This document shows positions 1 to 64,000 of a stretch of 64,000 bases of DNA, in pieces. Origin of the DNA: Flavitalea plasmicola (lineage in GTDB: Bacteria; Bacteroidota; Bacteroidia; Chitinophagales; Chitinophagaceae); the NCBI RefSeq assembly GCF_030546645.1, contig NZ_JAUOTO010000006.1, positions 620,001-684,000 of the forward strand. The letters run 5' to 3'. Under the pieces are notes generated by a model. That model did no database searches. It saw only the letters and a list, made by a program, of their open reading frames with translations, and was not told where the DNA came from. A program made the translations under genes and the position numbers. The first letter of the stretch is position 1. Every line of letters starts with the position of its first letter.

Positions 1-2
1 CA

Positions 3-1121
3 CAGCTTGGAACATTATATTATGCCGGCCTGATCGAAGATAAACCCAATGTGATCAACAACCAGTTTGTGAGCCATACGGCTATCATCGCACAATCCGA
101 TAGCCTGTTAAATGCTGCCTTAGGCCAATTAAAAGGTATTGCGAACCAGGGCGATTACACTGCGGTCGTTACCGAGCTGATACCCACGCAATGCCAGGTA
201 GGCCTCGGCCTGCCATTGACAACCACGCAATGGATCGGCACGATCAATACCATGTTGGCAAGAAATATCCTGCTCAATAGATTGTCGCCCTTTGTAAATG
301 GCAATCCAAACGCTACTATCACGGGCGCCAGCATCCCTGCTATTGCATCCACCGACTGGGCGGCGATCATCAGCTATTGTCAGGCAGGGGTCCAGAGCGG
401 CGACAATGTATTTACAGGAAGATCGACAGCCTCGAATTCATTTTTTACCGCTCCGAGCGGCACGGTAGCTTCTTTGTGTGCGACCAGTAACCAGAACTCC
501 ACGTATAAAGTAAGTGAAAGACTGGTTCAGCAATTCCAGGCCGGCGATGAACGGTTGGCCAATTTTAGTACTGCAAATGGGATTTTTACAGGTGATGCGA
601 ATACCAACTCGACCCGGTACAGCTTGGTGGACGGAGTGAGTGCGGGACTAACCGGGATCCAAATCTTGGGCTCCAGGCAGGTAGGCGGCCTTGAAGTATA
701 TATTGGCCCTACCTATGAAGAGAATGCGTTGATGCTTGCCGAGGCGTATATTCAAACCGGGCAAATCGACAAAGGCCTGGGTTTGATCGATGCGGTCAGG
801 GCATACCAGGGAGCAGGTGTCGCGCCAGTAGCGGGCACCGGTTTGACCTTAGCCCAGGCATTGAATGTTTTGACACAGGAACGCCTTGCAGCCCTGGCAT
901 TCAGAGGCCTGTCGTTTTATGATCTGAGAAGGTGGGGTTGGACCTATGGCTCTTCAAAAGGTGGTGGCCGATGGGGGACAAGTTTGATCTATAATGGGAC
1001 TGTTTATACCAATGCATACATCAATTACAATTACATGGATTATTGGGATGTACCTGCGGATGAAACCGACAAGAACAAGCCCTCTGCTTCGAGCGCCCCG
1101 GTTGTTAACCCGAATTATTAA
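3..1121 (+). CDS. SusD/RagB-family outer-membrane lipoprotein, C-terminal part (5' end outside window)
   Basis: The frame is open from the window edge, so the start and lipoprotein signal lie upstream; position 51 (GTG) is only an internal codon. The C-terminal half shows SusD/RagB hallmarks: a helical segment LMLAEAYIQTGQ, then a stretch with QERLAALAFRGLSFYDLRRWGW, the usual ending of the SusD helical scaffold. SusD-family proteins sit on the cell surface and close over a SusC TonB-dependent channel to deliver glycans or peptides. The partner SusC should lie just upstream of the window. A strong terminator follows at 1213. The substrate cannot be inferred. Family assignment is firm; the N-terminus is unseen. 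Confidence 0.88.
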   Translation, partial: QLGTLYYAGLIEDKPNVINNQFVSHTAIIAQSDSLLNAALGQLKGIANQGDYTAVVTELIPTQCQVGLGLPLTTTQWIGTINTMLARNILLNRLSPFVNGNPNATITGASIPAIASTDWAAIISYCQAGVQSGDNVFTGRSTASNSFFTAPSGTVASLCATSNQNSTYKVSERLVQQFQAGDERLANFSTANGIFTGDANTNSTRYSLVDGVSAGLTGIQILGSRQVGGLEVYIGPTYEENALMLAEAYIQTGQIDKGLGLIDAVRAYQGAGVAPVAGTGLTLAQALNVLTQERLAALAFRGLSFYDLRRWGWTYGSSKGGGRWGTSLIYNGTVYTNAYINYNYMDYWDVPADETDKNKPSASSAPVVNPNY

Positions 1122-1212
1122 CAATGCGTGCAAGAAACGATATCGGCAATTCATCCACTTTTACAACGGATTGCCCTGAAAAATGTGTGACTCAATGTTG
1201 ACAGTGAAGAAC

Positions 1213-1244
1213 GGGCCTGGGTTTCAACCCGGGCCCCATTTTTT
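1213..1244 (+). terminator. Intrinsic terminator after partial susD
   Basis: A GC-rich hairpin (GGGCCTGGG... / ...CCCGGGCCC, one G-T pair) is followed by a T-run. It lies 92 bases after the susD stop. The bases just before it (1184-1208) recur exactly at 8109-8133. Confidence 0.85.
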
Positions 1245-1311
1245 GTGCGCAGAAATTCATATTAAATTCATAAATATTTGTTATTAAAAAGACAAATAAA
1301 TCAAATGTTCA

Positions 1312-1319
1312 TATATTTG
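1312..1319 (+). promoter_or_regulatory. Possible -7 box TATATTTG upstream of susC
   Basis: Matches the Bacteroidota -7 consensus TAnnTTTG inside an AT-rich stretch. I could not find a well-spaced -33 TTTG, and the box is about 400 bases from the susC start, so support is limited. Confidence 0.35.
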
Positions 1320-1717
1320 ACGCCTGAGTCATCACATTATATTTTTTTATCTACACCCTCCCTTCTGTCAATTGTCGAGGCGGTTGTTTGCCTGTGACCA
1401 GCTTCGGTTTTTATGCATCGTAACCAGAACTGCGAACAACATGAGAAGACTTCTTCACTTGACAGGAGGGCTTTTTATCTGATTTTACCCGGCTGCTTCA
1501 TGACCCTCCGCGGTACTTCAAACTCTATAAGTATAAACCTGTAGAAGCCCTATAAAGACATTCCCATTCGCGGAAATCCACGACTGACTTCGTAATTTTT
1601 AGAAAGATAAGTCACATTATTACTACTGTCAATATTTTGAGTGCCCACTCCATTTGCTCCGTTGCATCCCGGGAAACTGCATAGAGTCATATTTATTTAT
1701 TAACCAAAACAGATCAC

Positions 1718-4700
1718 ATGAGAAAACTTCACGGTCTCATAGTGGGCCTCCTATTGCTCATTTCATCCGGGCTAATAGCGCAAACTAAAGAAGTCACAGG
1801 AAAGATCACAGATCCATCCGGAAATCCTATCCCGGGAGCTTCTATCCGCATTAAAGGCCTTAAGAAAGGTACCAGCGCCGACACCAACGGCGAATTCAAG
1901 ATCACTGCCCCCGAAAATGCCTCCTTTATCATCAGTGGCGTAGGCTTCCAGCCGGTAGAGATCTCCGTAAAAGACAGGACCTCCATCACCATCGCCTTGC
2001 AACCATCCAACAACGCACTGAGCGAAGTAGTCGTCACCGCTCTGGGTATCAAAAGAGAAAAGAAAGCCCTGGGCTATGCCGTATCCACCGTCGACAAAGC
2101 CGCATTGGAGCTTAGGCCCGAAGGCGACCTGGGACGTGTCCTCAGCGGCAAGGCCCCGGGCCTGAATGTCCTCAGCACCAGCGGCCTCAGCGGCAGCGGC
2201 ACCAATATCAACATCCGCGGTATCAGCACGATCAGCGGTAACTCGACACCTCTGTTCGTTGTCGACGGCGTTCCATTCGACAACAGTACCAATACCCAGG
2301 CCGACTTCACCTTCGGTACCCAGACCTCCAGCCGCTTCCTGGACCTGGATCCCAATAACGTCGAAAGCGTCAGCATCCTGAAAGGACTAAGCGCCACCGT
2401 CCTGTACGGCGAAGCCGGAAGAAATGGTGTCATCCTCGTCACCACCAGGAACGGCGCCTCGCAAAAGGCAAGAAAAAAAGCGGAGATCATGGTCTCCCAA
2501 TCTTATTTCCGTACAAAAGCAATATTACCGGAATACAATACTGAATATGGCGGTGGATTCGACCTTAGCCAGGGTATCGCCTTCTTTAGCAACTGGGGTG
2601 CCAGGTTCACCCATCCGCCCGCTGTGGTAACCCACCCCTATGACAAATCCAACCTGGCTAATGAATTCCCTCAATACCAGGGCGCACCTTATTACTATCA
2701 ATATTATAACAGCGTCCCCCGCTTTTTCAGAACGGGCAACACCAGCAATACATCGGTGAATGTCTCTGGCGCCTCACCCACCGCCAGCTATGCCATGAGC
2801 TATAGCTACATGGACGACGAAGGCTATTTGCCGGGGAACTCCATGTTCAAGAATACCTTCGGATTCGGCGGGTCCGCCAGGCTGACGAATAAGTTCACGG
2901 TCAGCGGAACGGTGAACTATGTTTCGACCAACGTAAGCTCGCCACCCACCAGCGACAGCTATGGCAATAATTCCACCAACACTTCCGTATTTGGCAACGT
3001 CTTGTATACCCCTACCGCCGTTGACCTGATGGGACTGCCCTATGAACTGCCTTCCGATCACTCTTCTATCTACTATCGTAATGGAAATGATATTCAAAAT
3101 CCTCGCTGGACCCTTTATAACGCCTTCACCGTTGATAAGGTCAGCCGCGTATTCGGTCAGATGACGTTCTCCTACGCCACACCGGTAAAAGGGATGAACC
3201 TGTCCTACCGGATAGGATATGACAACTATACGGAGTTCCAGGAATACGCCCAGAACAAGGGCGGCATTGCCACACCCACCGGTATCTACCGCACCACTAC
3301 CGGCATCAATACCATCTGGGATCATACAGGTCTGCTGAATTACAATCGGAACTTCGGAGATAATTTCTCCCTCAACGTGGACGCTGGCGCCAACGCCAAA
3401 GAGATCAAGTATGAACAGACAGGCATGACCAGTAGCCAGCAGCTGGTGTACGGCCTGATGAACCATGGCAACTTCGTCAATCATTCTTCCAACGGCGAAA
3501 ACGGTACCACACCATTGAACAACAACAATTCCAATGTATTAAGCCTGGGCCTTTTCGCACAAGGCACGTTAGGCTATAAGGATTATGCTTACCTGACCGT
3601 CGGAGGCCGCAACAGCTGGTTCTCCACCGTGGAAAAGAACCATCGCAGCATCTTCTATCCCAGCGGCTCCCTGGCTTTCATTCCAACCACGGCGATAGAA
3701 AGCCTCAAGGGCAGTAAAATGGTCAATTACCTTAAGCTGAGGATCGGTTACGCCACCTCCGCCAATATTCCGCCGGCCTATTCCACCAGGGCTACCCTGT
3801 ACACAGCTACGCAAAATTTCCTCACGGCCAAGGGCACGGCCATCAATATCAACTCCATACCACCATTGCTGCCCAACCCCGATTTGAAGCCGGAACTGCT
3901 GAAAGAGACGGAGGCCGGCGTGGAAGGCAGGTTCCTGAATAATATAGTGGACGTCGATCTCACCGTCTATCGCCGCGTTGCAAATGATCAGATCCTTTTG
4001 CGCCTGGTTGACCCTGCCGCTGGCGGCACCGAAAAGCAAATCAATGCAGGTGAAGTCACCAATAAAGGCATCGAGCTGAAAATTGGTGTGACGGTCCTGC
4101 AGACCCAGGACTGGAGATGGCAGCTGGATGGACTGTATACTTTGAACAAAAGCAAGGTATCCAATTTGCCGGCTGACCTGACCCAGGTTCCTACTGCCGG
4201 GTATTCCAACCTGGGAACCTTTGCAAAAAATGGTTATCCCCTCGGCATTATCATGGCCAACTATTTCCAGAAAGACCCGAAATCCGGCAAGCGCCTGGTC
4301 GGCACGGACGGTAACTACATCAACTCTGGTGACATCGGCATCATAGGCGACCCCAATGCTTTATATAAGCTCACGGGCATCAGTACCCTTTCTTATAAAG
4401 GGCTATCCTTCAGGATGCAATGGGACTTTACGGAGGGTGGTGAAATGTTCTCTTCCACGGCTGGCGCACTGCTGGGCAGAGGTGTGACAAAGGATACGCA
4501 ATTCGATAGGGCCGCACCCTATATACTGCCGGGTGTGCTGGAGAACGGTCAGCCCAATAACATCGAGATCTCCGCTACGCAAGCCTATTACGGCAACAGC
4601 ATCACCAATGGTGCTGCGAATGAAGGCGCCGTCTTCGATGCCACCTGCATCCGCCTCCGGGAAGCATCCCTTTCCTATAGCCCTCCCGCAAAAATTTTAG

Positions 4701-4894
4701 ATAAGACACCATTCGGCTCTCTTTCCGTCAGCCTGTCCGGTACCAATCTCTGGTACTATGCCCCCAACTTCCCCAAATACATCCACTTCGATCCGGAGGC
4801 TTCCGGTCTGGGTGTAGGCAATGGAAGGGGTATGGAATTCCTATCCGGCCCATCGGCCCGCAGATACGGCGTCAGTCTGAGAGTCACTTTCTAA
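1718..4894 (+). CDS. SusC/RagA-family TonB-linked outer-membrane transporter
   Basis: A 1058-aa protein of normal SusC length. Order of parts: signal peptide (residues 1-22, ending LIAQ), a carboxypeptidase-regulatory-like beta-sandwich (about 25-95, VTGKITDPSGNPIPGAS), a TonB-box/plug region starting near LSEVVVTALGIKREKKALGYA, the plug domain with NINIRGISTISG and PLFVVDGVPFD (about 165-190), and a long C-terminal barrel ending in YGVSLRVTF with a terminal aromatic residue. The family imports large nutrients across the outer membrane using TonB energy, with a SusD lid. The SusD gene follows after 18 bases and a third lipoprotein gene closes the operon. No CAZyme or peptidase gene is attached, so the substrate is unknown. 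No ECF sigma or anti-sigma gene is adjacent. Confidence 0.95.
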   Translation: MRKLHGLIVGLLLLISSGLIAQTKEVTGKITDPSGNPIPGASIRIKGLKKGTSADTNGEFKITAPENASFIISGVGFQPVEISVKDRTSITIALQPSNNALSEVVVTALGIKREKKALGYAVSTVDKAALELRPEGDLGRVLSGKAPGLNVLSTSGLSGSGTNINIRGISTISGNSTPLFVVDGVPFDNSTNTQADFTFGTQTSSRFLDLDPNNVESVSILKGLSATVLYGEAGRNGVILVTTRNGASQKARKKAEIMVSQSYFRTKAILPEYNTEYGGGFDLSQGIAFFSNWGARFTHPPAVVTHPYDKSNLANEFPQYQGAPYYYQYYNSVPRFFRTGNTSNTSVNVSGASPTASYAMSYSYMDDEGYLPGNSMFKNTFGFGGSARLTNKFTVSGTVNYVSTNVSSPPTSDSYGNNSTNTSVFGNVLYTPTAVDLMGLPYELPSDHSSIYYRNGNDIQNPRWTLYNAFTVDKVSRVFGQMTFSYATPVKGMNLSYRIGYDNYTEFQEYAQNKGGIATPTGIYRTTTGINTIWDHTGLLNYNRNFGDNFSLNVDAGANAKEIKYEQTGMTSSQQLVYGLMNHGNFVNHSSNGENGTTPLNNNNSNVLSLGLFAQGTLGYKDYAYLTVGGRNSWFSTVEKNHRSIFYPSGSLAFIPTTAIESLKGSKMVNYLKLRIGYATSANIPPAYSTRATLYTATQNFLTAKGTAININSIPPLLPNPDLKPELLKETEAGVEGRFLNNIVDVDLTVYRRVANDQILLRLVDPAAGGTEKQINAGEVTNKGIELKIGVTVLQTQDWRWQLDGLYTLNKSKVSNLPADLTQVPTAGYSNLGTFAKNGYPLGIIMANYFQKDPKSGKRLVGTDGNYINSGDIGIIGDPNALYKLTGISTLSYKGLSFRMQWDFTEGGEMFSSTAGALLGRGVTKDTQFDRAAPYILPGVLENGQPNNIEISATQAYYGNSITNGAANEGAVFDATCIRLREASLSYSPPAKILDKTPFGSLSVSLSGTNLWYYAPNFPKYIHFDPEASGLGVGNGRGMEFLSGPSARRYGVSLRVTF

Positions 4895-4912
4895 AACTTT
4901 TAAACAGCAAAT

Positions 4913-6697
4913 ATGAACTATAAAAAAATATTGATCGGCAGCGTGACGATAAGTCTTCTTGTAGGATTAGCTTCCTGTAGTAAAAGCCTTGATGAGCGAC
5001 TGGTCAATCCCAACTATCCCGGCACTTCCACTGCTGACGTCGACCTGTACCTCAACCAGGTGCAGCTGACCTTCAACAACCTGTGGTTGACCGCATCCGA
5101 CTACGGCGCACAGCTGACCCGTCAACAGCAATGGGTCGGGCCCTTTTATCGCAATGCCTATACACCCGCTTCCTTCGACGGTGAATGGGAAATAGCCTAT
5201 GCAGGTGGTTCGACCCAATTCGGCGCATACTACGGCGCACTGGGAGCCAGTGCCAGCACTTACGGTGGAGTCATCCCCAATGCCGATGCGCTGATCAAGC
5301 TGGCGCAAACACAAAAAAAATACATTCAATCCGGCATCGCCAGGATCCTGAAAGCCTTTTCCTTGGGCATCCTGGTGGATGATTTCGGAGACGTGCCCTA
5401 TTCTGAAGCCAACCACGGAAATTCCAATACCAATCCCAAGGTAGATCCGGGCGCCTCCATCTATGCAGGGATACAGACCCTGCTGGACAGCGCCATTCTC
5501 GACCTCCAGAATCCCGATGCGGCAGCAGGCCCAGCTAACGACTTGTTCTACCCCGGCGACAATGAAGCGGCCAACTGGATCACCCTCGCCAAAACACTGA
5601 AACTGAAATTTTATATGCAGACCCGGCTGGTAGACAATGCGGTTGCCACAAAGATCCAGGCATTGCTGACAGAGAACGATCTTATCAACGACCCTTCCCA
5701 GGATTTTGCATTTAAATATGGTACGTCCGTCACTGCCCCGGACAGCCGCCATGAACATTACGCCCTGGATTATGTAAACTCCGGTGGAGTAGGGGAGTAC
5801 ATCTGCAACTATTTCATGTGGATGGTGACGGCGCAGAAATACGGAGGCACGGTCAACCTTTCAGGCGATCCCCGGACACGCTATTATTTCTACCGCCAGG
5901 TGGGTACTTATTCCTGGGCCAATTCACAGACCTGTCCCTGCTTTGTCAATTCCCAGTTCGGTACTTCTCCCACCTTCCCCGCATGGTACCCCAGCGTTCC
6001 CTCCAAAACCCCATATTGCGTCATCGGCAAAGGCTATATGGGACGAGACCACGGGGACAACAGCGGCGCTCCCCCGGACGGAAGCTATCGTACTGCCTTT
6101 GGCGTTTATCCCGCAGCCGGCGAGTTCGATGCGGACCAGCACGAGTCGGTCTCTCTCGGCATGGGCGGGCAAGGAGCCGGCATCAATCCCATCTGGCTTT
6201 CCTCCTTCACGGCTTTCCTCGAAGCCGAGGCGGCGCTCACCCTGAATATCACCTCTCAAGGAACACCGCGCGATCTGTTGGAAGCCGGCGTAAATTCCTC
6301 CATCGAGAAGGTCATGTCCTTCCCCGCCACTGTCAGCGTGACGCCAGACCCTTCCTTCGTCCCCTCTGCTACCCAGGTGTCGAATTATGTCAACCTCGTC
6401 CTGAATAACTATGATGCGGCTACAACAGACGACGCACGACTCAATATTATCATGACCGAATATTATCTCGCCCTTTGGGGGAATGGTGTGGAACCATACA
6501 ATAACTACCGGCGCACAGGTAAGCCGGATAACGCCCAGATAGCGCAAGCTGTCCCCAATCCGGGCTTTTTCATGCGCAGCCTGTACTACCCTTCCGTGTT
6601 CGTCAACAGGAACGCCAATGCCCCTGCACAGAAAACACCGGGAGATGCCGTCAACAAAGTGTTCTGGGATAACAACCCGGATAATTTCGTCAAGTAA
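4913..6697 (+). CDS. SusD/RagB-family nutrient-binding outer-membrane lipoprotein
   Basis: A 594-aa protein with a type II signal and lipobox (GLASC, Cys 22), so it is lipidated and probably surface-exposed. The N-terminal TPR-like helices contain the family motif VDDFGDVPYSEA (about residues 155-166), and the C-terminal part has the EAEAALTLN helix and LALWGNGVEPYNNYRRTGKPD. The sequence resembles the SusD-like subgroup annotated as nutrient-binding outer-membrane lipoproteins rather than classical starch SusD. It lies 18 bases after the SusC gene and is expected to form the lid of that transporter. The ligand is unknown. Confidence 0.93.
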   Translation: MNYKKILIGSVTISLLVGLASCSKSLDERLVNPNYPGTSTADVDLYLNQVQLTFNNLWLTASDYGAQLTRQQQWVGPFYRNAYTPASFDGEWEIAYAGGSTQFGAYYGALGASASTYGGVIPNADALIKLAQTQKKYIQSGIARILKAFSLGILVDDFGDVPYSEANHGNSNTNPKVDPGASIYAGIQTLLDSAILDLQNPDAAAGPANDLFYPGDNEAANWITLAKTLKLKFYMQTRLVDNAVATKIQALLTENDLINDPSQDFAFKYGTSVTAPDSRHEHYALDYVNSGGVGEYICNYFMWMVTAQKYGGTVNLSGDPRTRYYFYRQVGTYSWANSQTCPCFVNSQFGTSPTFPAWYPSVPSKTPYCVIGKGYMGRDHGDNSGAPPDGSYRTAFGVYPAAGEFDADQHESVSLGMGGQGAGINPIWLSSFTAFLEAEAALTLNITSQGTPRDLLEAGVNSSIEKVMSFPATVSVTPDPSFVPSATQVSNYVNLVLNNYDAATTDDARLNIIMTEYYLALWGNGVEPYNNYRRTGKPDNAQIAQAVPNPGFFMRSLYYPSVFVNRNANAPAQKTPGDAVNKVFWDNNPDNFVK

Positions 6698-6721
6698 TTC
6701 GGTACACAAAAAAATTTCAAC

Positions 6722-7633
6722 ATGAAGAAATTACTTATCATCATAAGCATCATCAGCCTGGTCACGGCGATCAACTCCTGTAAAAAGACAGGAGGTGCGA
6801 TCAACCCGCTCTCGGACGTCAAAAACCTCACTGTGGGATCCTACCTGGTGCTGGACAGCACTCTTAACCTGAATTTTGATAACAGCGCGATGACCACTTC
6901 CACCGTCGGTATCATGGTCAGCAGTTATAAGGGAGGCGAAGCTGTAGACCACATCGATGTATTCGCCGCATCCGGCTCCACCTACGATACGACGAAGTGG
7001 CACAAGATAAAGACGGTCAGCTATTCGGGCGATGGCACAAAATTAAACGTCACGGGAGCAGAATTGGCCACCGCGCTCGGAGTGAACCCCAACAGTTTCG
7101 TCGCCGGCTCGTTCTATACTTTTTATACCCGGCTCTATACAAAGACAGGAAGGTCCTTCGATGTCAATAACACCGGGAATAATTCCGGCAGCGGTCTGAT
7201 AACAGGCCCCTATTATTACGGAGCCTATTTTTTCACCGCCTATATCACCTGTCCGTTCTCCGGTCCGATCGCGGGAACTTATAAGGTCATCGCAGATGAT
7301 TGGGCAGACTGGCATCCGGACGATCTCGTGCAGGTGACGGACGGACCGGGGCCAAACCAGGTGAACCTGAGCCAGGTCTACCCCAACGGCGGAACCGTTA
7401 TCAGCCCGCTGGTTGTCAACGTCAATCCGGCGAATGGTGTCGCCACCATTCCCAAAGTGACTTTCGGCCGATACGGTGGTGCATCTTCCACGCAGTACAC
7501 CGCAGAAGGCGCCGGCGCAGGTGACGTCGCAGGATATATTTTTTCCTGTACGGGGTATATTACATTGAGCATCGATATCCAGGGGGGTGGTACAGACTAT
7601 GGCCCTAACCGGCTCATCCTTCAAAAGCAATGA
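6722..7633 (+). CDS. Putative surface lipoprotein, third gene of the sus operon
   Basis: 303 aa with a lipoprotein signal (MKKLLIIIS...INSCKK, Cys near residue 20). The rest is rich in Gly, Thr, Ser, Tyr and Asn with alternating beta-strand patterns and no long helices, as expected for a secreted beta-sandwich. I do not recognise a named domain. It starts 24 bases after susD and is followed directly by a strong terminator, so it ends the operon. Extra lipoproteins in this position often bind the same ligand as SusD (SusE/F or SGBP role); that is inference from position and architecture. Nothing suggests enzyme activity. Confidence 0.75.
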   Translation: MKKLLIIISIISLVTAINSCKKTGGAINPLSDVKNLTVGSYLVLDSTLNLNFDNSAMTTSTVGIMVSSYKGGEAVDHIDVFAASGSTYDTTKWHKIKTVSYSGDGTKLNVTGAELATALGVNPNSFVAGSFYTFYTRLYTKTGRSFDVNNTGNNSGSGLITGPYYYGAYFFTAYITCPFSGPIAGTYKVIADDWADWHPDDLVQVTDGPGPNQVNLSQVYPNGGTVISPLVVNVNPANGVATIPKVTFGRYGGASSTQYTAEGAGAGDVAGYIFSCTGYITLSIDIQGGGTDYGPNRLILQKQ

Positions 7634-7638
7634 GCAAA

Positions 7639-7670
7639 AAAAGAGATCGGCTCACCGGCCGATCTCTTTT
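7639..7670 (+). terminator. Intrinsic terminator of the first sus operon
   Basis: A 12-bp perfect stem AAAAGAGATCGG / CCGATCTCTTTT with a short loop, 5 bases after the lipoprotein stop. A-run and T-run flanks would let it work on either strand. Confidence 0.9.
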
Positions 7671-7907
7671 ACATAATAATATATTATCGGCACGATTTTC
7701 TATAAAAAACTAAAAAAAATTGTTAAGAAAAATTAAAGTCTAATTAAAAGTTCGTACTTTAATCTCCCAAATCTGACTAGTTTATTGGTTCTGAAAAGAA
7801 AATTAGTATAAGCGGTTACCATCCAACCAATAAGATACCCACTCGTCATTTTTGGGACGCTTGCTTCCCTATTAGAGAAAGATTTTTTGGAATAAACACT
7901 ACTACAC

Positions 7908-8126
7908 ATGAGAAAACTTCACTGTTTGCTAATGGGCATACTATTGCCCATTAGTAAGGGTATCTTCCCCCAAGCATCTCGAGTGACACAAAAAGTCACC
8001 GATCCCAACAGTTCATCCCCCCCACTTTTAGCATGGAATATCTTTTCTGGAACGCGGTCAGCGGTCCGGAAAGCCAGTTCCTGCAACGTAAAATATTTTA
8101 ATCAAGTCTGTGTGACTCAATGTTGA
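7908..8126 (+). pseudogene. Decayed susC relic (signal peptide and start of the N-terminal domain only)
   Basis: The frame begins MRKLHCLLMGILLPIS and continues with VTQKVTDPNSS, which aligns over about 35 residues with the start of the SusC gene at 1718 (MRKLHGLIVGLLLLIS, VTGKITDPSGN). After that the similarity stops, the frame ends after 72 codons, and plug and barrel are missing. From 8109 the DNA is identical for 25 bases to the segment preceding the terminator of the upstream susD (1184-1208), and a terminator hairpin follows. The simplest reading is a sus operon that lost its interior, leaving the first susC bases joined to its trailer. A remnant signal peptide could still be translated but should have no transport role. 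Confidence 0.75.
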
Positions 8127-8133
8127 CAGTGAA
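8109..8133 (+). repeat. 25-base direct repeat of 1184-1208
   Basis: Identical 25-base segment (begins TGTGTGACTCAATG, ends GACAGTGAA) found in front of the sus-operon terminators at 1213 and 8140. It marks the former 3' end of a deleted sus operon. Confidence 0.85.
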
Positions 8134-8139
8134 AAAACG

Positions 8140-8166
8140 GCCCCGGTTTCCACCGGGGCTTCATTT
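8140..8166 (+). terminator. Terminator-like hairpin retained by the sus relic
   Basis: Stem GCCCCGGT / ACCGGGGC (8140-8147 and 8152-8159) followed by a weak T-rich tract. It is equivalent in place and context to the terminator at 1213. Confidence 0.6.
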
Positions 8167-8237
8167 ACATTATGTCAACAACTTTTCTTTTAGAAATTTT
8201 TGTGTCGTCATTTTAAATTACCACATAACTACTAAAC

Positions 8238-11200
8238 ATGAGAAAATGTCTAATGCTATCAGCGATGCTGATATTGTATTCACTACTAAGTTTTGGACAA
8301 ACGAAGAACGTGTCCGGCACGGTGACCAACGCGAGTGGTCTGCCCATTCCGAATGCGACCATTAAGATCAGGGGGGCCAAAACAGGTACCAGCGCCGATC
8401 AGAATGGCTCTTTCGTGATTAAAGCCCCTGGCAATGCGACGATTGTGATCAGCGCCGTGGGCTACCTGCCAAAGGAATTGGGCCTGGAGGACCGCACCTC
8501 CATTTCCATTCAGCTGGATGAAGATCGCAAGTCGCTCAGCGAAGTGGTCGTCACTGCCCTGGGTATCGCCCGGGAAAAGAGGTCGCTCAGCTACTCTGCG
8601 CAGAGCGTTACCGCAGAGAATATTTCCAATGGCGGCCGCGGCAACCTGATGGACAACATCAACGGAAAGGTCGCGGGCGTCCAGATCACCAATGCGGGCG
8701 GCCAGGCCGGCTCGGGTACCACCGTCATCATCCGCGGGTACAATTCGATAACAGGGACCAATCAGCCCTTGTACGTGGTCGATGGTGTTCCTATCGACAA
8801 CAGTGCCGAGCAGGGCAGCGGCTACGCGGTCAACGTACCCACAGCCAACCGGGCCGTCGACATCAGCCCCGATGATATCGAGAACCTCACGGTCCTGAAA
8901 GGTGGTGCGGCAACAGCGCTTTACGGCATCAAGGCGGCCAACGGCGCCCTGATCATCACTACCAAGAAAGGGCGTCCCGGAAAGATGGTGGTGGAAGCCG
9001 CCTTTGATCATGGTATAGCAAAAGCCAACAAGTTCCCTGCGCTCTCACACGGATTCATGAGAGGCAGCGGCGGTGTATACAACACAGTCACCACCAATAA
9101 CTGGGGGCCTACTGCTTCATCCAATCCCGTTTTCGCCTCAGGGACGAAACTTGATTTGGTAGGCACAGGCATACCCGTCGATGTATCCGGTCAGAAGATC
9201 CCCTATTATCCCAATAACTGGAAGAATTTTTTCGTCACAGGTAAATCGAACAAATATAATTTGTCTCTTTCAGGCGGCGGCGACAAGTCCACCTACTACG
9301 TAGGTCTGTCAAGACTGGAGCAGGATGGCATCATTTTAAATAACAACTACAACAAGACAGGCGCCGTCTTTAACTACACCACGCAGGTCAGCTCTCGCTT
9401 GAACCTGACCGTAAAGGCCAATTATATCAACACGGGCGGCAAACGTTTCGATGCAGGCAGGTTGATGAACGCACTGGACTACTATGTAAATACCTGGGAT
9501 ATCACCACCTTCCCCTGGAAGACCCCAACGGGTGAAGAGACCTGGTGGCAGAAGACGATCTCCAGTCCCGAATGGAGCGTACACGAGACGGGAGAAAAGT
9601 ACAAGCTGAATCGCCTCATCGCCAACATCGGCGCCGATTATAAGATTGCCCGCGACTGGTCGTTCAACTACAGGTACGGTGTCGACAATTATTCCGAGAA
9701 CAGGCGGAATGTCGACCCCATCGGTACCCTGGCCTACTCCAGCACCGACTACCTGGGTGGCATGCACGAAGTAAGGGTTAGCAACCTGCAGGTCAACTCG
9801 GAGGCTATGTTGAACTATGACCACAAATTCAGCGATGATCTTCATCTGCACGCATTGGTGGGCAACAACATCTTCTATAACAAATACGATGTGCTGGACA
9901 TCACCGGCACTTCCTTCGTTCTGCCTGACCTGTTCGATATCACCAACACCAAAACCCAAACGCTTTATCATTATTCCTTCCAGAAGCAGACATTGGGTGC
10001 ATATGCCGATGTGCAGTTGAGCTATAAGGACATGCTATTCCTGGAGGGCACCTACCGGAAGGACTGGTCGTCCACCCTGCCTCGTGCCAACATGGGTTTC
10101 CAATACCCTTCCGTGAGCGCAGGCTTTCTGTTCAGCGACCTGGTGCATTTTGACTGGTTGTCTTACGGCAAGCTGCGTGGCTCTATCGCCGGAACAGCTA
10201 ATGATGCCGGACCTTATCAAACAACTACTCCTTATGTCCCCGTTACGCCCAACGTGATGGGTAATCCCCGGTATTCTTATTCTACCCAGGTGGGTAATCC
10301 CTTCCTGAGACCGGAACATACAACCCAGAAAGAAATCGGCGCCGACCTGGGATTCTTTAAGCAAAAAGTCTTTTTGGAAGCTTCCTACTATTTCAAGAGG
10401 TCCAAGGACCTGATCGTGACAGCCCCCACCTCCAATGCAACAGGTGTTACCACAGAGGTGATCAATCTCGGCGAGATTACCAACAAAGGGGTAGATGCAA
10501 CCATCACCTTTAAGGATATCGTAAGGGCGAAAGGATTCAGCTGGACGTCCGCCTTCAACTTTGGCCGGAATGTCGGCAAGGTCATCAAAGTGGGTGACAA
10601 TGGCAATGACAAGCTGACCCTCGCCGGCGGTTACAATGCCACCACCGAGATTGACGCACAGAAAGGACAAGCCTTCGGCGCCATCTACGGCTATGCGTGG
10701 AAACGTTACAACGTAGCGTCCACCGATCCTAATTATATCAAAGCCCCTATGCTCATCGGTGACGACGGTACGGTCTCGGGCTCCGGTGATAAGGTCCTAC
10801 TGGGCAACACCAGCCCTAAGTTCATACTGGCCTGGAACAATACGCTGAAGTACATGGGTTTTACGTTTGGCTGGACCATCGAATGGAGACATGGCGGTGA
10901 TGTCATCAATGATTATAACAACCTGCTGACCTATTCCGGTAAAGGTGCGCTTACACAAAACAGGTACTACTCCGATACATATGCAGGTGCTAACTCGACC
11001 ATGACATACACAGGCGTCGATGCACAAGGGAAGGCAAAGACCAGCAACCCAATCAAGCTGACAAAATCCTGGTATACAGGCCAGTTCAACCAGATCGACG
11101 AACATTGGGTGGAAGACGCCAGCTGGCTGCGTCTGCGCAATATCTACCTGAGCTATGCGATCCCTGAGAGTGTCCTGAGACCCCTACATATCAAAGGTGT

Positions 11201-11366
11201 CGAGTTCACCATCGCAGGCCGCAACGTCTGGCTGCATACGAAATACACGGGCATCGATCCGGAAGTCGCTTCTGTCGGCAATGGCCCCAATGGTGTAACA
11301 GGCATCGATTACAATGGCGTTCCCGCTACAAAGGCCTGGGATGCGAGCGTAAAGATTAATTTTTAA
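8238..11366 (+). CDS. SusC/RagA-family TonB-linked outer-membrane transporter
   Basis: 1042 aa. Signal peptide (MRKCLMLSAMLILYSLLSFGQ), carboxypeptidase-regulatory-like domain (about 23-95, VSGTVTNASGLPIPNATIKI), TonB-box/plug junction LSEVVVTALGIAREKRSLSYS, plug with TTVIIRGYNSITG and PLYVVDGVPIDNS, and a barrel ending in WDASVKINF. It is similar in design to the SusC at 1718 but clearly diverged in barrel and plug loops, so it probably takes a different ligand. The ATG sits in the ACATGAGAAA context shared with the other susC starts and lies only about 70 bases after the relic terminator. The SusD partner follows 42 bases downstream. Confidence 0.95.
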   Translation: MRKCLMLSAMLILYSLLSFGQTKNVSGTVTNASGLPIPNATIKIRGAKTGTSADQNGSFVIKAPGNATIVISAVGYLPKELGLEDRTSISIQLDEDRKSLSEVVVTALGIAREKRSLSYSAQSVTAENISNGGRGNLMDNINGKVAGVQITNAGGQAGSGTTVIIRGYNSITGTNQPLYVVDGVPIDNSAEQGSGYAVNVPTANRAVDISPDDIENLTVLKGGAATALYGIKAANGALIITTKKGRPGKMVVEAAFDHGIAKANKFPALSHGFMRGSGGVYNTVTTNNWGPTASSNPVFASGTKLDLVGTGIPVDVSGQKIPYYPNNWKNFFVTGKSNKYNLSLSGGGDKSTYYVGLSRLEQDGIILNNNYNKTGAVFNYTTQVSSRLNLTVKANYINTGGKRFDAGRLMNALDYYVNTWDITTFPWKTPTGEETWWQKTISSPEWSVHETGEKYKLNRLIANIGADYKIARDWSFNYRYGVDNYSENRRNVDPIGTLAYSSTDYLGGMHEVRVSNLQVNSEAMLNYDHKFSDDLHLHALVGNNIFYNKYDVLDITGTSFVLPDLFDITNTKTQTLYHYSFQKQTLGAYADVQLSYKDMLFLEGTYRKDWSSTLPRANMGFQYPSVSAGFLFSDLVHFDWLSYGKLRGSIAGTANDAGPYQTTTPYVPVTPNVMGNPRYSYSTQVGNPFLRPEHTTQKEIGADLGFFKQKVFLEASYYFKRSKDLIVTAPTSNATGVTTEVINLGEITNKGVDATITFKDIVRAKGFSWTSAFNFGRNVGKVIKVGDNGNDKLTLAGGYNATTEIDAQKGQAFGAIYGYAWKRYNVASTDPNYIKAPMLIGDDGTVSGSGDKVLLGNTSPKFILAWNNTLKYMGFTFGWTIEWRHGGDVINDYNNLLTYSGKGALTQNRYYSDTYAGANSTMTYTGVDAQGKAKTSNPIKLTKSWYTGQFNQIDEHWVEDASWLRLRNIYLSYAIPESVLRPLHIKGVEFTIAGRNVWLHTKYTGIDPEVASVGNGPNGVTGIDYNGVPATKAWDASVKINF

Positions 11367-11408
11367 TTGGACCCGGAGCGCAAAGTAAATAAGCAAAAAA
11401 AATCAACC

Positions 11409-12932
11409 ATGAAACTAAGACTTAAAATATTTTCCATAGCATTTACCAGCGTTGCGGTGCTCGGGTTTAGCTCCTGCACGAAGACGCTGGACAGGATATC
11501 GGAATACAACAACAATGAGAATAACCCATTGAAGGCTTCTTCTCCCACCTTGCTCACCGCCGCCGAGTATTCCGGCATTATGTATGACGAAGGCAGCTTT
11601 GTCAACAGTGGCGATGGGGACGGTTTCCTGGGCATCTTTGCAGGACATTTTGCCGGCAACCATGCGCAAGGAGTGAATTTTAATATCTATCTTCTGAAGC
11701 ACGGCGATTTCCAGTTCCTCTTCAACGATGCTTACGTCTCTTCCCTGAAGAACCTGCAGCTGCTGATCGCCAATGCAAAGTCCAACGAAGCAGGGTTCGT
11801 AGGCGTTGCCAAGATCCTGCAGGCTTACCAGATCGCCTGGCTTACGACAGTATATGGAGACATTCCCTGGAGCCAGGCGCTGGATGTGTTGAAATACCAT
11901 AATCCGAAATATGATGCTCAGACAGATATTTATGCGTCAGCACAGACCCTTTTTAGCGAAGGTATCGCAAAGCTGAACGATGCCAAGAATGATGACCAGG
12001 CCGCCAGCGTGACGGGCGATGTCATTTATAACGGCGATCTCGACAAATGGATAGCTTGCGCCTACCTCCTGAAAGCGAGGTACTACAACCACTTCAGCAA
12101 GAAAGACCCCACCGGCAGCGCCACTTCGGCCCTGGCGATGGTTGACAGCGCCAAAGCCGCCGGCTTCACCGCCAACAAGGATGACGGCAATTTTGCGCTC
12201 CCTTATGATGGCGCTACTTCGCAAACCACCAACCCCTGGTACGGTATGTGGACCAATGGGATGCTGGCCGCCAATGAACCATTCCTGCAATTGATGATCT
12301 CGCAGAACGATCCCCGTCTGAATGCTTATTTCACCTCCATCAATGGCGTGTCGGGCGATGATGTTTACGGTCTTGGAAAACCCCAGGACGGCGTAGTGGG
12401 TAACGGGAATTACATGGGCATCGGTCCTGACGCCTGGTCCTACTATGGTCAAAAGAACTCTCCGGTATGGATGGCTACTTATCCGGAGCTGCTGATGATC
12501 GAAGCCGAAGCGGCTCTGCGGTCCGGTGACCCAGCACGTGCGGCAGCAGCACATAATGCAGCTATCACCGACCAGGTGAATGCAGTATTGTCCCTGCCGG
12601 CCTCCAAAGCTTCCGATAAGGCCAAGATCCCGGCTTACCTGGCAAGTTTCGCCAGCGAGACAGCGGCCACCATCACGCTGGAGAAGATCATGACTGAGAA
12701 ACATAAGATCATGTTCGCCATCGAAGGTGAATCCTGGATGGACGTCAGAAGGACGGGTAATCTCTATCCCACCTGGCTGACCATCCCGGTGGAAGATGCA
12801 TCGGCGGCCTCCCCGGTACCGGTGGCTACCCAGTTCATCCAGCGCCTGCTGTATCCGCAGTCTGAGCTGGATAAAAATGCTGCCAACGTACCCGCTGCCA
12901 CCATTTTCGACAAATTGTCGATCCTCAAATAA
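11409..12932 (+). CDS. SusD/RagB-family nutrient-binding outer-membrane lipoprotein
   Basis: 507 aa from the ATG at 11409; an in-frame TTG at 11367 would add 14 charged residues before the signal peptide and is unlikely. Lipoprotein signal with lipobox GFSSC. Contains the family motif TTVYGDIPWSQALD and ends in the expected FAIEGESWMDVRRTG and LLYPQSELDKN segments typical of the nutrient-binding subgroup. It is the predicted lid of the SusC just upstream. The stop is only 2-3 bases from the left inverted repeat of an insertion sequence, so any third operon gene or native terminator was lost, displaced or never existed. Confidence 0.93.
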   Translation: MKLRLKIFSIAFTSVAVLGFSSCTKTLDRISEYNNNENNPLKASSPTLLTAAEYSGIMYDEGSFVNSGDGDGFLGIFAGHFAGNHAQGVNFNIYLLKHGDFQFLFNDAYVSSLKNLQLLIANAKSNEAGFVGVAKILQAYQIAWLTTVYGDIPWSQALDVLKYHNPKYDAQTDIYASAQTLFSEGIAKLNDAKNDDQAASVTGDVIYNGDLDKWIACAYLLKARYYNHFSKKDPTGSATSALAMVDSAKAAGFTANKDDGNFALPYDGATSQTTNPWYGMWTNGMLAANEPFLQLMISQNDPRLNAYFTSINGVSGDDVYGLGKPQDGVVGNGNYMGIGPDAWSYYGQKNSPVWMATYPELLMIEAEAALRSGDPARAAAAHNAAITDQVNAVLSLPASKASDKAKIPAYLASFASETAATITLEKIMTEKHKIMFAIEGESWMDVRRTGNLYPTWLTIPVEDASAASPVPVATQFIQRLLYPQSELDKNAANVPAATIFDKLSILK

Positions 12933-12942
12933 ACAAAAAAAC

Positions 12943-12980
12943 GAGGGTGTCTCAAAAGTAACTGAGGCACCCTCTTCGTT
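12943..12980 (+). terminator. Hairpin in the left IS end, likely terminating susD transcripts
   Basis: GAGGGTG-CTCA (12943-12954) pairs with TGAG-CACCCTC (12963-12974), followed by TTCGTTTTC. One arm is the terminal inverted repeat itself. Confidence 0.6.
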
Positions 12981-13070
12981 TTCGGGAAGTACGCAATGTT
13001 ATGCACAACAGTGGGATAAGTAGGTAGCCTGTGGATTAGCAGAGGCGGAAGAATAGGGTTAAATTAGGGT

Positions 13071-14621
13071 ATGGCAAGAGGCAAAACATTATCAGTCGTG
13101 TTCAAGGCCAATCACCAACATCAGCTGATGGCCTTTCCCCCTACTCTGGACGAGTTGATTGCAGCCGATCATCCGGTCAGGGTCGTTCATGAGGTGCTTG
13201 AGCAGGTGGATATTACTGCACTTTTAAAGGAGTATAAACCAGGCGGGACGAGTAGTTATCATCCCCGGATGCTGCTCAAAGCGCTGGTCTATGCCTATAT
13301 CAACAACATTTACAGCAGCCGCAGGATCGAGCAGGCATTGCAGGAGAGCATTTATTTTATGTGGCTGACAGGCATGAGTAAACCGGATCACAATACGATT
13401 AACCGGTTCCGTGGCCAGCGGTTGCAAAAGACGCTACAGCCGATCTTTACCCAGGTGGTCCTGTTGCTGTGTGAGGAAGGGTTACTGAGTCTGAAGGACT
13501 TGTATACAGATGGAACAAAGATGGAAGCCAATGCCAACCGCTACACCTTTGTCTGGGGTAAGGCGATCAAATATCATAAGGAGAAGATCAGAGAGCAACT
13601 AAACGACCTGTGGAAGTACGCTCAATCGGTAGCTGCCGCAGAACTGGACGATACCGATCCGTCGGGCTTCAAAAAGATCGACAAAGAAACGGTAAGTGCT
13701 ACCGTAGAGAAGATCAATAGTGTTCTGAGAGATAAACCGGTCAGCAGTAAGATCCGTCAAAAGCTGAACTATGCCCGCAAAAACTGGCCGGGGGCACTGG
13801 ATAAATATGAACAACAGGAAAAGATCATCGGAGAGTCCAGGAGCAGTTATAGCAAAACAGATCCTGACGCGACCTTTATGCGGATGAAGGAGGATCATAT
13901 GCGCAACGGGCAGTTAAAGCCGGGCTACAACGTACAGATCAGCACCAACAATCAATATATAGCCGCCTATAGCATCCACCAGAGCTCCACCGATACGGGA
14001 ACACTGATCGATCATTTACAGCAGCATATCCGTAATAGTGGCGTTAAGCCCAATAACCTGACGGCTGATGCGGGATATGGCAGTGAACAGAACTATCAAT
14101 GGCTGGAGAAAAAACGGATTACCGCCTATGTTAAATACCCGCGTTTTGACCGGCAGCAGCAGGAGCGGCTCCATGATCAGGAAGCCTTCCGGGCAGACCG
14201 GTTCCCTTATAAGGAATCTACCGGGCGTCAGTATTGCCCTGCTGGCAAAGTGATGAAGAAACGGAACAGCTTTATCCGGAGCAATAAGACCAAATCCGGT
14301 ATCGATCAAACCCTGACCCGTTACCAGGCGAAAGGATGTGCCAGCTGTCCGCTGCGATCGAAATGTCATCCGGCAGAAGGCCACCGGATCATAGAGGTCA
14401 ACCTCAACCTTAACCGGTTAAGGCGAAAAGCGGAAAAACGGCTTAAATCGAAACGGGGTATTAAAAAACGCAAACAACGCTGCTGGGATACCGAACCCGT
14501 CTTTGGGCAGATCAAACACAATCACCACTTTAAACGCTTTATGCTGCGGGGGATCGAAAAAGTGGCCATTGAAACAGGTCTACTCGCCCTGGCTCATAAT
14601 TTAAGAAAGAAAGCGGCCTAA
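13071..14621 (+). CDS. IS1182-family DDE transposase
   Basis: 516 aa. The N-terminal DUF772-type region covers about residues 15-125 (HPVRVVHEVLEQ, SSYHPRMLLKALVYAYI, SRRIEQALQE, PDHNTINRFR). Catalytic candidates are Asp147 in LYTDGTKMEANANRYT, the Asp in LTADAGYGSEQNY, and the C-terminal Glu in RCWDTEPVFGQIKHN. A Cys cluster CASCPLRSKC lies before the last block, usual in this family. It catalyses cut-and-join of its own element. The frame is intact with no internal stop, so the copy may be active. Its ATG is about 110 bases inside the left end; transcription would stop at the right-end hairpin. Confidence 0.93.
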   Translation: MARGKTLSVVFKANHQHQLMAFPPTLDELIAADHPVRVVHEVLEQVDITALLKEYKPGGTSSYHPRMLLKALVYAYINNIYSSRRIEQALQESIYFMWLTGMSKPDHNTINRFRGQRLQKTLQPIFTQVVLLLCEEGLLSLKDLYTDGTKMEANANRYTFVWGKAIKYHKEKIREQLNDLWKYAQSVAAAELDDTDPSGFKKIDKETVSATVEKINSVLRDKPVSSKIRQKLNYARKNWPGALDKYEQQEKIIGESRSSYSKTDPDATFMRMKEDHMRNGQLKPGYNVQISTNNQYIAAYSIHQSSTDTGTLIDHLQQHIRNSGVKPNNLTADAGYGSEQNYQWLEKKRITAYVKYPRFDRQQQERLHDQEAFRADRFPYKESTGRQYCPAGKVMKKRNSFIRSNKTKSGIDQTLTRYQAKGCASCPLRSKCHPAEGHRIIEVNLNLNRLRRKAEKRLKSKRGIKKRKQRCWDTEPVFGQIKHNHHFKRFMLRGIEKVAIETGLLALAHNLRKKAA

Positions 14622-14748
14622 AAATGGAGGAAATCCTTCCTAATCACTTAAAAACTGCTACAATCTACTTTGACTTTATTGAAGCTGCAGCATAAGGCGC
14701 TCTAGTAATCGCCTATACCAACCTCTATACATCCCTATATAGAAAAAA

Positions 14749-14784
14749 GGTGTCTCTACTTTTGAGACACCCTCGTTTTTTTTT
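14749..14784. terminator. Bidirectional terminator in the right IS end
   Basis: Perfect 8-bp stem GGTGTCTC / GAGACACC with a 7-base loop, followed on the plus strand by CTCG and nine T's and on the minus strand by six T's. It should end both the transposase transcript and the convergent RNase E/G transcript. Confidence 0.8.
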
Positions 14785-14799
14785 AAGTATTTTCTTTAT

Positions 14800-16359
14800 T
14801 TACAGCTTGATCTCATCTTCCTGCTTGTCGAAGAAATGGAACTCCGTAAGGTGGTAATTCGTATTCGCAGCAATATTGACCTTCTGCTTGTATTTCAACC
14901 GCCATTTCCATTGCCTTGACCCGATGCCAAAGAGCTTCCCCTTGGTCAGGTAAGCATGCATAATGGGATGCACCGTGAGGGTCAGGTCCTTATGTTGGTG
15001 ATTCAGCAGGTAGCTTAAGTTCTTTTCGATCTCGTCCTCCAGGATAAGAGCGGAAGATATCTTGCCTGTGCCATTACAGGTGGGACACACTTCCTGTGTA
15101 TTGATAGTGACTTCCGGCTTCATCCGCTGCCGGGTGATCTGCATCAGCCCGAATTTGGAGATAGGCAGGACGGCATGCTTGGCCCTGTCCGTGCGCATAA
15201 ATGATTCCATGGACTCCATCAGCTTGCGCTTATTGTCCGGTAGCTTCATGTCTATGAAATCCACCACGATAATGCCACCCAGATCCCGTAGCCTCAATTG
15301 CCTTGCGATCTCCTCCGCAGCCTCCAGGTTGGTTTCCAACGCGTTCTGCTCCTGGTTATTACTGACGCTCTTGTACCCGCTGTTCACGTCGATGACATGC
15401 AGCGCTTCGGTATGCTCCAGGATGAGATAAGCCCCGCTGGGGAGGTTTACCGTCTTCCCAAAAGCCGCCTTCACCTGCTTCGTAACGCTGAACTGGTCGA
15501 AAATAGGAGAACCATTGTGATAATAGGAGACAATGTCAACCTTATCGGGGGCGATACGCTGGATATAGCTCTTGGTATCGTTGTAGATATTCCGGTCGTT
15601 GATGACGATCTTGTTGAAATCCTCGTTCAACAGGTCCCGCAACATGCTGGTGGTCTTCGTTTGCTCGCTGAGGATCTTCGCAGGCGCCACAGCCCCTTTC
15701 AGGTTGTGCTGGATCATCTTCCACGTGGCTACCAGGTCCGTAAGGTCCTCATGTAGCTCAGCCGTGTTCTTACCCTCGGCCGCCGTACGGACAATGACCC
15801 CGAAATTCTTCGGCTTGATGGCCTCAACGATCTTTTGCAGCCGTTTGCGCTCCTCTGAAGAATGGATCTTCCTGCTGACAGCTACAATATCATTAAAAGG
15901 AGTAATAACGACAAAACGCCCCGGCAGTGAGATCTCACAGCTGAGGCGAGGGCCCTTGGCCGCAATAGGTTCTTTTAATATCTGAACAAGTATGTGTGGT
16001 TTGCCGTTCAATACCTCATTGATCTTCCCCGTTTTAATGATCTCCGGCTCCACCTGGAAACCACCGAAGTCAAAACCCTCCGCGCTGGTGTCGTTCATCG
16101 CCTGTTGCGTGAACTTCAGCAGGCTCCGGGCATAAGGACTGAGATCAGTATAGTGTAGAAAAGCATCCTTTTCGAAACCTACGTCCACAAAAGCGGCATT
16201 CAGCCCCGGGATCAGCTTCTTTACCTTTCCCAGGTACAGATCACCCACTGCAAAGCTTGCATCAGCTTTTTCATGGTGTAGCTCCACCAGCTTCTTGTCC
16301 TCTAATAGGGCTATCTCAACACCCTGTGGGGTTGCATTTATGATCAGTTCCTTATTCAA
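14800..16359 (-). CDS. rng: Ribonuclease E/G family endoribonuclease
   Basis: 519 aa, the size of RNase G rather than full RNase E (no long C-terminal degradosome scaffold). S1 RNA-binding domain near residues 38-130 (GDLYLGKVKKLIPGLNAAFVDVGFEKDAFLHY). The catalytic core contains HVIDVNSGYK and IIVVDFIDMKLPDNKRK, whose acidic residues bind Mg2+, and a zinc-link motif CPTCNGTGK. The enzyme cuts single-stranded AU-rich RNA, maturing rRNA and decaying mRNA in the cytoplasm. The minus-strand cluster downstream of HU and the TPR gene is a common Bacteroidota arrangement. Its 3' end is served by the IS hairpin at 14749. Confidence 0.93.
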   Translation of the reverse strand: MNKELIINATPQGVEIALLEDKKLVELHHEKADASFAVGDLYLGKVKKLIPGLNAAFVDVGFEKDAFLHYTDLSPYARSLLKFTQQAMNDTSAEGFDFGGFQVEPEIIKTGKINEVLNGKPHILVQILKEPIAAKGPRLSCEISLPGRFVVITPFNDIVAVSRKIHSSEERKRLQKIVEAIKPKNFGVIVRTAAEGKNTAELHEDLTDLVATWKMIQHNLKGAVAPAKILSEQTKTTSMLRDLLNEDFNKIVINDRNIYNDTKSYIQRIAPDKVDIVSYYHNGSPIFDQFSVTKQVKAAFGKTVNLPSGAYLILEHTEALHVIDVNSGYKSVSNNQEQNALETNLEAAEEIARQLRLRDLGGIIVVDFIDMKLPDNKRKLMESMESFMRTDRAKHAVLPISKFGLMQITRQRMKPEVTINTQEVCPTCNGTGKISSALILEDEIEKNLSYLLNHQHKDLTLTVHPIMHAYLTKGKLFGIGSRQWKWRLKYKQKVNIAANTNYHLTEFHFFDKQEDEIKL

Positions 16360-16438
16360 GCGTAACTAGCGTTTGCCATAGACATGAACCTTTTAGAACG
16401 AGGCCATTCTGACTGACCCCCGCGCGCATAGAAAAACA

Positions 16439-16534
16439 CTATTTGTTCCTCTTCTTATGGCGATTTTTTCTCAGTCTTTTTTTACGCTTATGCGTCGCAA
16501 TTTTATGACGCTTACGCTTTTTACCACAAGGCAT
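16439..16534 (-). CDS. 31-aa basic AURKAIP1/COX24-domain protein (ribosome-associated type)
   Basis: A 31-codon minus-strand ORF starting MPCGKKRKRHKIATHKRKKR and ending RHKKRNK; about 60% Lys, Arg or His. This sequence is characteristic of the very small AURKAIP1/COX24-domain proteins annotated across Bacteroidota. The domain is related to mitochondrial ribosomal protein mS38 and mycobacterial bS22, both bound to the small subunit, so a ribosomal role is likely; that is family knowledge, not proven here. It lies between the RNase E/G gene and the TPR gene with an A/T-rich segment upstream. It is easily missed because of its length. Confidence 0.85.
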   Translation of the reverse strand: MPCGKKRKRHKIATHKRKKRLRKNRHKKRNK

Positions 16535-16630
16535 AATGAGTACTTTTTATAGTTAAAAATAAATTCTAAATTCCCCAATGATTGATGTTGAGCCTCTGCC
16601 AGCGCACTTCGCTCGCTCTAAATGTGAGAC

Positions 16631-17494
16631 TTAACGTAAAGACTGGATACTTTGATCAATCTCCTTGATCATATCCGGGTTACCTACCAGCTTCCGGGCA
16701 ACCTGATACCATCGGATGGCATCAGCCTTGTTACCCTGTTGCTGATGGACTTCGGCAAGTAGGAGTATCGCTTCGATATTGGCAGGTTGATGTCGAACGA
16801 CTGTTGTCAAACGTTCAATAGCTTTATCAAATTGCCCTGATACAATCCCTCCCCAACCCAGCATGAATTGAGCGTACATATTGCTTGTATCACGGCGTGC
16901 TACTTCCAAAATCCGCTGAATTCCCTGCATGACCTCCGTTGGACTTCCGGCCGTGCTACCAAACACGTAGCTTGCGCCCAGACCCACCTTCGTGGAATCA
17001 TTCTGAGGATTCAGTTCTAAAGCCTTTTCAAACAACTCTTTAGCATTGGTGGCCATCCAGCTTTTAATAGCCGGGTTATCCTGCCCCCGCAAACTCTCCA
17101 AAAATATTCGGGCTGCAAATGTCAGACTTTTTTCCGAATTTTCCAATTTAGCTACTTCTGCCGTATAATAGGCAAAAGGCAGGAACCCATTCTGCACGGA
17201 ATCCCGCCAGAATGCTGCCAACGACCGGCTGGCATCCAGCTGCTGCACTTTTACATCCCCCCTTACCACAGCATGCTGCAAACGGGTGACATATTCCAGT
17301 TGTGTAGGAGTAAGCTTTGATTGTGAGGCCTGTAGAATATCCTCAGTGCTGATCGGTCTTGAAATAGAAGCCCCTTGAGCACCCCCTTCGGAGGGCTCTT
17401 GCTTCTTTTGCGGAGGAACTGTTTGTCCAAAAAAATACAGAGCGAGTAATAAGAGCACCCCGGTGCCAACTACCATAATTTGCTGTCTCTTCAT
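16631..17494 (-). CDS. Membrane-anchored TPR protein
   Basis: 287 aa. An N-terminal transmembrane anchor (about residues 7-23, VVGTGVLLLLALYFFG) is followed by a Pro/Gln/Glu-rich linker and helical repeats. Residues about 150-285 contain recognisable TPR units (NAKELFEKALELNPQNDSTKVGLGASYVFG, FDKAIERLTTVVRHQPANIEAILLLAEVHQQQGNKADAIRWYQVARKL). TPRs mediate protein-protein contacts; no enzyme motif is present. The start lies 23 bases after the HU gene, so the two are probably cotranscribed. Function unknown; a scaffold on the outer face of the inner membrane is the natural guess. Confidence 0.8.
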   Translation of the reverse strand: MKRQQIMVVGTGVLLLLALYFFGQTVPPQKKQEPSEGGAQGASISRPISTEDILQASQSKLTPTQLEYVTRLQHAVVRGDVKVQQLDASRSLAAFWRDSVQNGFLPFAYYTAEVAKLENSEKSLTFAARIFLESLRGQDNPAIKSWMATNAKELFEKALELNPQNDSTKVGLGASYVFGSTAGSPTEVMQGIQRILEVARRDTSNMYAQFMLGWGGIVSGQFDKAIERLTTVVRHQPANIEAILLLAEVHQQQGNKADAIRWYQVARKLVGNPDMIKEIDQSIQSLR

Positions 17495-17516
17495 GCTGTT
17501 CGCTTAGAGCGCAAAA

Positions 17517-17837
17517 TTACATCTCTTCATCCGGGTTTGGTTGATCTTCTTTCACAGACTGCAATTTTTTTACTTCTGCCACAAACTCTTTCGCAGGCTT
17601 GAAAGCAGGAATGAAGTGCTCAGGAATATGAACTGCCACATTCTTCTTTATATTGCGTCCGATTTTCGCAGCTCTCTTCTTCGTGATGAAACTGCCAAAT
17701 CCCCGGATATAAATGTTTTCTCCCTGGGAAAGGGTCTCTTTTACTTCTTTGAACATGGTTTCCAACGTCACAAGGACGTCAACCTTAGGTATACCTGTTT
17801 TTTCCGATATCTGGTTAACTAGGTCTGCCTTTCTCAT
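17517..17837 (-). CDS. HU/IHF-family DNA-binding protein
   Basis: 106 aa. Typical HU start (MRKADLVNQISEKTGIPKVDV), the signature region YIRGFGSFITKKRAAKIGRNIKK, and the DNA-bending arm ending IPAFKPAKEFVAEVK. The tail (QSVKEDQPNPDEEM) is an acidic extension beyond the usual 90 residues. HU-type dimers bend and compact DNA in the nucleoid. First gene of a minus-strand unit with the TPR gene; the 170-base AT-rich gap to mutY should hold divergent promoters. Confidence 0.93.
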   Translation of the reverse strand: MRKADLVNQISEKTGIPKVDVLVTLETMFKEVKETLSQGENIYIRGFGSFITKKRAAKIGRNIKKNVAVHIPEHFIPAFKPAKEFVAEVKKLQSVKEDQPNPDEEM

Positions 17838-18006
17838 GGGGATTAAGTTTTATAAGTTTCTGATTTTAAATATATAACAAAATTTTTAATTCACAACATC
17901 TTGTATAAAATCCTTTTTCAGCATCAAAATAATAGATTTGGTTTATTTGTGCAAGGATTCTCTAAAATATTGATTGTGAATTTTAAGGGAGGCTAATTTA
18001 CGTATA

Positions 18007-19092
18007 ATGACGGTAAAAAAAGGCGATTTTACAAATTTGCTGCTAAAATGGCATAAAAAAGAAAATTTCAGGGCTATGCCCTGGAAAGGTGAGAAAAACC
18101 CCTATAGGATCTGGCTCAGCGAGGTCATCCTGCAGCAAACTCGTGTAGAACAGGGCTGGGCCTACTATGAAAAGTTTATCACAACGTTCCCTACCATCGA
18201 AGACCTGGCCCGTGCCCCAGACCAGAAAGTATTCAAATGCTGGGAAGGATTGGGATATTACAGCCGGTGCCGCAACCTCATAGCCACAGCCCGCAAGATA
18301 GCAGATGACTATGGCGGCAAATTCCCCGCCGATTATGAGACTATTCTGGCGTTGAAGGGCATTGGCCCCTATACAGCCGCAGCCATTGCCTCTTTTGCCT
18401 TTAACCTTCCCCATGCCGTGGTGGATGGCAATGTATTGCGCGTATTGTCGCGCTATACAGGCGATGCTACTCCCATCGATTCCACCGCCGGGAAAAAAAA
18501 ATATACGGCCCTGGCCGGTCAACTGCTGGATAAAGAGCAGCCAGGCACCTATAACCAGGCCATTATGGACTTTGGCGCCATGATCTGTCGACCCCAAAAC
18601 CCTCTCTGCACTACCTGTATCCAACGGGACCGTTGCCAGGCTTACGGCAGCGAAAGGGTAGGTGAGCTCCCCATAAAAGAAAAAGTCCTTCACAAAAAAC
18701 GCCGCTGGTTCTATTATTTTATGGTGGAAACACCCGATGGACAGGTATATATCCGGCGCCGGGAAAAAGGCGATATCTGGGCCGATCTCTTCGAACTGGT
18801 AGGTTGGGAGTCAAAAGAACCCGTGTACCCCGAAGACATCCTTAAAGGCGATCTGGCGGCAAGGGTCTTTGGAACACAATCACTCACAGTCAGGTATATA
18901 TCAAAAGTATATCGTCAGGAACTTACGCACCAGTCCATCCAGGGACAGTTCTTTACCATCCACCTTAAAAAACCGCTTACTTCCCTTAAAGACTACCTGC
19001 TGGTGGATAAGAAGAAACTAAGCGATTACCCCTTTCCCAAATTTATCAACGCCTGGCTGCTCGATCCCACCCCGGCGCAAAGCTTGTTCTAA
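18007..19092 (+). CDS. mutY: A/G-specific adenine DNA glycosylase
   Basis: 361 aa. HhH-GPD fold: N-terminal block MPWKGEKNPYRIWLSEVILQQTRVEQG, helix-hairpin-helix LKGIGPYTAAAIASFAF, and the catalytic-Asp region VVDGNVLRVLSRY. A [4Fe-4S] ligand set C-x6-C-x2-C-x5-C is visible in CRPQNPLCTTCIQRDRC. The C-terminal NUDIX-like domain (from about residue 225) recognises 8-oxoguanine. The enzyme removes adenine mispaired with 8-oxoG or G in base excision repair. Upstream of ssb, gldE and gldD, an order conserved in many Bacteroidota. Confidence 0.95.
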   Translation: MTVKKGDFTNLLLKWHKKENFRAMPWKGEKNPYRIWLSEVILQQTRVEQGWAYYEKFITTFPTIEDLARAPDQKVFKCWEGLGYYSRCRNLIATARKIADDYGGKFPADYETILALKGIGPYTAAAIASFAFNLPHAVVDGNVLRVLSRYTGDATPIDSTAGKKKYTALAGQLLDKEQPGTYNQAIMDFGAMICRPQNPLCTTCIQRDRCQAYGSERVGELPIKEKVLHKKRRWFYYFMVETPDGQVYIRRREKGDIWADLFELVGWESKEPVYPEDILKGDLAARVFGTQSLTVRYISKVYRQELTHQSIQGQFFTIHLKKPLTSLKDYLLVDKKKLSDYPFPKFINAWLLDPTPAQSLF

Positions 19093-19138
19093 TAAATTTA
19101 TCTTTTTGCCTGAAAAAATTTAATTTTAATGAACGAGT

Positions 19139-19236
19139 GACCGTACGGCACGGTCTGACGAACCAAAGGTTCGTTGTCTGAAGGACGGATATTAGATTTT
19201 TCCGGAAAACGGATGAAATTTACCGACATCCGTTTT
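19139..19236. other. Three successive hairpins between mutY and ssb
   Basis: Stems: GACCG/CGGTC (19139-19155), ACGAACC/GGTTCGT with an AAA loop (19158-19174), and a perfect 10-bp stem AAAACGGATG/CATCCGTTTT (19206-19236). The last could terminate mutY. The first two resemble the short hairpins at 38616-38654. Confidence 0.6.
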
Positions 19237-19295
19237 ACGGACATCAAAGCAGGAATTGGTACTTAAAGACGATTGTAAACTTCAAACTTCTTCGT

Positions 19296-19724
19296 ATGCG
19301 TGGTGTAAATAGGGTGATGTTAATTGGAAATCTCGGAAAAGACCCGGATGTACAGGTGTTGGAGGGTAATATTGCCGTCGCAAAATTCTCATTGGCTACC
19401 ACAGAGACCTTTAAAGACAGGGCAGGTAAACTCATCTCGCAAACGGAATGGCATACTGTCGTCCTTTGGCGGGGCCTGGCCGAACTGGCTCAAAAATATC
19501 TTCACAAAGGCAGCCTGGTCTATATCGAAGGCAGATTGCGTACGCGCAGCTGGGAAGATAAGGAAGGGAATAAAAAATTCGCCACTGAAGTGGTAGGGGA
19601 CAACCTGATCATGCTGGACAAACGCTCCGACGGACCTTCTCATCCCCATATTCATCACGAGGGCCTGGAAGGCAATTCGGATTCTCCAACCCTGGGAGAG
19701 CCCTCCGAAGACCTGCCGTTTTAA
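19296..19724 (+). CDS. ssb: Single-stranded DNA-binding protein
   Basis: 142 aa. OB-fold N-terminus (MRGVNRVMLIGNLGKDPDV, about residues 1-110; KLISQTEWHTVVLWRGLAELAQKYLHKGSLVYIEG), a short linker, and the acidic tip EDLPF that recruits repair and replication partners. Binds ssDNA as a tetramer during replication and repair. The linker is shorter than in many SSBs, giving a compact protein. A second ssb copy may exist elsewhere. It precedes gldE by 19 bases. Confidence 0.95.
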   Translation: MRGVNRVMLIGNLGKDPDVQVLEGNIAVAKFSLATTETFKDRAGKLISQTEWHTVVLWRGLAELAQKYLHKGSLVYIEGRLRTRSWEDKEGNKKFATEVVGDNLIMLDKRSDGPSHPHIHHEGLEGNSDSPTLGEPSEDLPF

Positions 19725-19743
19725 CTCCTTGGGTAAGTAGTCA

Positions 19744-21069
19744 TTGTTAACGAAATTGTTTATTTTGGATCACCCTTTAACGAAAGTGTTACTGAACGAA
19801 GTCCTGTCTCCTGTGTTCCTGGTCATCAACCCACAGGCTACGACTATACTGGCAATCGTTATCCTTTTCCTCCTGATCATCTCGTTTGTCCTGGCAGGCT
19901 CGGAAGTAGCCTTTTTTTCACTGACCTATAAGGATATCAATATCCTTAAGACCAAACAGGACGCCTCCTGGAAGAGGATTGTCACCCTGCTGGAAGAACC
20001 GAAAGATCTCCTCGCTTCACTGCTCATCGCCAATAGCATCATCAACATCGCTATCATCATTCTGGCCAATTTCCTTATTGATGAAATGGTTCTTCTAAAA
20101 CAAAGCTTCTGGCTATTTGAATTCCTTATAAAGGTCATCCTGGTCGCTTTTGTCGTCATCCTTTTCGGAGAGGTCATGCCAAAGGTCTGGGCCACCCAGA
20201 ATAACCTGCAGTTCGCCTATTATACATCCGGCGTCGTAGAGCTCATTCACCTTCTTTTCCGGAGGGTCAGCGGGTGGGCCGTTCACAGGAGCGAAGGACT
20301 GGAAAGATTCTTTGGCCGCAAAAAGACAGCATTCAATCTTGAAAAACTGGCTTCTGAAGAAGAAAAAAGCATTCTGCAGGGCTTCATCGAATTTGGCAGC
20401 ATCACGGTTAAGCAGATCATGCGCACCCGCCTGGAGGTCCACGGCATCGACTTCCAGCTGAATTTCGCCGGGCTGAAACAAAGAGTGGAAGAGCTGCATT
20501 ATTCGCGTTTGCCCGTATACCGCAAAAGCCTGGATGATCTGGCCGGCATGATCCATACGAAAGACCTGATCACCCACCTGAATGAACCCGACGACTTCGA
20601 CTGGCATAAGCTTATCCGCCCTCCCTTTTTTGTCCATGAACACAAATTGATAGAAGATCTCCTGCATGAATTTCAGCAGAAAAGGATCCATTTCGCCATC
20701 GTCGTGGATGAGTTTGGCGGCACCAGCGGCATCGTCACACTGGAAGATATTATGGAAGAGGTCATCGGTGACATCCGGGATGAGTTCGATGAAGAGGAGA
20801 GTGGCAACAGGCGGCTGGACGATGGCAGCTATATATTCGAAGGTCGCACCATGCTGAATGACGTTTGCAAGGCCATGCTCCTGCCCGTGGATACCTTTGA
20901 CGAGGTAAAAGGTGATAGCGATTCGCTCGCCGGCCTCATACTGGAGATATCAGGCAAGATCCCTAAGGTGAACGACATGATACCCTGTGGAGACTTTGAG
21001 TTCACTATTCTCGACGCAGACAGCAGCAGGATAAAAAAAGTAAAGGTCACCGTAAAAATGAATGCTTAA
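19744..21069 (+). CDS. gldE: Gliding-motility-associated protein GldE (CNNM/CorC-type membrane protein)
   Basis: 441 aa. N-terminal DUF21/CNNM membrane domain (residues about 25-180, several helices such as ILAIVILFLLIISFVLAGSEVAFFSL), a CBS-pair region (about 205-335, with RLPVYRKSLDDLAGMIHTKDLI and HFAIVVDEFGGTSGIVTLEDIMEEVIGDI), and a C-terminal CorC/HlyC-type domain. In gliding Bacteroidota this protein sits in the inner membrane and is linked to GldD and the type IX secretion/gliding apparatus. No ATG is available: TTG at 19744 is used here, but TTG at 19765 (giving MDHPLTKV) is equally plausible. Overlaps gldD by 8 bases, supporting coupling. Confidence 0.9.
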   Translation: MLTKLFILDHPLTKVLLNEVLSPVFLVINPQATTILAIVILFLLIISFVLAGSEVAFFSLTYKDINILKTKQDASWKRIVTLLEEPKDLLASLLIANSIINIAIIILANFLIDEMVLLKQSFWLFEFLIKVILVAFVVILFGEVMPKVWATQNNLQFAYYTSGVVELIHLLFRRVSGWAVHRSEGLERFFGRKKTAFNLEKLASEEEKSILQGFIEFGSITVKQIMRTRLEVHGIDFQLNFAGLKQRVEELHYSRLPVYRKSLDDLAGMIHTKDLITHLNEPDDFDWHKLIRPPFFVHEHKLIEDLLHEFQQKRIHFAIVVDEFGGTSGIVTLEDIMEEVIGDIRDEFDEEESGNRRLDDGSYIFEGRTMLNDVCKAMLLPVDTFDEVKGDSDSLAGLILEISGKIPKVNDMIPCGDFEFTILDADSSRIKKVKVTVKMNA

Positions 21070-21676
21070 ATTGAATACGACAAGGTTTTTCACCGTCCTG
21101 GGAATATGTTGCGTAATATCCGCCCTCCTTTTTTCCTGTAACAGCGATTTTACCCTCAAAAGAAGGGGTTACTTCAAAATAGACCTCCCACCGCATCAAT
21201 ACCGCACATTCGACCAGCCGGGCTACCCATACAGCTTTGAATATCCTGTCTATGCCAATGTGGTGAGAGACAGCTCCTTTTTTGAGGCAAAGCCGGAAAA
21301 TCCCTGGTGGATTAACATCGATTTCCCCCGCTTCAATGCAAAAATTTACGTCAGCTACAAGGACATTGGCCACAATACCTTCGATAAGCTGCGGGACGAT
21401 GCTTTCAAAATGACCTTTAAGCACACATCCAGAGCCTCTTCCATTGATCAGACCCCTATCCGGACGGCAAATGGCGTGGGCGGCGTCTTCTTCAACGTAG
21501 GAGGCAATGCGGCTACAGCCCATCAGTTCTTCGTCACCGACACCACCAGGCATTTTCTCCGGGGAGCCTTGTATTTCGATACGACCCCCAACGAAGACTC
21601 CCTAAAACCCGTCAATGAATTCCTGCAGGAAGATATGAACCATCTGATCAATACCTTTCGGTGGAAAAATCAATAA
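21062..21676 (+). CDS. gldD: Gliding-motility lipoprotein GldD
   Basis: 204 aa. N-terminal signal with lipobox ALLFSC, then the GldD-type sequence RRGYFKIDLPPHQYRTFDQPGYPYSFEYPVYA and PWWINIDFPRFNAKIYVSYKDI. GldD is needed for gliding and type IX protein export in Flavobacterium; its exact biochemical role is not settled. It overlaps gldE and ends the mutY-ssb-gldE-gldD run. A palindromic repeat lies right after the stop. Confidence 0.92.
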   Translation: MLKLNTTRFFTVLGICCVISALLFSCNSDFTLKRRGYFKIDLPPHQYRTFDQPGYPYSFEYPVYANVVRDSSFFEAKPENPWWINIDFPRFNAKIYVSYKDIGHNTFDKLRDDAFKMTFKHTSRASSIDQTPIRTANGVGGVFFNVGGNAATAHQFFVTDTTRHFLRGALYFDTTPNEDSLKPVNEFLQEDMNHLINTFRWKNQ

Positions 21677-21756
21677 GCTGCAAGCTATTAGCCACAAGCT
21701 GCAAGCCAGGACTTTATAAGACTTTCTTGTAGCTTGCAGCTTGTGGCTTGTAGCTG
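21675..21756. repeat. Palindromic intergenic repeat (REP-like), copy 1
   Basis: A 17-base perfect inverted repeat (AGCCACAAGCTGCAAGC at 21690-21706; complement at 21732-21748) flanked by further CAAGCT/AGCTTG words. Related copies lie at 25063-25148 and 57700-57786. It would form a long hairpin between gldD and the next gene. Confidence 0.75.
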
Positions 21757-21775
21757 AATAATCACTAATGTGACC

Positions 21776-21783
21776 TATATTTG
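21776..21783 (+). promoter_or_regulatory. -7 box TATATTTG, near-leaderless promoter
   Basis: Exact TAnnTTTG match ending 5 bases before the ATG at 21789. Transcription would start at or next to the initiation codon. Confidence 0.6.
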
Positions 21784-21788
21784 TAAGC

Positions 21789-22364
21789 ATGATAGCAATC
21801 GACAACGTCCTGGTAAGCGATCTCCTGGTGGAAGAGCAGTTCGTATGCGACCTTCTGAAATGTAAAGGAGGATGCTGTGAGGATGGCGACGCAGGAGCCC
21901 CGCTGGAGAAAGATGAAATGGACAGGATCAACGAGGTCTATGAGACCGTAAAGCCCTACCTCACTCCTGCAGGGATAAAAGAGATCGAAGGCCGCGGCCG
22001 CTACAACTACGACCGGGAATTCGGCTGGGTCACCCCCACCATCGAAGGAAAAATGTGTGCATATGGTTTCAGGGATAGCAAGGGCATTATAAAATGCGGT
22101 ATTGAACAGGCTTACTACGATGGAAAGATCAGCTGGAAAAAGCCCATCAGTTGCCATTTATATCCCGTAAAGATCAGTAAGACAAAAACTCACGAAGTAG
22201 TGAACTACGAGCCCCGTGAGACAATGTGCCGGCCGGCTTGCATCAACGGTAAGAAACTGAAAGTGCCTGCATATGTTTTCCTGAAAGAATCCCTGGTGCG
22301 TAAGTTCGGAGCCGGCTTCTATGAAGCCCTGGATAAGGTGGCGAAAAAATACTTTAAACCATGA
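21789..22364 (+). CDS. DUF3109-family cysteine-motif protein
   Basis: 191 aa. The N-terminal Cys cluster CDLLKCKGGCCEDGDAGAP (about residues 20-38) and later Cys residues in MCAYGF, IIKCGIEQAYYDG, PISCHLYPVKI and MCRPACINGKK fit the DUF3109 family, related in Cys spacing to YkgJ-type putative metal-binding proteins. This pattern suggests a bound zinc or iron-sulfur centre; activity is unknown. It has a promoter box just upstream and overlaps the next gene by 4 bases (ATGA), so it is cotranscribed with the LutB-like gene. Confidence 0.85.
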   Translation: MIAIDNVLVSDLLVEEQFVCDLLKCKGGCCEDGDAGAPLEKDEMDRINEVYETVKPYLTPAGIKEIEGRGRYNYDREFGWVTPTIEGKMCAYGFRDSKGIIKCGIEQAYYDGKISWKKPISCHLYPVKISKTKTHEVVNYEPRETMCRPACINGKKLKVPAYVFLKESLVRKFGAGFYEALDKVAKKYFKP

Positions 22365-23734
22365 CTGACACAGCAGCCAGTTTCATCGCCCGCAGCACGG
22401 TGAAGGCCGGAGATATGGACCACCGGCGTAAGATCAACTTCAACATCGGCCGGTATAACGCCGTCGTCCCACAGGGCAAACAGCAGTTTGCGGAGCTGAA
22501 CCTGGCCCGGGAAAGGGCAAAGAACATCAAATGGCGGGCGCTCGAGACCCTGGACAAACACCTCGAGGAATTCGAGGCCATCTTCACCCAGCGTGGCGGA
22601 AAGGTCATCTGGGCTGAAAATGCCGCGTCTGCCCTGAAAGAGATCCTGGCCATTTGTAAGCAGAGGAACTGTCGGACCATCGTGAAAAGCAAAAGCATGG
22701 TCACAGAAGAGCTCAAACTGAATGATTTCCTGGAAGAAAATGGCATCGAGTCCGTAGAGACAGACCTCGGCGAATATATCCAGCAGCTGGATGGCGAACC
22801 GCCTTATCACATCGTCACGCCGGCCATGCATAAGAGTAAGGAAGATGTGGCTAAGCTTTTTTACGAAAAATTGCATACCAAACCCGGACTTACCCCCGAA
22901 CAGCTCACCCTGGTAGCCAGGGAAAAACTACGGGGAAAATATGTACAGGCGGAGATCGGTATTACAGGAGCCAATTTCATTATTTCGGACTCAGGCGCCA
23001 TCGCCGTCACGGAAAATGAAGGCAACGCACGCCTCAGCTGCGCCTTTCCCAAAACACATATCGTCATCGCCGGCATCGAAAAAGTGATCCCCTCCCTTAC
23101 TGACCTGGGACTATTCTGGCCCTTATTGGCCACCTACGGCACAGGCCAGCGGGTCACCGTATACAATACCATCGTCGCCGGCCCCAGACAGCCGGGTGAG
23201 TCGGACGGTCCGGAAGAAATGATCGTTATTCTCCTGGACAATGGCCGGACCAATATCCTTGCCAACGAAAAATCGCGCGAAAGCCTTTACTGTATCCGCT
23301 GCGGTGCCTGCCTCAACGCCTGCCCCATTTACAAGAACATCGGCGGACATAGCTATGGCACCACCTACAGCGGTCCTATTGGCTCTGTTATTACCCCTCA
23401 CCTGAAAGAGATGGGAGAGTGGAAACACCTTAGCTACGCTTCTTCCCTTTGCGGCAATTGCACTGAGGTCTGCGCCGTGAAGATCAACCTGCACGAGCTG
23501 CTCCTGGAGAATAGATATGAAGCCGTTGAGAACGGCTATGCCTCCTGGTCTGAAAAGCTGGCCTGGAAAGCCTGGAAAAAGGCTAGCCTCAGCCGCGGAT
23601 TAATGAATATGGGAAGCCACAGGATGAAGAACTGGGTCGTCAATAAGGCATTCAAAGCCTGGACGGCGCATCGTGACGAACTGGACTTTTCTCCAAAGAC
23701 CTTCAATGAAAGATGGAAGGCCGAAAGAGGGTGA
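22361..23734 (+). CDS. lutB: LutB-like lactate-utilisation iron-sulfur protein
   Basis: 457 aa. An LUD domain (about residues 60-290; NCRTIVKSKSMVTEELKLND, GITGANFIISDSGAIAVTENEGN) is followed by a ferredoxin-like domain with two clusters: CIRCGACLNACPIYKNIGG and CGNCTEVCAVKINL. This is the architecture of LutB/LldF, a subunit of the LutABC complex that oxidises L-lactate to pyruvate in the cytoplasm. The usual partners lutA (CCG-domain) and lutC are not adjacent here, so they must be elsewhere if the complex exists. Family assignment is firm; the substrate is inferred. Confidence 0.88.
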   Translation: MTDTAASFIARSTVKAGDMDHRRKINFNIGRYNAVVPQGKQQFAELNLARERAKNIKWRALETLDKHLEEFEAIFTQRGGKVIWAENAASALKEILAICKQRNCRTIVKSKSMVTEELKLNDFLEENGIESVETDLGEYIQQLDGEPPYHIVTPAMHKSKEDVAKLFYEKLHTKPGLTPEQLTLVAREKLRGKYVQAEIGITGANFIISDSGAIAVTENEGNARLSCAFPKTHIVIAGIEKVIPSLTDLGLFWPLLATYGTGQRVTVYNTIVAGPRQPGESDGPEEMIVILLDNGRTNILANEKSRESLYCIRCGACLNACPIYKNIGGHSYGTTYSGPIGSVITPHLKEMGEWKHLSYASSLCGNCTEVCAVKINLHELLLENRYEAVENGYASWSEKLAWKAWKKASLSRGLMNMGSHRMKNWVVNKAFKAWTAHRDELDFSPKTFNERWKAERG

Positions 23735-23746
23735 TGGTGAACTAGT

Positions 23747-25060
23747 ATGCTTTTATTATATACCCCTCATATCACTCCACGACTGCGCTACATTGTCGAC
23801 TTCATCGGCAGGGAGCTTTTCGACGAACCTATCGCGCTTACTGTGAACATTAAGGAATATGCCGGCTATGCCGGGCCCCGTCTGAATTATTCGGAGGAAG
23901 AGCTGGACGAAGTAGAGTTCTTTTTACGCAATACGCCGCTGCTGCAGGAAACAGGCATTCGCGCAGCGGAGATCGAATGCTTCGAGCTCAACTTTCACAA
24001 GGCTTTTTTCCCTACGGAAGGTGATTTTCCCTTTGATATTTTCGCCGCCTCCTTCTATCTGCTCAGCCGGTACGAAGAATACCTGCCCGGCAGCCCGGAT
24101 GAATATGGGCGTTTTGATCACACGCGTTCGCTGGCCTGGAAAGAAGGCTTTCTGGATATCCCGCTGATAAATATCTGGATCCAGGAATTCAAAAAAGCGC
24201 TTGCGAAAAAATATCCCGCCCTCACCTTCCGCTACGCTTCCTTCAAGTTCATTCCTACGTATGACATCGATGTTGCTTATAGCTACCTGCACAAAGGATG
24301 GAAAAGGAACCTGGGCGGTCTTCTGCTGGCGCTGTCAAAAGGCGAATGGTCGAAGGTCAGGGAAAGGATCGGCGTATTGCAGGGACGGCAGCAAGACCCT
24401 TACGATGCATACGAGTGGCTGGACTCGCTGCACTTGTATTGCCGCCTGCGGGCTTATTATTTCTTCCTGGTGGCTGCCCGGCAAAAAGGACTGGACAGGA
24501 ACATTTCCCCGGATGGCCCGGGCTTGCAGGAACTCGTGCGCTATCATGCAGCAGGCTATCGCGTAGGCATCCATCCTTCCTGGCAGAGTGGCGACAGGGA
24601 GAGCATCCTGAAAGAAGAGATAGAATGGCTGGAATGTATGACTGAAAAAGAGGTCATCCGCAGCCGCCAGCATTATATCAGGTTTGCATTACCGCAAACT
24701 TACCGCCTGCTGATAAAATACGGCATTCAGCAGGATTTCTCCATGGGGTATGGGAGCATCAATGGTTTCCGCGCCTCGGTGGCCTCTTCCTTTTACTGGT
24801 ATGACCTGGAAAAAGAGGAAACGACCTCCCTGCGCCTGTTCCCTTTTTGTTTTATGGACGCCAATTCCTTTTATGAGCAGCATGATACACCGGCCCAGGC
24901 CATGCGCGAGCTGATGCATTACTACCAGCTGATCAGAAAGGTCAACGGACTGATGGTGACCATCTGGCATAATACTTTTCTTGGCAACGACCCGCAATTT
25001 GCAGGCTGGAAGAAAGTCTACGAAGTATTCCTGAAAGAAGAGGTGTTCTGGGACGCCTAA
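23747..25060 (+). CDS. Polysaccharide deacetylase-like (NodB-fold) protein
   Basis: 437 aa with no signal peptide. The middle contains TYDIDVAYSYLHKGWKRN, an Asp-containing motif in the place of the NodB metal site, and later GYRVGIHPSW with a His-Pro-Ser, DFSMGYGSINGFRA and LMVTIWHNTFLG. These fit a diverged carbohydrate esterase family 4-like fold found in Bacteroidota. A role in trimming acetyl groups from cell-surface or extracellular glycans is plausible, but catalytic residues are atypical and the substrate is unknown. It starts 12 bases after the LutB-like gene and may be cotranscribed. A repeat lies between its stop and the convergent purH. Confidence 0.75.
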   Translation: MLLLYTPHITPRLRYIVDFIGRELFDEPIALTVNIKEYAGYAGPRLNYSEEELDEVEFFLRNTPLLQETGIRAAEIECFELNFHKAFFPTEGDFPFDIFAASFYLLSRYEEYLPGSPDEYGRFDHTRSLAWKEGFLDIPLINIWIQEFKKALAKKYPALTFRYASFKFIPTYDIDVAYSYLHKGWKRNLGGLLLALSKGEWSKVRERIGVLQGRQQDPYDAYEWLDSLHLYCRLRAYYFFLVAARQKGLDRNISPDGPGLQELVRYHAAGYRVGIHPSWQSGDRESILKEEIEWLECMTEKEVIRSRQHYIRFALPQTYRLLIKYGIQQDFSMGYGSINGFRASVASSFYWYDLEKEETTSLRLFPFCFMDANSFYEQHDTPAQAMRELMHYYQLIRKVNGLMVTIWHNTFLGNDPQFAGWKKVYEVFLKEEVFWDA

Positions 25061-25062
25061 AC

Positions 25063-25148
25063 AGCCACAAGCCGCAAGGTACTAGCTACAAGTCGGATCA
25101 TTTAAGCAAACCCAGCTTGCAGCTTGAAGCTTGTAACTTGTAGCTAGT
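25063..25148. repeat. Palindromic intergenic repeat, copy 2 (abuts the purH stop)
   Basis: A 13-base perfect inverted repeat (ACTAGCTACAAGT at 25081-25093 and complement at 25136-25148) with inner AGCTTG words as in copy 1. The right arm contains the CTA that is the purH stop codon on the minus strand. Confidence 0.7.
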
Positions 25149-26709
25149 GTTTAAAATGCCTGATCCCCGTCAGGACCATCACCAGCTTGTTCTCCACGCA
25201 ATAGTCGACGGAATCTTTGTCACGGATGGAGCCCCCCGGTTGAATAAAAGCCGTAATCCCCGCTGCATGGGCGATCTGTACGCTGTCATTAAATGGGAAG
25301 AACGCGTCGGATGCCAGCACCGCTCCCTTAAGATCGAAATTAAATTGTGCCGCCTTGGCAATGGATTGCCGTACGGAATCCACCCGGCTGGTCTGTCCGC
25401 AGCCCTTACCTATCAGCTGCCTGTCTTTTACAAGTGCAATGGCATTGGACTTCAAATGCTTACAAACAATATTGGCAAAGGTGAGATCGTCTTTTTCCCC
25501 GCTGGTGGAAGGACGGCCCCCCACTTCTTTCCATTCAAGGTAATTGCCCTCATCCTGCTGTTGTTGTAATACACCGTTCAGCAGCCTCCGGTATTGAGGG
25601 CGGTTGGCCAGCTGGACCTTCTGCCGGAGAACGATGCGGTTCTTCTTCGAACGCAGCACTTCCAGGGCGTCTTTATCATAGGCAGGGGCGATCAACACCT
25701 CGAAAAAGATCTCGTTGATCGCTTCGGCCGTGGCTTTATCCACCGGGGCGCTGCAGGCTAATACCCCCCCGAAAGCACTCTCCGGATCGCCCGCCAGGGC
25801 CGCATCCCAGGCTTGTTTCAGCGAAGGACGGATGGAAATACCGCAAACATTTGTGTGTTTGATGATGGCAAAAACAGCACCCTGGGTACCGTCAAATTCC
25901 TGGATCAGCTGCACGGCAGCATCCACATCCACCAGGTTATTGTAGGATAATTCCTTGCCATTCAGCTGGTCGAAAAGCGCCGACAGGTTGCCAAAAAAAC
26001 GGGCGGATTGATGGGGGTTTTCACCGTATCTTAAACTCTTTGGTGAGGCAACAGATTCCAGGAAATAATCCGGTTCCTGCGCAGGGGCCGAAGAGGCCGC
26101 CCCCTGTGAAGACACCGCAGCGGGGGAAATAAAATATTGGGCGATCACTACATCGTAGTGAGCGCAAACTTCAAACGCCTTGGCGGCCAGCATCCGGCGC
26201 TGTTCCAGCGTAGTGGTCCCTTTTTGATCATCCAGCAGCTGCTCCAGGTAAGCATATTCCTTTTTGGACGCTATAACTACCACATCTTTATGATTCTTGG
26301 CGGCTCCCCGGATCATAGAGGGGCCCCCAACGTCGATCTTCTCGATAATAGCCTCGTCATCACTGGTGGAAGCCACCGTCTCTTCAAAAGGATATAAGTC
26401 TACGATCACGAGGTCGATCTCCGGAATATGATAACGGGCCATCTCTTCCAGGTCGGTGGGTCTGTCCCTTCTTCCCAGGATGCCCCCAAAGACCGAAGGA
26501 TGCAATGTCTTCACCCTTCCTCCAAGAATAGAAGGGTAGGAGGTCAGGCTCTCCACCGGAGTGCAGGGCAGGCCCAACGACTCGATAAACTGCTGTGTGC
26601 CTCCCGTCGAATAGATGATTACACCCTCCTGGTGTAGTTTTTTAACGATACTGTCCAGGCCATTTTTGTAAAAAACGGAGATAAGCGCCGATTTGATCTT
26701 CTTATTCAT
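25144..26709 (-). CDS. purH: Bifunctional AICAR transformylase / IMP cyclohydrolase
   Basis: 521 aa from the ATG at 26709; an upstream TTG at 26739 would add 10 residues and overlaps the promoter box. The N-terminal IMP cyclohydrolase (MGS-like) domain (about residues 1-145) shows KIKSALISVFYKNGL and GGRVKTLHPSVFGGIL; the C-terminal AICAR transformylase domain contains the catalytic KHTNVCG motif and ends in the typical TGIRHFKH. Carries out the last two steps of de novo IMP synthesis. The stop codon lies inside an intergenic repeat. A TACATTTG box is just upstream. Confidence 0.96.
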   Translation of the reverse strand: MNKKIKSALISVFYKNGLDSIVKKLHQEGVIIYSTGGTQQFIESLGLPCTPVESLTSYPSILGGRVKTLHPSVFGGILGRRDRPTDLEEMARYHIPEIDLVIVDLYPFEETVASTSDDEAIIEKIDVGGPSMIRGAAKNHKDVVVIASKKEYAYLEQLLDDQKGTTTLEQRRMLAAKAFEVCAHYDVVIAQYFISPAAVSSQGAASSAPAQEPDYFLESVASPKSLRYGENPHQSARFFGNLSALFDQLNGKELSYNNLVDVDAAVQLIQEFDGTQGAVFAIIKHTNVCGISIRPSLKQAWDAALAGDPESAFGGVLACSAPVDKATAEAINEIFFEVLIAPAYDKDALEVLRSKKNRIVLRQKVQLANRPQYRRLLNGVLQQQQDEGNYLEWKEVGGRPSTSGEKDDLTFANIVCKHLKSNAIALVKDRQLIGKGCGQTSRVDSVRQSIAKAAQFNFDLKGAVLASDAFFPFNDSVQIAHAAGITAFIQPGGSIRDKDSVDYCVENKLVMVLTGIRHFKH

Positions 26710-26736
26710 TGACTGAGTGTTGGGTATAAAGAGGCG

Positions 26737-26744
26737 CAAATGTA
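26737..26744 (-). promoter_or_regulatory. -7 box TACATTTG for purH
   Basis: Minus-strand TAnnTTTG match ending 27 bases before the purH ATG. Confidence 0.6.
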
Positions 26745-26856
26745 CGAAAAACCGGCCTATTGCACCGCCGGATGGAATGCTTCAACAAACCTGAAAGCTT
26801 GTAACTTTCTCAATCACAAATCAATAGGAAAGGAAAAAGAAGGGGAGAAGATCACT

Positions 26857-26896
26857 CCGGGATACCCCCCTGCCGAAGGTGGCAGCGGGTACCCGG
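26857..26896. repeat. Imperfect GC-rich palindrome
   Basis: Nested arms CCGGG/CCCGG, TACCC/GGGTA and CTGCC/GGCAG with small bulges form a 15-pair hairpin with a six-base loop (GAAGGT). No T-run follows. Function unknown. Confidence 0.55.
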
Positions 26897-27017
26897 GAGT
26901 TTTGAATGGTAACAGCGGTAAGCACTTTGGGCAAACAACGGTAGCATATTTGTAATGCCCGGGTGATTTCTCATGTGTACTAAAATCGGCCCGATCCGCG
27001 TTTAAACATAAGGAAAA

Positions 27018-27087
27018 CAACAGCATACATACCCATACACGCTTGAAAACAAACAGGATAAGGTGTTAATGGTTATGTATGCTGTTG
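27018..27087. repeat. Long inverted repeat, 14-bp perfect arms
   Basis: CAACAGCATACATA (27018-27031) is exactly complementary to 27074-27087. The pairing extends inward through CCAT/ATGG and ACAC/GTGT, leaving a loop of about 20-25 bases. It could be a structured RNA, a protein-binding palindrome or a small relic element. Confidence 0.6.
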
Positions 27088-27217
27088 CCGATGCATAGTA
27101 ATGTAGTGGTCAATAATTTTTGATTAAATCTGTACGATACATTCAAGGTAGCAACATGGCACAACAACACTTAGTTTCCAACACGCTTTAAGGATATCAA
27201 ATTGTAAAAACGGGACA

Positions 27218-27322
27218 ATGATGAACCTCTCCCTACTAATGTCAGATAAAATCTCCGATCCTGAAGAAATCAGGATGAAAACTTCAGACGGTATTTTCTT
27301 GCGTATTATACGTGCCTTTTGA
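27218..27322 (+). CDS. Possible 34-aa small protein
   Basis: ATG-ATG start, sequence beginning MMNLSLLMSDKISDPEEI and ending LRIIRAF, followed at once by a hairpin with a T-tract. A purine-rich GGGACA precedes the start. It resembles nothing I know. It could be a small gene, a leader peptide or chance. Confidence 0.3.
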   Translation: MMNLSLLMSDKISDPEEIRMKTSDGIFLRIIRAF

Positions 27323-27344
27323 CCACGTAAAAAGACGTGGTTTT
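27322..27344 (+). terminator. Hairpin with T-tract
   Basis: ACCACGT/ACGTGGT 7-bp stem (27322-27328, 27335-27341) followed by TTTTCCTT. It follows directly on the small ORF stop. Confidence 0.5.
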
Positions 27345-27548
27345 CCTTCGTTTATTTACTGTTTTTTTATTGACTAAAAAACGTTTTTTTTGTCATATTT
27401 ACCACCTGAGTCTTTGATCCCCTTTAGTTTATAAATAATACTAATTTATAATTATTTGATTGATACTTTTTTGCGTCTAGTCTCTCAGAGACTTGGGGAA
27501 TACTTTTACCAAAGCAAATTATTCTTCAAAACTCTAAAGCGACTAACA

Positions 27549-28049
27549 ATGAGAACAATTGAAAAAAAAACAGTAAAGGCTGGAAATTATGTAGGTACCG
27601 AACATGTTGACTCCCTTATCCGGAATTATAAGAAAGACAGATGGATGCAGAATTCGGAGAAAATTGGCAAAGAAGATACGCTGGGTATCTGGTATAGTGC
27701 TGACGAACTGGAAGAATTCATTCAAACTGCTAAGCTGCATGGTGCTGATGGAATTCGAATAGCTTTTGGTGTATACGGCGGCAATGCTCCCAGAAAAGAA
27801 AATGAAGGACGTCAAACAGTGGCCTTAATAGCAACCTGTAGCCTGAATGAGGAAAATGAGGCGCCCGCATTTAAGGATCTATATGTCGAAAAGGATGGAA
27901 AAGCCGGGTTGATGGCTTACAATATGGGTTTCCCTCTCCCTAATGTCCTCCCCGGAACTAATCCTCCTCCAACCACTGTTACAATGGGAGGCGACCAACT
28001 GGGAACACTTATGGTCGCGGACAAAAATAAAGGATTAATGATCATATAA
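27549..28049 (+). CDS. Uncharacterised 166-aa cytoplasmic protein
   Basis: I chose ATG 27549; the open frame extends upstream to a TTG at 27456, but the added residues look like untranslated AT-rich leader. No signal peptide or membrane segment. Segments include NYKKDRWMQNSEKIGKED, GIWYSADELEEFIQTAKLHG, ADGIRIAFGVYGGNAP and RQTVALIATC, then a Pro-rich stretch FPLPNVLPGTNPPPTTV. The motif GIR-x-x-FG-x-Y followed by QTV resembles hypothetical proteins I recall from other Bacteroidota, usually next to a small polytopic membrane protein as here. No enzyme motif recognised. A terminator separates it from the membrane protein and two-component genes, so it may be expressed on its own. Confidence 0.7.
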   Translation: MRTIEKKTVKAGNYVGTEHVDSLIRNYKKDRWMQNSEKIGKEDTLGIWYSADELEEFIQTAKLHGADGIRIAFGVYGGNAPRKENEGRQTVALIATCSLNEENEAPAFKDLYVEKDGKAGLMAYNMGFPLPNVLPGTNPPPTTVTMGGDQLGTLMVADKNKGLMII

Positions 28050-28064
28050 CCATAACCATGGATC

Positions 28065-28100
28065 AAAGAGAGGTCTTCCCGCAAGGGAGACCTCTCTTTT
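28065..28100 (+). terminator. Intrinsic terminator
   Basis: AAAGAGAGGTCT-CCC / GGG-AGACCTCTCTTT stem with GCAA loop and T-run, 15 bases after the stop of the 166-aa gene. Confidence 0.92.
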
Positions 28101-28151
28101 AATTTATAGCTGGCTTTTTCATACCGATTAATTCCCCTATTTTGGGGATTT

Positions 28152-28799
28152 ATGAATCCGCTGATATATATAACATTCATTGCGGTCAGTTTTATAGCCA
28201 GTCTTAGCGTCTACTTTTACGAAAGGATTAGCGTTTACCTGCGCTTGTTCCCCCTGTTCTTATTGATCACATTGATCGTAGAGCTTATTGGGTTGCACTA
28301 TTCCAATCAGGGTAAACCTCCCATTCCCCTGTACAATTTCTTTGGCGTTTTTGAATTCCTGTTCTACATGTATGTTCTTAGGGAGATCATACAAAGCAAG
28401 ACCGTAAAAAAGATCATTTTGCATACCGCCTGGCTGTATGTACTGATGGTTGCAGTGAATTTTATTTTTATCCAGCCGATCACATCCTTTGGTTCCATAA
28501 ACTATGCATTGAGCTGCCTGCTTATCACTATTATCTGTATCTACTACTTTTTCGAGTTATTCCAATCTTCTCATTCTGTCAACCTTGTCAGGCAGCCAGC
28601 TTTCTGGATTTGCGCCGGTCTCTTATTTTTTTATTGCTGCACTTTCCCCGTTTTCGGAATGCTTAACTTCCTGAAAAAAGCACCGGATATTATCCGGAAA
28701 AATTTCCAGTTTATCATACTACTTTTGAATGTTTTCTTATATTCATCTTTCACTATCGCCTTTTTATGCCGGATCAGGGCCAGGAACTCTACGTCGTAG
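28152..28799 (+). CDS. Polytopic membrane protein, probable partner of the histidine kinase
   Basis: 215 aa, mostly hydrophobic: about six or seven transmembrane helices (for example PLIYITFIAVSFIASLSVYF, LLITLIVELIGLHY, FFGVFEFLFYMYVL, LLITIICIYYFFELF, FWICAGLLFFYCCTF, FQFIILLLNVFLYSSF). No known domain recognised. It overlaps the histidine-kinase gene by 34 bases, so translation is coupled. The kinase has only one membrane helix and no sensor domain, which makes this protein a good candidate for signal perception; that is inference from position. Start ATG chosen as the first in frame, 50 bases after the terminator. Confidence 0.7.
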   Translation: MNPLIYITFIAVSFIASLSVYFYERISVYLRLFPLFLLITLIVELIGLHYSNQGKPPIPLYNFFGVFEFLFYMYVLREIIQSKTVKKIILHTAWLYVLMVAVNFIFIQPITSFGSINYALSCLLITIICIYYFFELFQSSHSVNLVRQPAFWICAGLLFFYCCTFPVFGMLNFLKKAPDIIRKNFQFIILLLNVFLYSSFTIAFLCRIRARNSTS

Positions 28800-29578
28800 T
28801 CCTTTTAGGGATGGTGCTGGCCTTGTTATTGGTCGGCTTCATCCTTTTCCTGCTGTTCCTCTACCAAAAAAGACAACACAGGCAGGAAAAAGAAATGGTA
28901 CGCATGAAACAGGAATACGAACAGGAAGTGCTTCGAAGCCAGCTCGAAATGCAGGAAGCCACTTTCAAGACCATCGCCCAGGAACTCCATGACAACATCG
29001 GCCAGGTATTATCGGTGGTCAAACTATCCCTGTCCATCCTGCCCCTGGAAAAAGAACACCCCGCATACGAAAGCGTTCAAAATAGCCGTCAGATGCTCAA
29101 TAAGATCATCTACGATATGGCAGACCTTACCAAAAGCCTCCATACAGACCGTATTTCCCAGATTGGCCTGGTGGAAGCCATCCGGTTTGACCTGGAAAGC
29201 CTCCGCCGGACAGGCCTGATAGAAGTAGAATTCTCCGTGGAAGGGGAGGAATTTCCTTTCGAAAGTCAACGGGCCATCTTCCTTTTTCGCATGTTCCAGG
29301 AGATGATAAACAATATTTTAAAGCATTCTAAAGCCACTCACGTAAATATTGCGGTAAATTACTCAATTGATGATAAATTTGTTTTGCGGGTGGAGGACAA
29401 CGGGGTAGGCTTTGATCCGGAAAAGAAACAGGTATCGGCGTCCTCCTCCAGCGGTATAGGCCTGAAAAGTATGACAAACCGTGCCCGTCTCATTGGCGGA
29501 GAGATCACCATTCAGAGCCAGCCTGGAAAAGGTACAGTTATACAAGTGGAATTGCCCCTCGAAAGGGAAGCTTTATAA
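28766..29578 (+). CDS. Sensor histidine kinase, NarL/DesK type (HisKA_3 and HATPase_c)
   Basis: 270 aa. One N-terminal transmembrane helix (about residues 9-33), a coiled-coil-like linker rich in Glu, Gln and Lys, then the dimerisation domain with phospho-acceptor His75 in IAQELHDNIGQVLSVVKLSL. The ATP domain shows an N box (FQEMINNILKHSKATHVNI) and G boxes (DNGVGFDP, GIGLKSMTNRARLIGG). No extracytoplasmic or PAS sensor domain. It should autophosphorylate and pass phosphate to the response regulator encoded 7 bases downstream. Confidence 0.92.
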   Translation: MPDQGQELYVVVLLGMVLALLLVGFILFLLFLYQKRQHRQEKEMVRMKQEYEQEVLRSQLEMQEATFKTIAQELHDNIGQVLSVVKLSLSILPLEKEHPAYESVQNSRQMLNKIIYDMADLTKSLHTDRISQIGLVEAIRFDLESLRRTGLIEVEFSVEGEEFPFESQRAIFLFRMFQEMINNILKHSKATHVNIAVNYSIDDKFVLRVEDNGVGFDPEKKQVSASSSSGIGLKSMTNRARLIGGEITIQSQPGKGTVIQVELPLEREAL

Positions 29579-29585
29579 TTTATTT

Positions 29586-30245
29586 ATGGCTGCATCACTT
29601 AAGAAAATACAGGTCGGCATTGTTGATGATCATAGCCTTCTACGGAAGGCATTGGCAAAATTGATCGATTCTTTCGAAAATTACACCGTCCTGTTCGAAG
29701 GAGATAATGGAAAAGAGATAAAGGCCAAGGTTACACAGCACATCGTCCCCGACATCATCCTCCTCGACGTCAATATGCCGGATATGGACGGATATGAGAC
29801 GGTGCGCTGGCTCCATAAGAACTACCCCCAGATCAAAGTGCTGGCCCTCTCCATGTCCAGCGACGAGAATACGATCATCCGCATGCTCCGCCTGGGCGCC
29901 AAAGGCTACATCATGAAGAACATCGAACCTGAAGAGCTGAAAGTGGCCCTGGATTCCATCATGAAAAAAGATTTCTACCTGTCCGAATATATTTCCGGCA
30001 AGATCATCAGCGGACTCCATAAAGACCTGGGTAATCCCGAAGATCCTGTCATCCTCAGCGATAAAGAAAAGGAATTCCTCCGGCTCATTTGCTCGGAGCT
30101 TACCTACAAGGACATTGCCGACAAAATGTTCATCAGCCCCCGCACCGTCGACAACTACCGCAATACCCTCTTCGAGAAATTAAAGGTACGCACCCGCGTA
30201 GGCCTTGTAATGTTCGCCATCAAGAACGGCCTGGCCGAGGTCTAG
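29586..30245 (+). CDS. NarL/LuxR-type response regulator
   Basis: 219 aa from ATG 29586; an in-frame upstream start at 29481 lies inside the kinase gene and is rejected. Receiver domain residues about 8-125 with acidic pair Asp14/Asp15 and phospho-acceptor Asp61 in ILLDVNMPDMDGYE; C-terminal LuxR-type helix-turn-helix (about 150-215, LSDKEKEFLRLICSELTYKDIADKMFISPRTVDNYR). A DNA-binding transcription factor controlled by the kinase just upstream. Targets unknown. Convergent with the MMPL transporter, with only 2 bases between stops. Confidence 0.94.
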   Translation: MAASLKKIQVGIVDDHSLLRKALAKLIDSFENYTVLFEGDNGKEIKAKVTQHIVPDIILLDVNMPDMDGYETVRWLHKNYPQIKVLALSMSSDENTIIRMLRLGAKGYIMKNIEPEELKVALDSIMKKDFYLSEYISGKIISGLHKDLGNPEDPVILSDKEKEFLRLICSELTYKDIADKMFISPRTVDNYRNTLFEKLKVRTRVGLVMFAIKNGLAEV

Positions 30246-30247
30246 TA

Positions 30248-32596
30248 CTACCTCCGGCGCCTGCGCGTCAGCGTGATAAGCAATGCCGGCAGAAATACCA
30301 GGTTCGTCACCGTAGCGATCACCAGCGTCAGCGAGGTCAGCCATCCCAGGGCGAAGATCCCGCCAAAATCACTAAAGCAAAAAATGACAAACCCCGCGAT
30401 CAGCACCATCGAAGTGTATAATATGCTGATACCGGTCTTATTGATCGTCTCGATCACCATTTGCTGCGGATCAGTCTGCTTGCCATCCGGCCCACGGGAC
30501 TCCTGCTTATAATTCACCAGGAACCGGATCGTGATATCGATGGCAATACCCAGCGCAATACTGAAAATGATCACCGTCGATGGCTTAAGCCGGACCCCCG
30601 CCCATCCCATAATGCCCGCCGTTATGATCAATGGTATGATATTGGGTACAAGGCTGCAAAGCAATATCCGGAAAGACCTGAACAGGAAAAGCATACAGGC
30701 TGCGATCAGCACAAACGCCCATTGAATGCTATCCTTCAGCCCCTTGATGATAAAGCTACTGCCTTCCAGGTAAGTGACGCTGGTGCCCGTGAGCTCTACA
30801 TGGTATTTTGCAGTATCGAAAAGAAGCTTCGTTTTCCTTTCAAGGTCGTCCAGGATGAAGGGTAGACGACTGCTGCCCACATCGGCCATATTTACACTGA
30901 TACGCAGCCGCCGGTTATCCTTGTCTACAAAACTCTTCAATAGCTGGTTAAGATTATTGCTCCCGCCGGTAGCTTTCCCCGAAGAGTCTCCCCCCCCTTT
31001 CAGATACGACGACAAAAAGGGCAGGTCCAGCGAATTTGGCACGCCATAGTTGGCGCTGTCCCCTCCGTAATAGGACTGACGGACGAATTTCAACCCCTCC
31101 GCCAGCGACAAAGGCCGGGCCATCTCCGGCTGCGCGGCAATATATCGTGACAGCTGATCCACGCTGTCCAGGGTCTGCAGCATGTTGATCCGCAATCCAT
31201 TCTTTCTGCGGGTATCTACTATGATCTCCAGGGGCATTACGCCCTTAAAATGGTGTTCGAAAAACTTGAGATCGGTGTAGATCGGATCCTTCTGTGGCAG
31301 GTCATCCACGATAAAACCTTCCGATTTCAGCCTGAACATGCCCACTATCGCCAGAACAAGCATCCCAAAAGTCACGGCATAGATCGTCCGCTGATGGTGT
31401 AGCGTCCATATCTCCAGCTTCCGCAAAATGGCGGTCAGCCACCTGTTCTCCAGGTATCGCGTATGGTGGGGCCTGGGCGGAGGAAGATAGCTGAGCACCA
31501 CCGGGATCAGAATAAAGGATATAAAGAACAACATCATGATGTTAATCCCCGCCACCACGCCAAATTGGTTCAGGATAGCGCTCCGGGTCAGGGCAAAAAC
31601 TCCAAATCCAATGGCTGCCGTCAGGTTGCAGAACAGGGTGACGACGCCCATCCGGCCGATCATCGCCAGCAGCGCTTCACGCTTGTCTTTCAATTCCCGG
31701 TATGCCGTATGATATTTATTGAGAAAATAGATACAGTTCGGTATGCCGATCACCACCATTAAAGTAGGTGTCAGGGCATTCAGCAGCGTGATCTTGTATC
31801 CCAGCAGGTCCATCGTCCCAAGGCTGAAGATCACCCCGACGATTACCACCCCCAGCGAAAGGAGCATAGCGCCCAGACTTCGGAAGAAGATTACCAGGAT
31901 GATCGCCGACAACAGCACGGATCCCAGCAGGAACCAGGTAGTTTCCCGGGATACTTTCTGCGCCATCACGGTCCTGATAAGGGGCAGGCCGCTGAGATGC
32001 ATATCCAGGTTATATTGCGTCCCAAAAGCCTTTACTTCTTTTATAATTGCATTTACCGTGACGATCCGTTTGGCCGAATTCATCACGTCCTTATTCACAC
32101 GCACCGCCATTAGCCAGGTATTCGTCTCTGCATTATACAGCAGTCCCTTGTAAAAAGGAAGACCTTTGAACACCGATTTGCCACTGTCGATCTCGGCCTG
32201 CGACTGCGGATGCGCCGGGAAAATGGCAAGAGCATGCGGCTTTTCCGTGACAGAATCCTTCACCAGGTTAATCGCCATGGGAGTGCTTAGCACATCATCC
32301 ACGCCTGTTATCTTCTTTAATTTTTCGCCTAGCGCGATATACCCGGAAAAGATCTCCTTTTCAAAAAGCCTGTCCGTCTGCACGCCGACGACCAATAGAT
32401 TGCCGTCATCCCCGAATTGCTGGCGGAAATTCAGATTCGCGATGTATTTGGGATTGTCAGTAGGAATGCTGCTGTTGAAATCATAGCTCAGCTTGACCCT
32501 GGAAGCATGGTAGGCCATGAAGCCCGTGGCCGTCAGTAAGAAAAGAAGTAAGGACAACCGGAATTTTAGGACCAGGCGTGCCAGGGATTCCCACAT
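30248..32596 (-). CDS. MMPL/RND-superfamily transporter
   Basis: 782 aa with two repeated halves, each with one helix, a large periplasmic loop and five clustered helices: about 12 transmembrane segments in all. Helical blocks include FLLGSVLLSAIILVIFFRSLGAMLLSLGVVIVG, IGIPNCIYFLNKYHTAYRE in the first half, and WAFVLIAACMLFLFRSFRILLCSLVPNIIPLIIT and SIALGIAIDITIRFLVNYKQE in the second. It matches MMPL-type exporters of lipids or hydrophobic compounds rather than tripartite AcrB pumps (too short, no adaptor gene nearby). Substrate unknown. It stands alone on the minus strand, divergent from the PorZ-like gene. Confidence 0.88.
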   Translation of the reverse strand: MWESLARLVLKFRLSLLLFLLTATGFMAYHASRVKLSYDFNSSIPTDNPKYIANLNFRQQFGDDGNLLVVGVQTDRLFEKEIFSGYIALGEKLKKITGVDDVLSTPMAINLVKDSVTEKPHALAIFPAHPQSQAEIDSGKSVFKGLPFYKGLLYNAETNTWLMAVRVNKDVMNSAKRIVTVNAIIKEVKAFGTQYNLDMHLSGLPLIRTVMAQKVSRETTWFLLGSVLLSAIILVIFFRSLGAMLLSLGVVIVGVIFSLGTMDLLGYKITLLNALTPTLMVVIGIPNCIYFLNKYHTAYRELKDKREALLAMIGRMGVVTLFCNLTAAIGFGVFALTRSAILNQFGVVAGINIMMLFFISFILIPVVLSYLPPPRPHHTRYLENRWLTAILRKLEIWTLHHQRTIYAVTFGMLVLAIVGMFRLKSEGFIVDDLPQKDPIYTDLKFFEHHFKGVMPLEIIVDTRRKNGLRINMLQTLDSVDQLSRYIAAQPEMARPLSLAEGLKFVRQSYYGGDSANYGVPNSLDLPFLSSYLKGGGDSSGKATGGSNNLNQLLKSFVDKDNRRLRISVNMADVGSSRLPFILDDLERKTKLLFDTAKYHVELTGTSVTYLEGSSFIIKGLKDSIQWAFVLIAACMLFLFRSFRILLCSLVPNIIPLIITAGIMGWAGVRLKPSTVIIFSIALGIAIDITIRFLVNYKQESRGPDGKQTDPQQMVIETINKTGISILYTSMVLIAGFVIFCFSDFGGIFALGWLTSLTLVIATVTNLVFLPALLITLTRRRRR

Positions 32597-32673
32597 GGTA
32601 ATGATTTTTGTAAGTCAACGGTTTTTGCCGTGCGAAGGTCCGTTATTTCTCCGGCTTTTCCAGCACTGGAAAG

Positions 32674-35037
32674 ATGCTTTTAGCAACCTTCCCGTTAACT
32701 TTGGCCATCGCAACGATCAAAAAAATACTGTTTACGGTATATTTTGCCCTTCTGTGCTGGCTTTCCGGCCTGACGCAAACCCCTGCCATCGGCCATTGGC
32801 GGGACCATTTGCCTTATCATCAGGCCATCGCCGTCGCCGGATCGGCAGGGAAAATATACTGCGCTTCCCCTTACAGCATCTTTATAGTGGATAAGGAGGA
32901 CAATAGCATGAGCCGGCTCAGTAAGACCAACGGGCTCAGCGAAACAGGCATCAGCGCCCTCTGCTACGATCCTGCGTCCGATAAGCTGACCATCGCCTAC
33001 ACCACCAGCAATATCGACATCCTCTCCGGCAGGCAAACCTTTAATATCCCCGATATCCGGCGGACGAGCGCGGGAGGCGACAAGACCATCTACCAGGCCA
33101 TCGCTTATAATAATAAGGTCTATCTGTCCACGGGCCTGGGCATCATCGTAGTGGATGAAGACAAATACGAAGTAAAAGACACTTACATTATAGGAGCGGG
33201 CGGCGACTCTGTCGCCGTACAGGCTGTCGCCACCGATGGAACGCTCTTGTATGCCGCCACCGCCGAAGGGCTGAAACAAGCGCCCCTGAACTCCCCCGAC
33301 CTGGCAGACTATCATAATTGGACCGTGCCGGGAGGTAACGAGGCCCCCTGCCGCCAGGTAGTGTCCCTCGACGGTGAGATCATCGCCCTTCGTGGCGATT
33401 CCATTGTAGCCCTGATCAACAACAGCTGGGTAGCAGCATACAGCAGCACCTGGCATGTCAATAGCCTGTCAACCAGCGAACATCGGTTGCTGGTTTGCGA
33501 ACAAAATGGGGACAGTGGCCGGGTGACGATCCTGACGGGATCGGGTCAGATCGAAAGGGTGCTGCAGCAGCCCGGTGTTCTCCACAGCCCTCGCCAAGCC
33601 CTGCTCTTACAAGGAGAGCCCTGGGTGGCGGATGTCATCACCGGCCTCTCCGCCTGGGGTTCCGCTGGCTCCCAGGCGCGATCCTATATCCCCGATTCCC
33701 CCGGCGGACTAGCCACCGGACCCATCACCATCCACCGGGACCCCACGGCGGGCCCGGGCGCCGCCGGTGTTCTTTGGGTGGCCTCAGGAGGCGCCGACAC
33801 CAGTTGGCACCCACTGGGCGACCGCAACGGAGGGATCTATCGCCTCGATGCCAACGGTTGGACCAACTATAACAAAGACTCCTATCCCGTATTCGACAGC
33901 ATCTTCGACTTCTGTGCCATCGCTTATAATCCCGGGGATAGCAGCCTCTGGGCCGGTTCCTTCGGAGAAGGATTGCTGGAAAAAAATGCAGATGACGGGT
34001 TCAGGGTCTTCGCTGCACGCTCTTCCATAGGCCCATCCCTCGACAACCCTTCCGCCTACCGCGTCAGCGGCCTGGCCTTCGACAAGGACGGCAATGCCTG
34101 GATCGCCAATTATGGCGCCGCCCGCGACCTCCTGCTAAGACAGGCCGATGGCAGCTGGTCCTCTTTTGCCATCCCTTTTGCCCATACGGGAAATGCCGTC
34201 TCTCAGGTGTTGGTGGATGATAATAAGCAAGTATGGATCGTCTCGCCAAAAGGAAACGGCGTTTTCTGTTACAACCCCGGAGCTTCATTAAGTAGTACTT
34301 CGGACGATCAATGGAAATATTATCGCACAGGTACGGGCAATGGCAATCTGCCTGACAATCATGTTTATTGCCTGGCCAGGGACAGGAACAGCCTCATATG
34401 GATTGGTACGGGTAATGGCATCGGCTTGATACAATGCGCCCGGCAGGTCTTTGGTGCGGGTGGCTGTGAGGCGGTATGGCCTGTCGTACAATTCGATAAT
34501 TTTGCAGGTTACCTTTTTGGCGGCCAGGCTGTACAGGCCATAGCAGTGGATGGCGCTGACAGAAAATGGATCGCCACCCGAAATGGGGTATGGCTTGTCA
34601 CACCGGATGCGCAAAAGATCGTTTATCACTTTACGGCGGATAGCACACCCCTCCTCAACAACGATGTAAGGAACATCGCCATCGATCCAAACACGGGAGA
34701 AGTATTTTTTGCCACAGCCGGGGGGCTTTGCTCATTTCGTAGTACCGCAACAGAAGGCGGGGATCATAATGCAAATGTGTTGGTATTTCCCAATCCCGTA
34801 CCCCCTGATTATACGGGCGTCATCGCCGTCAGAGGTCTGGTGGATGGAGCCTTCGTCAAGATCACAGCCCCGGATGGACGCCTGGTTTATCAGACCAACG
34901 CGCTGGGAGGACAGGCCATCTGGGATGGAAGAGACTACAAAGGCCGCAGGGTAGCCACCGGCGTCTACCTGGTACTGATATCCGACGAGAGCCGGCATGA
35001 AAAGTCATCGGCAAAGATCGTTTTCATCGGTAAATAA
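32674..35037 (+). CDS. porZ: PorZ-like type IX secretion system protein
   Basis: 787 aa, close to the length of PorZ in other Bacteroidota. Signal peptide, then the PorZ-type opening GHWRDHLPYHQAIAVAGSAGKIYCASPYSIF and repeated beta-propeller blades (GLSETGISALCYDP, SLWAGSFGEGLLEK, DGNAWIANYG, NLPDNHVYCLARDRNSLIWIGT, DRKWIATRNGVWL, LLNNDVRNIAIDPNTGEVFFAT). The last about 85 residues (FPNPVPPDYTG... to KIVFIGK) look like a type IX C-terminal sorting domain. In Porphyromonas PorZ is part of the outer-surface attachment complex that links cargo to lipopolysaccharide. Starts at ATG 32674, but a TTG near 32701 would give a more normal signal peptide. Confidence 0.85.
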   Translation: MLLATFPLTLAIATIKKILFTVYFALLCWLSGLTQTPAIGHWRDHLPYHQAIAVAGSAGKIYCASPYSIFIVDKEDNSMSRLSKTNGLSETGISALCYDPASDKLTIAYTTSNIDILSGRQTFNIPDIRRTSAGGDKTIYQAIAYNNKVYLSTGLGIIVVDEDKYEVKDTYIIGAGGDSVAVQAVATDGTLLYAATAEGLKQAPLNSPDLADYHNWTVPGGNEAPCRQVVSLDGEIIALRGDSIVALINNSWVAAYSSTWHVNSLSTSEHRLLVCEQNGDSGRVTILTGSGQIERVLQQPGVLHSPRQALLLQGEPWVADVITGLSAWGSAGSQARSYIPDSPGGLATGPITIHRDPTAGPGAAGVLWVASGGADTSWHPLGDRNGGIYRLDANGWTNYNKDSYPVFDSIFDFCAIAYNPGDSSLWAGSFGEGLLEKNADDGFRVFAARSSIGPSLDNPSAYRVSGLAFDKDGNAWIANYGAARDLLLRQADGSWSSFAIPFAHTGNAVSQVLVDDNKQVWIVSPKGNGVFCYNPGASLSSTSDDQWKYYRTGTGNGNLPDNHVYCLARDRNSLIWIGTGNGIGLIQCARQVFGAGGCEAVWPVVQFDNFAGYLFGGQAVQAIAVDGADRKWIATRNGVWLVTPDAQKIVYHFTADSTPLLNNDVRNIAIDPNTGEVFFATAGGLCSFRSTATEGGDHNANVLVFPNPVPPDYTGVIAVRGLVDGAFVKITAPDGRLVYQTNALGGQAIWDGRDYKGRRVATGVYLVLISDESRHEKSSAKIVFIGK

Positions 35038-35043
35038 CAACAA

Positions 35044-35787
35044 ATGCAGCTGCATAAAACAAAAGGAATCGTATTCAGGACAGTGAAGTATGGGGAGACA
35101 AGCCTCATCGTCACCGTCTATACCGAACTTTTTGGGGTGCAGTCCTATCTCGTCAACGGTGTGAGGACTTCGACAAAAAAAGGACCGGGCAAGGCCAACC
35201 TCTTCCAATCCGCCGCCATGCTCGATCTCGTCGTCTACCATAATGACCTGAAACACCTGCAGCGTATAAAAGAGTTCAAATGGGAATACCTGTACAAACA
35301 TTTGTTTTTCGACGTGATAAAAAACTCGGTCGCCTTGTTTATGGTGGAGCTCCTGCAGAAATGCCTCAAGCAGCCGGAACCCAATGCAGACCTCTTTTAT
35401 TTTATCGAAGACGCCTTCATTCACCTGGACGAAGCGGAAGGCCCCGTGCTGGCCAATTTCCCGTTGTTTTTCACTCTCCACCTGGCAGGTTTTTTCGGCT
35501 TCCGGATCGAAGATACCTGGTCAGAACGCAACGAGATACTGGACTTACAGGAGGGGATATTCGCAGCGCAGCACCCCACTCATCAACACTACCTGGAAGG
35601 CAGCTACGCCTATATCACGTCCCAGCTGCTGCGGGTGAGACAACCCGCCGAGCTGAGGGAACTATTGCTCAACCAGGACGTCAGGCGTCATTTGCTGCAG
35701 GCATACCGGACCTTTTATGCCCTGCACATCCCGGACTTCGGTGAAATGAGGACATTGGCTGTGTTGCAAACGATCATCAGCGCCTAG
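35044..35787 (+). CDS. recO: DNA repair protein RecO
   Basis: 247 aa. N-terminal OB-fold (MQLHKTKGIVFRTVKYGETSLIVTVYTELFGVQSYLVNGVR) and a helical C-terminal half, as in RecO. It acts in the RecFOR pathway, loading RecA on SSB-coated single strands in recombinational repair. No obvious zinc-binding Cys cluster, as in other Bacteroidota homologues. It starts 6 bases after the PorZ-like gene, so the two are probably cotranscribed. Its stop overlaps the stop of the convergent amidohydrolase gene. Confidence 0.92.
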   Translation: MQLHKTKGIVFRTVKYGETSLIVTVYTELFGVQSYLVNGVRTSTKKGPGKANLFQSAAMLDLVVYHNDLKHLQRIKEFKWEYLYKHLFFDVIKNSVALFMVELLQKCLKQPEPNADLFYFIEDAFIHLDEAEGPVLANFPLFFTLHLAGFFGFRIEDTWSERNEILDLQEGIFAAQHPTHQHYLEGSYAYITSQLLRVRQPAELRELLLNQDVRRHLLQAYRTFYALHIPDFGEMRTLAVLQTIISA

Positions 35788-36971
35788 ATCAGCCGGTGCG
35801 CCTTCGAGCGCTTCGTAAATTTCCCCTCTTCCATGCCGCTGACCAATACGACCCCCGGCTGCTTACCCATATCAAATGCCCCCAATATCCCGTCCATTTG
35901 TAGGACTTCGGCCCCATTGGAGGTTGCCCACCGCAGTAGTATTTCAGTCGGAACCAGGGGAAAATGATGCTGCAGCGTTTTCATTTCCTCCAGGATATCC
36001 AATTGGTGATTGGACGCCAGACTATCCGTGCCCAGCACGATCCTGCAGCCATGCCGCATCAATAGGTCCACATCAGGCAGCTGCCCGCTAATATAAAGGT
36101 TGGCATTCGGGCAAAGACAAAAACAAAGATCGGGTCCGCCTTTCCACGCCAGATCTTCCTCCCGGGTATCCACATTATGCACGAGCAGTAACGTTTGATT
36201 GTGATAGAAATGAGGCAGATAGCCTGCCATGCTTCTTTGGCCCGAGCCGGAAAAGAACGAAATATCCAGCCCCAGCGCCTGGTACAGCCGTAGAAAATCT
36301 CCTTGCCCCGTCTGGCAGAAAAGATTCTCCGCCTGGCTTTCCTGGTTATGGATGGTGATCAACTGATTGCCGGGAAAGTTGGCGATCAGCCCAAAAAGAC
36401 GGGGCGACACGGAATAGGGTGCATGCGGTACCAGCGAAATCGCCGCTATCGGCAGGCTGTAAGCCCCGGCAAACTCCCCGAAAATCTTTACCGCGGCTTC
36501 CAGGCGGTCGGGAGCTGTCTGTTCGATGAACCCCATGGTCTCGATAAAATTGTGATAATTCAGGCGTCCCTCCACCTTTTGTTTAAGGGTAAGGCTGGTA
36601 TTGCAGATGTCCCCAACAGCGACAATGCCATTATGCAGCATGGATTCCTCCGCCCCGGCGATGGCGGTCAGGATCTGGGACATCTCCTCTCCCTGCGCAG
36701 TCGCCGTGCCCCTTCCCCGGATCACGCTTATTAGAAAATCCACCATGCCCGTTTTTTCCGGCAGGAGGCCCTTCATATGTGAAAGCTCCAGGTGGCAGTG
36801 GCAATTGACAAATCCCGGCGTGAGCAGCCCCGGAAGCGCTTCCACGCCTTCGCCGGCATCCGCTGCGGGAAGGATTGCTTCCACCGTTCCATCGTCCTTG
36901 GTTATCAGTACCGTACCTTCCGCTGCCATTTCCCGGCCTGTAAATAAATAGTCCGCACTGAATTTTCGCAT
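35784..36971 (-). CDS. Amidohydrolase-family (TRZ/ATZ-type) metal hydrolase
   Basis: 395 aa from ATG 36971 (MRKFSADYLFTG); the longer frame to 37112 overlaps prfA and is unlikely. Metal-site His pair in PGFVNCHCHLELSHMKG, His in HNQESQ and LLVHN, and the Asp in VLGTDSLASNHQLD fit the cytoplasmic deaminase/chlorohydrolase branch (COG0402). Members deaminate nucleobases or related compounds; the substrate here cannot be read from sequence. The C-terminus MGKQPGVVLV is the usual return of the composite beta domain. It is divergent from prfA with a 58-base gap. Confidence 0.88.
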   Translation of the reverse strand: MRKFSADYLFTGREMAAEGTVLITKDDGTVEAILPAADAGEGVEALPGLLTPGFVNCHCHLELSHMKGLLPEKTGMVDFLISVIRGRGTATAQGEEMSQILTAIAGAEESMLHNGIVAVGDICNTSLTLKQKVEGRLNYHNFIETMGFIEQTAPDRLEAAVKIFGEFAGAYSLPIAAISLVPHAPYSVSPRLFGLIANFPGNQLITIHNQESQAENLFCQTGQGDFLRLYQALGLDISFFSGSGQRSMAGYLPHFYHNQTLLLVHNVDTREEDLAWKGGPDLCFCLCPNANLYISGQLPDVDLLMRHGCRIVLGTDSLASNHQLDILEEMKTLQHHFPLVPTEILLRWATSNGAEVLQMDGILGAFDMGKQPGVVLVSGMEEGKFTKRSKAHRLI

Positions 36972-37029
36972 TTTGATGTAGGTTTGCAGGCCCACGGGCC
37001 CGTGAGGGGTCCTAAAAGTAGCAAAAAGT

Positions 37030-38094
37030 ATGTTAGATAAATTAGAAGCCATAAAGGCGAGATTCGAAGACCTGGGAGTAGCCCTGAGCAATCCGGAGAT
37101 TGTCAGCGACAACCGGAAGTTCAGAGAGATAAGTAAAGAATACCGTCACCTGGAAAAGATCGTCCAGGCGTACAAGGAATATAAGGACCTGTTGGATACG
37201 ATCGATTTTAATAGAGAGGCGTTAAACGGGGACGATGCCGAATTACGTGATCTTGCCAAAGCCGAAACGGCAGGCCTGGACGAGAAAAAGGAGAAGATGG
37301 AGGCTTTCGTTCGCCAGCTGCTGATTCCCAAAGACCCTCAGGACGAAAAGAATGCCATCCTGGAGATCAGGGCTGGTACGGGAGGAGATGAAGCCAGCTT
37401 GTTCGCAGGCGACCTGCTTCGCATGTATATAAAGTATTGCGAACGGAGGGGCTGGAAAACTGCTATCCTCAGCGAAAGTGAAGGCACAGTGGGTGGATAC
37501 AAGGAAGTCCAGGTGGAAGTGGTGGGCGATGACGTATACGGGACGCTTAAATTCGAGAGTGGCGTTCATCGTGTGCAGCGTGTACCGGATACGGAGACGA
37601 GCGGGCGCGTACATACGAGTGCGGCTACTGTCGCCGTGATGCCCGAGGCGGAAGAGGTGGATTTCGAGCTGAAGGAAAGCGACGTAAAAATGGAGACGGC
37701 CCGTAGCGGTGGCGCCGGCGGTCAGAATGTAAACAAGGTGGAAACAAAGGTCTTTCTTACGCATATTCCCACAGGCGTGGTCGTGGTCTGCCAGACGGAA
37801 CGCAGCCAGCTGGGCAACAGGGAAAAGGCAATGCAGATGCTGCGCACCAAATTATATGAGGAACAGGTACGCAAACAGGAAGAGGAAATTGCCCGTCACC
37901 GGAAAAGCCTCGTCAGCACAGGAGATCGCAGCGCCAAGATCCGAACCTACAATTTTCCACAGGGTAGGGTGACAGACCACCGCATCGGCCTCACCGTCTA
38001 TAACCTGGACGATGTACTGAATGGGAATATCCAGGAATTTATCGACGCTCTCCAATTTGCGGAGAATGCCGAGAAAATGGCCCGGCAGAATTAA
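37030..38094 (+). CDS. prfA: Peptide chain release factor 1
   Basis: 354 aa. Contains the RF1 codon-recognition PxT motif (PDT in [15 protein letters not shown], recognising UAA/UAG) and the universal GGQ motif ([14 protein letters not shown]) whose Gln is methylated and drives peptidyl-tRNA hydrolysis. The N-terminal coiled coil and domain order are standard. No hemK/prmC gene follows, unlike in many bacteria. Downstream is an unusually long convergent gap. Confidence 0.97.
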
Positions 38095-38415
38095 CTCTAT
38101 ACGAACCCGCCAAATTAAAACGGCATTAAAAGCGCCCCGCCAAGCCCTCACGGTTCTGGGTAGTTATTGGCTGTTTTCCCGTTTTTAGAATCTTTTAACG
38201 CTTGTGCTGTAAACCTTTTCTTCGTTTCTGCGTCTTTATATTGTAGAAGTTCTTTAAAAAAACAGCTAAAATCTTGCTATAAACCACGGGATTACGTATC
38301 TTAAGAGAGCGAATGCTAAATAAATGTTATTACTCTTTGGATCAATTACGAAGCATCAATTTGCAACGTAATTTTACAGGGCAGGTGAAAATGAAGAGAA
38401 ATGGATAAGTAATAT

Positions 38416-38430
38416 TGGCACCTGTTTTGC
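38416..38430 (+). promoter_or_regulatory. Sigma-54 (RpoN) type -24/-12 promoter
   Basis: TGGCAC, five bases, TTGC: GG and GC lie at the exact spacing of the RpoN consensus, and no mismatch falls in the invariant positions. Predicted start is about 38441-38443. No gene lies between it and the terminator at 38515. Confidence 0.6.
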
Positions 38431-38441
38431 GTTATATAGTT

Positions 38442-38542
38442 CATAAGTTAGTCTTTTCTATTTGACTCACATAAAGCAGTCAATTTTCTCATAAGCAGTT
38501 AGTTTTGGTTACGACCCCTGTTTCTACAGGGGTTTATTTTTT
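38442..38542 (+). ncRNA. Putative ~100-nt small RNA under a sigma-54 promoter
   Basis: Runs from the predicted RpoN start to a classical terminator. Internal stem TTGACT/AGTCAA (about 38462-38483), single-stranded U-rich segments between, and terminator stem CCCCTGT/ACAGGGG. No ORF of useful length. It lies alone between convergent genes, where no mRNA needs a promoter. Not matched to any family I know. Confidence 0.5.
38515..38542 (+). terminator. Intrinsic terminator of the putative small RNA
   Basis: CCCCTGT (38515-38521), TTCT loop, ACAGGGG (38526-38532), then TTTATTTTTT. Confidence 0.85.
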
Positions 38543-38567
38543 CGGCCGAAGGCCAAAAAAATAAACC
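38531..38567. terminator. Bidirectional palindrome, likely vanZ terminator
   Basis: GGTTTATTTTTT / AAAAAATAAACC arms around GGCC-GAA-GGCC. On the minus strand it gives a GC stem plus T-run placed to end the vanZ-side transcript. Confidence 0.6.
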
Positions 38568-38592
38568 AGCGATCGCAGGCGATCGCAATAAA

Positions 38593-38661
38593 TTAGAGTC
38601 TAAACAAACCCTGGAGGACCGTTAGGTCCGATAAGAAACTCGGGCCGTCAGGCCAGACTAA
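38593..38661. other. Foldable block: two GNNA-loop hairpins within an outer stem
   Basis: GGACC-GTTA-GGTCC (38616-38629) and GGCC-GTCA-GGCC (38643-38654), enclosed by AGTCT (38597-38601) and AGACT (38655-38659): a three-way-junction-like fold. It is directly downstream of the vanZ stop in minus-strand terms. Confidence 0.5.
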
Positions 38662-38674
38662 ATAAACTGTCAAA

Positions 38675-39076
38675 CTAACCTTTGTAACCAGCCAAAAAAA
38701 CATTCGACACCCCATACCCCAACCCCGCTCCAATCATATCGGCAATAATATCTTCCGTATCAAAGTCCCTGAATGGGATGAAGTATTTCTGCACGAACTC
38801 CATTCCAATACCGAATGAATTTCCCAATATGAAAATGACGAAGAACCATCGCAGCAATTGAGGAGAAGACAAAGGCCTTCTGCTGAGATAAAAATTCCAG
38901 CTTAGCACAAACCCCCCGAACAAAGAGATATGCACTATTTTGTCGAATTGCGGAATAGTGAAATGTGACTCACTGGGCAGCATAGTCCCGGGGATGGATA
39001 GCAGAACAGCGATGATCAGTGTCCAGAGAATGGGAAGATAGACAGACCCCAGGTATTTTTTCAGAAATTGATTCAT
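38675..39076 (-). CDS. VanZ-family membrane protein
   Basis: 133 aa from ATG 39076 (MNQFLKKYLG); an in-frame start 12 codons earlier is less likely. About four transmembrane helices (LPILWTLIIAVLLSIPG, HISLFGGFVLSWNFYL, LLRWFFVIFILGNSFGIGMEFVQKY, DMIGAGLGYGVSNVFL) with the VanZ-type FDKIVHISLFGG and the acidic RDFDTEDIIADMIGAGLG near the C-terminus. VanZ-like proteins are linked to teicoplanin resistance in enterococci, but most homologues have unknown roles. In Bacteroidota this gene is often beside gcvH; here a sigma/anti-sigma pair lies between. Confidence 0.85.
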   Translation of the reverse strand: MNQFLKKYLGSVYLPILWTLIIAVLLSIPGTMLPSESHFTIPQFDKIVHISLFGGFVLSWNFYLSRRPLSSPQLLRWFFVIFILGNSFGIGMEFVQKYFIPFRDFDTEDIIADMIGAGLGYGVSNVFLAGYKG

Positions 39077-39208
39077 GTAGCGATGTCCGCTAAAGTAGAA
39101 AGAGACCGCCAAACAGAAAAATTTTGGACGATCTCTTTATTATAATATAACTTAAGTGGGACTTTTTTTTCTACCCAGTGTAGATTTTTTTTCCCGCAGC
39201 CCCCGTCT

Positions 39209-40039
39209 CTATTGACTTTGCAAGGTCTTTCCCAGCGATTGCATGCTGTCCAGCGTAGGTGAAGGACTTCCTCCCGTCTTCTCGATCGTGATGGCAAACG
39301 CCTGGGCTTTCTTGGTATCCTTCATTTTCAGGATGATCTTATCATCCGTGGCGTCAAATACACCCAGGTCTTTGGGCTGTTTTTCACCGTCGATCAGTGC
39401 CCACAGCTGATATTGTTTGTCAGAAGGCAGCTTGGGCATATTCTTCACCACCAGGTAGACATTGGAACTGGTAGAATCCCAATAAACGTTGGCGGAAGAT
39501 TTGGGGGCCACCTTCGTACCCACCATGTTGACCACGGTAGTATTAGGGTCCTTTACAATGCTTTGTTCCTGAACGATCTTGTCCAGCGTGCCTTGCGTGG
39601 AATTCAACTTTTCCTGCAGGGCGGTGTTGGAGCGTTGCAGCTCGGAGTTCTGAGAATAGAACTGGTAGCTGAACCAGGCCAGTCCAATGAGCAATACGAC
39701 AGACGCGGCGGCTACGAAACGCAGCCAGCCGGAAGAACCTTTCTTGCTTTCATTTTGCATGGTGACTATTTTAGGTGGATTTGAAGAAACACTTTCACGG
39801 GCACCTGTTGCGGTGGTGTCCCCGATTGCTTCCAAAACCTTCACCTTAACCCCTGTGGAAAGCTGCTCGGCATTGGCCAAAGCATGCTTCTCAAGCCCTT
39901 CCTCAAATTTGGTACGGGCTGCTACTAATTCGGGATATTGAGCACACAGTTGCTCAAATTCAGCACTTTCTGACGGACTGGCCAGACCTAATACATAGGT
40001 CTCTATAATGCCACTTTCTATGTACTGTTGTATATTCAA
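39209..40039 (-). CDS. Anti-sigma factor (RskA-like C-terminal domain)
   Basis: 276 aa. Cytoplasmic N-terminal segment (about 1-110; MNIQQYIESGIIETYVLGLASPSESAEFEQLCAQYPEL, a ZAS-like helical region without the usual His-Cys-Cys), a single transmembrane helix (about residues 107-125, FVAAASVVLLIGLAWFSYQFY), a coiled-coil stretch, and a periplasmic RskA domain (VYWDSTSSNVYLVVKNMPKLPSDKQYQLWALIDG... FAITIEKTGGSPSPTLDSMQ). It should hold the sigma factor encoded just upstream at the membrane and release it upon a signal. Only one base separates the two genes. Confidence 0.9.
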   Translation of the reverse strand: MNIQQYIESGIIETYVLGLASPSESAEFEQLCAQYPELVAARTKFEEGLEKHALANAEQLSTGVKVKVLEAIGDTTATGARESVSSNPPKIVTMQNESKKGSSGWLRFVAAASVVLLIGLAWFSYQFYSQNSELQRSNTALQEKLNSTQGTLDKIVQEQSIVKDPNTTVVNMVGTKVAPKSSANVYWDSTSSNVYLVVKNMPKLPSDKQYQLWALIDGEKQPKDLGVFDATDDKIILKMKDTKKAQAFAITIEKTGGSPSPTLDSMQSLGKTLQSQ

Positions 40040-40040
40040 T

Positions 40041-40592
40041 TTACTGTAGGTATTCTCTTAATTGTAACAACGCATTTCGGATCCTGGTTTTTACAGTTCC
40101 TAGAGGAATACTCATCATTTCAGCTATTTCCTCATGTGTAAATCCTTTAAAGTAAGCCAGTTCCATCAATACACGATGCTCTGGCTTCAGCTTTTCCAGC
40201 ACTTTTTTCAAGCCGATGTTATCAACGTTGAGTAGCGTGGACTGGTGGGCTGTACCCTTATATACGTTATCCGGGAGCTCCTGGTTTTTTTGAGAATTCT
40301 GGTAACTTTTGCTTCGTAGCATGTCTATGGAAGCATTCCTGGCTATATTCAGCATCCAGGTGAACAGGCGCCCCTTTGTCTGGTCATACGTGTCGATCTT
40401 CCTGTAAATATTGATAAATACCTCCTGCAAAACATCGCTTGCTAACTCTGCATTATCTGTAATAATCTGTTTAATAATGCTATAGAGTGCGCCTGCATAG
40501 TTGTCGTATAAAGAACTGAAAGCTTGATTATCTCGCCGTTTTAAAGCAAGCACCAATTCCTGCTCAGTATTATAGGTTTTTGGTATTCCCAA
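40041..40592 (-). CDS. ECF-family RNA polymerase sigma factor
   Basis: 183 aa. Sigma region 2 (about 25-95; FSSLYDNYAGALYSIIKQIITDN, LASDVLQEVFINIYRKIDTYDQTKGRLFTWMLNIARNASIDMLRS) and region 4 (about 125-180; LKPEHRVLMELAYFKGFTHEEIAEMMSIPLGTVKTRIRNALLQLREYL). The group is the one paired with RskA-type anti-sigma factors, as here. It directs RNA polymerase to its own regulon, probably including this operon. Target genes and signal are not visible in the window. Confidence 0.94.
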   Translation of the reverse strand: MGIPKTYNTEQELVLALKRRDNQAFSSLYDNYAGALYSIIKQIITDNAELASDVLQEVFINIYRKIDTYDQTKGRLFTWMLNIARNASIDMLRSKSYQNSQKNQELPDNVYKGTAHQSTLLNVDNIGLKKVLEKLKPEHRVLMELAYFKGFTHEEIAEMMSIPLGTVKTRIRNALLQLREYLQ

Positions 40593-40634
40593 GGTCTTAT
40601 ATGGATAGATACTCTAATGTAAGGAAAATAAAGA

Positions 40635-41015
40635 TCAATGTACGATGTTGCCGTAAGCTGCGGCATCCATCAGCTTATCCAGGTCCGCCGGATCTTTTAC
40701 AGTCATTTTGATCATCCAACCTTCTCCGTACGGATCAGAGTTCACCAGTTCGGGAGCGCCTGCCAGCGCCGGGTTCACCTCCGTAATAGTTCCGGCAATG
40801 GGTAGGTACAGATCTGAAACAGTCTTGACAGCCTCTACAGTTCCAAATACAGTCTCCGCCGCCAGGGCCTTACCCACCGTCTCAATCTCCACGTATACAA
40901 TGTCCCCCAATTCCTTTTGAGCAAATTCCGTAATGCCGATGATGGCCGTATTGCCATTTTCAAGGCGTATCCATTCGTGATCTTTCGTATAGCGTAAATT
41001 CTCGGGAAAATTCAT
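40635..41015 (-). CDS. gcvH: Glycine cleavage system H protein
   Basis: 126 aa from ATG 41015 ([15 protein letters not shown]); the 8 extra codons upstream lack support. The lipoylated Lys sits in [15 protein letters not shown], the normal position. GcvH carries the aminomethyl group between the P, T and L proteins that split glycine into CO2, ammonia and methylene-THF. The other gcv genes are not adjacent, which is usual in Bacteroidota. Complete by length. Confidence 0.96.
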
Positions 41016-41086
41016 GACGATGTATATTTTGTGATGCAAATATTAGTAAAAGACCTCAATCACCCATGATAAAATTTCCAGTGGAC

Positions 41087-41785
41087 TTATTTTCTGCTTA
41101 TCAGCTTCATTTTCAATATACGAACGTCCTGTAAGGGTCTGTCGTTCGGCCGTCCGCTGGTGGGCACGGCAGCAATCGAATCCACTACTTCCATGCCCCG
41201 TATCACCTCTCCGAATACGGTATAATGCTGATCGAGATGCGGCGCCCCTCCCTTCGTCTGGTAAACTTCCCGTTCCGCAGCCGGTATCTTCCTGCCTTTC
41301 AGGCGAAAGGTTTCCACTGAATCCAATCCGGCAGGAGTGAATACCTTTCCCTGGACGATATAGAACTGACTACCACTGCTGGCTTGTTGAGGATTAACGT
41401 CATCCCCTTCTCTGGCCGCTGCCAGCGCCCCTCGTTGGTGAAAAAGGGTAGGGCGGAACTCTGCCGGGATAGTATAGGATGGCCCTCCGTCCCCCAGGCT
41501 GGCGCCTGTCACCGCATGCTTGCTGGTAGGATCTCCCGCCTGGATCATAAAGCGCTGGATGACACGATGGAATAATAGGCTGTCATAGTAACCTTTTTTC
41601 ACCAGTGACAGGAAATTGTCGCGGTGCAGCGGGGTAGAATCCGAGAGACGAAGGACTACTGTCCCCCGGGTAGTGACCATTTCTATGTCCTTGTGAAGGT
41701 CATTCTTCCGCAAGCCATTGGCAAGCCTGGGATTACAGGAAAAGATCAGAAGGGCGGCAACGACACCCGTTAAGTATTTAAGCAT
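41087..41785 (-). CDS. Cyclophilin-type peptidyl-prolyl isomerase, lipoprotein
   Basis: 232 aa with a lipoprotein signal (LLIFSC, Cys near residue 17), so periplasmic and membrane-tethered. Cyclophilin core shows TTRGTVVLRL, HRDNFLSLVKKGYYDSLLFHRVIQRFMIQAGDP (catalytic Arg in FHRV), GGPSYTIPAEF, GSQFYIVQG, and HYTVFGEVIRGMEVVDSIAAV. Catalyses cis-trans isomerisation of X-Pro bonds in exported proteins. A small insertion (FRLKGRKIPAAEREVYQTKG) precedes the final block, common in Bacteroidota copies. Three bases separate it from the upstream hypothetical gene, so they are cotranscribed. Confidence 0.93.
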   Translation of the reverse strand: MLKYLTGVVAALLIFSCNPRLANGLRKNDLHKDIEMVTTRGTVVLRLSDSTPLHRDNFLSLVKKGYYDSLLFHRVIQRFMIQAGDPTSKHAVTGASLGDGGPSYTIPAEFRPTLFHQRGALAAAREGDDVNPQQASSGSQFYIVQGKVFTPAGLDSVETFRLKGRKIPAAEREVYQTKGGAPHLDQHYTVFGEVIRGMEVVDSIAAVPTSGRPNDRPLQDVRILKMKLISRK

Positions 41786-41788
41786 AGA

Positions 41789-42136
41789 TTAGATGCCAGC
41801 GTTCTCGAAGTATAATAATATGTGGTCCTTCAGGAAGTTCTCCTGCTGCGGCATGGTCATGACGGGAAGGGCCTTCAGCTGTGTGAAGTGTGGCCAGCCA
41901 TCCTCGTCCACCCGGTCCAGCTCATAGTAACCGCTTTGCCGGAATAAGGAGCATATGGCGATATGCATAAGATCCTGCTTTTGCTCTTTCGAAAATTTCT
42001 TTCGGATATCCCCGAACTCCTGGACGCCGATAAGGAATAAAATGGCTTCCATATCGGGCTTCTTCCCGAATCTTTCCACCAATTGGGCTTCCAGGTTCCA
42101 CCACCGCATCTGCAGGTCATCTTGCGCTTGTTGCAT
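41789..42136 (-). CDS. Conserved-looking hypothetical protein, 115 aa
   Basis: Soluble, acidic and helical, with no signal peptide. Segments: MRWWNLEAQLVERFGKKPDME, AILFLIGVQEFGDIRKKFSKEQKQDLMHIAICSLF, YYELDRVDEDGWPHFTQLKALP, QQENFLKDHILLYFENAGI. I recognise no domain, though it reads like a well-preserved gene. It sits between a YbjQ-family gene (13 bases away) and the cyclophilin (3 bases), making a likely three-gene unit. No function assigned. Confidence 0.75.
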   Translation of the reverse strand: MQQAQDDLQMRWWNLEAQLVERFGKKPDMEAILFLIGVQEFGDIRKKFSKEQKQDLMHIAICSLFRQSGYYELDRVDEDGWPHFTQLKALPVMTMPQQENFLKDHILLYFENAGI

Positions 42137-42149
42137 CCTGCAAAGATAC

Positions 42150-42482
42150 TTATATTTTTTCCACCGTCACCGCAGTCCCATAGGCCAGCACTTCCGTCAC
42201 ACCATTCATCACCTCATTGGCGTCATAACGCATATTGATGATCGCATTGGCGCCTCTCTCGGCGGCATGCTGCATCATGTATTGAAAAGCCTCTTCCCGG
42301 GTCTTTTCACAGAGGTCCACATAGATGGAGATCTGCCCTCCAAAAAGGGTCTGCAGGCCACCGGCGATATTACCCAGGACGCTGCGGCTGCGGACAGTAA
42401 TGCCCCGCACCACGCCCAGGTTACGTGTGATACGATAGCCCTCAAGTGCTGTGCTGGTGGTGATCATCGTTTGGTCGAGCAT
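42150..42482 (-). CDS. YbjQ/UPF0145 family protein
   Basis: 110 aa. Characteristic sequence ITTSTALEGYRITRNLGVVRGITVRSRSVLGNIAGGLQTLFGG and EEAFQYMMQHAAERGANAIINMRYDA, ending in YGTAVTVEKI. The family forms small beta-rich oligomers and is sometimes called heavy-metal-binding, although no metal ligands are conserved here. Role unknown. MLDQT before the core could be untranslated if Met6 is the start. Divergent from serS. Confidence 0.88.
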   Translation of the reverse strand: MLDQTMITTSTALEGYRITRNLGVVRGITVRSRSVLGNIAGGLQTLFGGQISIYVDLCEKTREEAFQYMMQHAAERGANAIINMRYDANEVMNGVTEVLAYGTAVTVEKI

Positions 42483-42530
42483 ATAACAGGTTTTGGTGTG
42501 AGTTCAGATAAAATTACGCTTTTACAATAC

Positions 42531-42538
42531 TATCTTTA
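42531..42538 (+). promoter_or_regulatory. -7 box TATCTTTA upstream of serS
   Basis: Near match to TAnnTTTG, 16 bases before the serS ATG. The last base differs. Confidence 0.4.
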
Positions 42539-42554
42539 CCAAAAATTTCATTAG

Positions 42555-43823
42555 ATGTTACAGTTGGCAGTTATTCGTCAGGATCCGGCGTTTGTAAAGG
42601 AAAGACTGAGCGTGAGGAATTTCCCGGAAACGGACCTGGTAGATACGATCGTACAGCTTGATGACCAGCGCAAAAAGCTCCAGCTGGAAGCAGACACCAC
42701 CCAGTCCGGAATAAACACACTTTCCAGGGAAATAGGACAGCTGATGGCCAAGGGGGCAAAACAGGAGGCAGAAGCAAAAAAACAGGAAGTTGCCTCGCTG
42801 AAGACCTCTCTGTCTCCCATCACTGAAAAGCTTGCAGCTGTGGAAGAAGAATTGAACAGCACACTGATAAAATTACCCAATCTGCCCGCTGCCCTTGTCC
42901 CACGGGGGAAAACACCAGCGGACAATATTACGATCCGGGAAGGCGGAAAGAAACCTGCCCTGCCCGCAGGCGCACAGCCGCACTGGGACCTGGCAAAAAA
43001 ATATGAGCTCATCGACTTCGAGCTGGGCAATAAGATCACAGGCAGCGGATTCCCTGTATATATCAACAAGGGTGCAAAGCTGCAAAGGGCCCTCATCCAG
43101 TATTTCCTGGATTACAATACCGCCGCAGGCTATACGGAATACCAGCCTCCCATCATGGTGAATGAGGCTTCCGCCCGTGGCACGGGTCAATTGCCTGATA
43201 AGGAAGGTCAAATGTACCACGTTACCCTGGACAACCTGTACCTGATACCGACGGCGGAAGTGCCGGTGACCAATATCTATAGGGATGAGATCCTGAAAGA
43301 AGCGCAGCTGCCGTTGAAGATGACCGCTTATACACCTTGTTTTCGCAGGGAGGCAGGCAGCTACGGAAAGGATGTACGTGGCCTCAATCGCTTGCACCAG
43401 TTCGATAAAGTGGAAGTAGTCCAGCTCGTGCATCCGGAAAAAAGCTATGAGGTCCTGGAAGAGATGGTAGCGCATGTTGAAAAATTATTACAATCCCTGG
43501 AGCTGCCTTACCGCATTCTGCGGCTCTGCGGAGGCGACATGGGTTTCACTTCTGCCATGACCTATGACTTTGAGGTCTATAGCGCCGCCCAGGAAAAATG
43601 GTTGGAGGTCAGCTCCGTCAGTAACTTCGAAGCATTTCAGACGAATAGGATGAAGATCCGTTTCAAGGATGGCGGTGGGAAGACCCAGCTGGTCCATTCT
43701 TTGAATGGCAGCTCCCTCGCACTGCCCCGTATTGTCGCATGTCTCCTGGAAAATCATCAGGCGACGGATCATATCGCCTTGCCCAAAGCATTGCATAATT
43801 ATTTCGGAGCGGAGAAGATTTGA
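42555..43823 (+). CDS. serS: Seryl-tRNA synthetase
   Basis: 422 aa. N-terminal antiparallel coiled-coil arm (about residues 25-105) that grips the tRNA long variable arm, then the class II core: motif 1 region near YINKGAKLQRALIQYFLDYN, motif 2 TPCFRREAGSYGKDVRGLNRLHQFDKVE, motif 3 LNGSSLALPRIVACLLENHQ. It charges tRNA-Ser with serine, and also supplies Ser-tRNA-Sec where present. Standard length, no anomalies. Confidence 0.97.
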   Translation: MLQLAVIRQDPAFVKERLSVRNFPETDLVDTIVQLDDQRKKLQLEADTTQSGINTLSREIGQLMAKGAKQEAEAKKQEVASLKTSLSPITEKLAAVEEELNSTLIKLPNLPAALVPRGKTPADNITIREGGKKPALPAGAQPHWDLAKKYELIDFELGNKITGSGFPVYINKGAKLQRALIQYFLDYNTAAGYTEYQPPIMVNEASARGTGQLPDKEGQMYHVTLDNLYLIPTAEVPVTNIYRDEILKEAQLPLKMTAYTPCFRREAGSYGKDVRGLNRLHQFDKVEVVQLVHPEKSYEVLEEMVAHVEKLLQSLELPYRILRLCGGDMGFTSAMTYDFEVYSAAQEKWLEVSSVSNFEAFQTNRMKIRFKDGGGKTQLVHSLNGSSLALPRIVACLLENHQATDHIALPKALHNYFGAEKI

Positions 43824-44012
43824 ATTTTTTCTTCCGGCGATTGCCTGCAACGGTTCGCCGCGTCCTGTGTGACAAAGCTCATCAGTGCTGCACGGCCTCG
43901 CAATTTTAAGAATCGTTTAATCTTATAGATAAATATTTGTGAAAGACAGTGCAACGGTTATGAACATAGTTTTATTCCCGCAATCTTTACTGCAATAAAT
44001 ATTTTATCTAGT

Positions 44013-44645
44013 ATGAAAAAACATTTTTATCTGCTGGCCGCCGGCCTCTTCACTGTATGCATTGCCAACGCACAAATTAAGAAAGGAGATATTTTGCTGG
44101 GAGGAAATGTCAATTTCAACACGTCGAACGTAAAGCCTGACAGTTATGCCAGCGATCAAACTTTCTTCGCCATCTCCCCTTCCATTGCTAAGGCTGTTAA
44201 GGACGACCTCATCGTAGGCCTGACCCTTTCCTATGCACATACCAGAACTAAGGGTGGCACTCCTTCCACTATTTCCACCATCGACAGCTATGGACTGGGC
44301 GTTTTTGTGCGCAGGTATAAGAGCCTGGGCGCCAACTTTGCCCTCTTTGCGGAAGGCAACCTGTCCGGAGCCTATCAGCAGAATAATAGCTATCCGGACG
44401 GCGCACCGAAGCCCCCTGCGAACAAAGGCTATTCCATCAATGCCGGATTCTATCCGGGCATCGCGTATTTCATCAGCCGGCATGTGCAGGTGGAGACCGG
44501 TATGCAGAACTTGTTTTATGCCCAATACGGACATTCCAAATTGGGAGATGGTGCTGACAATGTGAAATCAAATTCTTTTAGTCTCGGTACCGGTCTTAAT
44601 AAGACCCTCGACAATTTCGTCGTCGGCATCAAATGGATCATCTAA
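44013..44645 (+). CDS. Outer-membrane beta-barrel protein
   Basis: 210 aa. Signal peptide (MKKHFYLLAAGLFTVCIANAQ), then alternating amphipathic strands separated by polar loops (GDILLGGNVNFNTSNV, DDLIVGLTLSYAHTRTKGG, SYGLGVFVRRYKSL, NFALFAEGNLSGAYQQ, YSINAGFYPGIAYFISRHVQVETGMQNL, FSLGTGLNKTLDNFVVGIKWII). It looks like an eight-stranded OmpA/OmpX-sized barrel ending in a hydrophobic C-terminal strand. No OmpA peptidoglycan domain. Function unknown; single-gene unit with its own terminator. Confidence 0.88.
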   Translation: MKKHFYLLAAGLFTVCIANAQIKKGDILLGGNVNFNTSNVKPDSYASDQTFFAISPSIAKAVKDDLIVGLTLSYAHTRTKGGTPSTISTIDSYGLGVFVRRYKSLGANFALFAEGNLSGAYQQNNSYPDGAPKPPANKGYSINAGFYPGIAYFISRHVQVETGMQNLFYAQYGHSKLGDGADNVKSNSFSLGTGLNKTLDNFVVGIKWII

Positions 44646-44673
44646 GTCAGGCTGGACAAACGCAAAAATGTAT

Positions 44674-44706
44674 AGCAGGCGGTCCCATGACCGCCTGCTT
44701 CATTCT
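44674..44706 (+). terminator. Intrinsic terminator of the barrel gene
   Basis: 11-bp perfect stem AGCAGGCGGTC/GACCGCCTGCT with a 4-base loop, followed by a T-rich tract. Confidence 0.9.
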
Positions 44707-44742
44707 TTTATTTTGAGGAAAGTCTTGCCGATAACAGGATGT

Positions 44743-44946
44743 TTACCAGCCTTGTTTTGCTATACCAGCCTTGATGGCGGCCAGCGCTTTTTCTTCTCCG
44801 AGCAGGGTGGTCAGCTTATTGCCTTTACCATCATTCCCCTGGGCCATATAAGCACCTTTTGCAGTTTTAGTGATCACTGCATCCTGGATGGGTACATTTT
44901 TTTCTTTCGTCTTGACATTGTAGGCCGTAAGTGTTACCGTTGACAT
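44743..44946 (-). CDS. Small hypothetical protein, 67 aa
   Basis: From ATG 44946: starts MSTVTLTAYNVKTKEKNVP and ends ALAAIKAGIAKQGW. Compact, lysine-rich, no signal or membrane segment, with a Gly-rich middle (YMAQGNDGKGNKL). It reads as a genuine small protein rather than noise because strand and charge patterns are regular. I do not recognise the family. The frame is open further upstream, but those codons look non-coding. It lies downstream of gyrB by about 120 bases, facing the barrel gene. Confidence 0.65.
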   Translation of the reverse strand: MSTVTLTAYNVKTKEKNVPIQDAVITKTAKGAYMAQGNDGKGNKLTTLLGEEKALAAIKAGIAKQGW

Positions 44947-45064
44947 GATTAATTGATTTAGTGTCTGATGTTTACACGCAAGATTAGTACCAAATATTGT
45001 AATATTACGCCATTTGCCCCAGTTGACGGGAAAAAAATCATCTCCCGGGGCCGGCCGTGCTCGA

Positions 45065-47065
<2,001 letters not shown>

Positions 47066-47089
47066 TTAACAATAAATTAATAAGGCCTG

Positions 47090-47097
47090 CAAATGTA
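47090..47097 (-). promoter_or_regulatory. -7 box TACATTTG for gyrB
   Basis: Minus-strand TAnnTTTG match, about 45 bases before the gyrB ATG. Confidence 0.55.
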
Positions 47098-47347
47098 AGC
47101 AAATTAAGGGGTTTTGGACGATTTGATATCCCCATTTTAGGCTCATTTTAGGCTTTTTACTGACATTCTTCCGGTAGTCCCAACCCCACACTCCAATCAG
47201 CCGCATTCCTGTCATTTTCACCCCCTTCCGGCTCTCCTGCGTCATCGTTTTGTCAAAAGATCCATTTCTACATAACCAAACCCCCATCCTGCCTGTATTC
47301 TTCCCGGCATTGCTTAGATCGACGAACATAAATTCATAATTCTGACC

Positions 47348-47355
47348 TAAATTTG
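47348..47355 (+). promoter_or_regulatory. -7 box TAAATTTG, near-leaderless promoter of the AraC-type gene
   Basis: Exact TAnnTTTG match ending 6 bases before ATG 47362; transcripts should start almost at the start codon. Confidence 0.6.
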
Positions 47356-47361
47356 CGGCTT

Positions 47362-48303
47362 ATGTACCAGGCGCCTGATATACTGATGATGGCTTACAAG
47401 CAACCTGTCATGCAGGGACAGCTGGCATTACTGGATGAAAAAGAACGACATATACCTGGTTCGGTACAATACACCATCAAAAGGTACAACAAGCACCCCC
47501 AATGGAACCTCGACGATTTGGGCATGCTCGTCTACCACTGTAAGAAGGACGACCCCTCCCAGAATTACCTCGAACTGAGATTTTGCATAGCCGGCAACGT
47601 GTATTGCCGGAAAAATAGCGTCGAATGCAACGCCTGTAAGGTCAACGAAACTCCCGGCTGCTCGGAACGGGTCGATACTGTGGATGTCCTTAGCTTCCGC
47701 TTCCTGGCCGTCCACCTCTCGCAGTTCGGAAAACCTCGTAAGCCCGAAAGCACACTTAGCCAGGACGTCCTGGACTTTCGCCATCCTTCCTCCTTTTCGA
47801 AAATACTGTCTCTTTGTGGAAGGACCCGCCTGGTGCTGGAAGCCCTCCTGAACCATAGCTATACGGACAGCATGGAGAACATCTTCATCAATGCCCAAAG
47901 CCAGATGCTGCTGTTATATAGCCTGGAATGCATGGTCGGTGAAAAAGACGTGGAAGGATTCCAATGTAAATTCCTGGCGAATGAAGCGGACAGGGAAAAG
48001 ATCATCAGGGCCAGGGAAGTGCTCCTTCAGCACATCGGTGAACCCCTCACCATCAAGGAGCTCAGCCGCAAAGTGGCGATCAATGAATGCTATCTGAAAA
48101 AAGGTTTCAAGGAAATGTTCGGCACCACGATCTTCGACTTCTACCAGAGCCAGCGGATGGAACACGCGCGCTATCTCTTGTATGAAAAAGGATTAAGCGT
48201 CACCGAAGTATCCATCATGCTGGGTTACTCCTCCATCTCCCACTTCTCCACCGCTTTCAAGAAACATACGGGATTGAAGCCTTGTGAATTGCTGTTACAC
48301 TAA
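47362..48303 (+). CDS. AraC-family regulator with cysteine-rich N-terminal domain
   Basis: 313 aa from ATG 47362 (a TTG at 47353 lies inside the promoter box). C-terminal AraC/XylS helix-turn-helix pair (about residues 213-312; [39 protein letters not shown] and [34 protein letters not shown]). The N-terminal domain holds six cysteines, Cys60, 75, 82, 89, 92 and 100, with a C-x6-C-x2-C-x7-C core (82-100) that looks like a metal, Fe-S or redox site. It converges on hemL with a 9-base overlap, next to the heme gene cluster; control of heme synthesis by metal, redox or heme state is an attractive inference, unproven. Confidence 0.88.
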
Positions 48304-49581
48304 CTCTTCCAGGCTCTCCTTCACGGCATGGATCGTAGCGTCTAGGTCCTCCTTTTGCAACGCATTGTTCAGGAACCAGCTCTCAAAAGCACTGGGCGGC
48401 AAATAGACGCCCCTTTTCAGCAACGAGTGGAAAAAGGTCTTGAACCGTGCATTATTGGCTGCCGAGGCGGATGCAAAGTCCGTAACGGGGTGCTCACTGA
48501 AATGTACGCTGATCATGGACCCCATCTGATTGATCTGGTAAGGCTGTCCCCACGCGCCCAATACCTTATCCAGTCCATCCCTCAGATAAAGTGTTTTTTC
48601 CTCCAGTTCCGTATAAATAGAAGGGTTCTGCTTCAATTCCTTTAGGAGCGTATACCCTGCTATCATGGCAATGGGATTGCCGCTCAGCGTACCGGCCTGG
48701 TAGACATTACCCAACGGAGCGATGTGCTGCATGATCTCCTTTCTTCCGCCAAATGCCCCAACAGGCATGCCCCCTCCGATGACCTTTCCATAGGTCAGCA
48801 GGTCCGCACGGATCCCCAATCGCTCCTGGGCGCCTCCCGGCGCAAGCCGGAAACCCGTCATCACCTCATCCAGGATCAGCACGATGCCTTCCAGGTCGCA
48901 AATGCTCCGTAGCCCTTCCAGGAATCCCGGTCTGGGCAGGATACAGCCCATATTGCCAGCCACCGGCTCCACGATGATGGCTGCGATCTCTCCCTGGTGG
49001 GCAGCCGTGATCTTCTTCACGGCCTCCAGGTCGTTGTAAGCCGCTGTCAGGGTGTCCTGTGCCACACCCGGGGTTACGCCGGGAACAGTCTGGATGTTAA
49101 AGGTCGCCACCCCGCTGCCCGCCTTTACCAGGAAAGGGTCTGCATGCCCATGATAATGGCCTTCGAATTTTATGATCTTATTCCTGCCCGTATATCCCCT
49201 TGCCAGCCGGATGGCGCTCATACACGCCTCTGTACCGCTGCTCACCATACGGATCAGATCCACATTGGGCGCCATGCTGATGATCAGCTCCGCCATCTCC
49301 ACTTCCAGCAGGGTAGGCGCCCCATAAGAGGTGGAATATATGGCATACTCCTGAATGGCCTTTACCACAGGCTGCCAGGCATGTCCCAGGATCATCGGCC
49401 CCCACGAGGCGATGTAGTCGATGTACCGGCGTCCATCCACGTCATAGAGATAGGCACCTTCGGCCTTTTGCATGAAGATGGGAGTGCCTCCAACGCTGCG
49501 GAAGGCGCGGACAGGAGAGTTGACGCCGCCTGGAATGCTTTGCTGGGCCCTTTCAAAAAGTTGCTGGCTCTTTTCGTACAT
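48295..49581 (-). CDS. hemL: Glutamate-1-semialdehyde 2,1-aminomutase
   Basis: 428 aa PLP enzyme. Conserved start [23 protein letters not shown], the substrate-site region [22 protein letters not shown], and the PLP-Lys motif [19 protein letters not shown]. Converts glutamate-1-semialdehyde to 5-aminolevulinate, step 2 of the C5 heme route after HemA. Last gene of the minus-strand hem run, 23 bases after the YciI gene. Confidence 0.97.
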
Positions 49582-49604
49582 ATGCTTAGTTCTGTAATTA
49601 TATA

Positions 49605-49892
49605 TTAATCAATAAGATCCGCAATAGCGGCGGCTTTTTTGGTAGCCTTGAATTCAATGATCCGGTAGTCCGACAACCCATTGATATAAAATGGATCCTC
49701 TCCGATGATGGAAAGAACGGCCTCCCTCGAAGACGCCATCGCCAGGATAATGCCGCCCTTCCTGGGCACCTGGGCCCCGGCCGCAATAAATACGCCGGCA
49801 GTAAAATACTTATCCAGGAAATCCCTGTGCGCCGTCAGGAATTGATCGATCTCCGCGTTGGGAACCTTATAGGTCAATTCGATGATGAACAT
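49605..49892 (-). CDS. YciI-family protein inside the hem cluster
   Basis: 95 aa dimeric alpha-beta barrel fold protein: [39 protein letters not shown] and [41 protein letters not shown]. His23 and Asp26 in HRDFLD match the conserved His/Asp of YciI. Family members are small enzymes or binding proteins, usually of unknown substrate. It is tightly packed between hemB (5-base gap) and hemL, so it is coexpressed with heme synthesis; a link to the pathway is possible but not shown. Confidence 0.88.
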
Positions 49893-49897
49893 AGCTT

Positions 49898-50875
49898 CTA
49901 AATATTTAAAAGTTTGGCCGCATCTTTCGCAAAATAGGTAGCTATTAGATCCGCGCCTGCCCGTTTGATAGAAGTTAGGGTTTCCAGGATCGCCTTTTCT
50001 TCATTTATCCAGCCCATCCTCGCGGCAGCCTTGATCATCGCATACTCCCCACTGATATTATAAGCGCTAACGGGCACCTCCACCGCATTCTTCACTTCCC
50101 GGATAATGTCCAGGTAGGGCAGGGCAGGCTTGACCATAACAATGTCGGCGCCTTCTTCCACGTCCATCTGCGCTTCTTTGACAGCTTCCAGCCTGTTGGC
50201 ATAATCCATCTGGTAGGTCTTCTTGTCCCCAAAGCCCGGCGCAGAATCCAGCGCGTCCCGAAAAGGTCCGTAGAAGCAGGATGCATATTTCGCGCTGTAA
50301 GCCATGATACCTGTTTGCGTAAAACCATTCTCTTCAAGTCCCTGGCGGATCGCGCCGATCCTTCCGTCCATCATGTCGCTGGGCGCCACGAAGTCAGCCC
50401 CAGCGTCCGCATGACTAAGGCTCATTCTGACCAATGCGGCTACCGTAGGGTCGTTGACGATCTCGCCATTTTCCACTATCCCGTCATGACCATAGGAGGA
50501 ATAAGGGTCCAGCGCAACGTCCGTCATTACCACTATCTCCGGAACGGCATCCTTAATGGCCCGAATGCTCGTTTGCATCAGTCCGTTAGGGTTCCAGGCC
50601 TCCTTACCTGTATTGTCTTTCAGCTCATCCCGGCATTTGATGAAAAGCAGCACGCTCCGGATACCCAGACCCCATAGCTCTTTCACTTCTTTCACCGTGC
50701 CATCGATGCTGCGGCGGAAATACCCGGGCATGGAGGAGATCTCATGCTGCTGCCCTTTCCCTTCGTCGATGAAAAGAGGGACGATGAAATCCTGGGGAGT
50801 GAGCAGGGTCTCCGCCACCATCGCGCGGATAGCGGCGGTCTTACGTAGAATGCGATTGCGCCTTTGCAGATACAT
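49898..50875 (-). CDS. hemB: Delta-aminolevulinic acid dehydratase (porphobilinogen synthase)
   Basis: 325 aa. N-terminal RNRILRKTAAIRAMVAET, the SHADAGADFVAPSDMMDGRIGAIR block, and active-site lysines in YSAKYASCFYGPFRDA and MVKPALPYLDI. It joins two ALA molecules to give porphobilinogen. The metal region (DVALDPYSSYGHDG) lacks the triple-Cys zinc site of E. coli and human enzymes, which suggests a Mg2+-type enzyme. Fifth step gene in the run, 27 bases after hemF. Confidence 0.96.
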   Translation of the reverse strand: MYLQRRNRILRKTAAIRAMVAETLLTPQDFIVPLFIDEGKGQQHEISSMPGYFRRSIDGTVKEVKELWGLGIRSVLLFIKCRDELKDNTGKEAWNPNGLMQTSIRAIKDAVPEIVVMTDVALDPYSSYGHDGIVENGEIVNDPTVAALVRMSLSHADAGADFVAPSDMMDGRIGAIRQGLEENGFTQTGIMAYSAKYASCFYGPFRDALDSAPGFGDKKTYQMDYANRLEAVKEAQMDVEEGADIVMVKPALPYLDIIREVKNAVEVPVSAYNISGEYAMIKAAARMGWINEEKAILETLTSIKRAGADLIATYFAKDAAKLLNI

Positions 50876-50902
50876 ATATAAATTCCTTTTTTACATTGAT
50901 CT

Positions 50903-51865
50903 TCATGCCATCCAGTCCCGCGGATGGAGACAGGCATCCAGCAGCTCGGCCTCCGGCGTTCCCGGTTGAGGCCGATAATTATATCCCCAACGGGCTCTGG
51001 GCGGCAGACTCATCAGGATGCTCTCCGTACGTCCCTGTGTCTTTAGGCCGAACAAGGTCCCGCGATCATGGACCAGGTTGAATTCCACATAACGCCCCCG
51101 CCGGATCTCCTGCCACTCTTTTTCCCTTTCACCATATGGTATGTCTTTCCTGCGCAGGACAATGGGAACATAAGCAGGCAGGAACGAATTTCCGCAGGCC
51201 TGTTGGAAAGCAAACCATCTATCAGCTTCCGCAGCATCTGCCGGACGCAGGTGATCGTAAAATACCCCGCCGATGCCGCGCATTTCATTATCGCGATGCC
51301 TGTTGACAAAATATTCGTCACACCATTTTTTGTAAAGGGGATATTTCTCATTGCCAAATGGCTCCATGGCCTCCCGCAGCACACCGTGAAAATGCCGGGC
51401 ATCTTCTTCAAAGAGATAATAAGGGGTAAGATCGGAGCCTCCTCCAAACCATCTGTCGGAGACATTGCCTTCTTCATCGTATAATTCAAAATATCGCCAG
51501 TTGGCATGGGTGGTAGGCACATAAGGGTTCAGTGGATGGATCACCAGGGAAAGTCCGCAGGCAAACCATTTGGCAGCGCTGCCGTCTCCCGGACTTCCCA
51601 GCTTCAGCTGACCCCGCATCATATCGGTGACCTCACCCCAGACCACAGAAGTATTGACACCGCCTTTCTCCAAGACATTCCCATCGGCAATAACCCTGGT
51701 TATACCGCCGCCGCCGCCCTCCCGCTCCCATTCATCCGTGGCAAAACGTGCCTTGCCGTCCAGGCCTTCAAGTGCCCCGCAAATGGTATCCTGCAGTGCA
51801 TGGATATAGCTGATCCATTTCTCGCGGAAGGCATGCGTGTCCGTCTTAAAAGGCATTGCGTCCAT
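50903..51865 (-). CDS. hemF: Oxygen-dependent coproporphyrinogen III oxidase
   Basis: 320 aa. Typical HemF blocks: GGGGGITRVIADGNVLEKGGVNTSVVWGE, HPLNPYVPTTHANWRYFEL, WFGGGSDLTPYYLFEEDARHFH, GIGGVFYDHL, and EFNLVHDRGTLFGLKTQGRTESILMSLPP. Oxidatively decarboxylates coproporphyrinogen III to protoporphyrinogen IX using O2, so heme synthesis here is geared to aerobic growth; an anaerobic hemN is not in the window. Confidence 0.97.
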   Translation of the reverse strand: MDAMPFKTDTHAFREKWISYIHALQDTICGALEGLDGKARFATDEWEREGGGGGITRVIADGNVLEKGGVNTSVVWGEVTDMMRGQLKLGSPGDGSAAKWFACGLSLVIHPLNPYVPTTHANWRYFELYDEEGNVSDRWFGGGSDLTPYYLFEEDARHFHGVLREAMEPFGNEKYPLYKKWCDEYFVNRHRDNEMRGIGGVFYDHLRPADAAEADRWFAFQQACGNSFLPAYVPIVLRRKDIPYGEREKEWQEIRRGRYVEFNLVHDRGTLFGLKTQGRTESILMSLPPRARWGYNYRPQPGTPEAELLDACLHPRDWMA

Positions 51866-51874
51866 CCTGTTGAT

Positions 51875-52909
51875 TTAAAAAGTCCGATAATTCTTCACCG
51901 CCTGGACAAAAGCCCTTGCATGATCCACCGGTATTTCCGGCAGGATGCCATGTCCCAGGTTGGCAATGTGCCGGGTGCCTGAAAAGGCAGCCATCATCGT
52001 TTTCACTTCCTGCTCGATGACAGGGATAGGCGACATCAGTTTAGCAGGGTCGAAATTTCCCTGCAGCGTCACATTCGCACCTGCCAGCTGCCTGGCCATG
52101 GCCGGGCGGATACACCAGTCAATGCCCAACCCCTGCGCGCCCGTGGCCGCCATTCCTTCCAGGGAAGAAAAGGCGCCTTTTGCAAATATGATAGTAGGGA
52201 TCACATCTTTCAGCGCCGCCACGATCTGGCGGATATAACGAAGAGAAAGGTTTTCGAAATCATCCGGACCCAGCAGCCCGCCCCAGGAGTCGAAGATTTG
52301 CACCACGTCAGCGCCCGCCTTTGCCTGCCCTTTCAGATAGGCAATGGTAGTGTCCGTGATCATCTGCAGTAGCCGGTGCGCCGTCCCGGGCTGCGTATAG
52401 CAAAATGCCTTTGCTTCATCAAAAGTCTTAGAGCCTTTCCCTTGTACCATATAGCACAGCAGCGTCCAGGGCGCGCCCGCAAAACCGATCAGGGGTACCC
52501 GGCCGTCCAGTGTCTTTTTGGTGAGTCGAAGGGCATCGAATACATAGCCAAGCGTTTCATCTACGTCGGGCAGGTGTAACCGTTGAAGATCTTTTTCCTG
52601 TTTTACCGGGTCCGGCAGGAAAGGCCCTTTGCCTTCCACCATCTGCACTTCCAGCCCCATGGCTTGCGGTACAACCAGGATGTCGGAAAAGATGATCGCG
52701 GCATCCACACCTACCTGCTCCACCGGCTGTATGGTAATCTCCGTCGCTAGCTCGGGCGTTTGACAACGTTCAAAAAAAGAATATTTTTCTTTCAGCTTCA
52801 TATAATCCGGGAGATAGCGGCCCGCTTGCCGCATCATCCAGACAGGTGTACGTTCTGTTTCCTCTCCTCTCAGCGTCCTTAATAGTAAGTCGTTCTTTAG
52901 TTGGCTCAT
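51875..52909 (-). CDS. hemE: Uroporphyrinogen decarboxylase
   Basis: 344 aa from ATG 52909 (MSQLKNDLLLRTLRGE); the longer frame overlaps hemD and is not needed. Conserved TPVWMMRQAGRYLPDY, IIFSDILVVPQAMG, and GFAGAPWTLLCYMVQGKGS motifs. Removes four acetate carboxyls from uroporphyrinogen III to yield coproporphyrinogen III. Overlaps the hemD stop by 4 bases. Confidence 0.97.
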   Translation of the reverse strand: MSQLKNDLLLRTLRGEETERTPVWMMRQAGRYLPDYMKLKEKYSFFERCQTPELATEITIQPVEQVGVDAAIIFSDILVVPQAMGLEVQMVEGKGPFLPDPVKQEKDLQRLHLPDVDETLGYVFDALRLTKKTLDGRVPLIGFAGAPWTLLCYMVQGKGSKTFDEAKAFCYTQPGTAHRLLQMITDTTIAYLKGQAKAGADVVQIFDSWGGLLGPDDFENLSLRYIRQIVAALKDVIPTIIFAKGAFSSLEGMAATGAQGLGIDWCIRPAMARQLAGANVTLQGNFDPAKLMSPIPVIEQEVKTMMAAFSGTRHIANLGHGILPEIPVDHARAFVQAVKNYRTF

Positions 52910-53649
52910 ATATTCGTTTGAAAATGCTCGATGATTTGTTGTACCAGCGCTTCTTTCACCGGGGATCCGCTGATGATCACCGGGTTCGTGCAATACCCTC
53001 GAATGGCCTGAGCCGTTGTGCTTCCAATGGCAAAAAGCGGCGTCTCGCCACCGGCAATATTGACTGAAAAAAAACTATGCACCGCGCTGGGACTGAAAAA
53101 TGCAATGCCGTCATAGGGCCTTTCCACGTAGTGCGGCGTCTGTGTCGTACGGTAGACCACCAGTTCATTGACATGTACGCCCGCTGCTGACAATTTATCA
53201 GGCAATTCATCCCTGCGCTGGTCCCCGCAAAAGAAAAAGACCTCGGCAGGGTGATGGCCAGGGGCCTCATCCGCTGGCGCTGCCCCTGAAAGAGACCGCC
53301 GCAGGACCACATCCGCCAGTTCCGCCGCAGAAGGGGCCTTCCCCGCAATCGCGTCCGCCCCGAAATGCTCATGCACTGATTGCCTTGACGCTGCACCGAT
53401 GCAAAAGATCTCCCAAGGAACCTTCGATCCAACCATTGCTGCCACAGCCTCCACCGCATTCACGCTGGTAAATACAGCCGTCAATGGCTGGTGGCTCAGT
53501 TCCCTGACCCGCCGCTGCAACCCTTCCTCCTTCACCGGTGCCGTTGAAATGAACGATTGCGTGTCAATGACGATACCACAAGCCTTCGCATGCGCCAATA
53601 GGCCGGTGTCCAGGGGGCGGGTCGATAATATATGTGCTGGTTCGCTCAT
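52906..53649 (-). CDS. hemD: Uroporphyrinogen-III synthase
   Basis: 247 aa, poorly conserved like all HemD, but two-lobed with AVFTSVNAVEAVAAMVG, EIFCIGAASRQSVHEHFG, VVYRTTQTPHYVERPYDGIAFFSPSAVHSFFSVN and LFAIGSTTAQAIRG, which are the usual landmarks. Closes and inverts ring D of hydroxymethylbilane. Position between hemC and hemE, with 4-base overlaps on both sides, confirms the call. Confidence 0.93.
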   Translation of the reverse strand: MSEPAHILSTRPLDTGLLAHAKACGIVIDTQSFISTAPVKEEGLQRRVRELSHQPLTAVFTSVNAVEAVAAMVGSKVPWEIFCIGAASRQSVHEHFGADAIAGKAPSAAELADVVLRRSLSGAAPADEAPGHHPAEVFFFCGDQRRDELPDKLSAAGVHVNELVVYRTTQTPHYVERPYDGIAFFSPSAVHSFFSVNIAGGETPLFAIGSTTAQAIRGYCTNPVIISGSPVKEALVQQIIEHFQTNI

Positions 53650-54587
53650 TTTCCGGTGGCCGGGCTTTTACCTGCCTCGCGAATACCGTCTGCAATAGCC
53701 TTCCCTCCCCTTTCCAGTAACTCTTCAGCAGCGGTCTTTCCCAAGCCCGCTGCTTTATCTACGGGAAGGATCTTTTCGATCTCCACTTTCCGGCTGCCAT
53801 CCAATGACAGGATAGAACCCCTGAAATAAAGCTCTTCATTCTCTATTTCCGCCAACGCGCTGATGGGAGTAGAACATCCTCCCAGCAGAACACGAAGGAA
53901 CTCCCTTTCCGTCTTTACGCAAAAGGCGGTAGTCACGTCGTTCAGCGGCTGGCATACATGGAAAGCCGTTTCGTCCACGGACCTGCATACCACCATAATA
54001 GCGCCTTGTGCCGGTGCAGGCAGCATCCAGTCCAACAGTACGCTGTTTTCAGGGCGCAGATGGATACGCTCCAGCCCCGCCTGGGCAAATATGGCAGCGT
54101 CCCAGCGCTCTTCCTTCAGCTTTTTCAATCGCGTGTTGACATTACCCCGGAGATTATGCACCTGGTGGTTGGGGTATTTGTGCAGCCACTGCGCCTTGCG
54201 GCGAATGCTGCTCGTAGCAATGTGAGCTATGTAATCCTTTTGCCGGAAAAGGGCCGGATCATTATTGTAGACCAGCAGGTCGTAGACGGGGCCCCTTTTC
54301 AGCACGGCAGCCTGTTGCAGCCCTTCCGGCAGCTGCGTGGGGACATCCTTCATGGAATGTACGGCTACATCGATCCGTCCGCTCAGCAAGGCGGCGTCAA
54401 GGCTGCGGGTAAACACGCCCTGGACACCCATTTCATACAGTGGTGTCTTCAGGTCGATGTCACCTTCGCTTTTAATGAACACCAGCTCTGCGGCTGTGCC
54501 TTCCCGTGCTAATAATTCCTTAACCTGGGTAGCTTGCCAGACAGCGAGTTGACTCTCTCTTGTGCCTATCCGGATCGGTGTTTGCAT
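53646..54587 (-). CDS. hemC: Porphobilinogen deaminase (hydroxymethylbilane synthase)
   Basis: 313 aa. Starts with IRIGTRESQLAVWQATQVKELL; contains HSMKDVPTQLPEGLQ, the Arg-rich SSIRRKAQWLHKYPNHQVHNLRGNVNTRL, and the cofactor Cys in LLGGCSTPISALAEI that holds the dipyrromethane. Polymerises four porphobilinogens. The gene order hemA-C-D is conserved widely. Confidence 0.97.
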   Translation of the reverse strand: MQTPIRIGTRESQLAVWQATQVKELLAREGTAAELVFIKSEGDIDLKTPLYEMGVQGVFTRSLDAALLSGRIDVAVHSMKDVPTQLPEGLQQAAVLKRGPVYDLLVYNNDPALFRQKDYIAHIATSSIRRKAQWLHKYPNHQVHNLRGNVNTRLKKLKEERWDAAIFAQAGLERIHLRPENSVLLDWMLPAPAQGAIMVVCRSVDETAFHVCQPLNDVTTAFCVKTEREFLRVLLGGCSTPISALAEIENEELYFRGSILSLDGSRKVEIEKILPVDKAAGLGKTAAEELLERGGKAIADGIREAGKSPATGK

Positions 54588-54599
54588 GCAAAATTTAGT

Positions 54600-55865
54600 T
54601 TAGCCCACAGCCTTTGCCGAAGTTGCGGTCCATTGGGGGCCTATGGCGATGTATTCGTTGATCGCCTCTATATAATGACAGCCACCTTTGTTATGCTGGC
54701 GCATTTTGGTGGCCATGCCGTTGATCACGCGTTGTATCTGCTCATCCGTATGGACAGTGGAAGGAAAAGATTCTCCCGAAAGCCGGCTGAATACTGGGCA
54801 TGAATGCAGCTCTTTCAGCTTTGTCTTCACGGCTTTCAATACGGGGACATACTTGCGCATATCATGCCACTCCAGCAGCTCATCGATGTGCTCGGCGATG
54901 ATAGCCTTTGCCTTCGGGACCTCTGCTTCCCTCTTTTGGAGCGTCTCGTCCTTCAGCTTTGACAGCTCGTCTACGTTCACCAGGGTTATACCCGGCAATT
55001 CGCCGGCAGACTTTTCTATATTGCAGGGGATGGAAAGGTCGATGAGCAGCTTGGCTCCCTTACCCTCCAGATGCGTGCGCAGCAATGTGGGCTGTTCCGC
55101 ATTCGTGGCAACCAGGATGATATCGGACTCACCGATGTATTTCGCAGCATCCTCCAAGGGAGCATAGCTAAGACCCATTTCCGAAGCCAGGCTGGCGGCC
55201 CTTTCTTCCGTACGGTTGATCAGGGTGATATTCCGGGTGCCAAGATAATCCACCATATTGCGGCATGTATTCCGGCCTATCTTGCCGACGCCGATCAGCA
55301 GGATCTTTTCGCCTTCCACACGCCCTATTCGTTCCTTTATGTATTGAATCGCGGCAAAGGAGACGGACACCGTCCCGCCGCTGAGCGCCGTCTGGTTCTT
55401 GATGGATTTTGAGGATTGCAGCACACAATTTACCAGCCTTTCCGTAAAAGCGCCGATGAACCCTCGTTCCCGGGCAAATTTCACCGCAGTCTTGATCTGA
55501 CCCACAATCTCATAATCTCCCAGGATCTGGGAATCCAGTCCGGCAGATACCTGGAAGAGATGCTCCACCGCTTCCAGGCCATTCTTAATATAAGCTATTT
55601 TCGAAAAAGTTGCAGGATCCCCGGTGGTTTGCGTACACAGCAGGTTGATCAGATGCGCAGGCTCTTCGGCAAACCCGTATATTTCTGTCCGGTTGCAGGT
55701 GGACAAAATAAAAAGCTCGTGTAAATGGTGGGCAGGCGCCAGGGTAAGTATCTTCTCATATTGTTCCGCGCTGATGGCAAACCGACCTCTGATAGCCGCA
55801 TCCGTCTTTTTATAATTGATCCCGGCTATGAAGAATTTAGAGATATCAGTCGACTTGTTGGCCAT
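54600..55865 (-). CDS. hemA: Glutamyl-tRNA reductase
   Basis: 421 aa. Catalytic Cys in FILSTCNRTEIYGFAE, His/Glu substrate region near LFQVSAGLDSQILGDYEIVGQIK, an NADPH-binding Rossmann motif LLIGVGKIGRNTC, and a C-terminal dimerisation helix. First committed step of the C5 pathway: glutamyl-tRNA to glutamate-1-semialdehyde. First gene of the minus-strand hem run; a TAATTTTG box lies just upstream. Confidence 0.96.
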   Translation of the reverse strand: MANKSTDISKFFIAGINYKKTDAAIRGRFAISAEQYEKILTLAPAHHLHELFILSTCNRTEIYGFAEEPAHLINLLCTQTTGDPATFSKIAYIKNGLEAVEHLFQVSAGLDSQILGDYEIVGQIKTAVKFARERGFIGAFTERLVNCVLQSSKSIKNQTALSGGTVSVSFAAIQYIKERIGRVEGEKILLIGVGKIGRNTCRNMVDYLGTRNITLINRTEERAASLASEMGLSYAPLEDAAKYIGESDIILVATNAEQPTLLRTHLEGKGAKLLIDLSIPCNIEKSAGELPGITLVNVDELSKLKDETLQKREAEVPKAKAIIAEHIDELLEWHDMRKYVPVLKAVKTKLKELHSCPVFSRLSGESFPSTVHTDEQIQRVINGMATKMRQHNKGGCHYIEAINEYIAIGPQWTATSAKAVG

Positions 55866-55891
55866 TACATCAGCTTGTTGAAATATGTACG

Positions 55892-55899
55892 CAAAATTA
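55892..55899 (-). promoter_or_regulatory. -7 box TAATTTTG for the hemA operon
   Basis: Minus-strand TAnnTTTG match 26 bases before the hemA ATG. No good -33 element found by eye. Confidence 0.5.
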
Positions 55900-56090
55900 G
55901 TTGCAAGGGTTCCTATTACACGAATTTTTCTGTCATTAGACTGTCATTTAAATCCATGATCTTTTATCTGGAACCGCCTAATCCGGAAACAAATATAGGT
56001 TCCAGCCGTCAGGGAACTATGATTTAGGTCAGCCAGCCGCCTGAGAACAATCAATCGGGTCAATTTGGGCCTAAATCCCTTTTGTCACCA

Positions 56091-56098
56091 TACATTTG
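56091..56098 (+). promoter_or_regulatory. -7 box TACATTTG, near-leaderless hemH promoter
   Basis: Exact TAnnTTTG match ending 6 bases before ATG 56105. Confidence 0.6.
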
Positions 56099-56104
56099 CC
56101 AATT

Positions 56105-57160
56105 ATGACAAAATCACCGGTGAAGCGCGCCATCATATTACTGAATCTGGGATCACCCGATTCCACGGAGGCGCCCGATGTGAAACGCTACCTGACAGAG
56201 TTCCTTATGGATGGCAAGGTCATTGATTACCCCTGGCTGTTTCGTAAAATACTCGTGCAAGGTATTATCATACCCTCGCGTACCGCTAATTCGGCAGAGG
56301 CATACAAGACCATCTGGACCAACGATGGATCGCCCCTGATCCACCTCACCCGCCAGCTGCAGCAGGCATTACAGCAGCAGGTGGACGAACCCGTTGAAAT
56401 AGCCATGCGCTACGGCAATCCAGGTATGGAGCTTGCCTATGAACGCCTCCTGGCAAAAGTTCCGGACCTGGAAGAGGTCATCGCCATCCCGCTCTATCCG
56501 CATTACGCCATGGCAAGCTATGAGACGGCAGTGGACCACGCCAAAGAGATCCATCGCAAAAAGAACTATTCATTCGGCCTGCGGTTCGTCCGCCCATTCT
56601 ACAATGAACCGCATTATTTACAGGCACTGAGCGAAAAGATCCGCCCTTACCTTTCGAAAGATTACGATCATATATTATTTAGCTACCACGGAGTGCCTGC
56701 CCGTCATATCAGAAAATCAGACCCCACCCACCGGCACTGTCTCTCGTCGGCGGACTGCTGTGACCTTCCCTCGCTGGCTCACAGCCGTTGCTATCGTCAC
56801 CAGTGTTTTGCCACGACAAAGGAAGTAGTACGCATCCTGGATATCCCCGAAGGCAAGTACAGTAATTCCTTTCAATCCCGGCTGGGTAAAGGATGGCTGG
56901 AACCTTTCACGGACATCCGGCTCGAAGAAATGCCCAGGGAAGGGATAAAGAAATTGCTGATCCTTTGCCCCGCTTTTGTCAGCGATTGCCTGGAGACGCT
57001 GGAAGAGATCGCTATCAGAGGAAAGGAGACATTCATGGAGGCCGGCGGAGAACAATATGAAATGATCCCTTGCCTGAATGCAGATCCGCTGTGGGTCCAG
57101 GCCCTGGCAGGCTGGACAAAAGAGATCGGGACAGGCAGCCAGGAGATGATCCTTAAATAA
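56105..57160 (+). CDS. hemH: Ferrochelatase with a cysteine cluster
   Basis: 351 aa from ATG 56105. Family motifs: ILLNLGSPDSTEAPDVKRYL, AMRYGNPGMELAYERL, and catalytic His195 in FSYHGVPARH. It inserts Fe2+ into protoporphyrin IX. Just after the catalytic motif is a Cys-rich loop, C212, C218, C219, C229 and C234 (HCLSSADCCD...CYRHQC), able in principle to hold a metal or Fe-S group. Such a loop also occurs in other Bacteroidota ferrochelatases as I recall. Divergent from hemA, followed by hemJ after 9 bases. Confidence 0.95.
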   Translation: MTKSPVKRAIILLNLGSPDSTEAPDVKRYLTEFLMDGKVIDYPWLFRKILVQGIIIPSRTANSAEAYKTIWTNDGSPLIHLTRQLQQALQQQVDEPVEIAMRYGNPGMELAYERLLAKVPDLEEVIAIPLYPHYAMASYETAVDHAKEIHRKKNYSFGLRFVRPFYNEPHYLQALSEKIRPYLSKDYDHILFSYHGVPARHIRKSDPTHRHCLSSADCCDLPSLAHSRCYRHQCFATTKEVVRILDIPEGKYSNSFQSRLGKGWLEPFTDIRLEEMPREGIKKLLILCPAFVSDCLETLEEIAIRGKETFMEAGGEQYEMIPCLNADPLWVQALAGWTKEIGTGSQEMILK

Positions 57161-57169
57161 TCAATTCCT

Positions 57170-57697
57170 ATGTATAGTTACATCAAAGCGCTCCACATTA
57201 TTTTCATCGTCACCTGGTTTAGCGGTCTTTTCTACATGGTCCGTCTCTTCATTTATAATGCCGAGGCGGCAGAAAAGCCCGAGCCGGAAAAAACTATCCT
57301 ACAGCAGCAGTACAGGATCATGATCCGCCGGCTGTGGCTGATCATCACCTGGCCATCCGCCATCTTTACCCTCATCTTCGGACCCTGGGTCATGGGAATG
57401 ATGGGCGCCCTCCCCACTTGGCTGATCATTAAATTAGGCTTTGTTGTGGGACTTTATCTCTATCATTTCTCTCTCCAGGCCATCTATCGCCAGCAAATGA
57501 AAGGTATCTTCCGGTGGTCTTCCCAGCAATTGCGCATCTGGAACGAAATAGCCACTATTTTCCTGGTGGCCATCGTCATGCTGGTCGTAGTGAAGCAAAA
57601 TATGAGCTGGGCCTGGGGTTTGGCCGGGCTTTTCGGCTTTGTCATCATCCTGATGAGCGCCGTGCGCATCTATAAAACCATAAGAACCAAGAAATAG
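57170..57697 (+). CDS. hemJ: Protoporphyrinogen IX oxidase, HemJ type
   Basis: 175 aa integral membrane protein with about four helices (ALHIIFIVTWFSGLFYMVRLFIY, LIITWPSAIFTLIFGPWVM, LIIKLGFVVGLYLYHFSLQ, EIATIFLVAIVMLVVV). Conserved His9 (KALHIIF), Met/Arg in FYMVRLF and a Lys in IIKLGF match HemJ, which oxidises protoporphyrinogen IX and binds heme b. It fills the gap between hemF and hemH in the pathway, since no hemG or hemY is seen. It could otherwise be called a CopD-family protein; context favours HemJ. Confidence 0.9.
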   Translation: MYSYIKALHIIFIVTWFSGLFYMVRLFIYNAEAAEKPEPEKTILQQQYRIMIRRLWLIITWPSAIFTLIFGPWVMGMMGALPTWLIIKLGFVVGLYLYHFSLQAIYRQQMKGIFRWSSQQLRIWNEIATIFLVAIVMLVVVKQNMSWAWGLAGLFGFVIILMSAVRIYKTIRTKK

Positions 57698-57699
57698 CC

Positions 57700-57786
57700 G
57701 CGAGCGATGAGCCATGAGCGTTGAACTAAATAAACCCTGGCTCACAGCTCGAAGCTAGTAGCTCGCAGCTTGTGGTTTGTGGCACA
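57700..57786. repeat. Palindromic intergenic repeat, copy 3 (diverged)
   Basis: Contains AGCTCGAAGCTAGTAGCTCGC and AGCTTGTGGTTTGTGGC, related to copies at 21.7 and 25.1 kb, with less perfect arms (GAGCCATGAGC / GCTCACAGCTC). Confidence 0.55.
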
Positions 57787-57792
57787 AAAAAG

Positions 57793-57824
57793 CCCTCCCG
57801 ACGCTGAGGTCGGGAGGGTTTTTT
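57793..57824 (+). terminator. Intrinsic terminator after hemJ
   Basis: 10-bp perfect stem CCCTCCCGAC/GTCGGGAGGG, 6-base loop, six T's. Confidence 0.93.
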
Positions 57825-58061
57825 CTATTCCGGGGTAAAAAGGTAGTTTTTCAGGAAACTGAAATCTTTAAAATTCGGTAATCGGAGGAATTGGGATCAA
57901 CAAAACGACATTTTTGAGGCTGGTGCTTGTCGAACGGGTTCTTGCAAAGGCAATATCAGAGATTAAAAACGGGTGGTTACGGACGAGAAAGACTCGATAA
58001 GGTAGAATAAAAAGAATTTACACGGAATAAGGCAGGTCAGGAATGTACGGAGGGAAGTTTT

Positions 58062-58095
58062 AAAAAGGAAGGGGAGTAGGAATACCCCCCTTTTT
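58062..58095 (+). terminator. Terminator-like hairpin upstream of ileS
   Basis: AAAAAGG..GGGG..TA / TA..CCCC..CCTTTTT with GGAA loop. It would be intrinsic on either strand; what transcript it ends is unknown. Confidence 0.5.
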
Positions 58096-58398
58096 AACCC
58101 CTAAACCCTAAACCGTAGAAAGAGTTAACTTAATGTCAATGTTTTCAACAACTTATAACATTAAGGATTTTAATTTCTTTATTTATATGAGCTAGAAGGT
58201 GCGTACACCCTTTATCGTCGTTGTTTCTGAGAGTAGTTAACCATAAATTATGCCAAAGCCTGACAATGTGGATAACTGAAACGAGGCTAAACAGGCTAAA
58301 AAAATCCTTTTGCAAATCTTTAACAATTAGTCAAAAAGCGATAGTTAAGCGCCTTAAACTGTCCAAACCCTGCCGGCGCGCCATTGGCCCCAATTTCG

Positions 58399-58406
58399 TA
58401 ACTTTG
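58399..58406 (+). promoter_or_regulatory. -7 box TAACTTTG for ileS
   Basis: Exact TAnnTTTG match, 23 bases before the ileS ATG, giving a short leader. Confidence 0.6.
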
Positions 58407-58429
58407 CACCCCCAAAGAGAATCAAAGTT

Positions 58430-61400
58430 ATGCCCAACAAATATAAGGAATATCAGCAGTTGAACCTCCCTGCCATCAGCCAGGAGATACTGGCCAAATG
58501 GGAGGCCGAACGGGCTTTTGAAAGGAGCGTGGAATTGAGAGCAGGAGCCACTCCCTTCGTATTTTATGAAGGTCCCCCCAGCGCCAATGGTATGCCTGGC
58601 ATTCACCACGTCATTAGCCGGACATTAAAGGACCTGGTATGCCGCTATAAGACCATGAAAGGTTTCCAGGTCAAACGCAAAGGCGGATGGGATACCCATG
58701 GCCTTCCCGTGGAACTGGGCGTGGAAAAGATGTTGGGCATCACCAAAGAAGACATCGGTAAAAAAATATCCATCGCGGAATACAATGAGACCTGTCGTCG
58801 GGAGGTGTTGAAATACAAGGATAAATGGGACGAACTGACGCGCCGGATGGGCTATTGGGTCGACCTGAAAGAACCCTATATCACCTTCCAGAACGAGTAT
58901 ATCGAGACCCTCTGGTGGATCCTGAACGAACTATATAATAAAGACCTGCTATACGAAAGCGTAAGCATACAGCCCTACTCGCCTGCCGCGGGTACGGGCC
59001 TCAGCTCCCATGAGTTAAACCAGCCGGGTACCTATAAGGACGTTAAAGACACTTCGGCCGTGGTAATGTTCAAAGCCATCCGGAACAAAGAAAGCGAATT
59101 CCTCTTTAAGGCGGCAGCAGCTGGCGCCGAGATTTTCTTTATGGCGTGGACAACCACTCCCTGGACCCTTCCTTCCAACCTGGGCCTCACTGTCGGACCG
59201 AACATAGATTACGTCCTGGTAAAAACCTTTAACCCTTATACCCACCTTCCTATAAATATTGTTCTTGCCAAAGCCCTGGTAAGCAAATATTTTAAGCCCG
59301 AAGGCGAGAACATTGATCCTGAGGGGTATAAAGAAGGGGATAAGCTGCTCCCCTGGACGGTCCTGGCTGAATGCAAAGGAAAGGACCTGGAAGAATGCCG
59401 CTATGAACAGTTACTGCCCTACGAAGCCAACGCGCCCGAAAAAGCCGGGGGCGACCCTTTCCGCGTTATCCTGGGAGACTTCGTCACGACGGAAGATGGC
59501 ACGGGCATCGTACATACAGCCCCCGCCTTCGGTGCAGATGACTTTAAAGTGGGGAAGAAGTATAATATAGGTATCCTGGTCATGGTGGACAGGCAGGGTA
59601 AGTTCATAGACGGCCTGGGCGAATTTAGCAACCGCTATGTAAAGAACTATAAGGATGACCCGCAGTATGTCGACGTCAATGTGGACATCAGTGTCAAGCT
59701 GAAAAAAGAGAACAGGGCCTTTAAGATCGAAAAATACGAACACAACTACCCCCACTGCTGGAGAACGGACAAGCCCATACTCTATTATCCCCTCGATGCC
59801 TGGTTCATAAGGACTACAGCACTGAAGGACAGGATGGTAGAGCTGAATAAAACCATTAACTGGAAACCCAGGTCCACAGGTGAAGGCCGCTTTGGCAACT
59901 GGCTGGAAAATATGGTAGACTGGAATCTCAGCCGCAGCCGATATTGGGGGACCCCCCTCCCTATCTGGAGGACGGAAGACGGCAAGGAGGAAATATGCAT
60001 CGGCTCCATTGCAGCCCTCCGGGCGGAACTGGATAAATCCGTCAAGGCTGGTCTCATGCCACCTCCTGTCGGAGATGACGTCGAAAAATACATTCAAAAG
60101 CTCACTTCAGACCTGCACAAACCTTTCGTGGATGAGATAATATTTGTGTCCCCCGGCGGCAAACCCATGCGGAGAGTGCCAGATCTCATCGACGTATGGT
60201 TCGACAGCGGCGCAATGCCCTACGCACAATGGCATTTCCCCTTTGAGAACATCGATACCTTTGCCCAAAACTATCCTGCCGACTTCATTGCCGAAGGAGT
60301 GGACCAGACAAGAGGCTGGTTTTATACTCTCCATGCACTGGCAGCCCTGCTGAAAGAGTCCATTCACGAAAAACTGAAGGCCTCAGGCGTCCCGGCAGCA
60401 GACCTGGAGCGGCTATACCCCGGCATCGCCTATAAAACAGTGGTATCCAATGGCCTGGTCCTGGATAAGAATGGAAATAAGATGAGCAAGCGCCTGGGTA
60501 ATGTAGTGGACCCCTTTAAGACCATCGGCGATTTCGGGGCCGATGCCACCCGTTGGTACCTGATCACCAATGCTTCCCCCTGGGACAGCATGAAATTTGA
60601 CATTGACGGTATCAAAGAAACACAACGGAAATTCTTCGGGACCCTTTACAATACCTACCAGTTCTTTGCCCTCTATGCCAATGTGGATGGCTTTAATTTT
60701 CAGGAAGCCTATGTGCCTTTGAAAGACAGACCCGAGATTGATCGCTGGATACTTTCTTCCCTCAATACATTGATCGCCAAAGTGGGAGCAGGCCTGGACG
60801 ACTATGAGCCGACCGTTGCCGGCCGTTTGATCGAGGATTTTGTGGACGAACACCTCAGCAACTGGTATGTGCGCCTCAGCCGCCGCCGTTTCTGGAAGGG
60901 TGACTATGGCCACGACAAACTTTGCGCCTATCAGACCCTTTACGAATGCCTGGAGACAGTAGCCCGCCTGATGGCCCCCGTCTCCCCTTTCTTCGCAGAC
61001 TGGCTTTTCTGTAACCTCAACAGCGCCACCGGACGGAACAAAGCCGCTTCCATTCATCACACCGACTTCCCTGAAGCCGACGAAAGTGTGATAGATGTCC
61101 CGCTGGAAGAGCGGATGCAGCTGGCCCAGGACGCTTCCTCCCTGGTGTTGTCCTTACGTAAGAAGGTGAATATCAAGGTGCGGCAGCCACTGCAAAAAGT
61201 GCTCATCCCTGTTCTGAATCCCGGGATGAAACACCAGCTGGAAAAAGTCGAGGACCTGGTAAAGGCAGAAGTTAACGTGAAGGAGCTGCAATACCTTTCC
61301 GATGGTGACGGGTTTATAAAAAAGAAGATAAAGCCCAATTTTATTGCTCTTGGGAAGAAGCTGGGATCTAAAATGAAGGCCGTCAGCACAGCATTAGGCG

Positions 61401-61843
61401 CCTTTTCGCAGGAAGATATAGCAAAATTGGAAAAAGAAGGCATATATACTTTGTCAATTGAAAGCGAACCATTAATATTGAAGATTAATGAAGTGGAGAT
61501 AACCAGCGAGGACATTCCAGGCTGGGTTGTGGCCGGAAAAGACACACTCACAGTGGCCCTGGACGTCACCGTAACTCCAGAACTGGCCCGCGAAGGTAAT
61601 GCCCGCGAATTTGTCAATCGGATCCAGAAGATCCGGAAAGACAATGGCTATGAATTGACCGACAGAATTTTAGTAAAAGTCGCTGACGTACCCGCCCTTA
61701 AGGATTCCTTGACTCAATTTAATGACTATATTTGCTCGGAAATTTTGGCAGATTCTATCGAGTTGGTAGCGGAACTGGCTAATGGCACTGAAATTGAAGT
61801 GAATGATATTCTTTTAAAAGTGTTTGTTTCAAAAAAAGCCTAA
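58430..61843 (+). CDS. ileS: Isoleucyl-tRNA synthetase
   Basis: 1137 aa class I synthetase. HIGH-type signature in GPPSANGMPGIHHVISRTLKD (about residues 48-68), an inserted editing (CP1) domain from about 200-400, the WFDSGAMPYAQWHFP block, KMSKS-type GNKMSKRLGN, and a C-terminal anticodon-binding domain with the extended tail of the eukaryote-like IleS branch. Charges tRNA-Ile and hydrolyses Val-tRNA-Ile. Four bases separate its stop from the DksA-like gene. Confidence 0.97.
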   Translation: MPNKYKEYQQLNLPAISQEILAKWEAERAFERSVELRAGATPFVFYEGPPSANGMPGIHHVISRTLKDLVCRYKTMKGFQVKRKGGWDTHGLPVELGVEKMLGITKEDIGKKISIAEYNETCRREVLKYKDKWDELTRRMGYWVDLKEPYITFQNEYIETLWWILNELYNKDLLYESVSIQPYSPAAGTGLSSHELNQPGTYKDVKDTSAVVMFKAIRNKESEFLFKAAAAGAEIFFMAWTTTPWTLPSNLGLTVGPNIDYVLVKTFNPYTHLPINIVLAKALVSKYFKPEGENIDPEGYKEGDKLLPWTVLAECKGKDLEECRYEQLLPYEANAPEKAGGDPFRVILGDFVTTEDGTGIVHTAPAFGADDFKVGKKYNIGILVMVDRQGKFIDGLGEFSNRYVKNYKDDPQYVDVNVDISVKLKKENRAFKIEKYEHNYPHCWRTDKPILYYPLDAWFIRTTALKDRMVELNKTINWKPRSTGEGRFGNWLENMVDWNLSRSRYWGTPLPIWRTEDGKEEICIGSIAALRAELDKSVKAGLMPPPVGDDVEKYIQKLTSDLHKPFVDEIIFVSPGGKPMRRVPDLIDVWFDSGAMPYAQWHFPFENIDTFAQNYPADFIAEGVDQTRGWFYTLHALAALLKESIHEKLKASGVPAADLERLYPGIAYKTVVSNGLVLDKNGNKMSKRLGNVVDPFKTIGDFGADATRWYLITNASPWDSMKFDIDGIKETQRKFFGTLYNTYQFFALYANVDGFNFQEAYVPLKDRPEIDRWILSSLNTLIAKVGAGLDDYEPTVAGRLIEDFVDEHLSNWYVRLSRRRFWKGDYGHDKLCAYQTLYECLETVARLMAPVSPFFADWLFCNLNSATGRNKAASIHHTDFPEADESVIDVPLEERMQLAQDASSLVLSLRKKVNIKVRQPLQKVLIPVLNPGMKHQLEKVEDLVKAEVNVKELQYLSDGDGFIKKKIKPNFIALGKKLGSKMKAVSTALGAFSQEDIAKLEKEGIYTLSIESEPLILKINEVEITSEDIPGWVVAGKDTLTVALDVTVTPELAREGNAREFVNRIQKIRKDNGYELTDRILVKVADVPALKDSLTQFNDYICSEILADSIELVAELANGTEIEVNDILLKVFVSKKA

Positions 61844-61847
61844 TTGT

Positions 61848-62729
61848 ATGGCAACCAAGAAGAAAGCGGCTAAGCCCGCCAAAAAACCTACTCCCAATGG
61901 CAAAAAAATAGCGCCGGCTAAAAAAGCGGCCGCGAAACCTGCCCACTCGTCAGGTGCCGGCAAAGCAGTTAAAAAAGCCCCGGTAGCTAAGAGCCCTGCC
62001 AGACCGGTGGTAGCAGCAAAGAAGGTTGCCCCTCCCGCACCGGCTAAAAAGCCTGTGGTCGTCCCTGCTAAGAAGTCAACTGCATCCAATATTTCGAAAC
62101 CCATTTCAAAACCACAGCCCGCTGCTCCTCCTCCGGTGGCCACCACTAAACCGGTCCCCAAAGAAGAGGTCAAAAAGGCTATAATCCCCCCTCCGCCCCC
62201 TGTGTCGATCAAACCTGAAGTAAAAAAACCGGCTCCTCCACCCGCTAAACCAACCAAGGTGGTGATACCGGAAATTAAGACAAAAACGGTTCGTAAATAT
62301 GAACCGGAATTCACAAAATCTGTTTTAGATACACCACAAGAAGATCAAACTGGACCCACTATGAGATACAGCGACGCAGAACTCGGAGAATTCAGAGAGC
62401 TAATAAACCGTAAGCTGGACGCGGCTAAGAAAGAACTGGCCTACCTGCAGGGATTGATCACTCGCAAGGACGAAATGGGAGGAGACAACGATGACGCACG
62501 TTACATGACCATGGAAGACGGAAGTATGAGCATGGAACGCGAGCAGCTGAGCCAGATGGCCAGCCGCCAGATCACATTTATCGACCATCTCGAAAAAGCC
62601 ATCATGCGCATTGAAAATAAGACCTACGGTATTTGTCGCGTGACAGGCAAGCTCATCGATAAAGCAAGGTTGAGAGCCGTGCCCCATGCTACGCTCTCCA
62701 TCGAAGCCAAGCAAATGATGAATAAGTAG
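61848..62729 (+). CDS. DksA/TraR-family protein with long histone-like N-terminus
   Basis: 293 aa from ATG 61848; an upstream in-frame start overlaps ileS and is rejected. Residues 1 to about 170 are Lys/Ala/Pro repeats (AKKAAAKPAH, PPPPPVSIKPEVKKPAPPP) like histone H1 tails. The C-terminal about 120 residues are a DksA-type coiled-coil plus zinc-finger fold (MRYSDAELGEFRELINRKLDAAKKELAYLQGLI... YGICRVTGKLIDKARLRAVPHATLSIEAKQ). Only one of the four zinc-finger cysteines remains. DksA relatives bind RNA polymerase and work with ppGpp. The basic tail may bind DNA; combined role is inferred. Confidence 0.88.
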   Translation: MATKKKAAKPAKKPTPNGKKIAPAKKAAAKPAHSSGAGKAVKKAPVAKSPARPVVAAKKVAPPAPAKKPVVVPAKKSTASNISKPISKPQPAAPPPVATTKPVPKEEVKKAIIPPPPPVSIKPEVKKPAPPPAKPTKVVIPEIKTKTVRKYEPEFTKSVLDTPQEDQTGPTMRYSDAELGEFRELINRKLDAAKKELAYLQGLITRKDEMGGDNDDARYMTMEDGSMSMEREQLSQMASRQITFIDHLEKAIMRIENKTYGICRVTGKLIDKARLRAVPHATLSIEAKQMMNK

Positions 62730-62733
62730 CCGA

Positions 62734-62754
62734 TAGCCGGTTAACTCCCGGCTA
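62734..62754. terminator. Short bidirectional hairpin between convergent genes
   Basis: TAGCCGG/CCGGCTA stem with a 7-base loop. It overlaps the stop of the minus-strand gene; T-run is weak. Confidence 0.45.
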
Positions 62755-63501
62755 GCTCTCTTTCAATTCTGACCGCGCCTGCGCAATCCAGGCACGGCTG
62801 TCCCTTCTCTCCCTCGAGCTGAGATGAGGGGCTTCGTCTACCATATCCATAAATACCTGCATTGCTTCCTGGCCCCTCCCCGCCCTTTTCAAAAAGAACC
62901 CGTATTGCAGCCTTGCTTCGAAATAGGAGAATCGCGCTTTCATTTTCTTAAACTCCTGCTCCGCCAGCACTGGCTCACCCACCTTTTCCAACGCCATGGC
63001 ATATAATATATGCCCCCGGCTACGGGCAAACTGCGGTCGGTGATATACCTTCTTCGCCAGCGGCACGATACGGGCGTAATCCCCCTTGGCATTACACGCC
63101 GTGATCAGCTGCACAATGACATGCTCATTCTCCTCGAAAGCACCCGTAAGACTGGATTCATATAATTCAATGGCATCGTCCGTATACCCGGCAGCCAGAT
63201 AAGCGTCCGCCAGCATCACCCTGTTATTGAATGTATCCGTAAATTTTAAATTATTCTCCAGCCTCCTGATCCGGGCACTCTTGCTGACAAGAACACCTGA
63301 GATACCTTCCTGCCAATCCTTCCGATGATGAAGCGTAAAAACCTCCGTAAATAAATAGGCAATGCTACCGATGACGGGCACGAAGACGATCATCCAGATC
63401 CACTTGTTCTGCGTACCCCGCCTCAAACAATGGATAGCGCATATGGCCTGCAATCCGACAGTGATATAATAAAAATAACTATTTTGGAAAAACATGGGCA
63501 T
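62752..63501 (-). CDS. Membrane protein with PLDc_N and TPR-like repeats
   Basis: 249 aa. Two N-terminal helices in a PLDc_N (cardiolipin synthase N-terminal-like) arrangement: YYITVGLQAICAIHCLRRGTQNKWIWMIVFVPVIGSIAYLFTEVF. The rest is helical TPR-like (DTFNNRVMLADAYLAAGYTDDAIELYESSL, ILYAMALEKVGEPVLAEQEFKKMKARFSYFEARLQYGFFLKRAGRGQEAMQVFMDMVDE). No catalytic HKD motif, so it is not a synthase; it probably scaffolds other proteins at the inner membrane. Start could be Met3. Stands alone. Confidence 0.8.
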   Translation of the reverse strand: MPMFFQNSYFYYITVGLQAICAIHCLRRGTQNKWIWMIVFVPVIGSIAYLFTEVFTLHHRKDWQEGISGVLVSKSARIRRLENNLKFTDTFNNRVMLADAYLAAGYTDDAIELYESSLTGAFEENEHVIVQLITACNAKGDYARIVPLAKKVYHRPQFARSRGHILYAMALEKVGEPVLAEQEFKKMKARFSYFEARLQYGFFLKRAGRGQEAMQVFMDMVDEAPHLSSRERRDSRAWIAQARSELKES

Positions 63502-63676
63502 AAACGAAAGGGTTGGGCCCTCAAAAATAAAAATCCATTGGATTTCTACAAGAAAATTGCCTTTTACTTTAATGCCCCGTTTATCCCGAAAAGCCGCCGC
63601 GCGTGGATGTTAGTTGGTTCGTTCGCATAACTGGCAGCTCAAATAACTATTTTACAGGCATAAACCATCACTGCTA

Positions 63677-64000
63677 ATGTTCAGGATACTGCTGACCTTT
63701 CTGTTGCTCGTCACATGCTATTTCGTCCGGGCGCAATTGACCCCCGTCATTAAAGCCAATTACCAGGCAGCCGCCCGCTTCTCTCCCAGAAAGCTTGATA
63801 AGTTAGTCTTTTCCACCAGTGTGGACCCACATTGGCTAAAGAAAAGCGACCGCTTCTGGTATGTCTACGAGACTTCCGAAGGGAAAAAATGGTATATCAT
63901 AGACCCTGTAAGGGGAGAGAAGAAACAGCTTTTCGATAATGAAAAGCTGGCCGCCGCCATCACACGGATTGTCCACGACCCTTTCGATGCGCAGCACCTG
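63677..64000 (+). CDS. S9-family (DPP4-like) peptidase, N-terminal part (3' end outside window)
   Basis: Open from ATG 63677 to the window edge, 108 codons. Signal peptide (MFRILLTFLLLVTCYFVRAQ), then DKLVFSTSVDPHWLKKSDRFWYVYETSEGKKWYIIDP and KKQLFDNEKLAAAI, the opening of the N-terminal beta-propeller of dipeptidyl-peptidase IV-like enzymes. The serine hydrolase domain with the catalytic triad lies outside the window. It should be secreted to the periplasm to trim peptides. Confidence 0.85.
   Translation, partial: MFRILLTFLLLVTCYFVRAQLTPVIKANYQAAARFSPRKLDKLVFSTSVDPHWLKKSDRFWYVYETSEGKKWYIIDPVRGEKKQLFDNEKLAAAITRIVHDPFDAQHL

Follow-up and report, generated by a model that had tools for sequence, protein, structure and literature searches.

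The gap between two convergent genes in the window raised the question of whether it encodes a regulated small RNA and, if so, what such an RNA would act on. The window is the whole stretch of DNA analysed (64,000 nucleotides of Flavitalea plasmicola). The gap spans 580 bases between the stop of prfA (peptide chain release factor, 37030..38094, plus strand; PF03462 and PF00472) and the 3' end of a vanZ-like gene (38675..39112, minus strand; PF04892). The length of the gap agrees with an earlier note on this DNA, which had proposed a sigma-54-dependent, regulated small RNA at this site.

The perfect -24/-12 pattern claimed at 38416..38430 (plus strand) is present. This sigma-54-type promoter motif, TGGCAC-N5-TTGC (TGGCACCTGTTTTGC), has GG-N10-GC spacing and would place the transcription start at about 38442. 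All further elements lie on the same strand. The predicted 5' leader (38442..38483) contains two weaker core-like repeats and is poorly conserved. It is followed by a conserved core of 27 nt (TTTTCTCATAAGCAGTTAGTTTTGGTT, 38484..38510), the predicted pairing region for susC start sites, and by an intrinsic terminator (38513..38542) with a 9-bp stem (38513-38534), a 4-base loop and a T run. The earlier note had placed the terminator at 38515-38542; the terminator is real and its T run extends to 38542, but the stem begins at 38513. No ORF of at least 40 aa was found within 38442-38542, matching the claim that this part has no coding frame, and the only start-like codons there were two TTGs. The fold of 38442-38542 was stabler than its shuffles (z -3.5).

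An internal stem formed by TTGACT and AGTCAA had also been described. Both words are present in the window copy (38462-38467 and 38478-38483), but the stem is not kept in relatives. In 27 distinct sequences, 48% of its cells were paired and none of its pairs covaried, and it was rejected as a conserved element. Past the terminator, the window carries a run of short palindromes at 38543-38665 (GGCCGAAGGCC, two copies of GCGATCGC, GGACCGTTAGGTCC and GGCCGTCAGGCC). A second copy of this stretch was not found in 1.6 Mb of the host genome.

When 38340-38600 was used as a BLAST query, 143 of the 195 genomes in the host's family were matched. In other genera, identity reached 99% over 70-77 bases of the 3' part of the RNA, and the longer matches mostly started 6 bases ahead of the promoter motif. 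The exact 19-base core pattern was found in 133 of the 195 family genomes, often in more than one copy, vs none for the reversed pattern. A scan of named genomes for the core gave at least 118 stretches. Among the 80 matches listed, the titles were Chitinophagaceae or wider Bacteroidota, with the exception of two 'Williamsia' MAG contigs and one 'uncultured bacterium'; the genera among them were Niastella, Niabella, Ferruginibacter, Sediminibacterium, Flavihumibacter, Terrimonas, Puia and others. The core is also present in the genome of Niastella yeongjuensis DSM 17621. In the host genome, the module occurs three times, and 192 distinct copies were gathered by the core pattern. Going beyond the earlier note, the predicted RNA gene of the window belongs to a multi-copy set that spans the family.

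The covariance model matched 18 of 149 genomes of the order, 16 within the family and two weak ones outside (L051 and L052, at 30.5 and 31.3 bits). In L051, the terminator alone was visible by eye. L052 (G249:C1:105500-105566), from a different family of the order, shows a similar terminator and a GGTTTTTGG-like tail, and it has TGGCATAGTTATTGA 61 nt upstream of a core-like stretch; it is possibly a distant relative. Among 295 genomes of the class, five were matched, all within the family, and no homologue was found outside it. Filtering is stricter in such large-scale model searches, and weak relatives may have escaped them. Neither the window nor ten related loci matched an Rfam family; PrrF (RF00444) was rejected, since the window scored 24.7 bits vs a gathering cut-off of 90.

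All nine pairs of the terminator showed changes on both sides, vs 5.4 in shuffles, in 90 distinct sequences taken from 102 sigma-54-class copies. In this set, 99.4% of the stem cells were paired, and sliding the terminator helix abolished the covariation signal. Of the two stems for which covariation had been suggested as a check, it is this one that covaries. The 27-nt core was near-invariant in the three copy alignments A1, A2 and A3; as the copies of A2 and A3 were selected by 19 core bases, this invariance is partly due to selection, and the model matches include more diverged copies. Across the copies, the predicted RNA consists of a leader that varies, a 27-nt core that is nearly invariant and a terminator that covaries.

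The promoter motif was analysed across the copies. [T/C]GGCA-N6-TTGC was present upstream of the core in 29 of 29 readable loci among the 30 top-scoring ones (window included; one masked). In the full set, the strict GG-N10-GC motif (at least 8/10) was found 20-220 nt upstream of the core in 76 of the 192 distinct copies, of which 71 had it at 48-76 nt before the core and five farther away within -220..-20. A relaxed motif, often ending in TTTGT or TTTGA, was found in another 31 copies (23 at 8/9 and 8 at 7/9). The relaxed motifs at 7/9 may be due to chance, because none of the 26 viral copies (see below) reached 8 and five reached 7. The remaining copies of the 192 were 54 with an unclassified promoter (18 of them adjoining vanZ), 7 of the TAnnTTTG type and 29 located shortly after a stop codon.

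A further element, TTAAC, was found 20-22 bases upstream of TGG in 87 of 101 aligned copies (of the 102 sigma-54-class copies). Any TTAAC in -45..-10 was seen in 89 copies, vs 26 in a control stretch of equal length. The element is a possible activator site and is absent from the window copy. The promoters of the other two host copies are of the TAnnTTTG type.

Taken alone, the promoter motif proves nothing: TGGCAN5TTTGC had 12 matches in the 8.7-Mb host genome (3 outside ORFs), and the reversed control also had 12. It was therefore rejected as stand-alone evidence. The motif, core and terminator together, however, are conserved far beyond chance, as judged by sequence comparison. Promoter and terminator are both conserved in relatives, which the earlier note had named as a check. 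Another check concerned the sigma factor and its activators. The host has two rpoN proteins (contig positions C16:221150 and C12:683658) and 26 matches to the sigma-54 activator domain PF00158, of which 21 are strong. As rpoN was present in 193 of the 195 family genomes, its co-occurrence with the module is uninformative. A second rpoN was seen by eye in a minority of the family genomes. These results support the earlier reading of a sigma-54-dependent, regulated small RNA.

The upstream genes vary from copy to copy. At 21 of the 192 copies, one protein cluster lies 8-37 nt upstream on the same strand, and its representative is HSP20 (PF00011). The 160 bases upstream of such hsp20 genes were searched with [T/C]GG[C/T][A/T]-N6-TTG[C/T/A]. 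Of 20 hsp20 genes examined that have the module after their stop, 19 carry a motif of the sigma-54 type, usually TGGTAC-like with TTTGA, at 41-81 nt upstream of the ATG. Core position 18 is A in the stand-alone copies (A2) and G in 19 of the 21 hsp20 copies. In L095, L100, L118, L130 and L161, GGAAATTnTGTC-like repeats are located upstream of the hsp20 sigma-54-type motif; they are a possible activator site, unlike the TTAAC element of the stand-alone copies. In a flavobacterium transcriptome, GroES/GroEL, Lon, DnaK, GrpE, HtpG, ClpB and the putative RNA Rfp36 are placed behind sigma-54-type promoters (PMC9723704). The chaperones in this list make a link to protein-folding stress plausible.

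The core was also found in 26 IMG/VR viral contigs (L449-L474), with a terminator-like hairpin. In 13 of them it lies 6-21 nt past the stop of the upstream ORF, and no sigma-54 motif scored above 7/9. A PHROGs scan of ten neighbouring viral proteins matched five. A phage portal gene is directly upstream of the core in L454 (3062-3081) and L460 (8070-8089), and a head protease protein gene is downstream of the module in L450. In L468, the module lies between a family of unknown function on its upstream side and a methyltransferase on its downstream side.

The target of the predicted RNA was approached through its core. Among words complementary to the core, searched for across the genus, CTTATGAGAAAA was found 44 times (vs 32 in the control) and AAACYAACTGCTT 15 times (vs 12), counted after removal of 36 module copies each. 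With little or no excess over the control, these words were rejected as a target search. About 18 of the 44 matches lay on start codons of secreted proteins, of which five were SusC-like by their N-terminal sequence.

We then computed duplexes between the 37-nt core and positions -25..+18 of each start in 1.6 Mb of the host genome (contigs C12 and C13). This test is independent of the start-codon matches, because the SusC idea arose from C17 and other genomes. The SusC set was built in steps: a first regex gave 2 ORFs (no energies computed), a plug-motif regex gave 14, and an HMM from those 14 gave 32 host ORFs of at least 200 bits, 30 from C12/C13 and two from the window. The HMM step postdates knowledge of the 14-ORF result. 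The 14 SusC-like ORFs had a mean of -19.4 vs -12.2 (sd 0.9) in 60 shuffled cores, none of which was as low. In the same test, 430 other signal-peptide genes had -11.2 vs -10.5 (5 of 60 shuffles as low), and the remaining 730 genes -10.8 vs -10.9. For the 32 SusC genes, the mean was -18.0 kcal/mol vs -11.6 (sd 0.78), and none of 200 shuffled cores was as low; the reversed core gave -9.1 on the same starts. A small shift was also seen in 120 genes sampled from 426 other signal-peptide genes (-11.7 vs -10.7, 6 of 200 shuffles).

SusC genes made up 15 of the 40 best-pairing genes among 1219, with 1.05 expected; several of the best-pairing genes are not SusC. All 11 SusC genes checked were TIGR04056 SusC/RagA. 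The pairing is centred on the start codon. For 32 SusC ORFs of at least 900 aa, windows with a start at -30 to -20 paired most strongly (-17.8 to -18.6), vs -9.5 to -11.4 in those starting at least 60 bases before or at least 40 after the ATG. The start codon itself was paired in 28 of the 32 SusC genes, and eight of the 32 host starts paired no better than -13.2. The signal was carried by CTCATAAGCAGTTAGTTTTGG (z -5.8), not by the leader repeats or the terminator. The leader repeats were rejected as extra seeds: repeat 1 had z -2.0 for SusC vs -2.9 for other signal-peptide genes, and repeat 2 had z -1.0. The 6-mers CCAAAA (10 of 32 vs 10 of 426), AAACTA and ATGAGA were enriched in SusC starts and are all found in the core's reverse complement, unlike the two 6-mers with the strongest enrichment.

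Two predicted target sites are in the window, both on the plus strand and both at TIGR04056 genes. The start region 1693..1735 of the susC-type ORF 1718-4894 forms a predicted duplex of -17.7 kcal/mol with the core, and the start region 8213..8255 of the ORF 8238-11366 one of -18.3 kcal/mol. The target test covered one genome (1.66 Mb of 8.7 Mb). From other module-bearing genera, the single SusC start found paired weakly (-10.0). The three SusC starts of the non-carrier genome G106 gave -18.6, -10.7 and -8.2. Beyond the earlier note, a target class can be named, with susC-type mRNAs as the predicted one.

The most likely explanation, and in our view a probable one, is a family of sigma-54-controlled, base-pairing sRNAs that would repress susC-type mRNAs by covering their start codons. 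A stress signal would fire an enhancer-binding protein, which together with sigma-54 would drive transcription from about 38442, as the conserved motifs suggest, and the sRNA would be made. Its core would then cover the susC start codon and repress translation; the pairing is computed, and the repression is proposed by analogy with FopS. As the core is complementary to most of the susC starts tested in the host, the RNA would likely switch the transporters off under sigma-54-activating stress. The hsp20 3' ends may supply the same RNA as a second source under protein-folding stress. Hfq (PF17209, Pfam) had no match in the host, while five of 14 control genomes, Escherichia coli among them, were positive. 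Hence another protein, or none, would be needed.

The position of the module in the hsp20 and viral copies also fits a different function. Core and terminator could form a protein-binding module, or one for 3'-end stability or termination, on stress and phage transcripts (e.g. a chaperone-binding site or a decoy), with the susC match being secondary. The fusion of the core to a terminator-like hairpin shortly after stop codons and its near-invariance over 27 nt would fit such a module. It leaves unexplained, however, why the core is complementary to susC starts with a peak at the start codon, why the 120 other signal-peptide genes show just a small shift, and why leader and terminator have no SusC-specific one. 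We regard this explanation as unlikely. Less likely again is a sigma-54-controlled sRNA with targets other than susC, or an antisense RNA to the convergent vanZ mRNA. A convergent VanZ homologue does adjoin 85 of the 192 copies, but other copies are not near vanZ and occur at the 3' ends of hsp20 and phage genes, and the susC pairing signal speaks against both variants.

The origin of the transcript could differ as well: a sigma-A-type (TAnnTTTG) promoter or read-through from prfA might make the RNA, with the -24/-12 match being due to chance. The chance-level count of the motif in the genome would allow for this, as would the TAnnTTTG promoters of the other host copies and the overlap of TAAATTTG with the -12 element in some copies. 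Yet TGGCA/TTGC with GG-N10-GC is position-locked across genera, and the TA of TAnnTTTG is not; read-through from prfA is at odds with upstream genes that differ among the copies. Of the alternatives, this one appears the most improbable. Within the preferred reading of sigma-54-controlled anti-susC sRNAs, a wider scheme can be put forward tentatively, with a chance that we put somewhat below even. One module, in which an invariant seed against susC is joined to a terminator, would occur across the family in three formats: as stand-alone sigma-54 sRNAs, in sigma-54-driven hsp20 3' ends and in the 3' ends of phage structural-gene mRNAs. It would provide a global, stress-triggered SusC shut-off that phages have captured, perhaps for removing receptors or freeing the secretion machinery during infection.

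SusC-type transporters are how such bacteria feed on polysaccharides, and the joint restraint of dozens of them is poorly known. The Qrr sRNAs of Vibrio are multi-copy, sigma-54-dependent and base-pairing with a long invariant core, as proposed here; unlike the present family, they are Hfq-dependent, serve quorum sensing, have other targets and belong to another phylum. In enterobacteria, RybB/MicA and CpxQ are envelope-stress sRNAs that shut off outer-membrane protein mRNAs, and CpxQ derives from the 3' end of a chaperone mRNA. These sRNAs are sigma-E- or Cpx-driven and Hfq-dependent, and their sequence is unrelated to the present family.

Within the phylum, a close parallel is FopS. FopS and GibS of Bacteroides thetaiotaomicron are described as multi-copy sRNAs with a single-stranded seed followed by an intrinsic terminator (PMC11697453). 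Experiments showed that FopS represses susC-type mRNAs, with which it pairs close to the start codon; of 14, one is 3'-UTR-derived, and a phage copy is reported (PMC11697453). The present family resembles FopS, as described there, in being multi-copy, in its seed followed by a terminator and in its susC start-codon pairing, here predicted in silico in one genome. In the same description, however, FopS genes have sigma-ABfr promoters and belong to Bacteroidaceae, whereas the present family has sigma-54-type motifs or hsp20 3' ends and belongs to another bacterial family. A sigma-ABfr promoter was not found at the window copy, while the other two host copies do have TAnnTTTG. No relatedness of FopS to the present RNA family was detected in the Rfam search, which covered the window and ten related loci. 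Rfp36 of Flavobacterium psychrophilum (PMC9723704), as entered in a table there, is likewise a putative RNA behind a sigma-54 promoter, among chaperones and in the same phylum; the RNA model had no match outside the host family among the 295 class genomes.

The kind of regulation is already known, from FopS-like susC repression and from stress-sigma sRNAs. Among the papers listed on Chitinophagaceae and Bacteroidetes sRNAs, sigma-54, and SusC with sRNA, there was no recognisable description of the RNA family. As far as these searches show, the family and its combination of features are new. If the proposal is true, the Bacteroidota would have their own equivalent of the enterobacterial envelope-stress sRNAs, acting at a defined pairing site and without Hfq. 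Chaperone induction would be linked to transporter shut-off via an RNA carried by the 3' end of the chaperone mRNA itself. A further implication would be that multi-copy sRNAs for silencing susC evolved on more than one occasion in the phylum, and that phages make use of such silencing.

Some copies showed further arrangements. L079, L141 and L150 each encode, 4-26 nt before the module, a small protein whose end region contains ..EDFVITxQEEREGGxFG. Tandem copies 96-201 bases apart were seen in G100 (C33:120064 and 120241), G173 (C2:408155 and 408356), G083 (C2:657855 and 658007), G160 (C1:573585 and 573735) and G049 (C218:2960 and 3056). Both copies of the tandem locus L188 (G100) have a sigma-54-type motif of their own.
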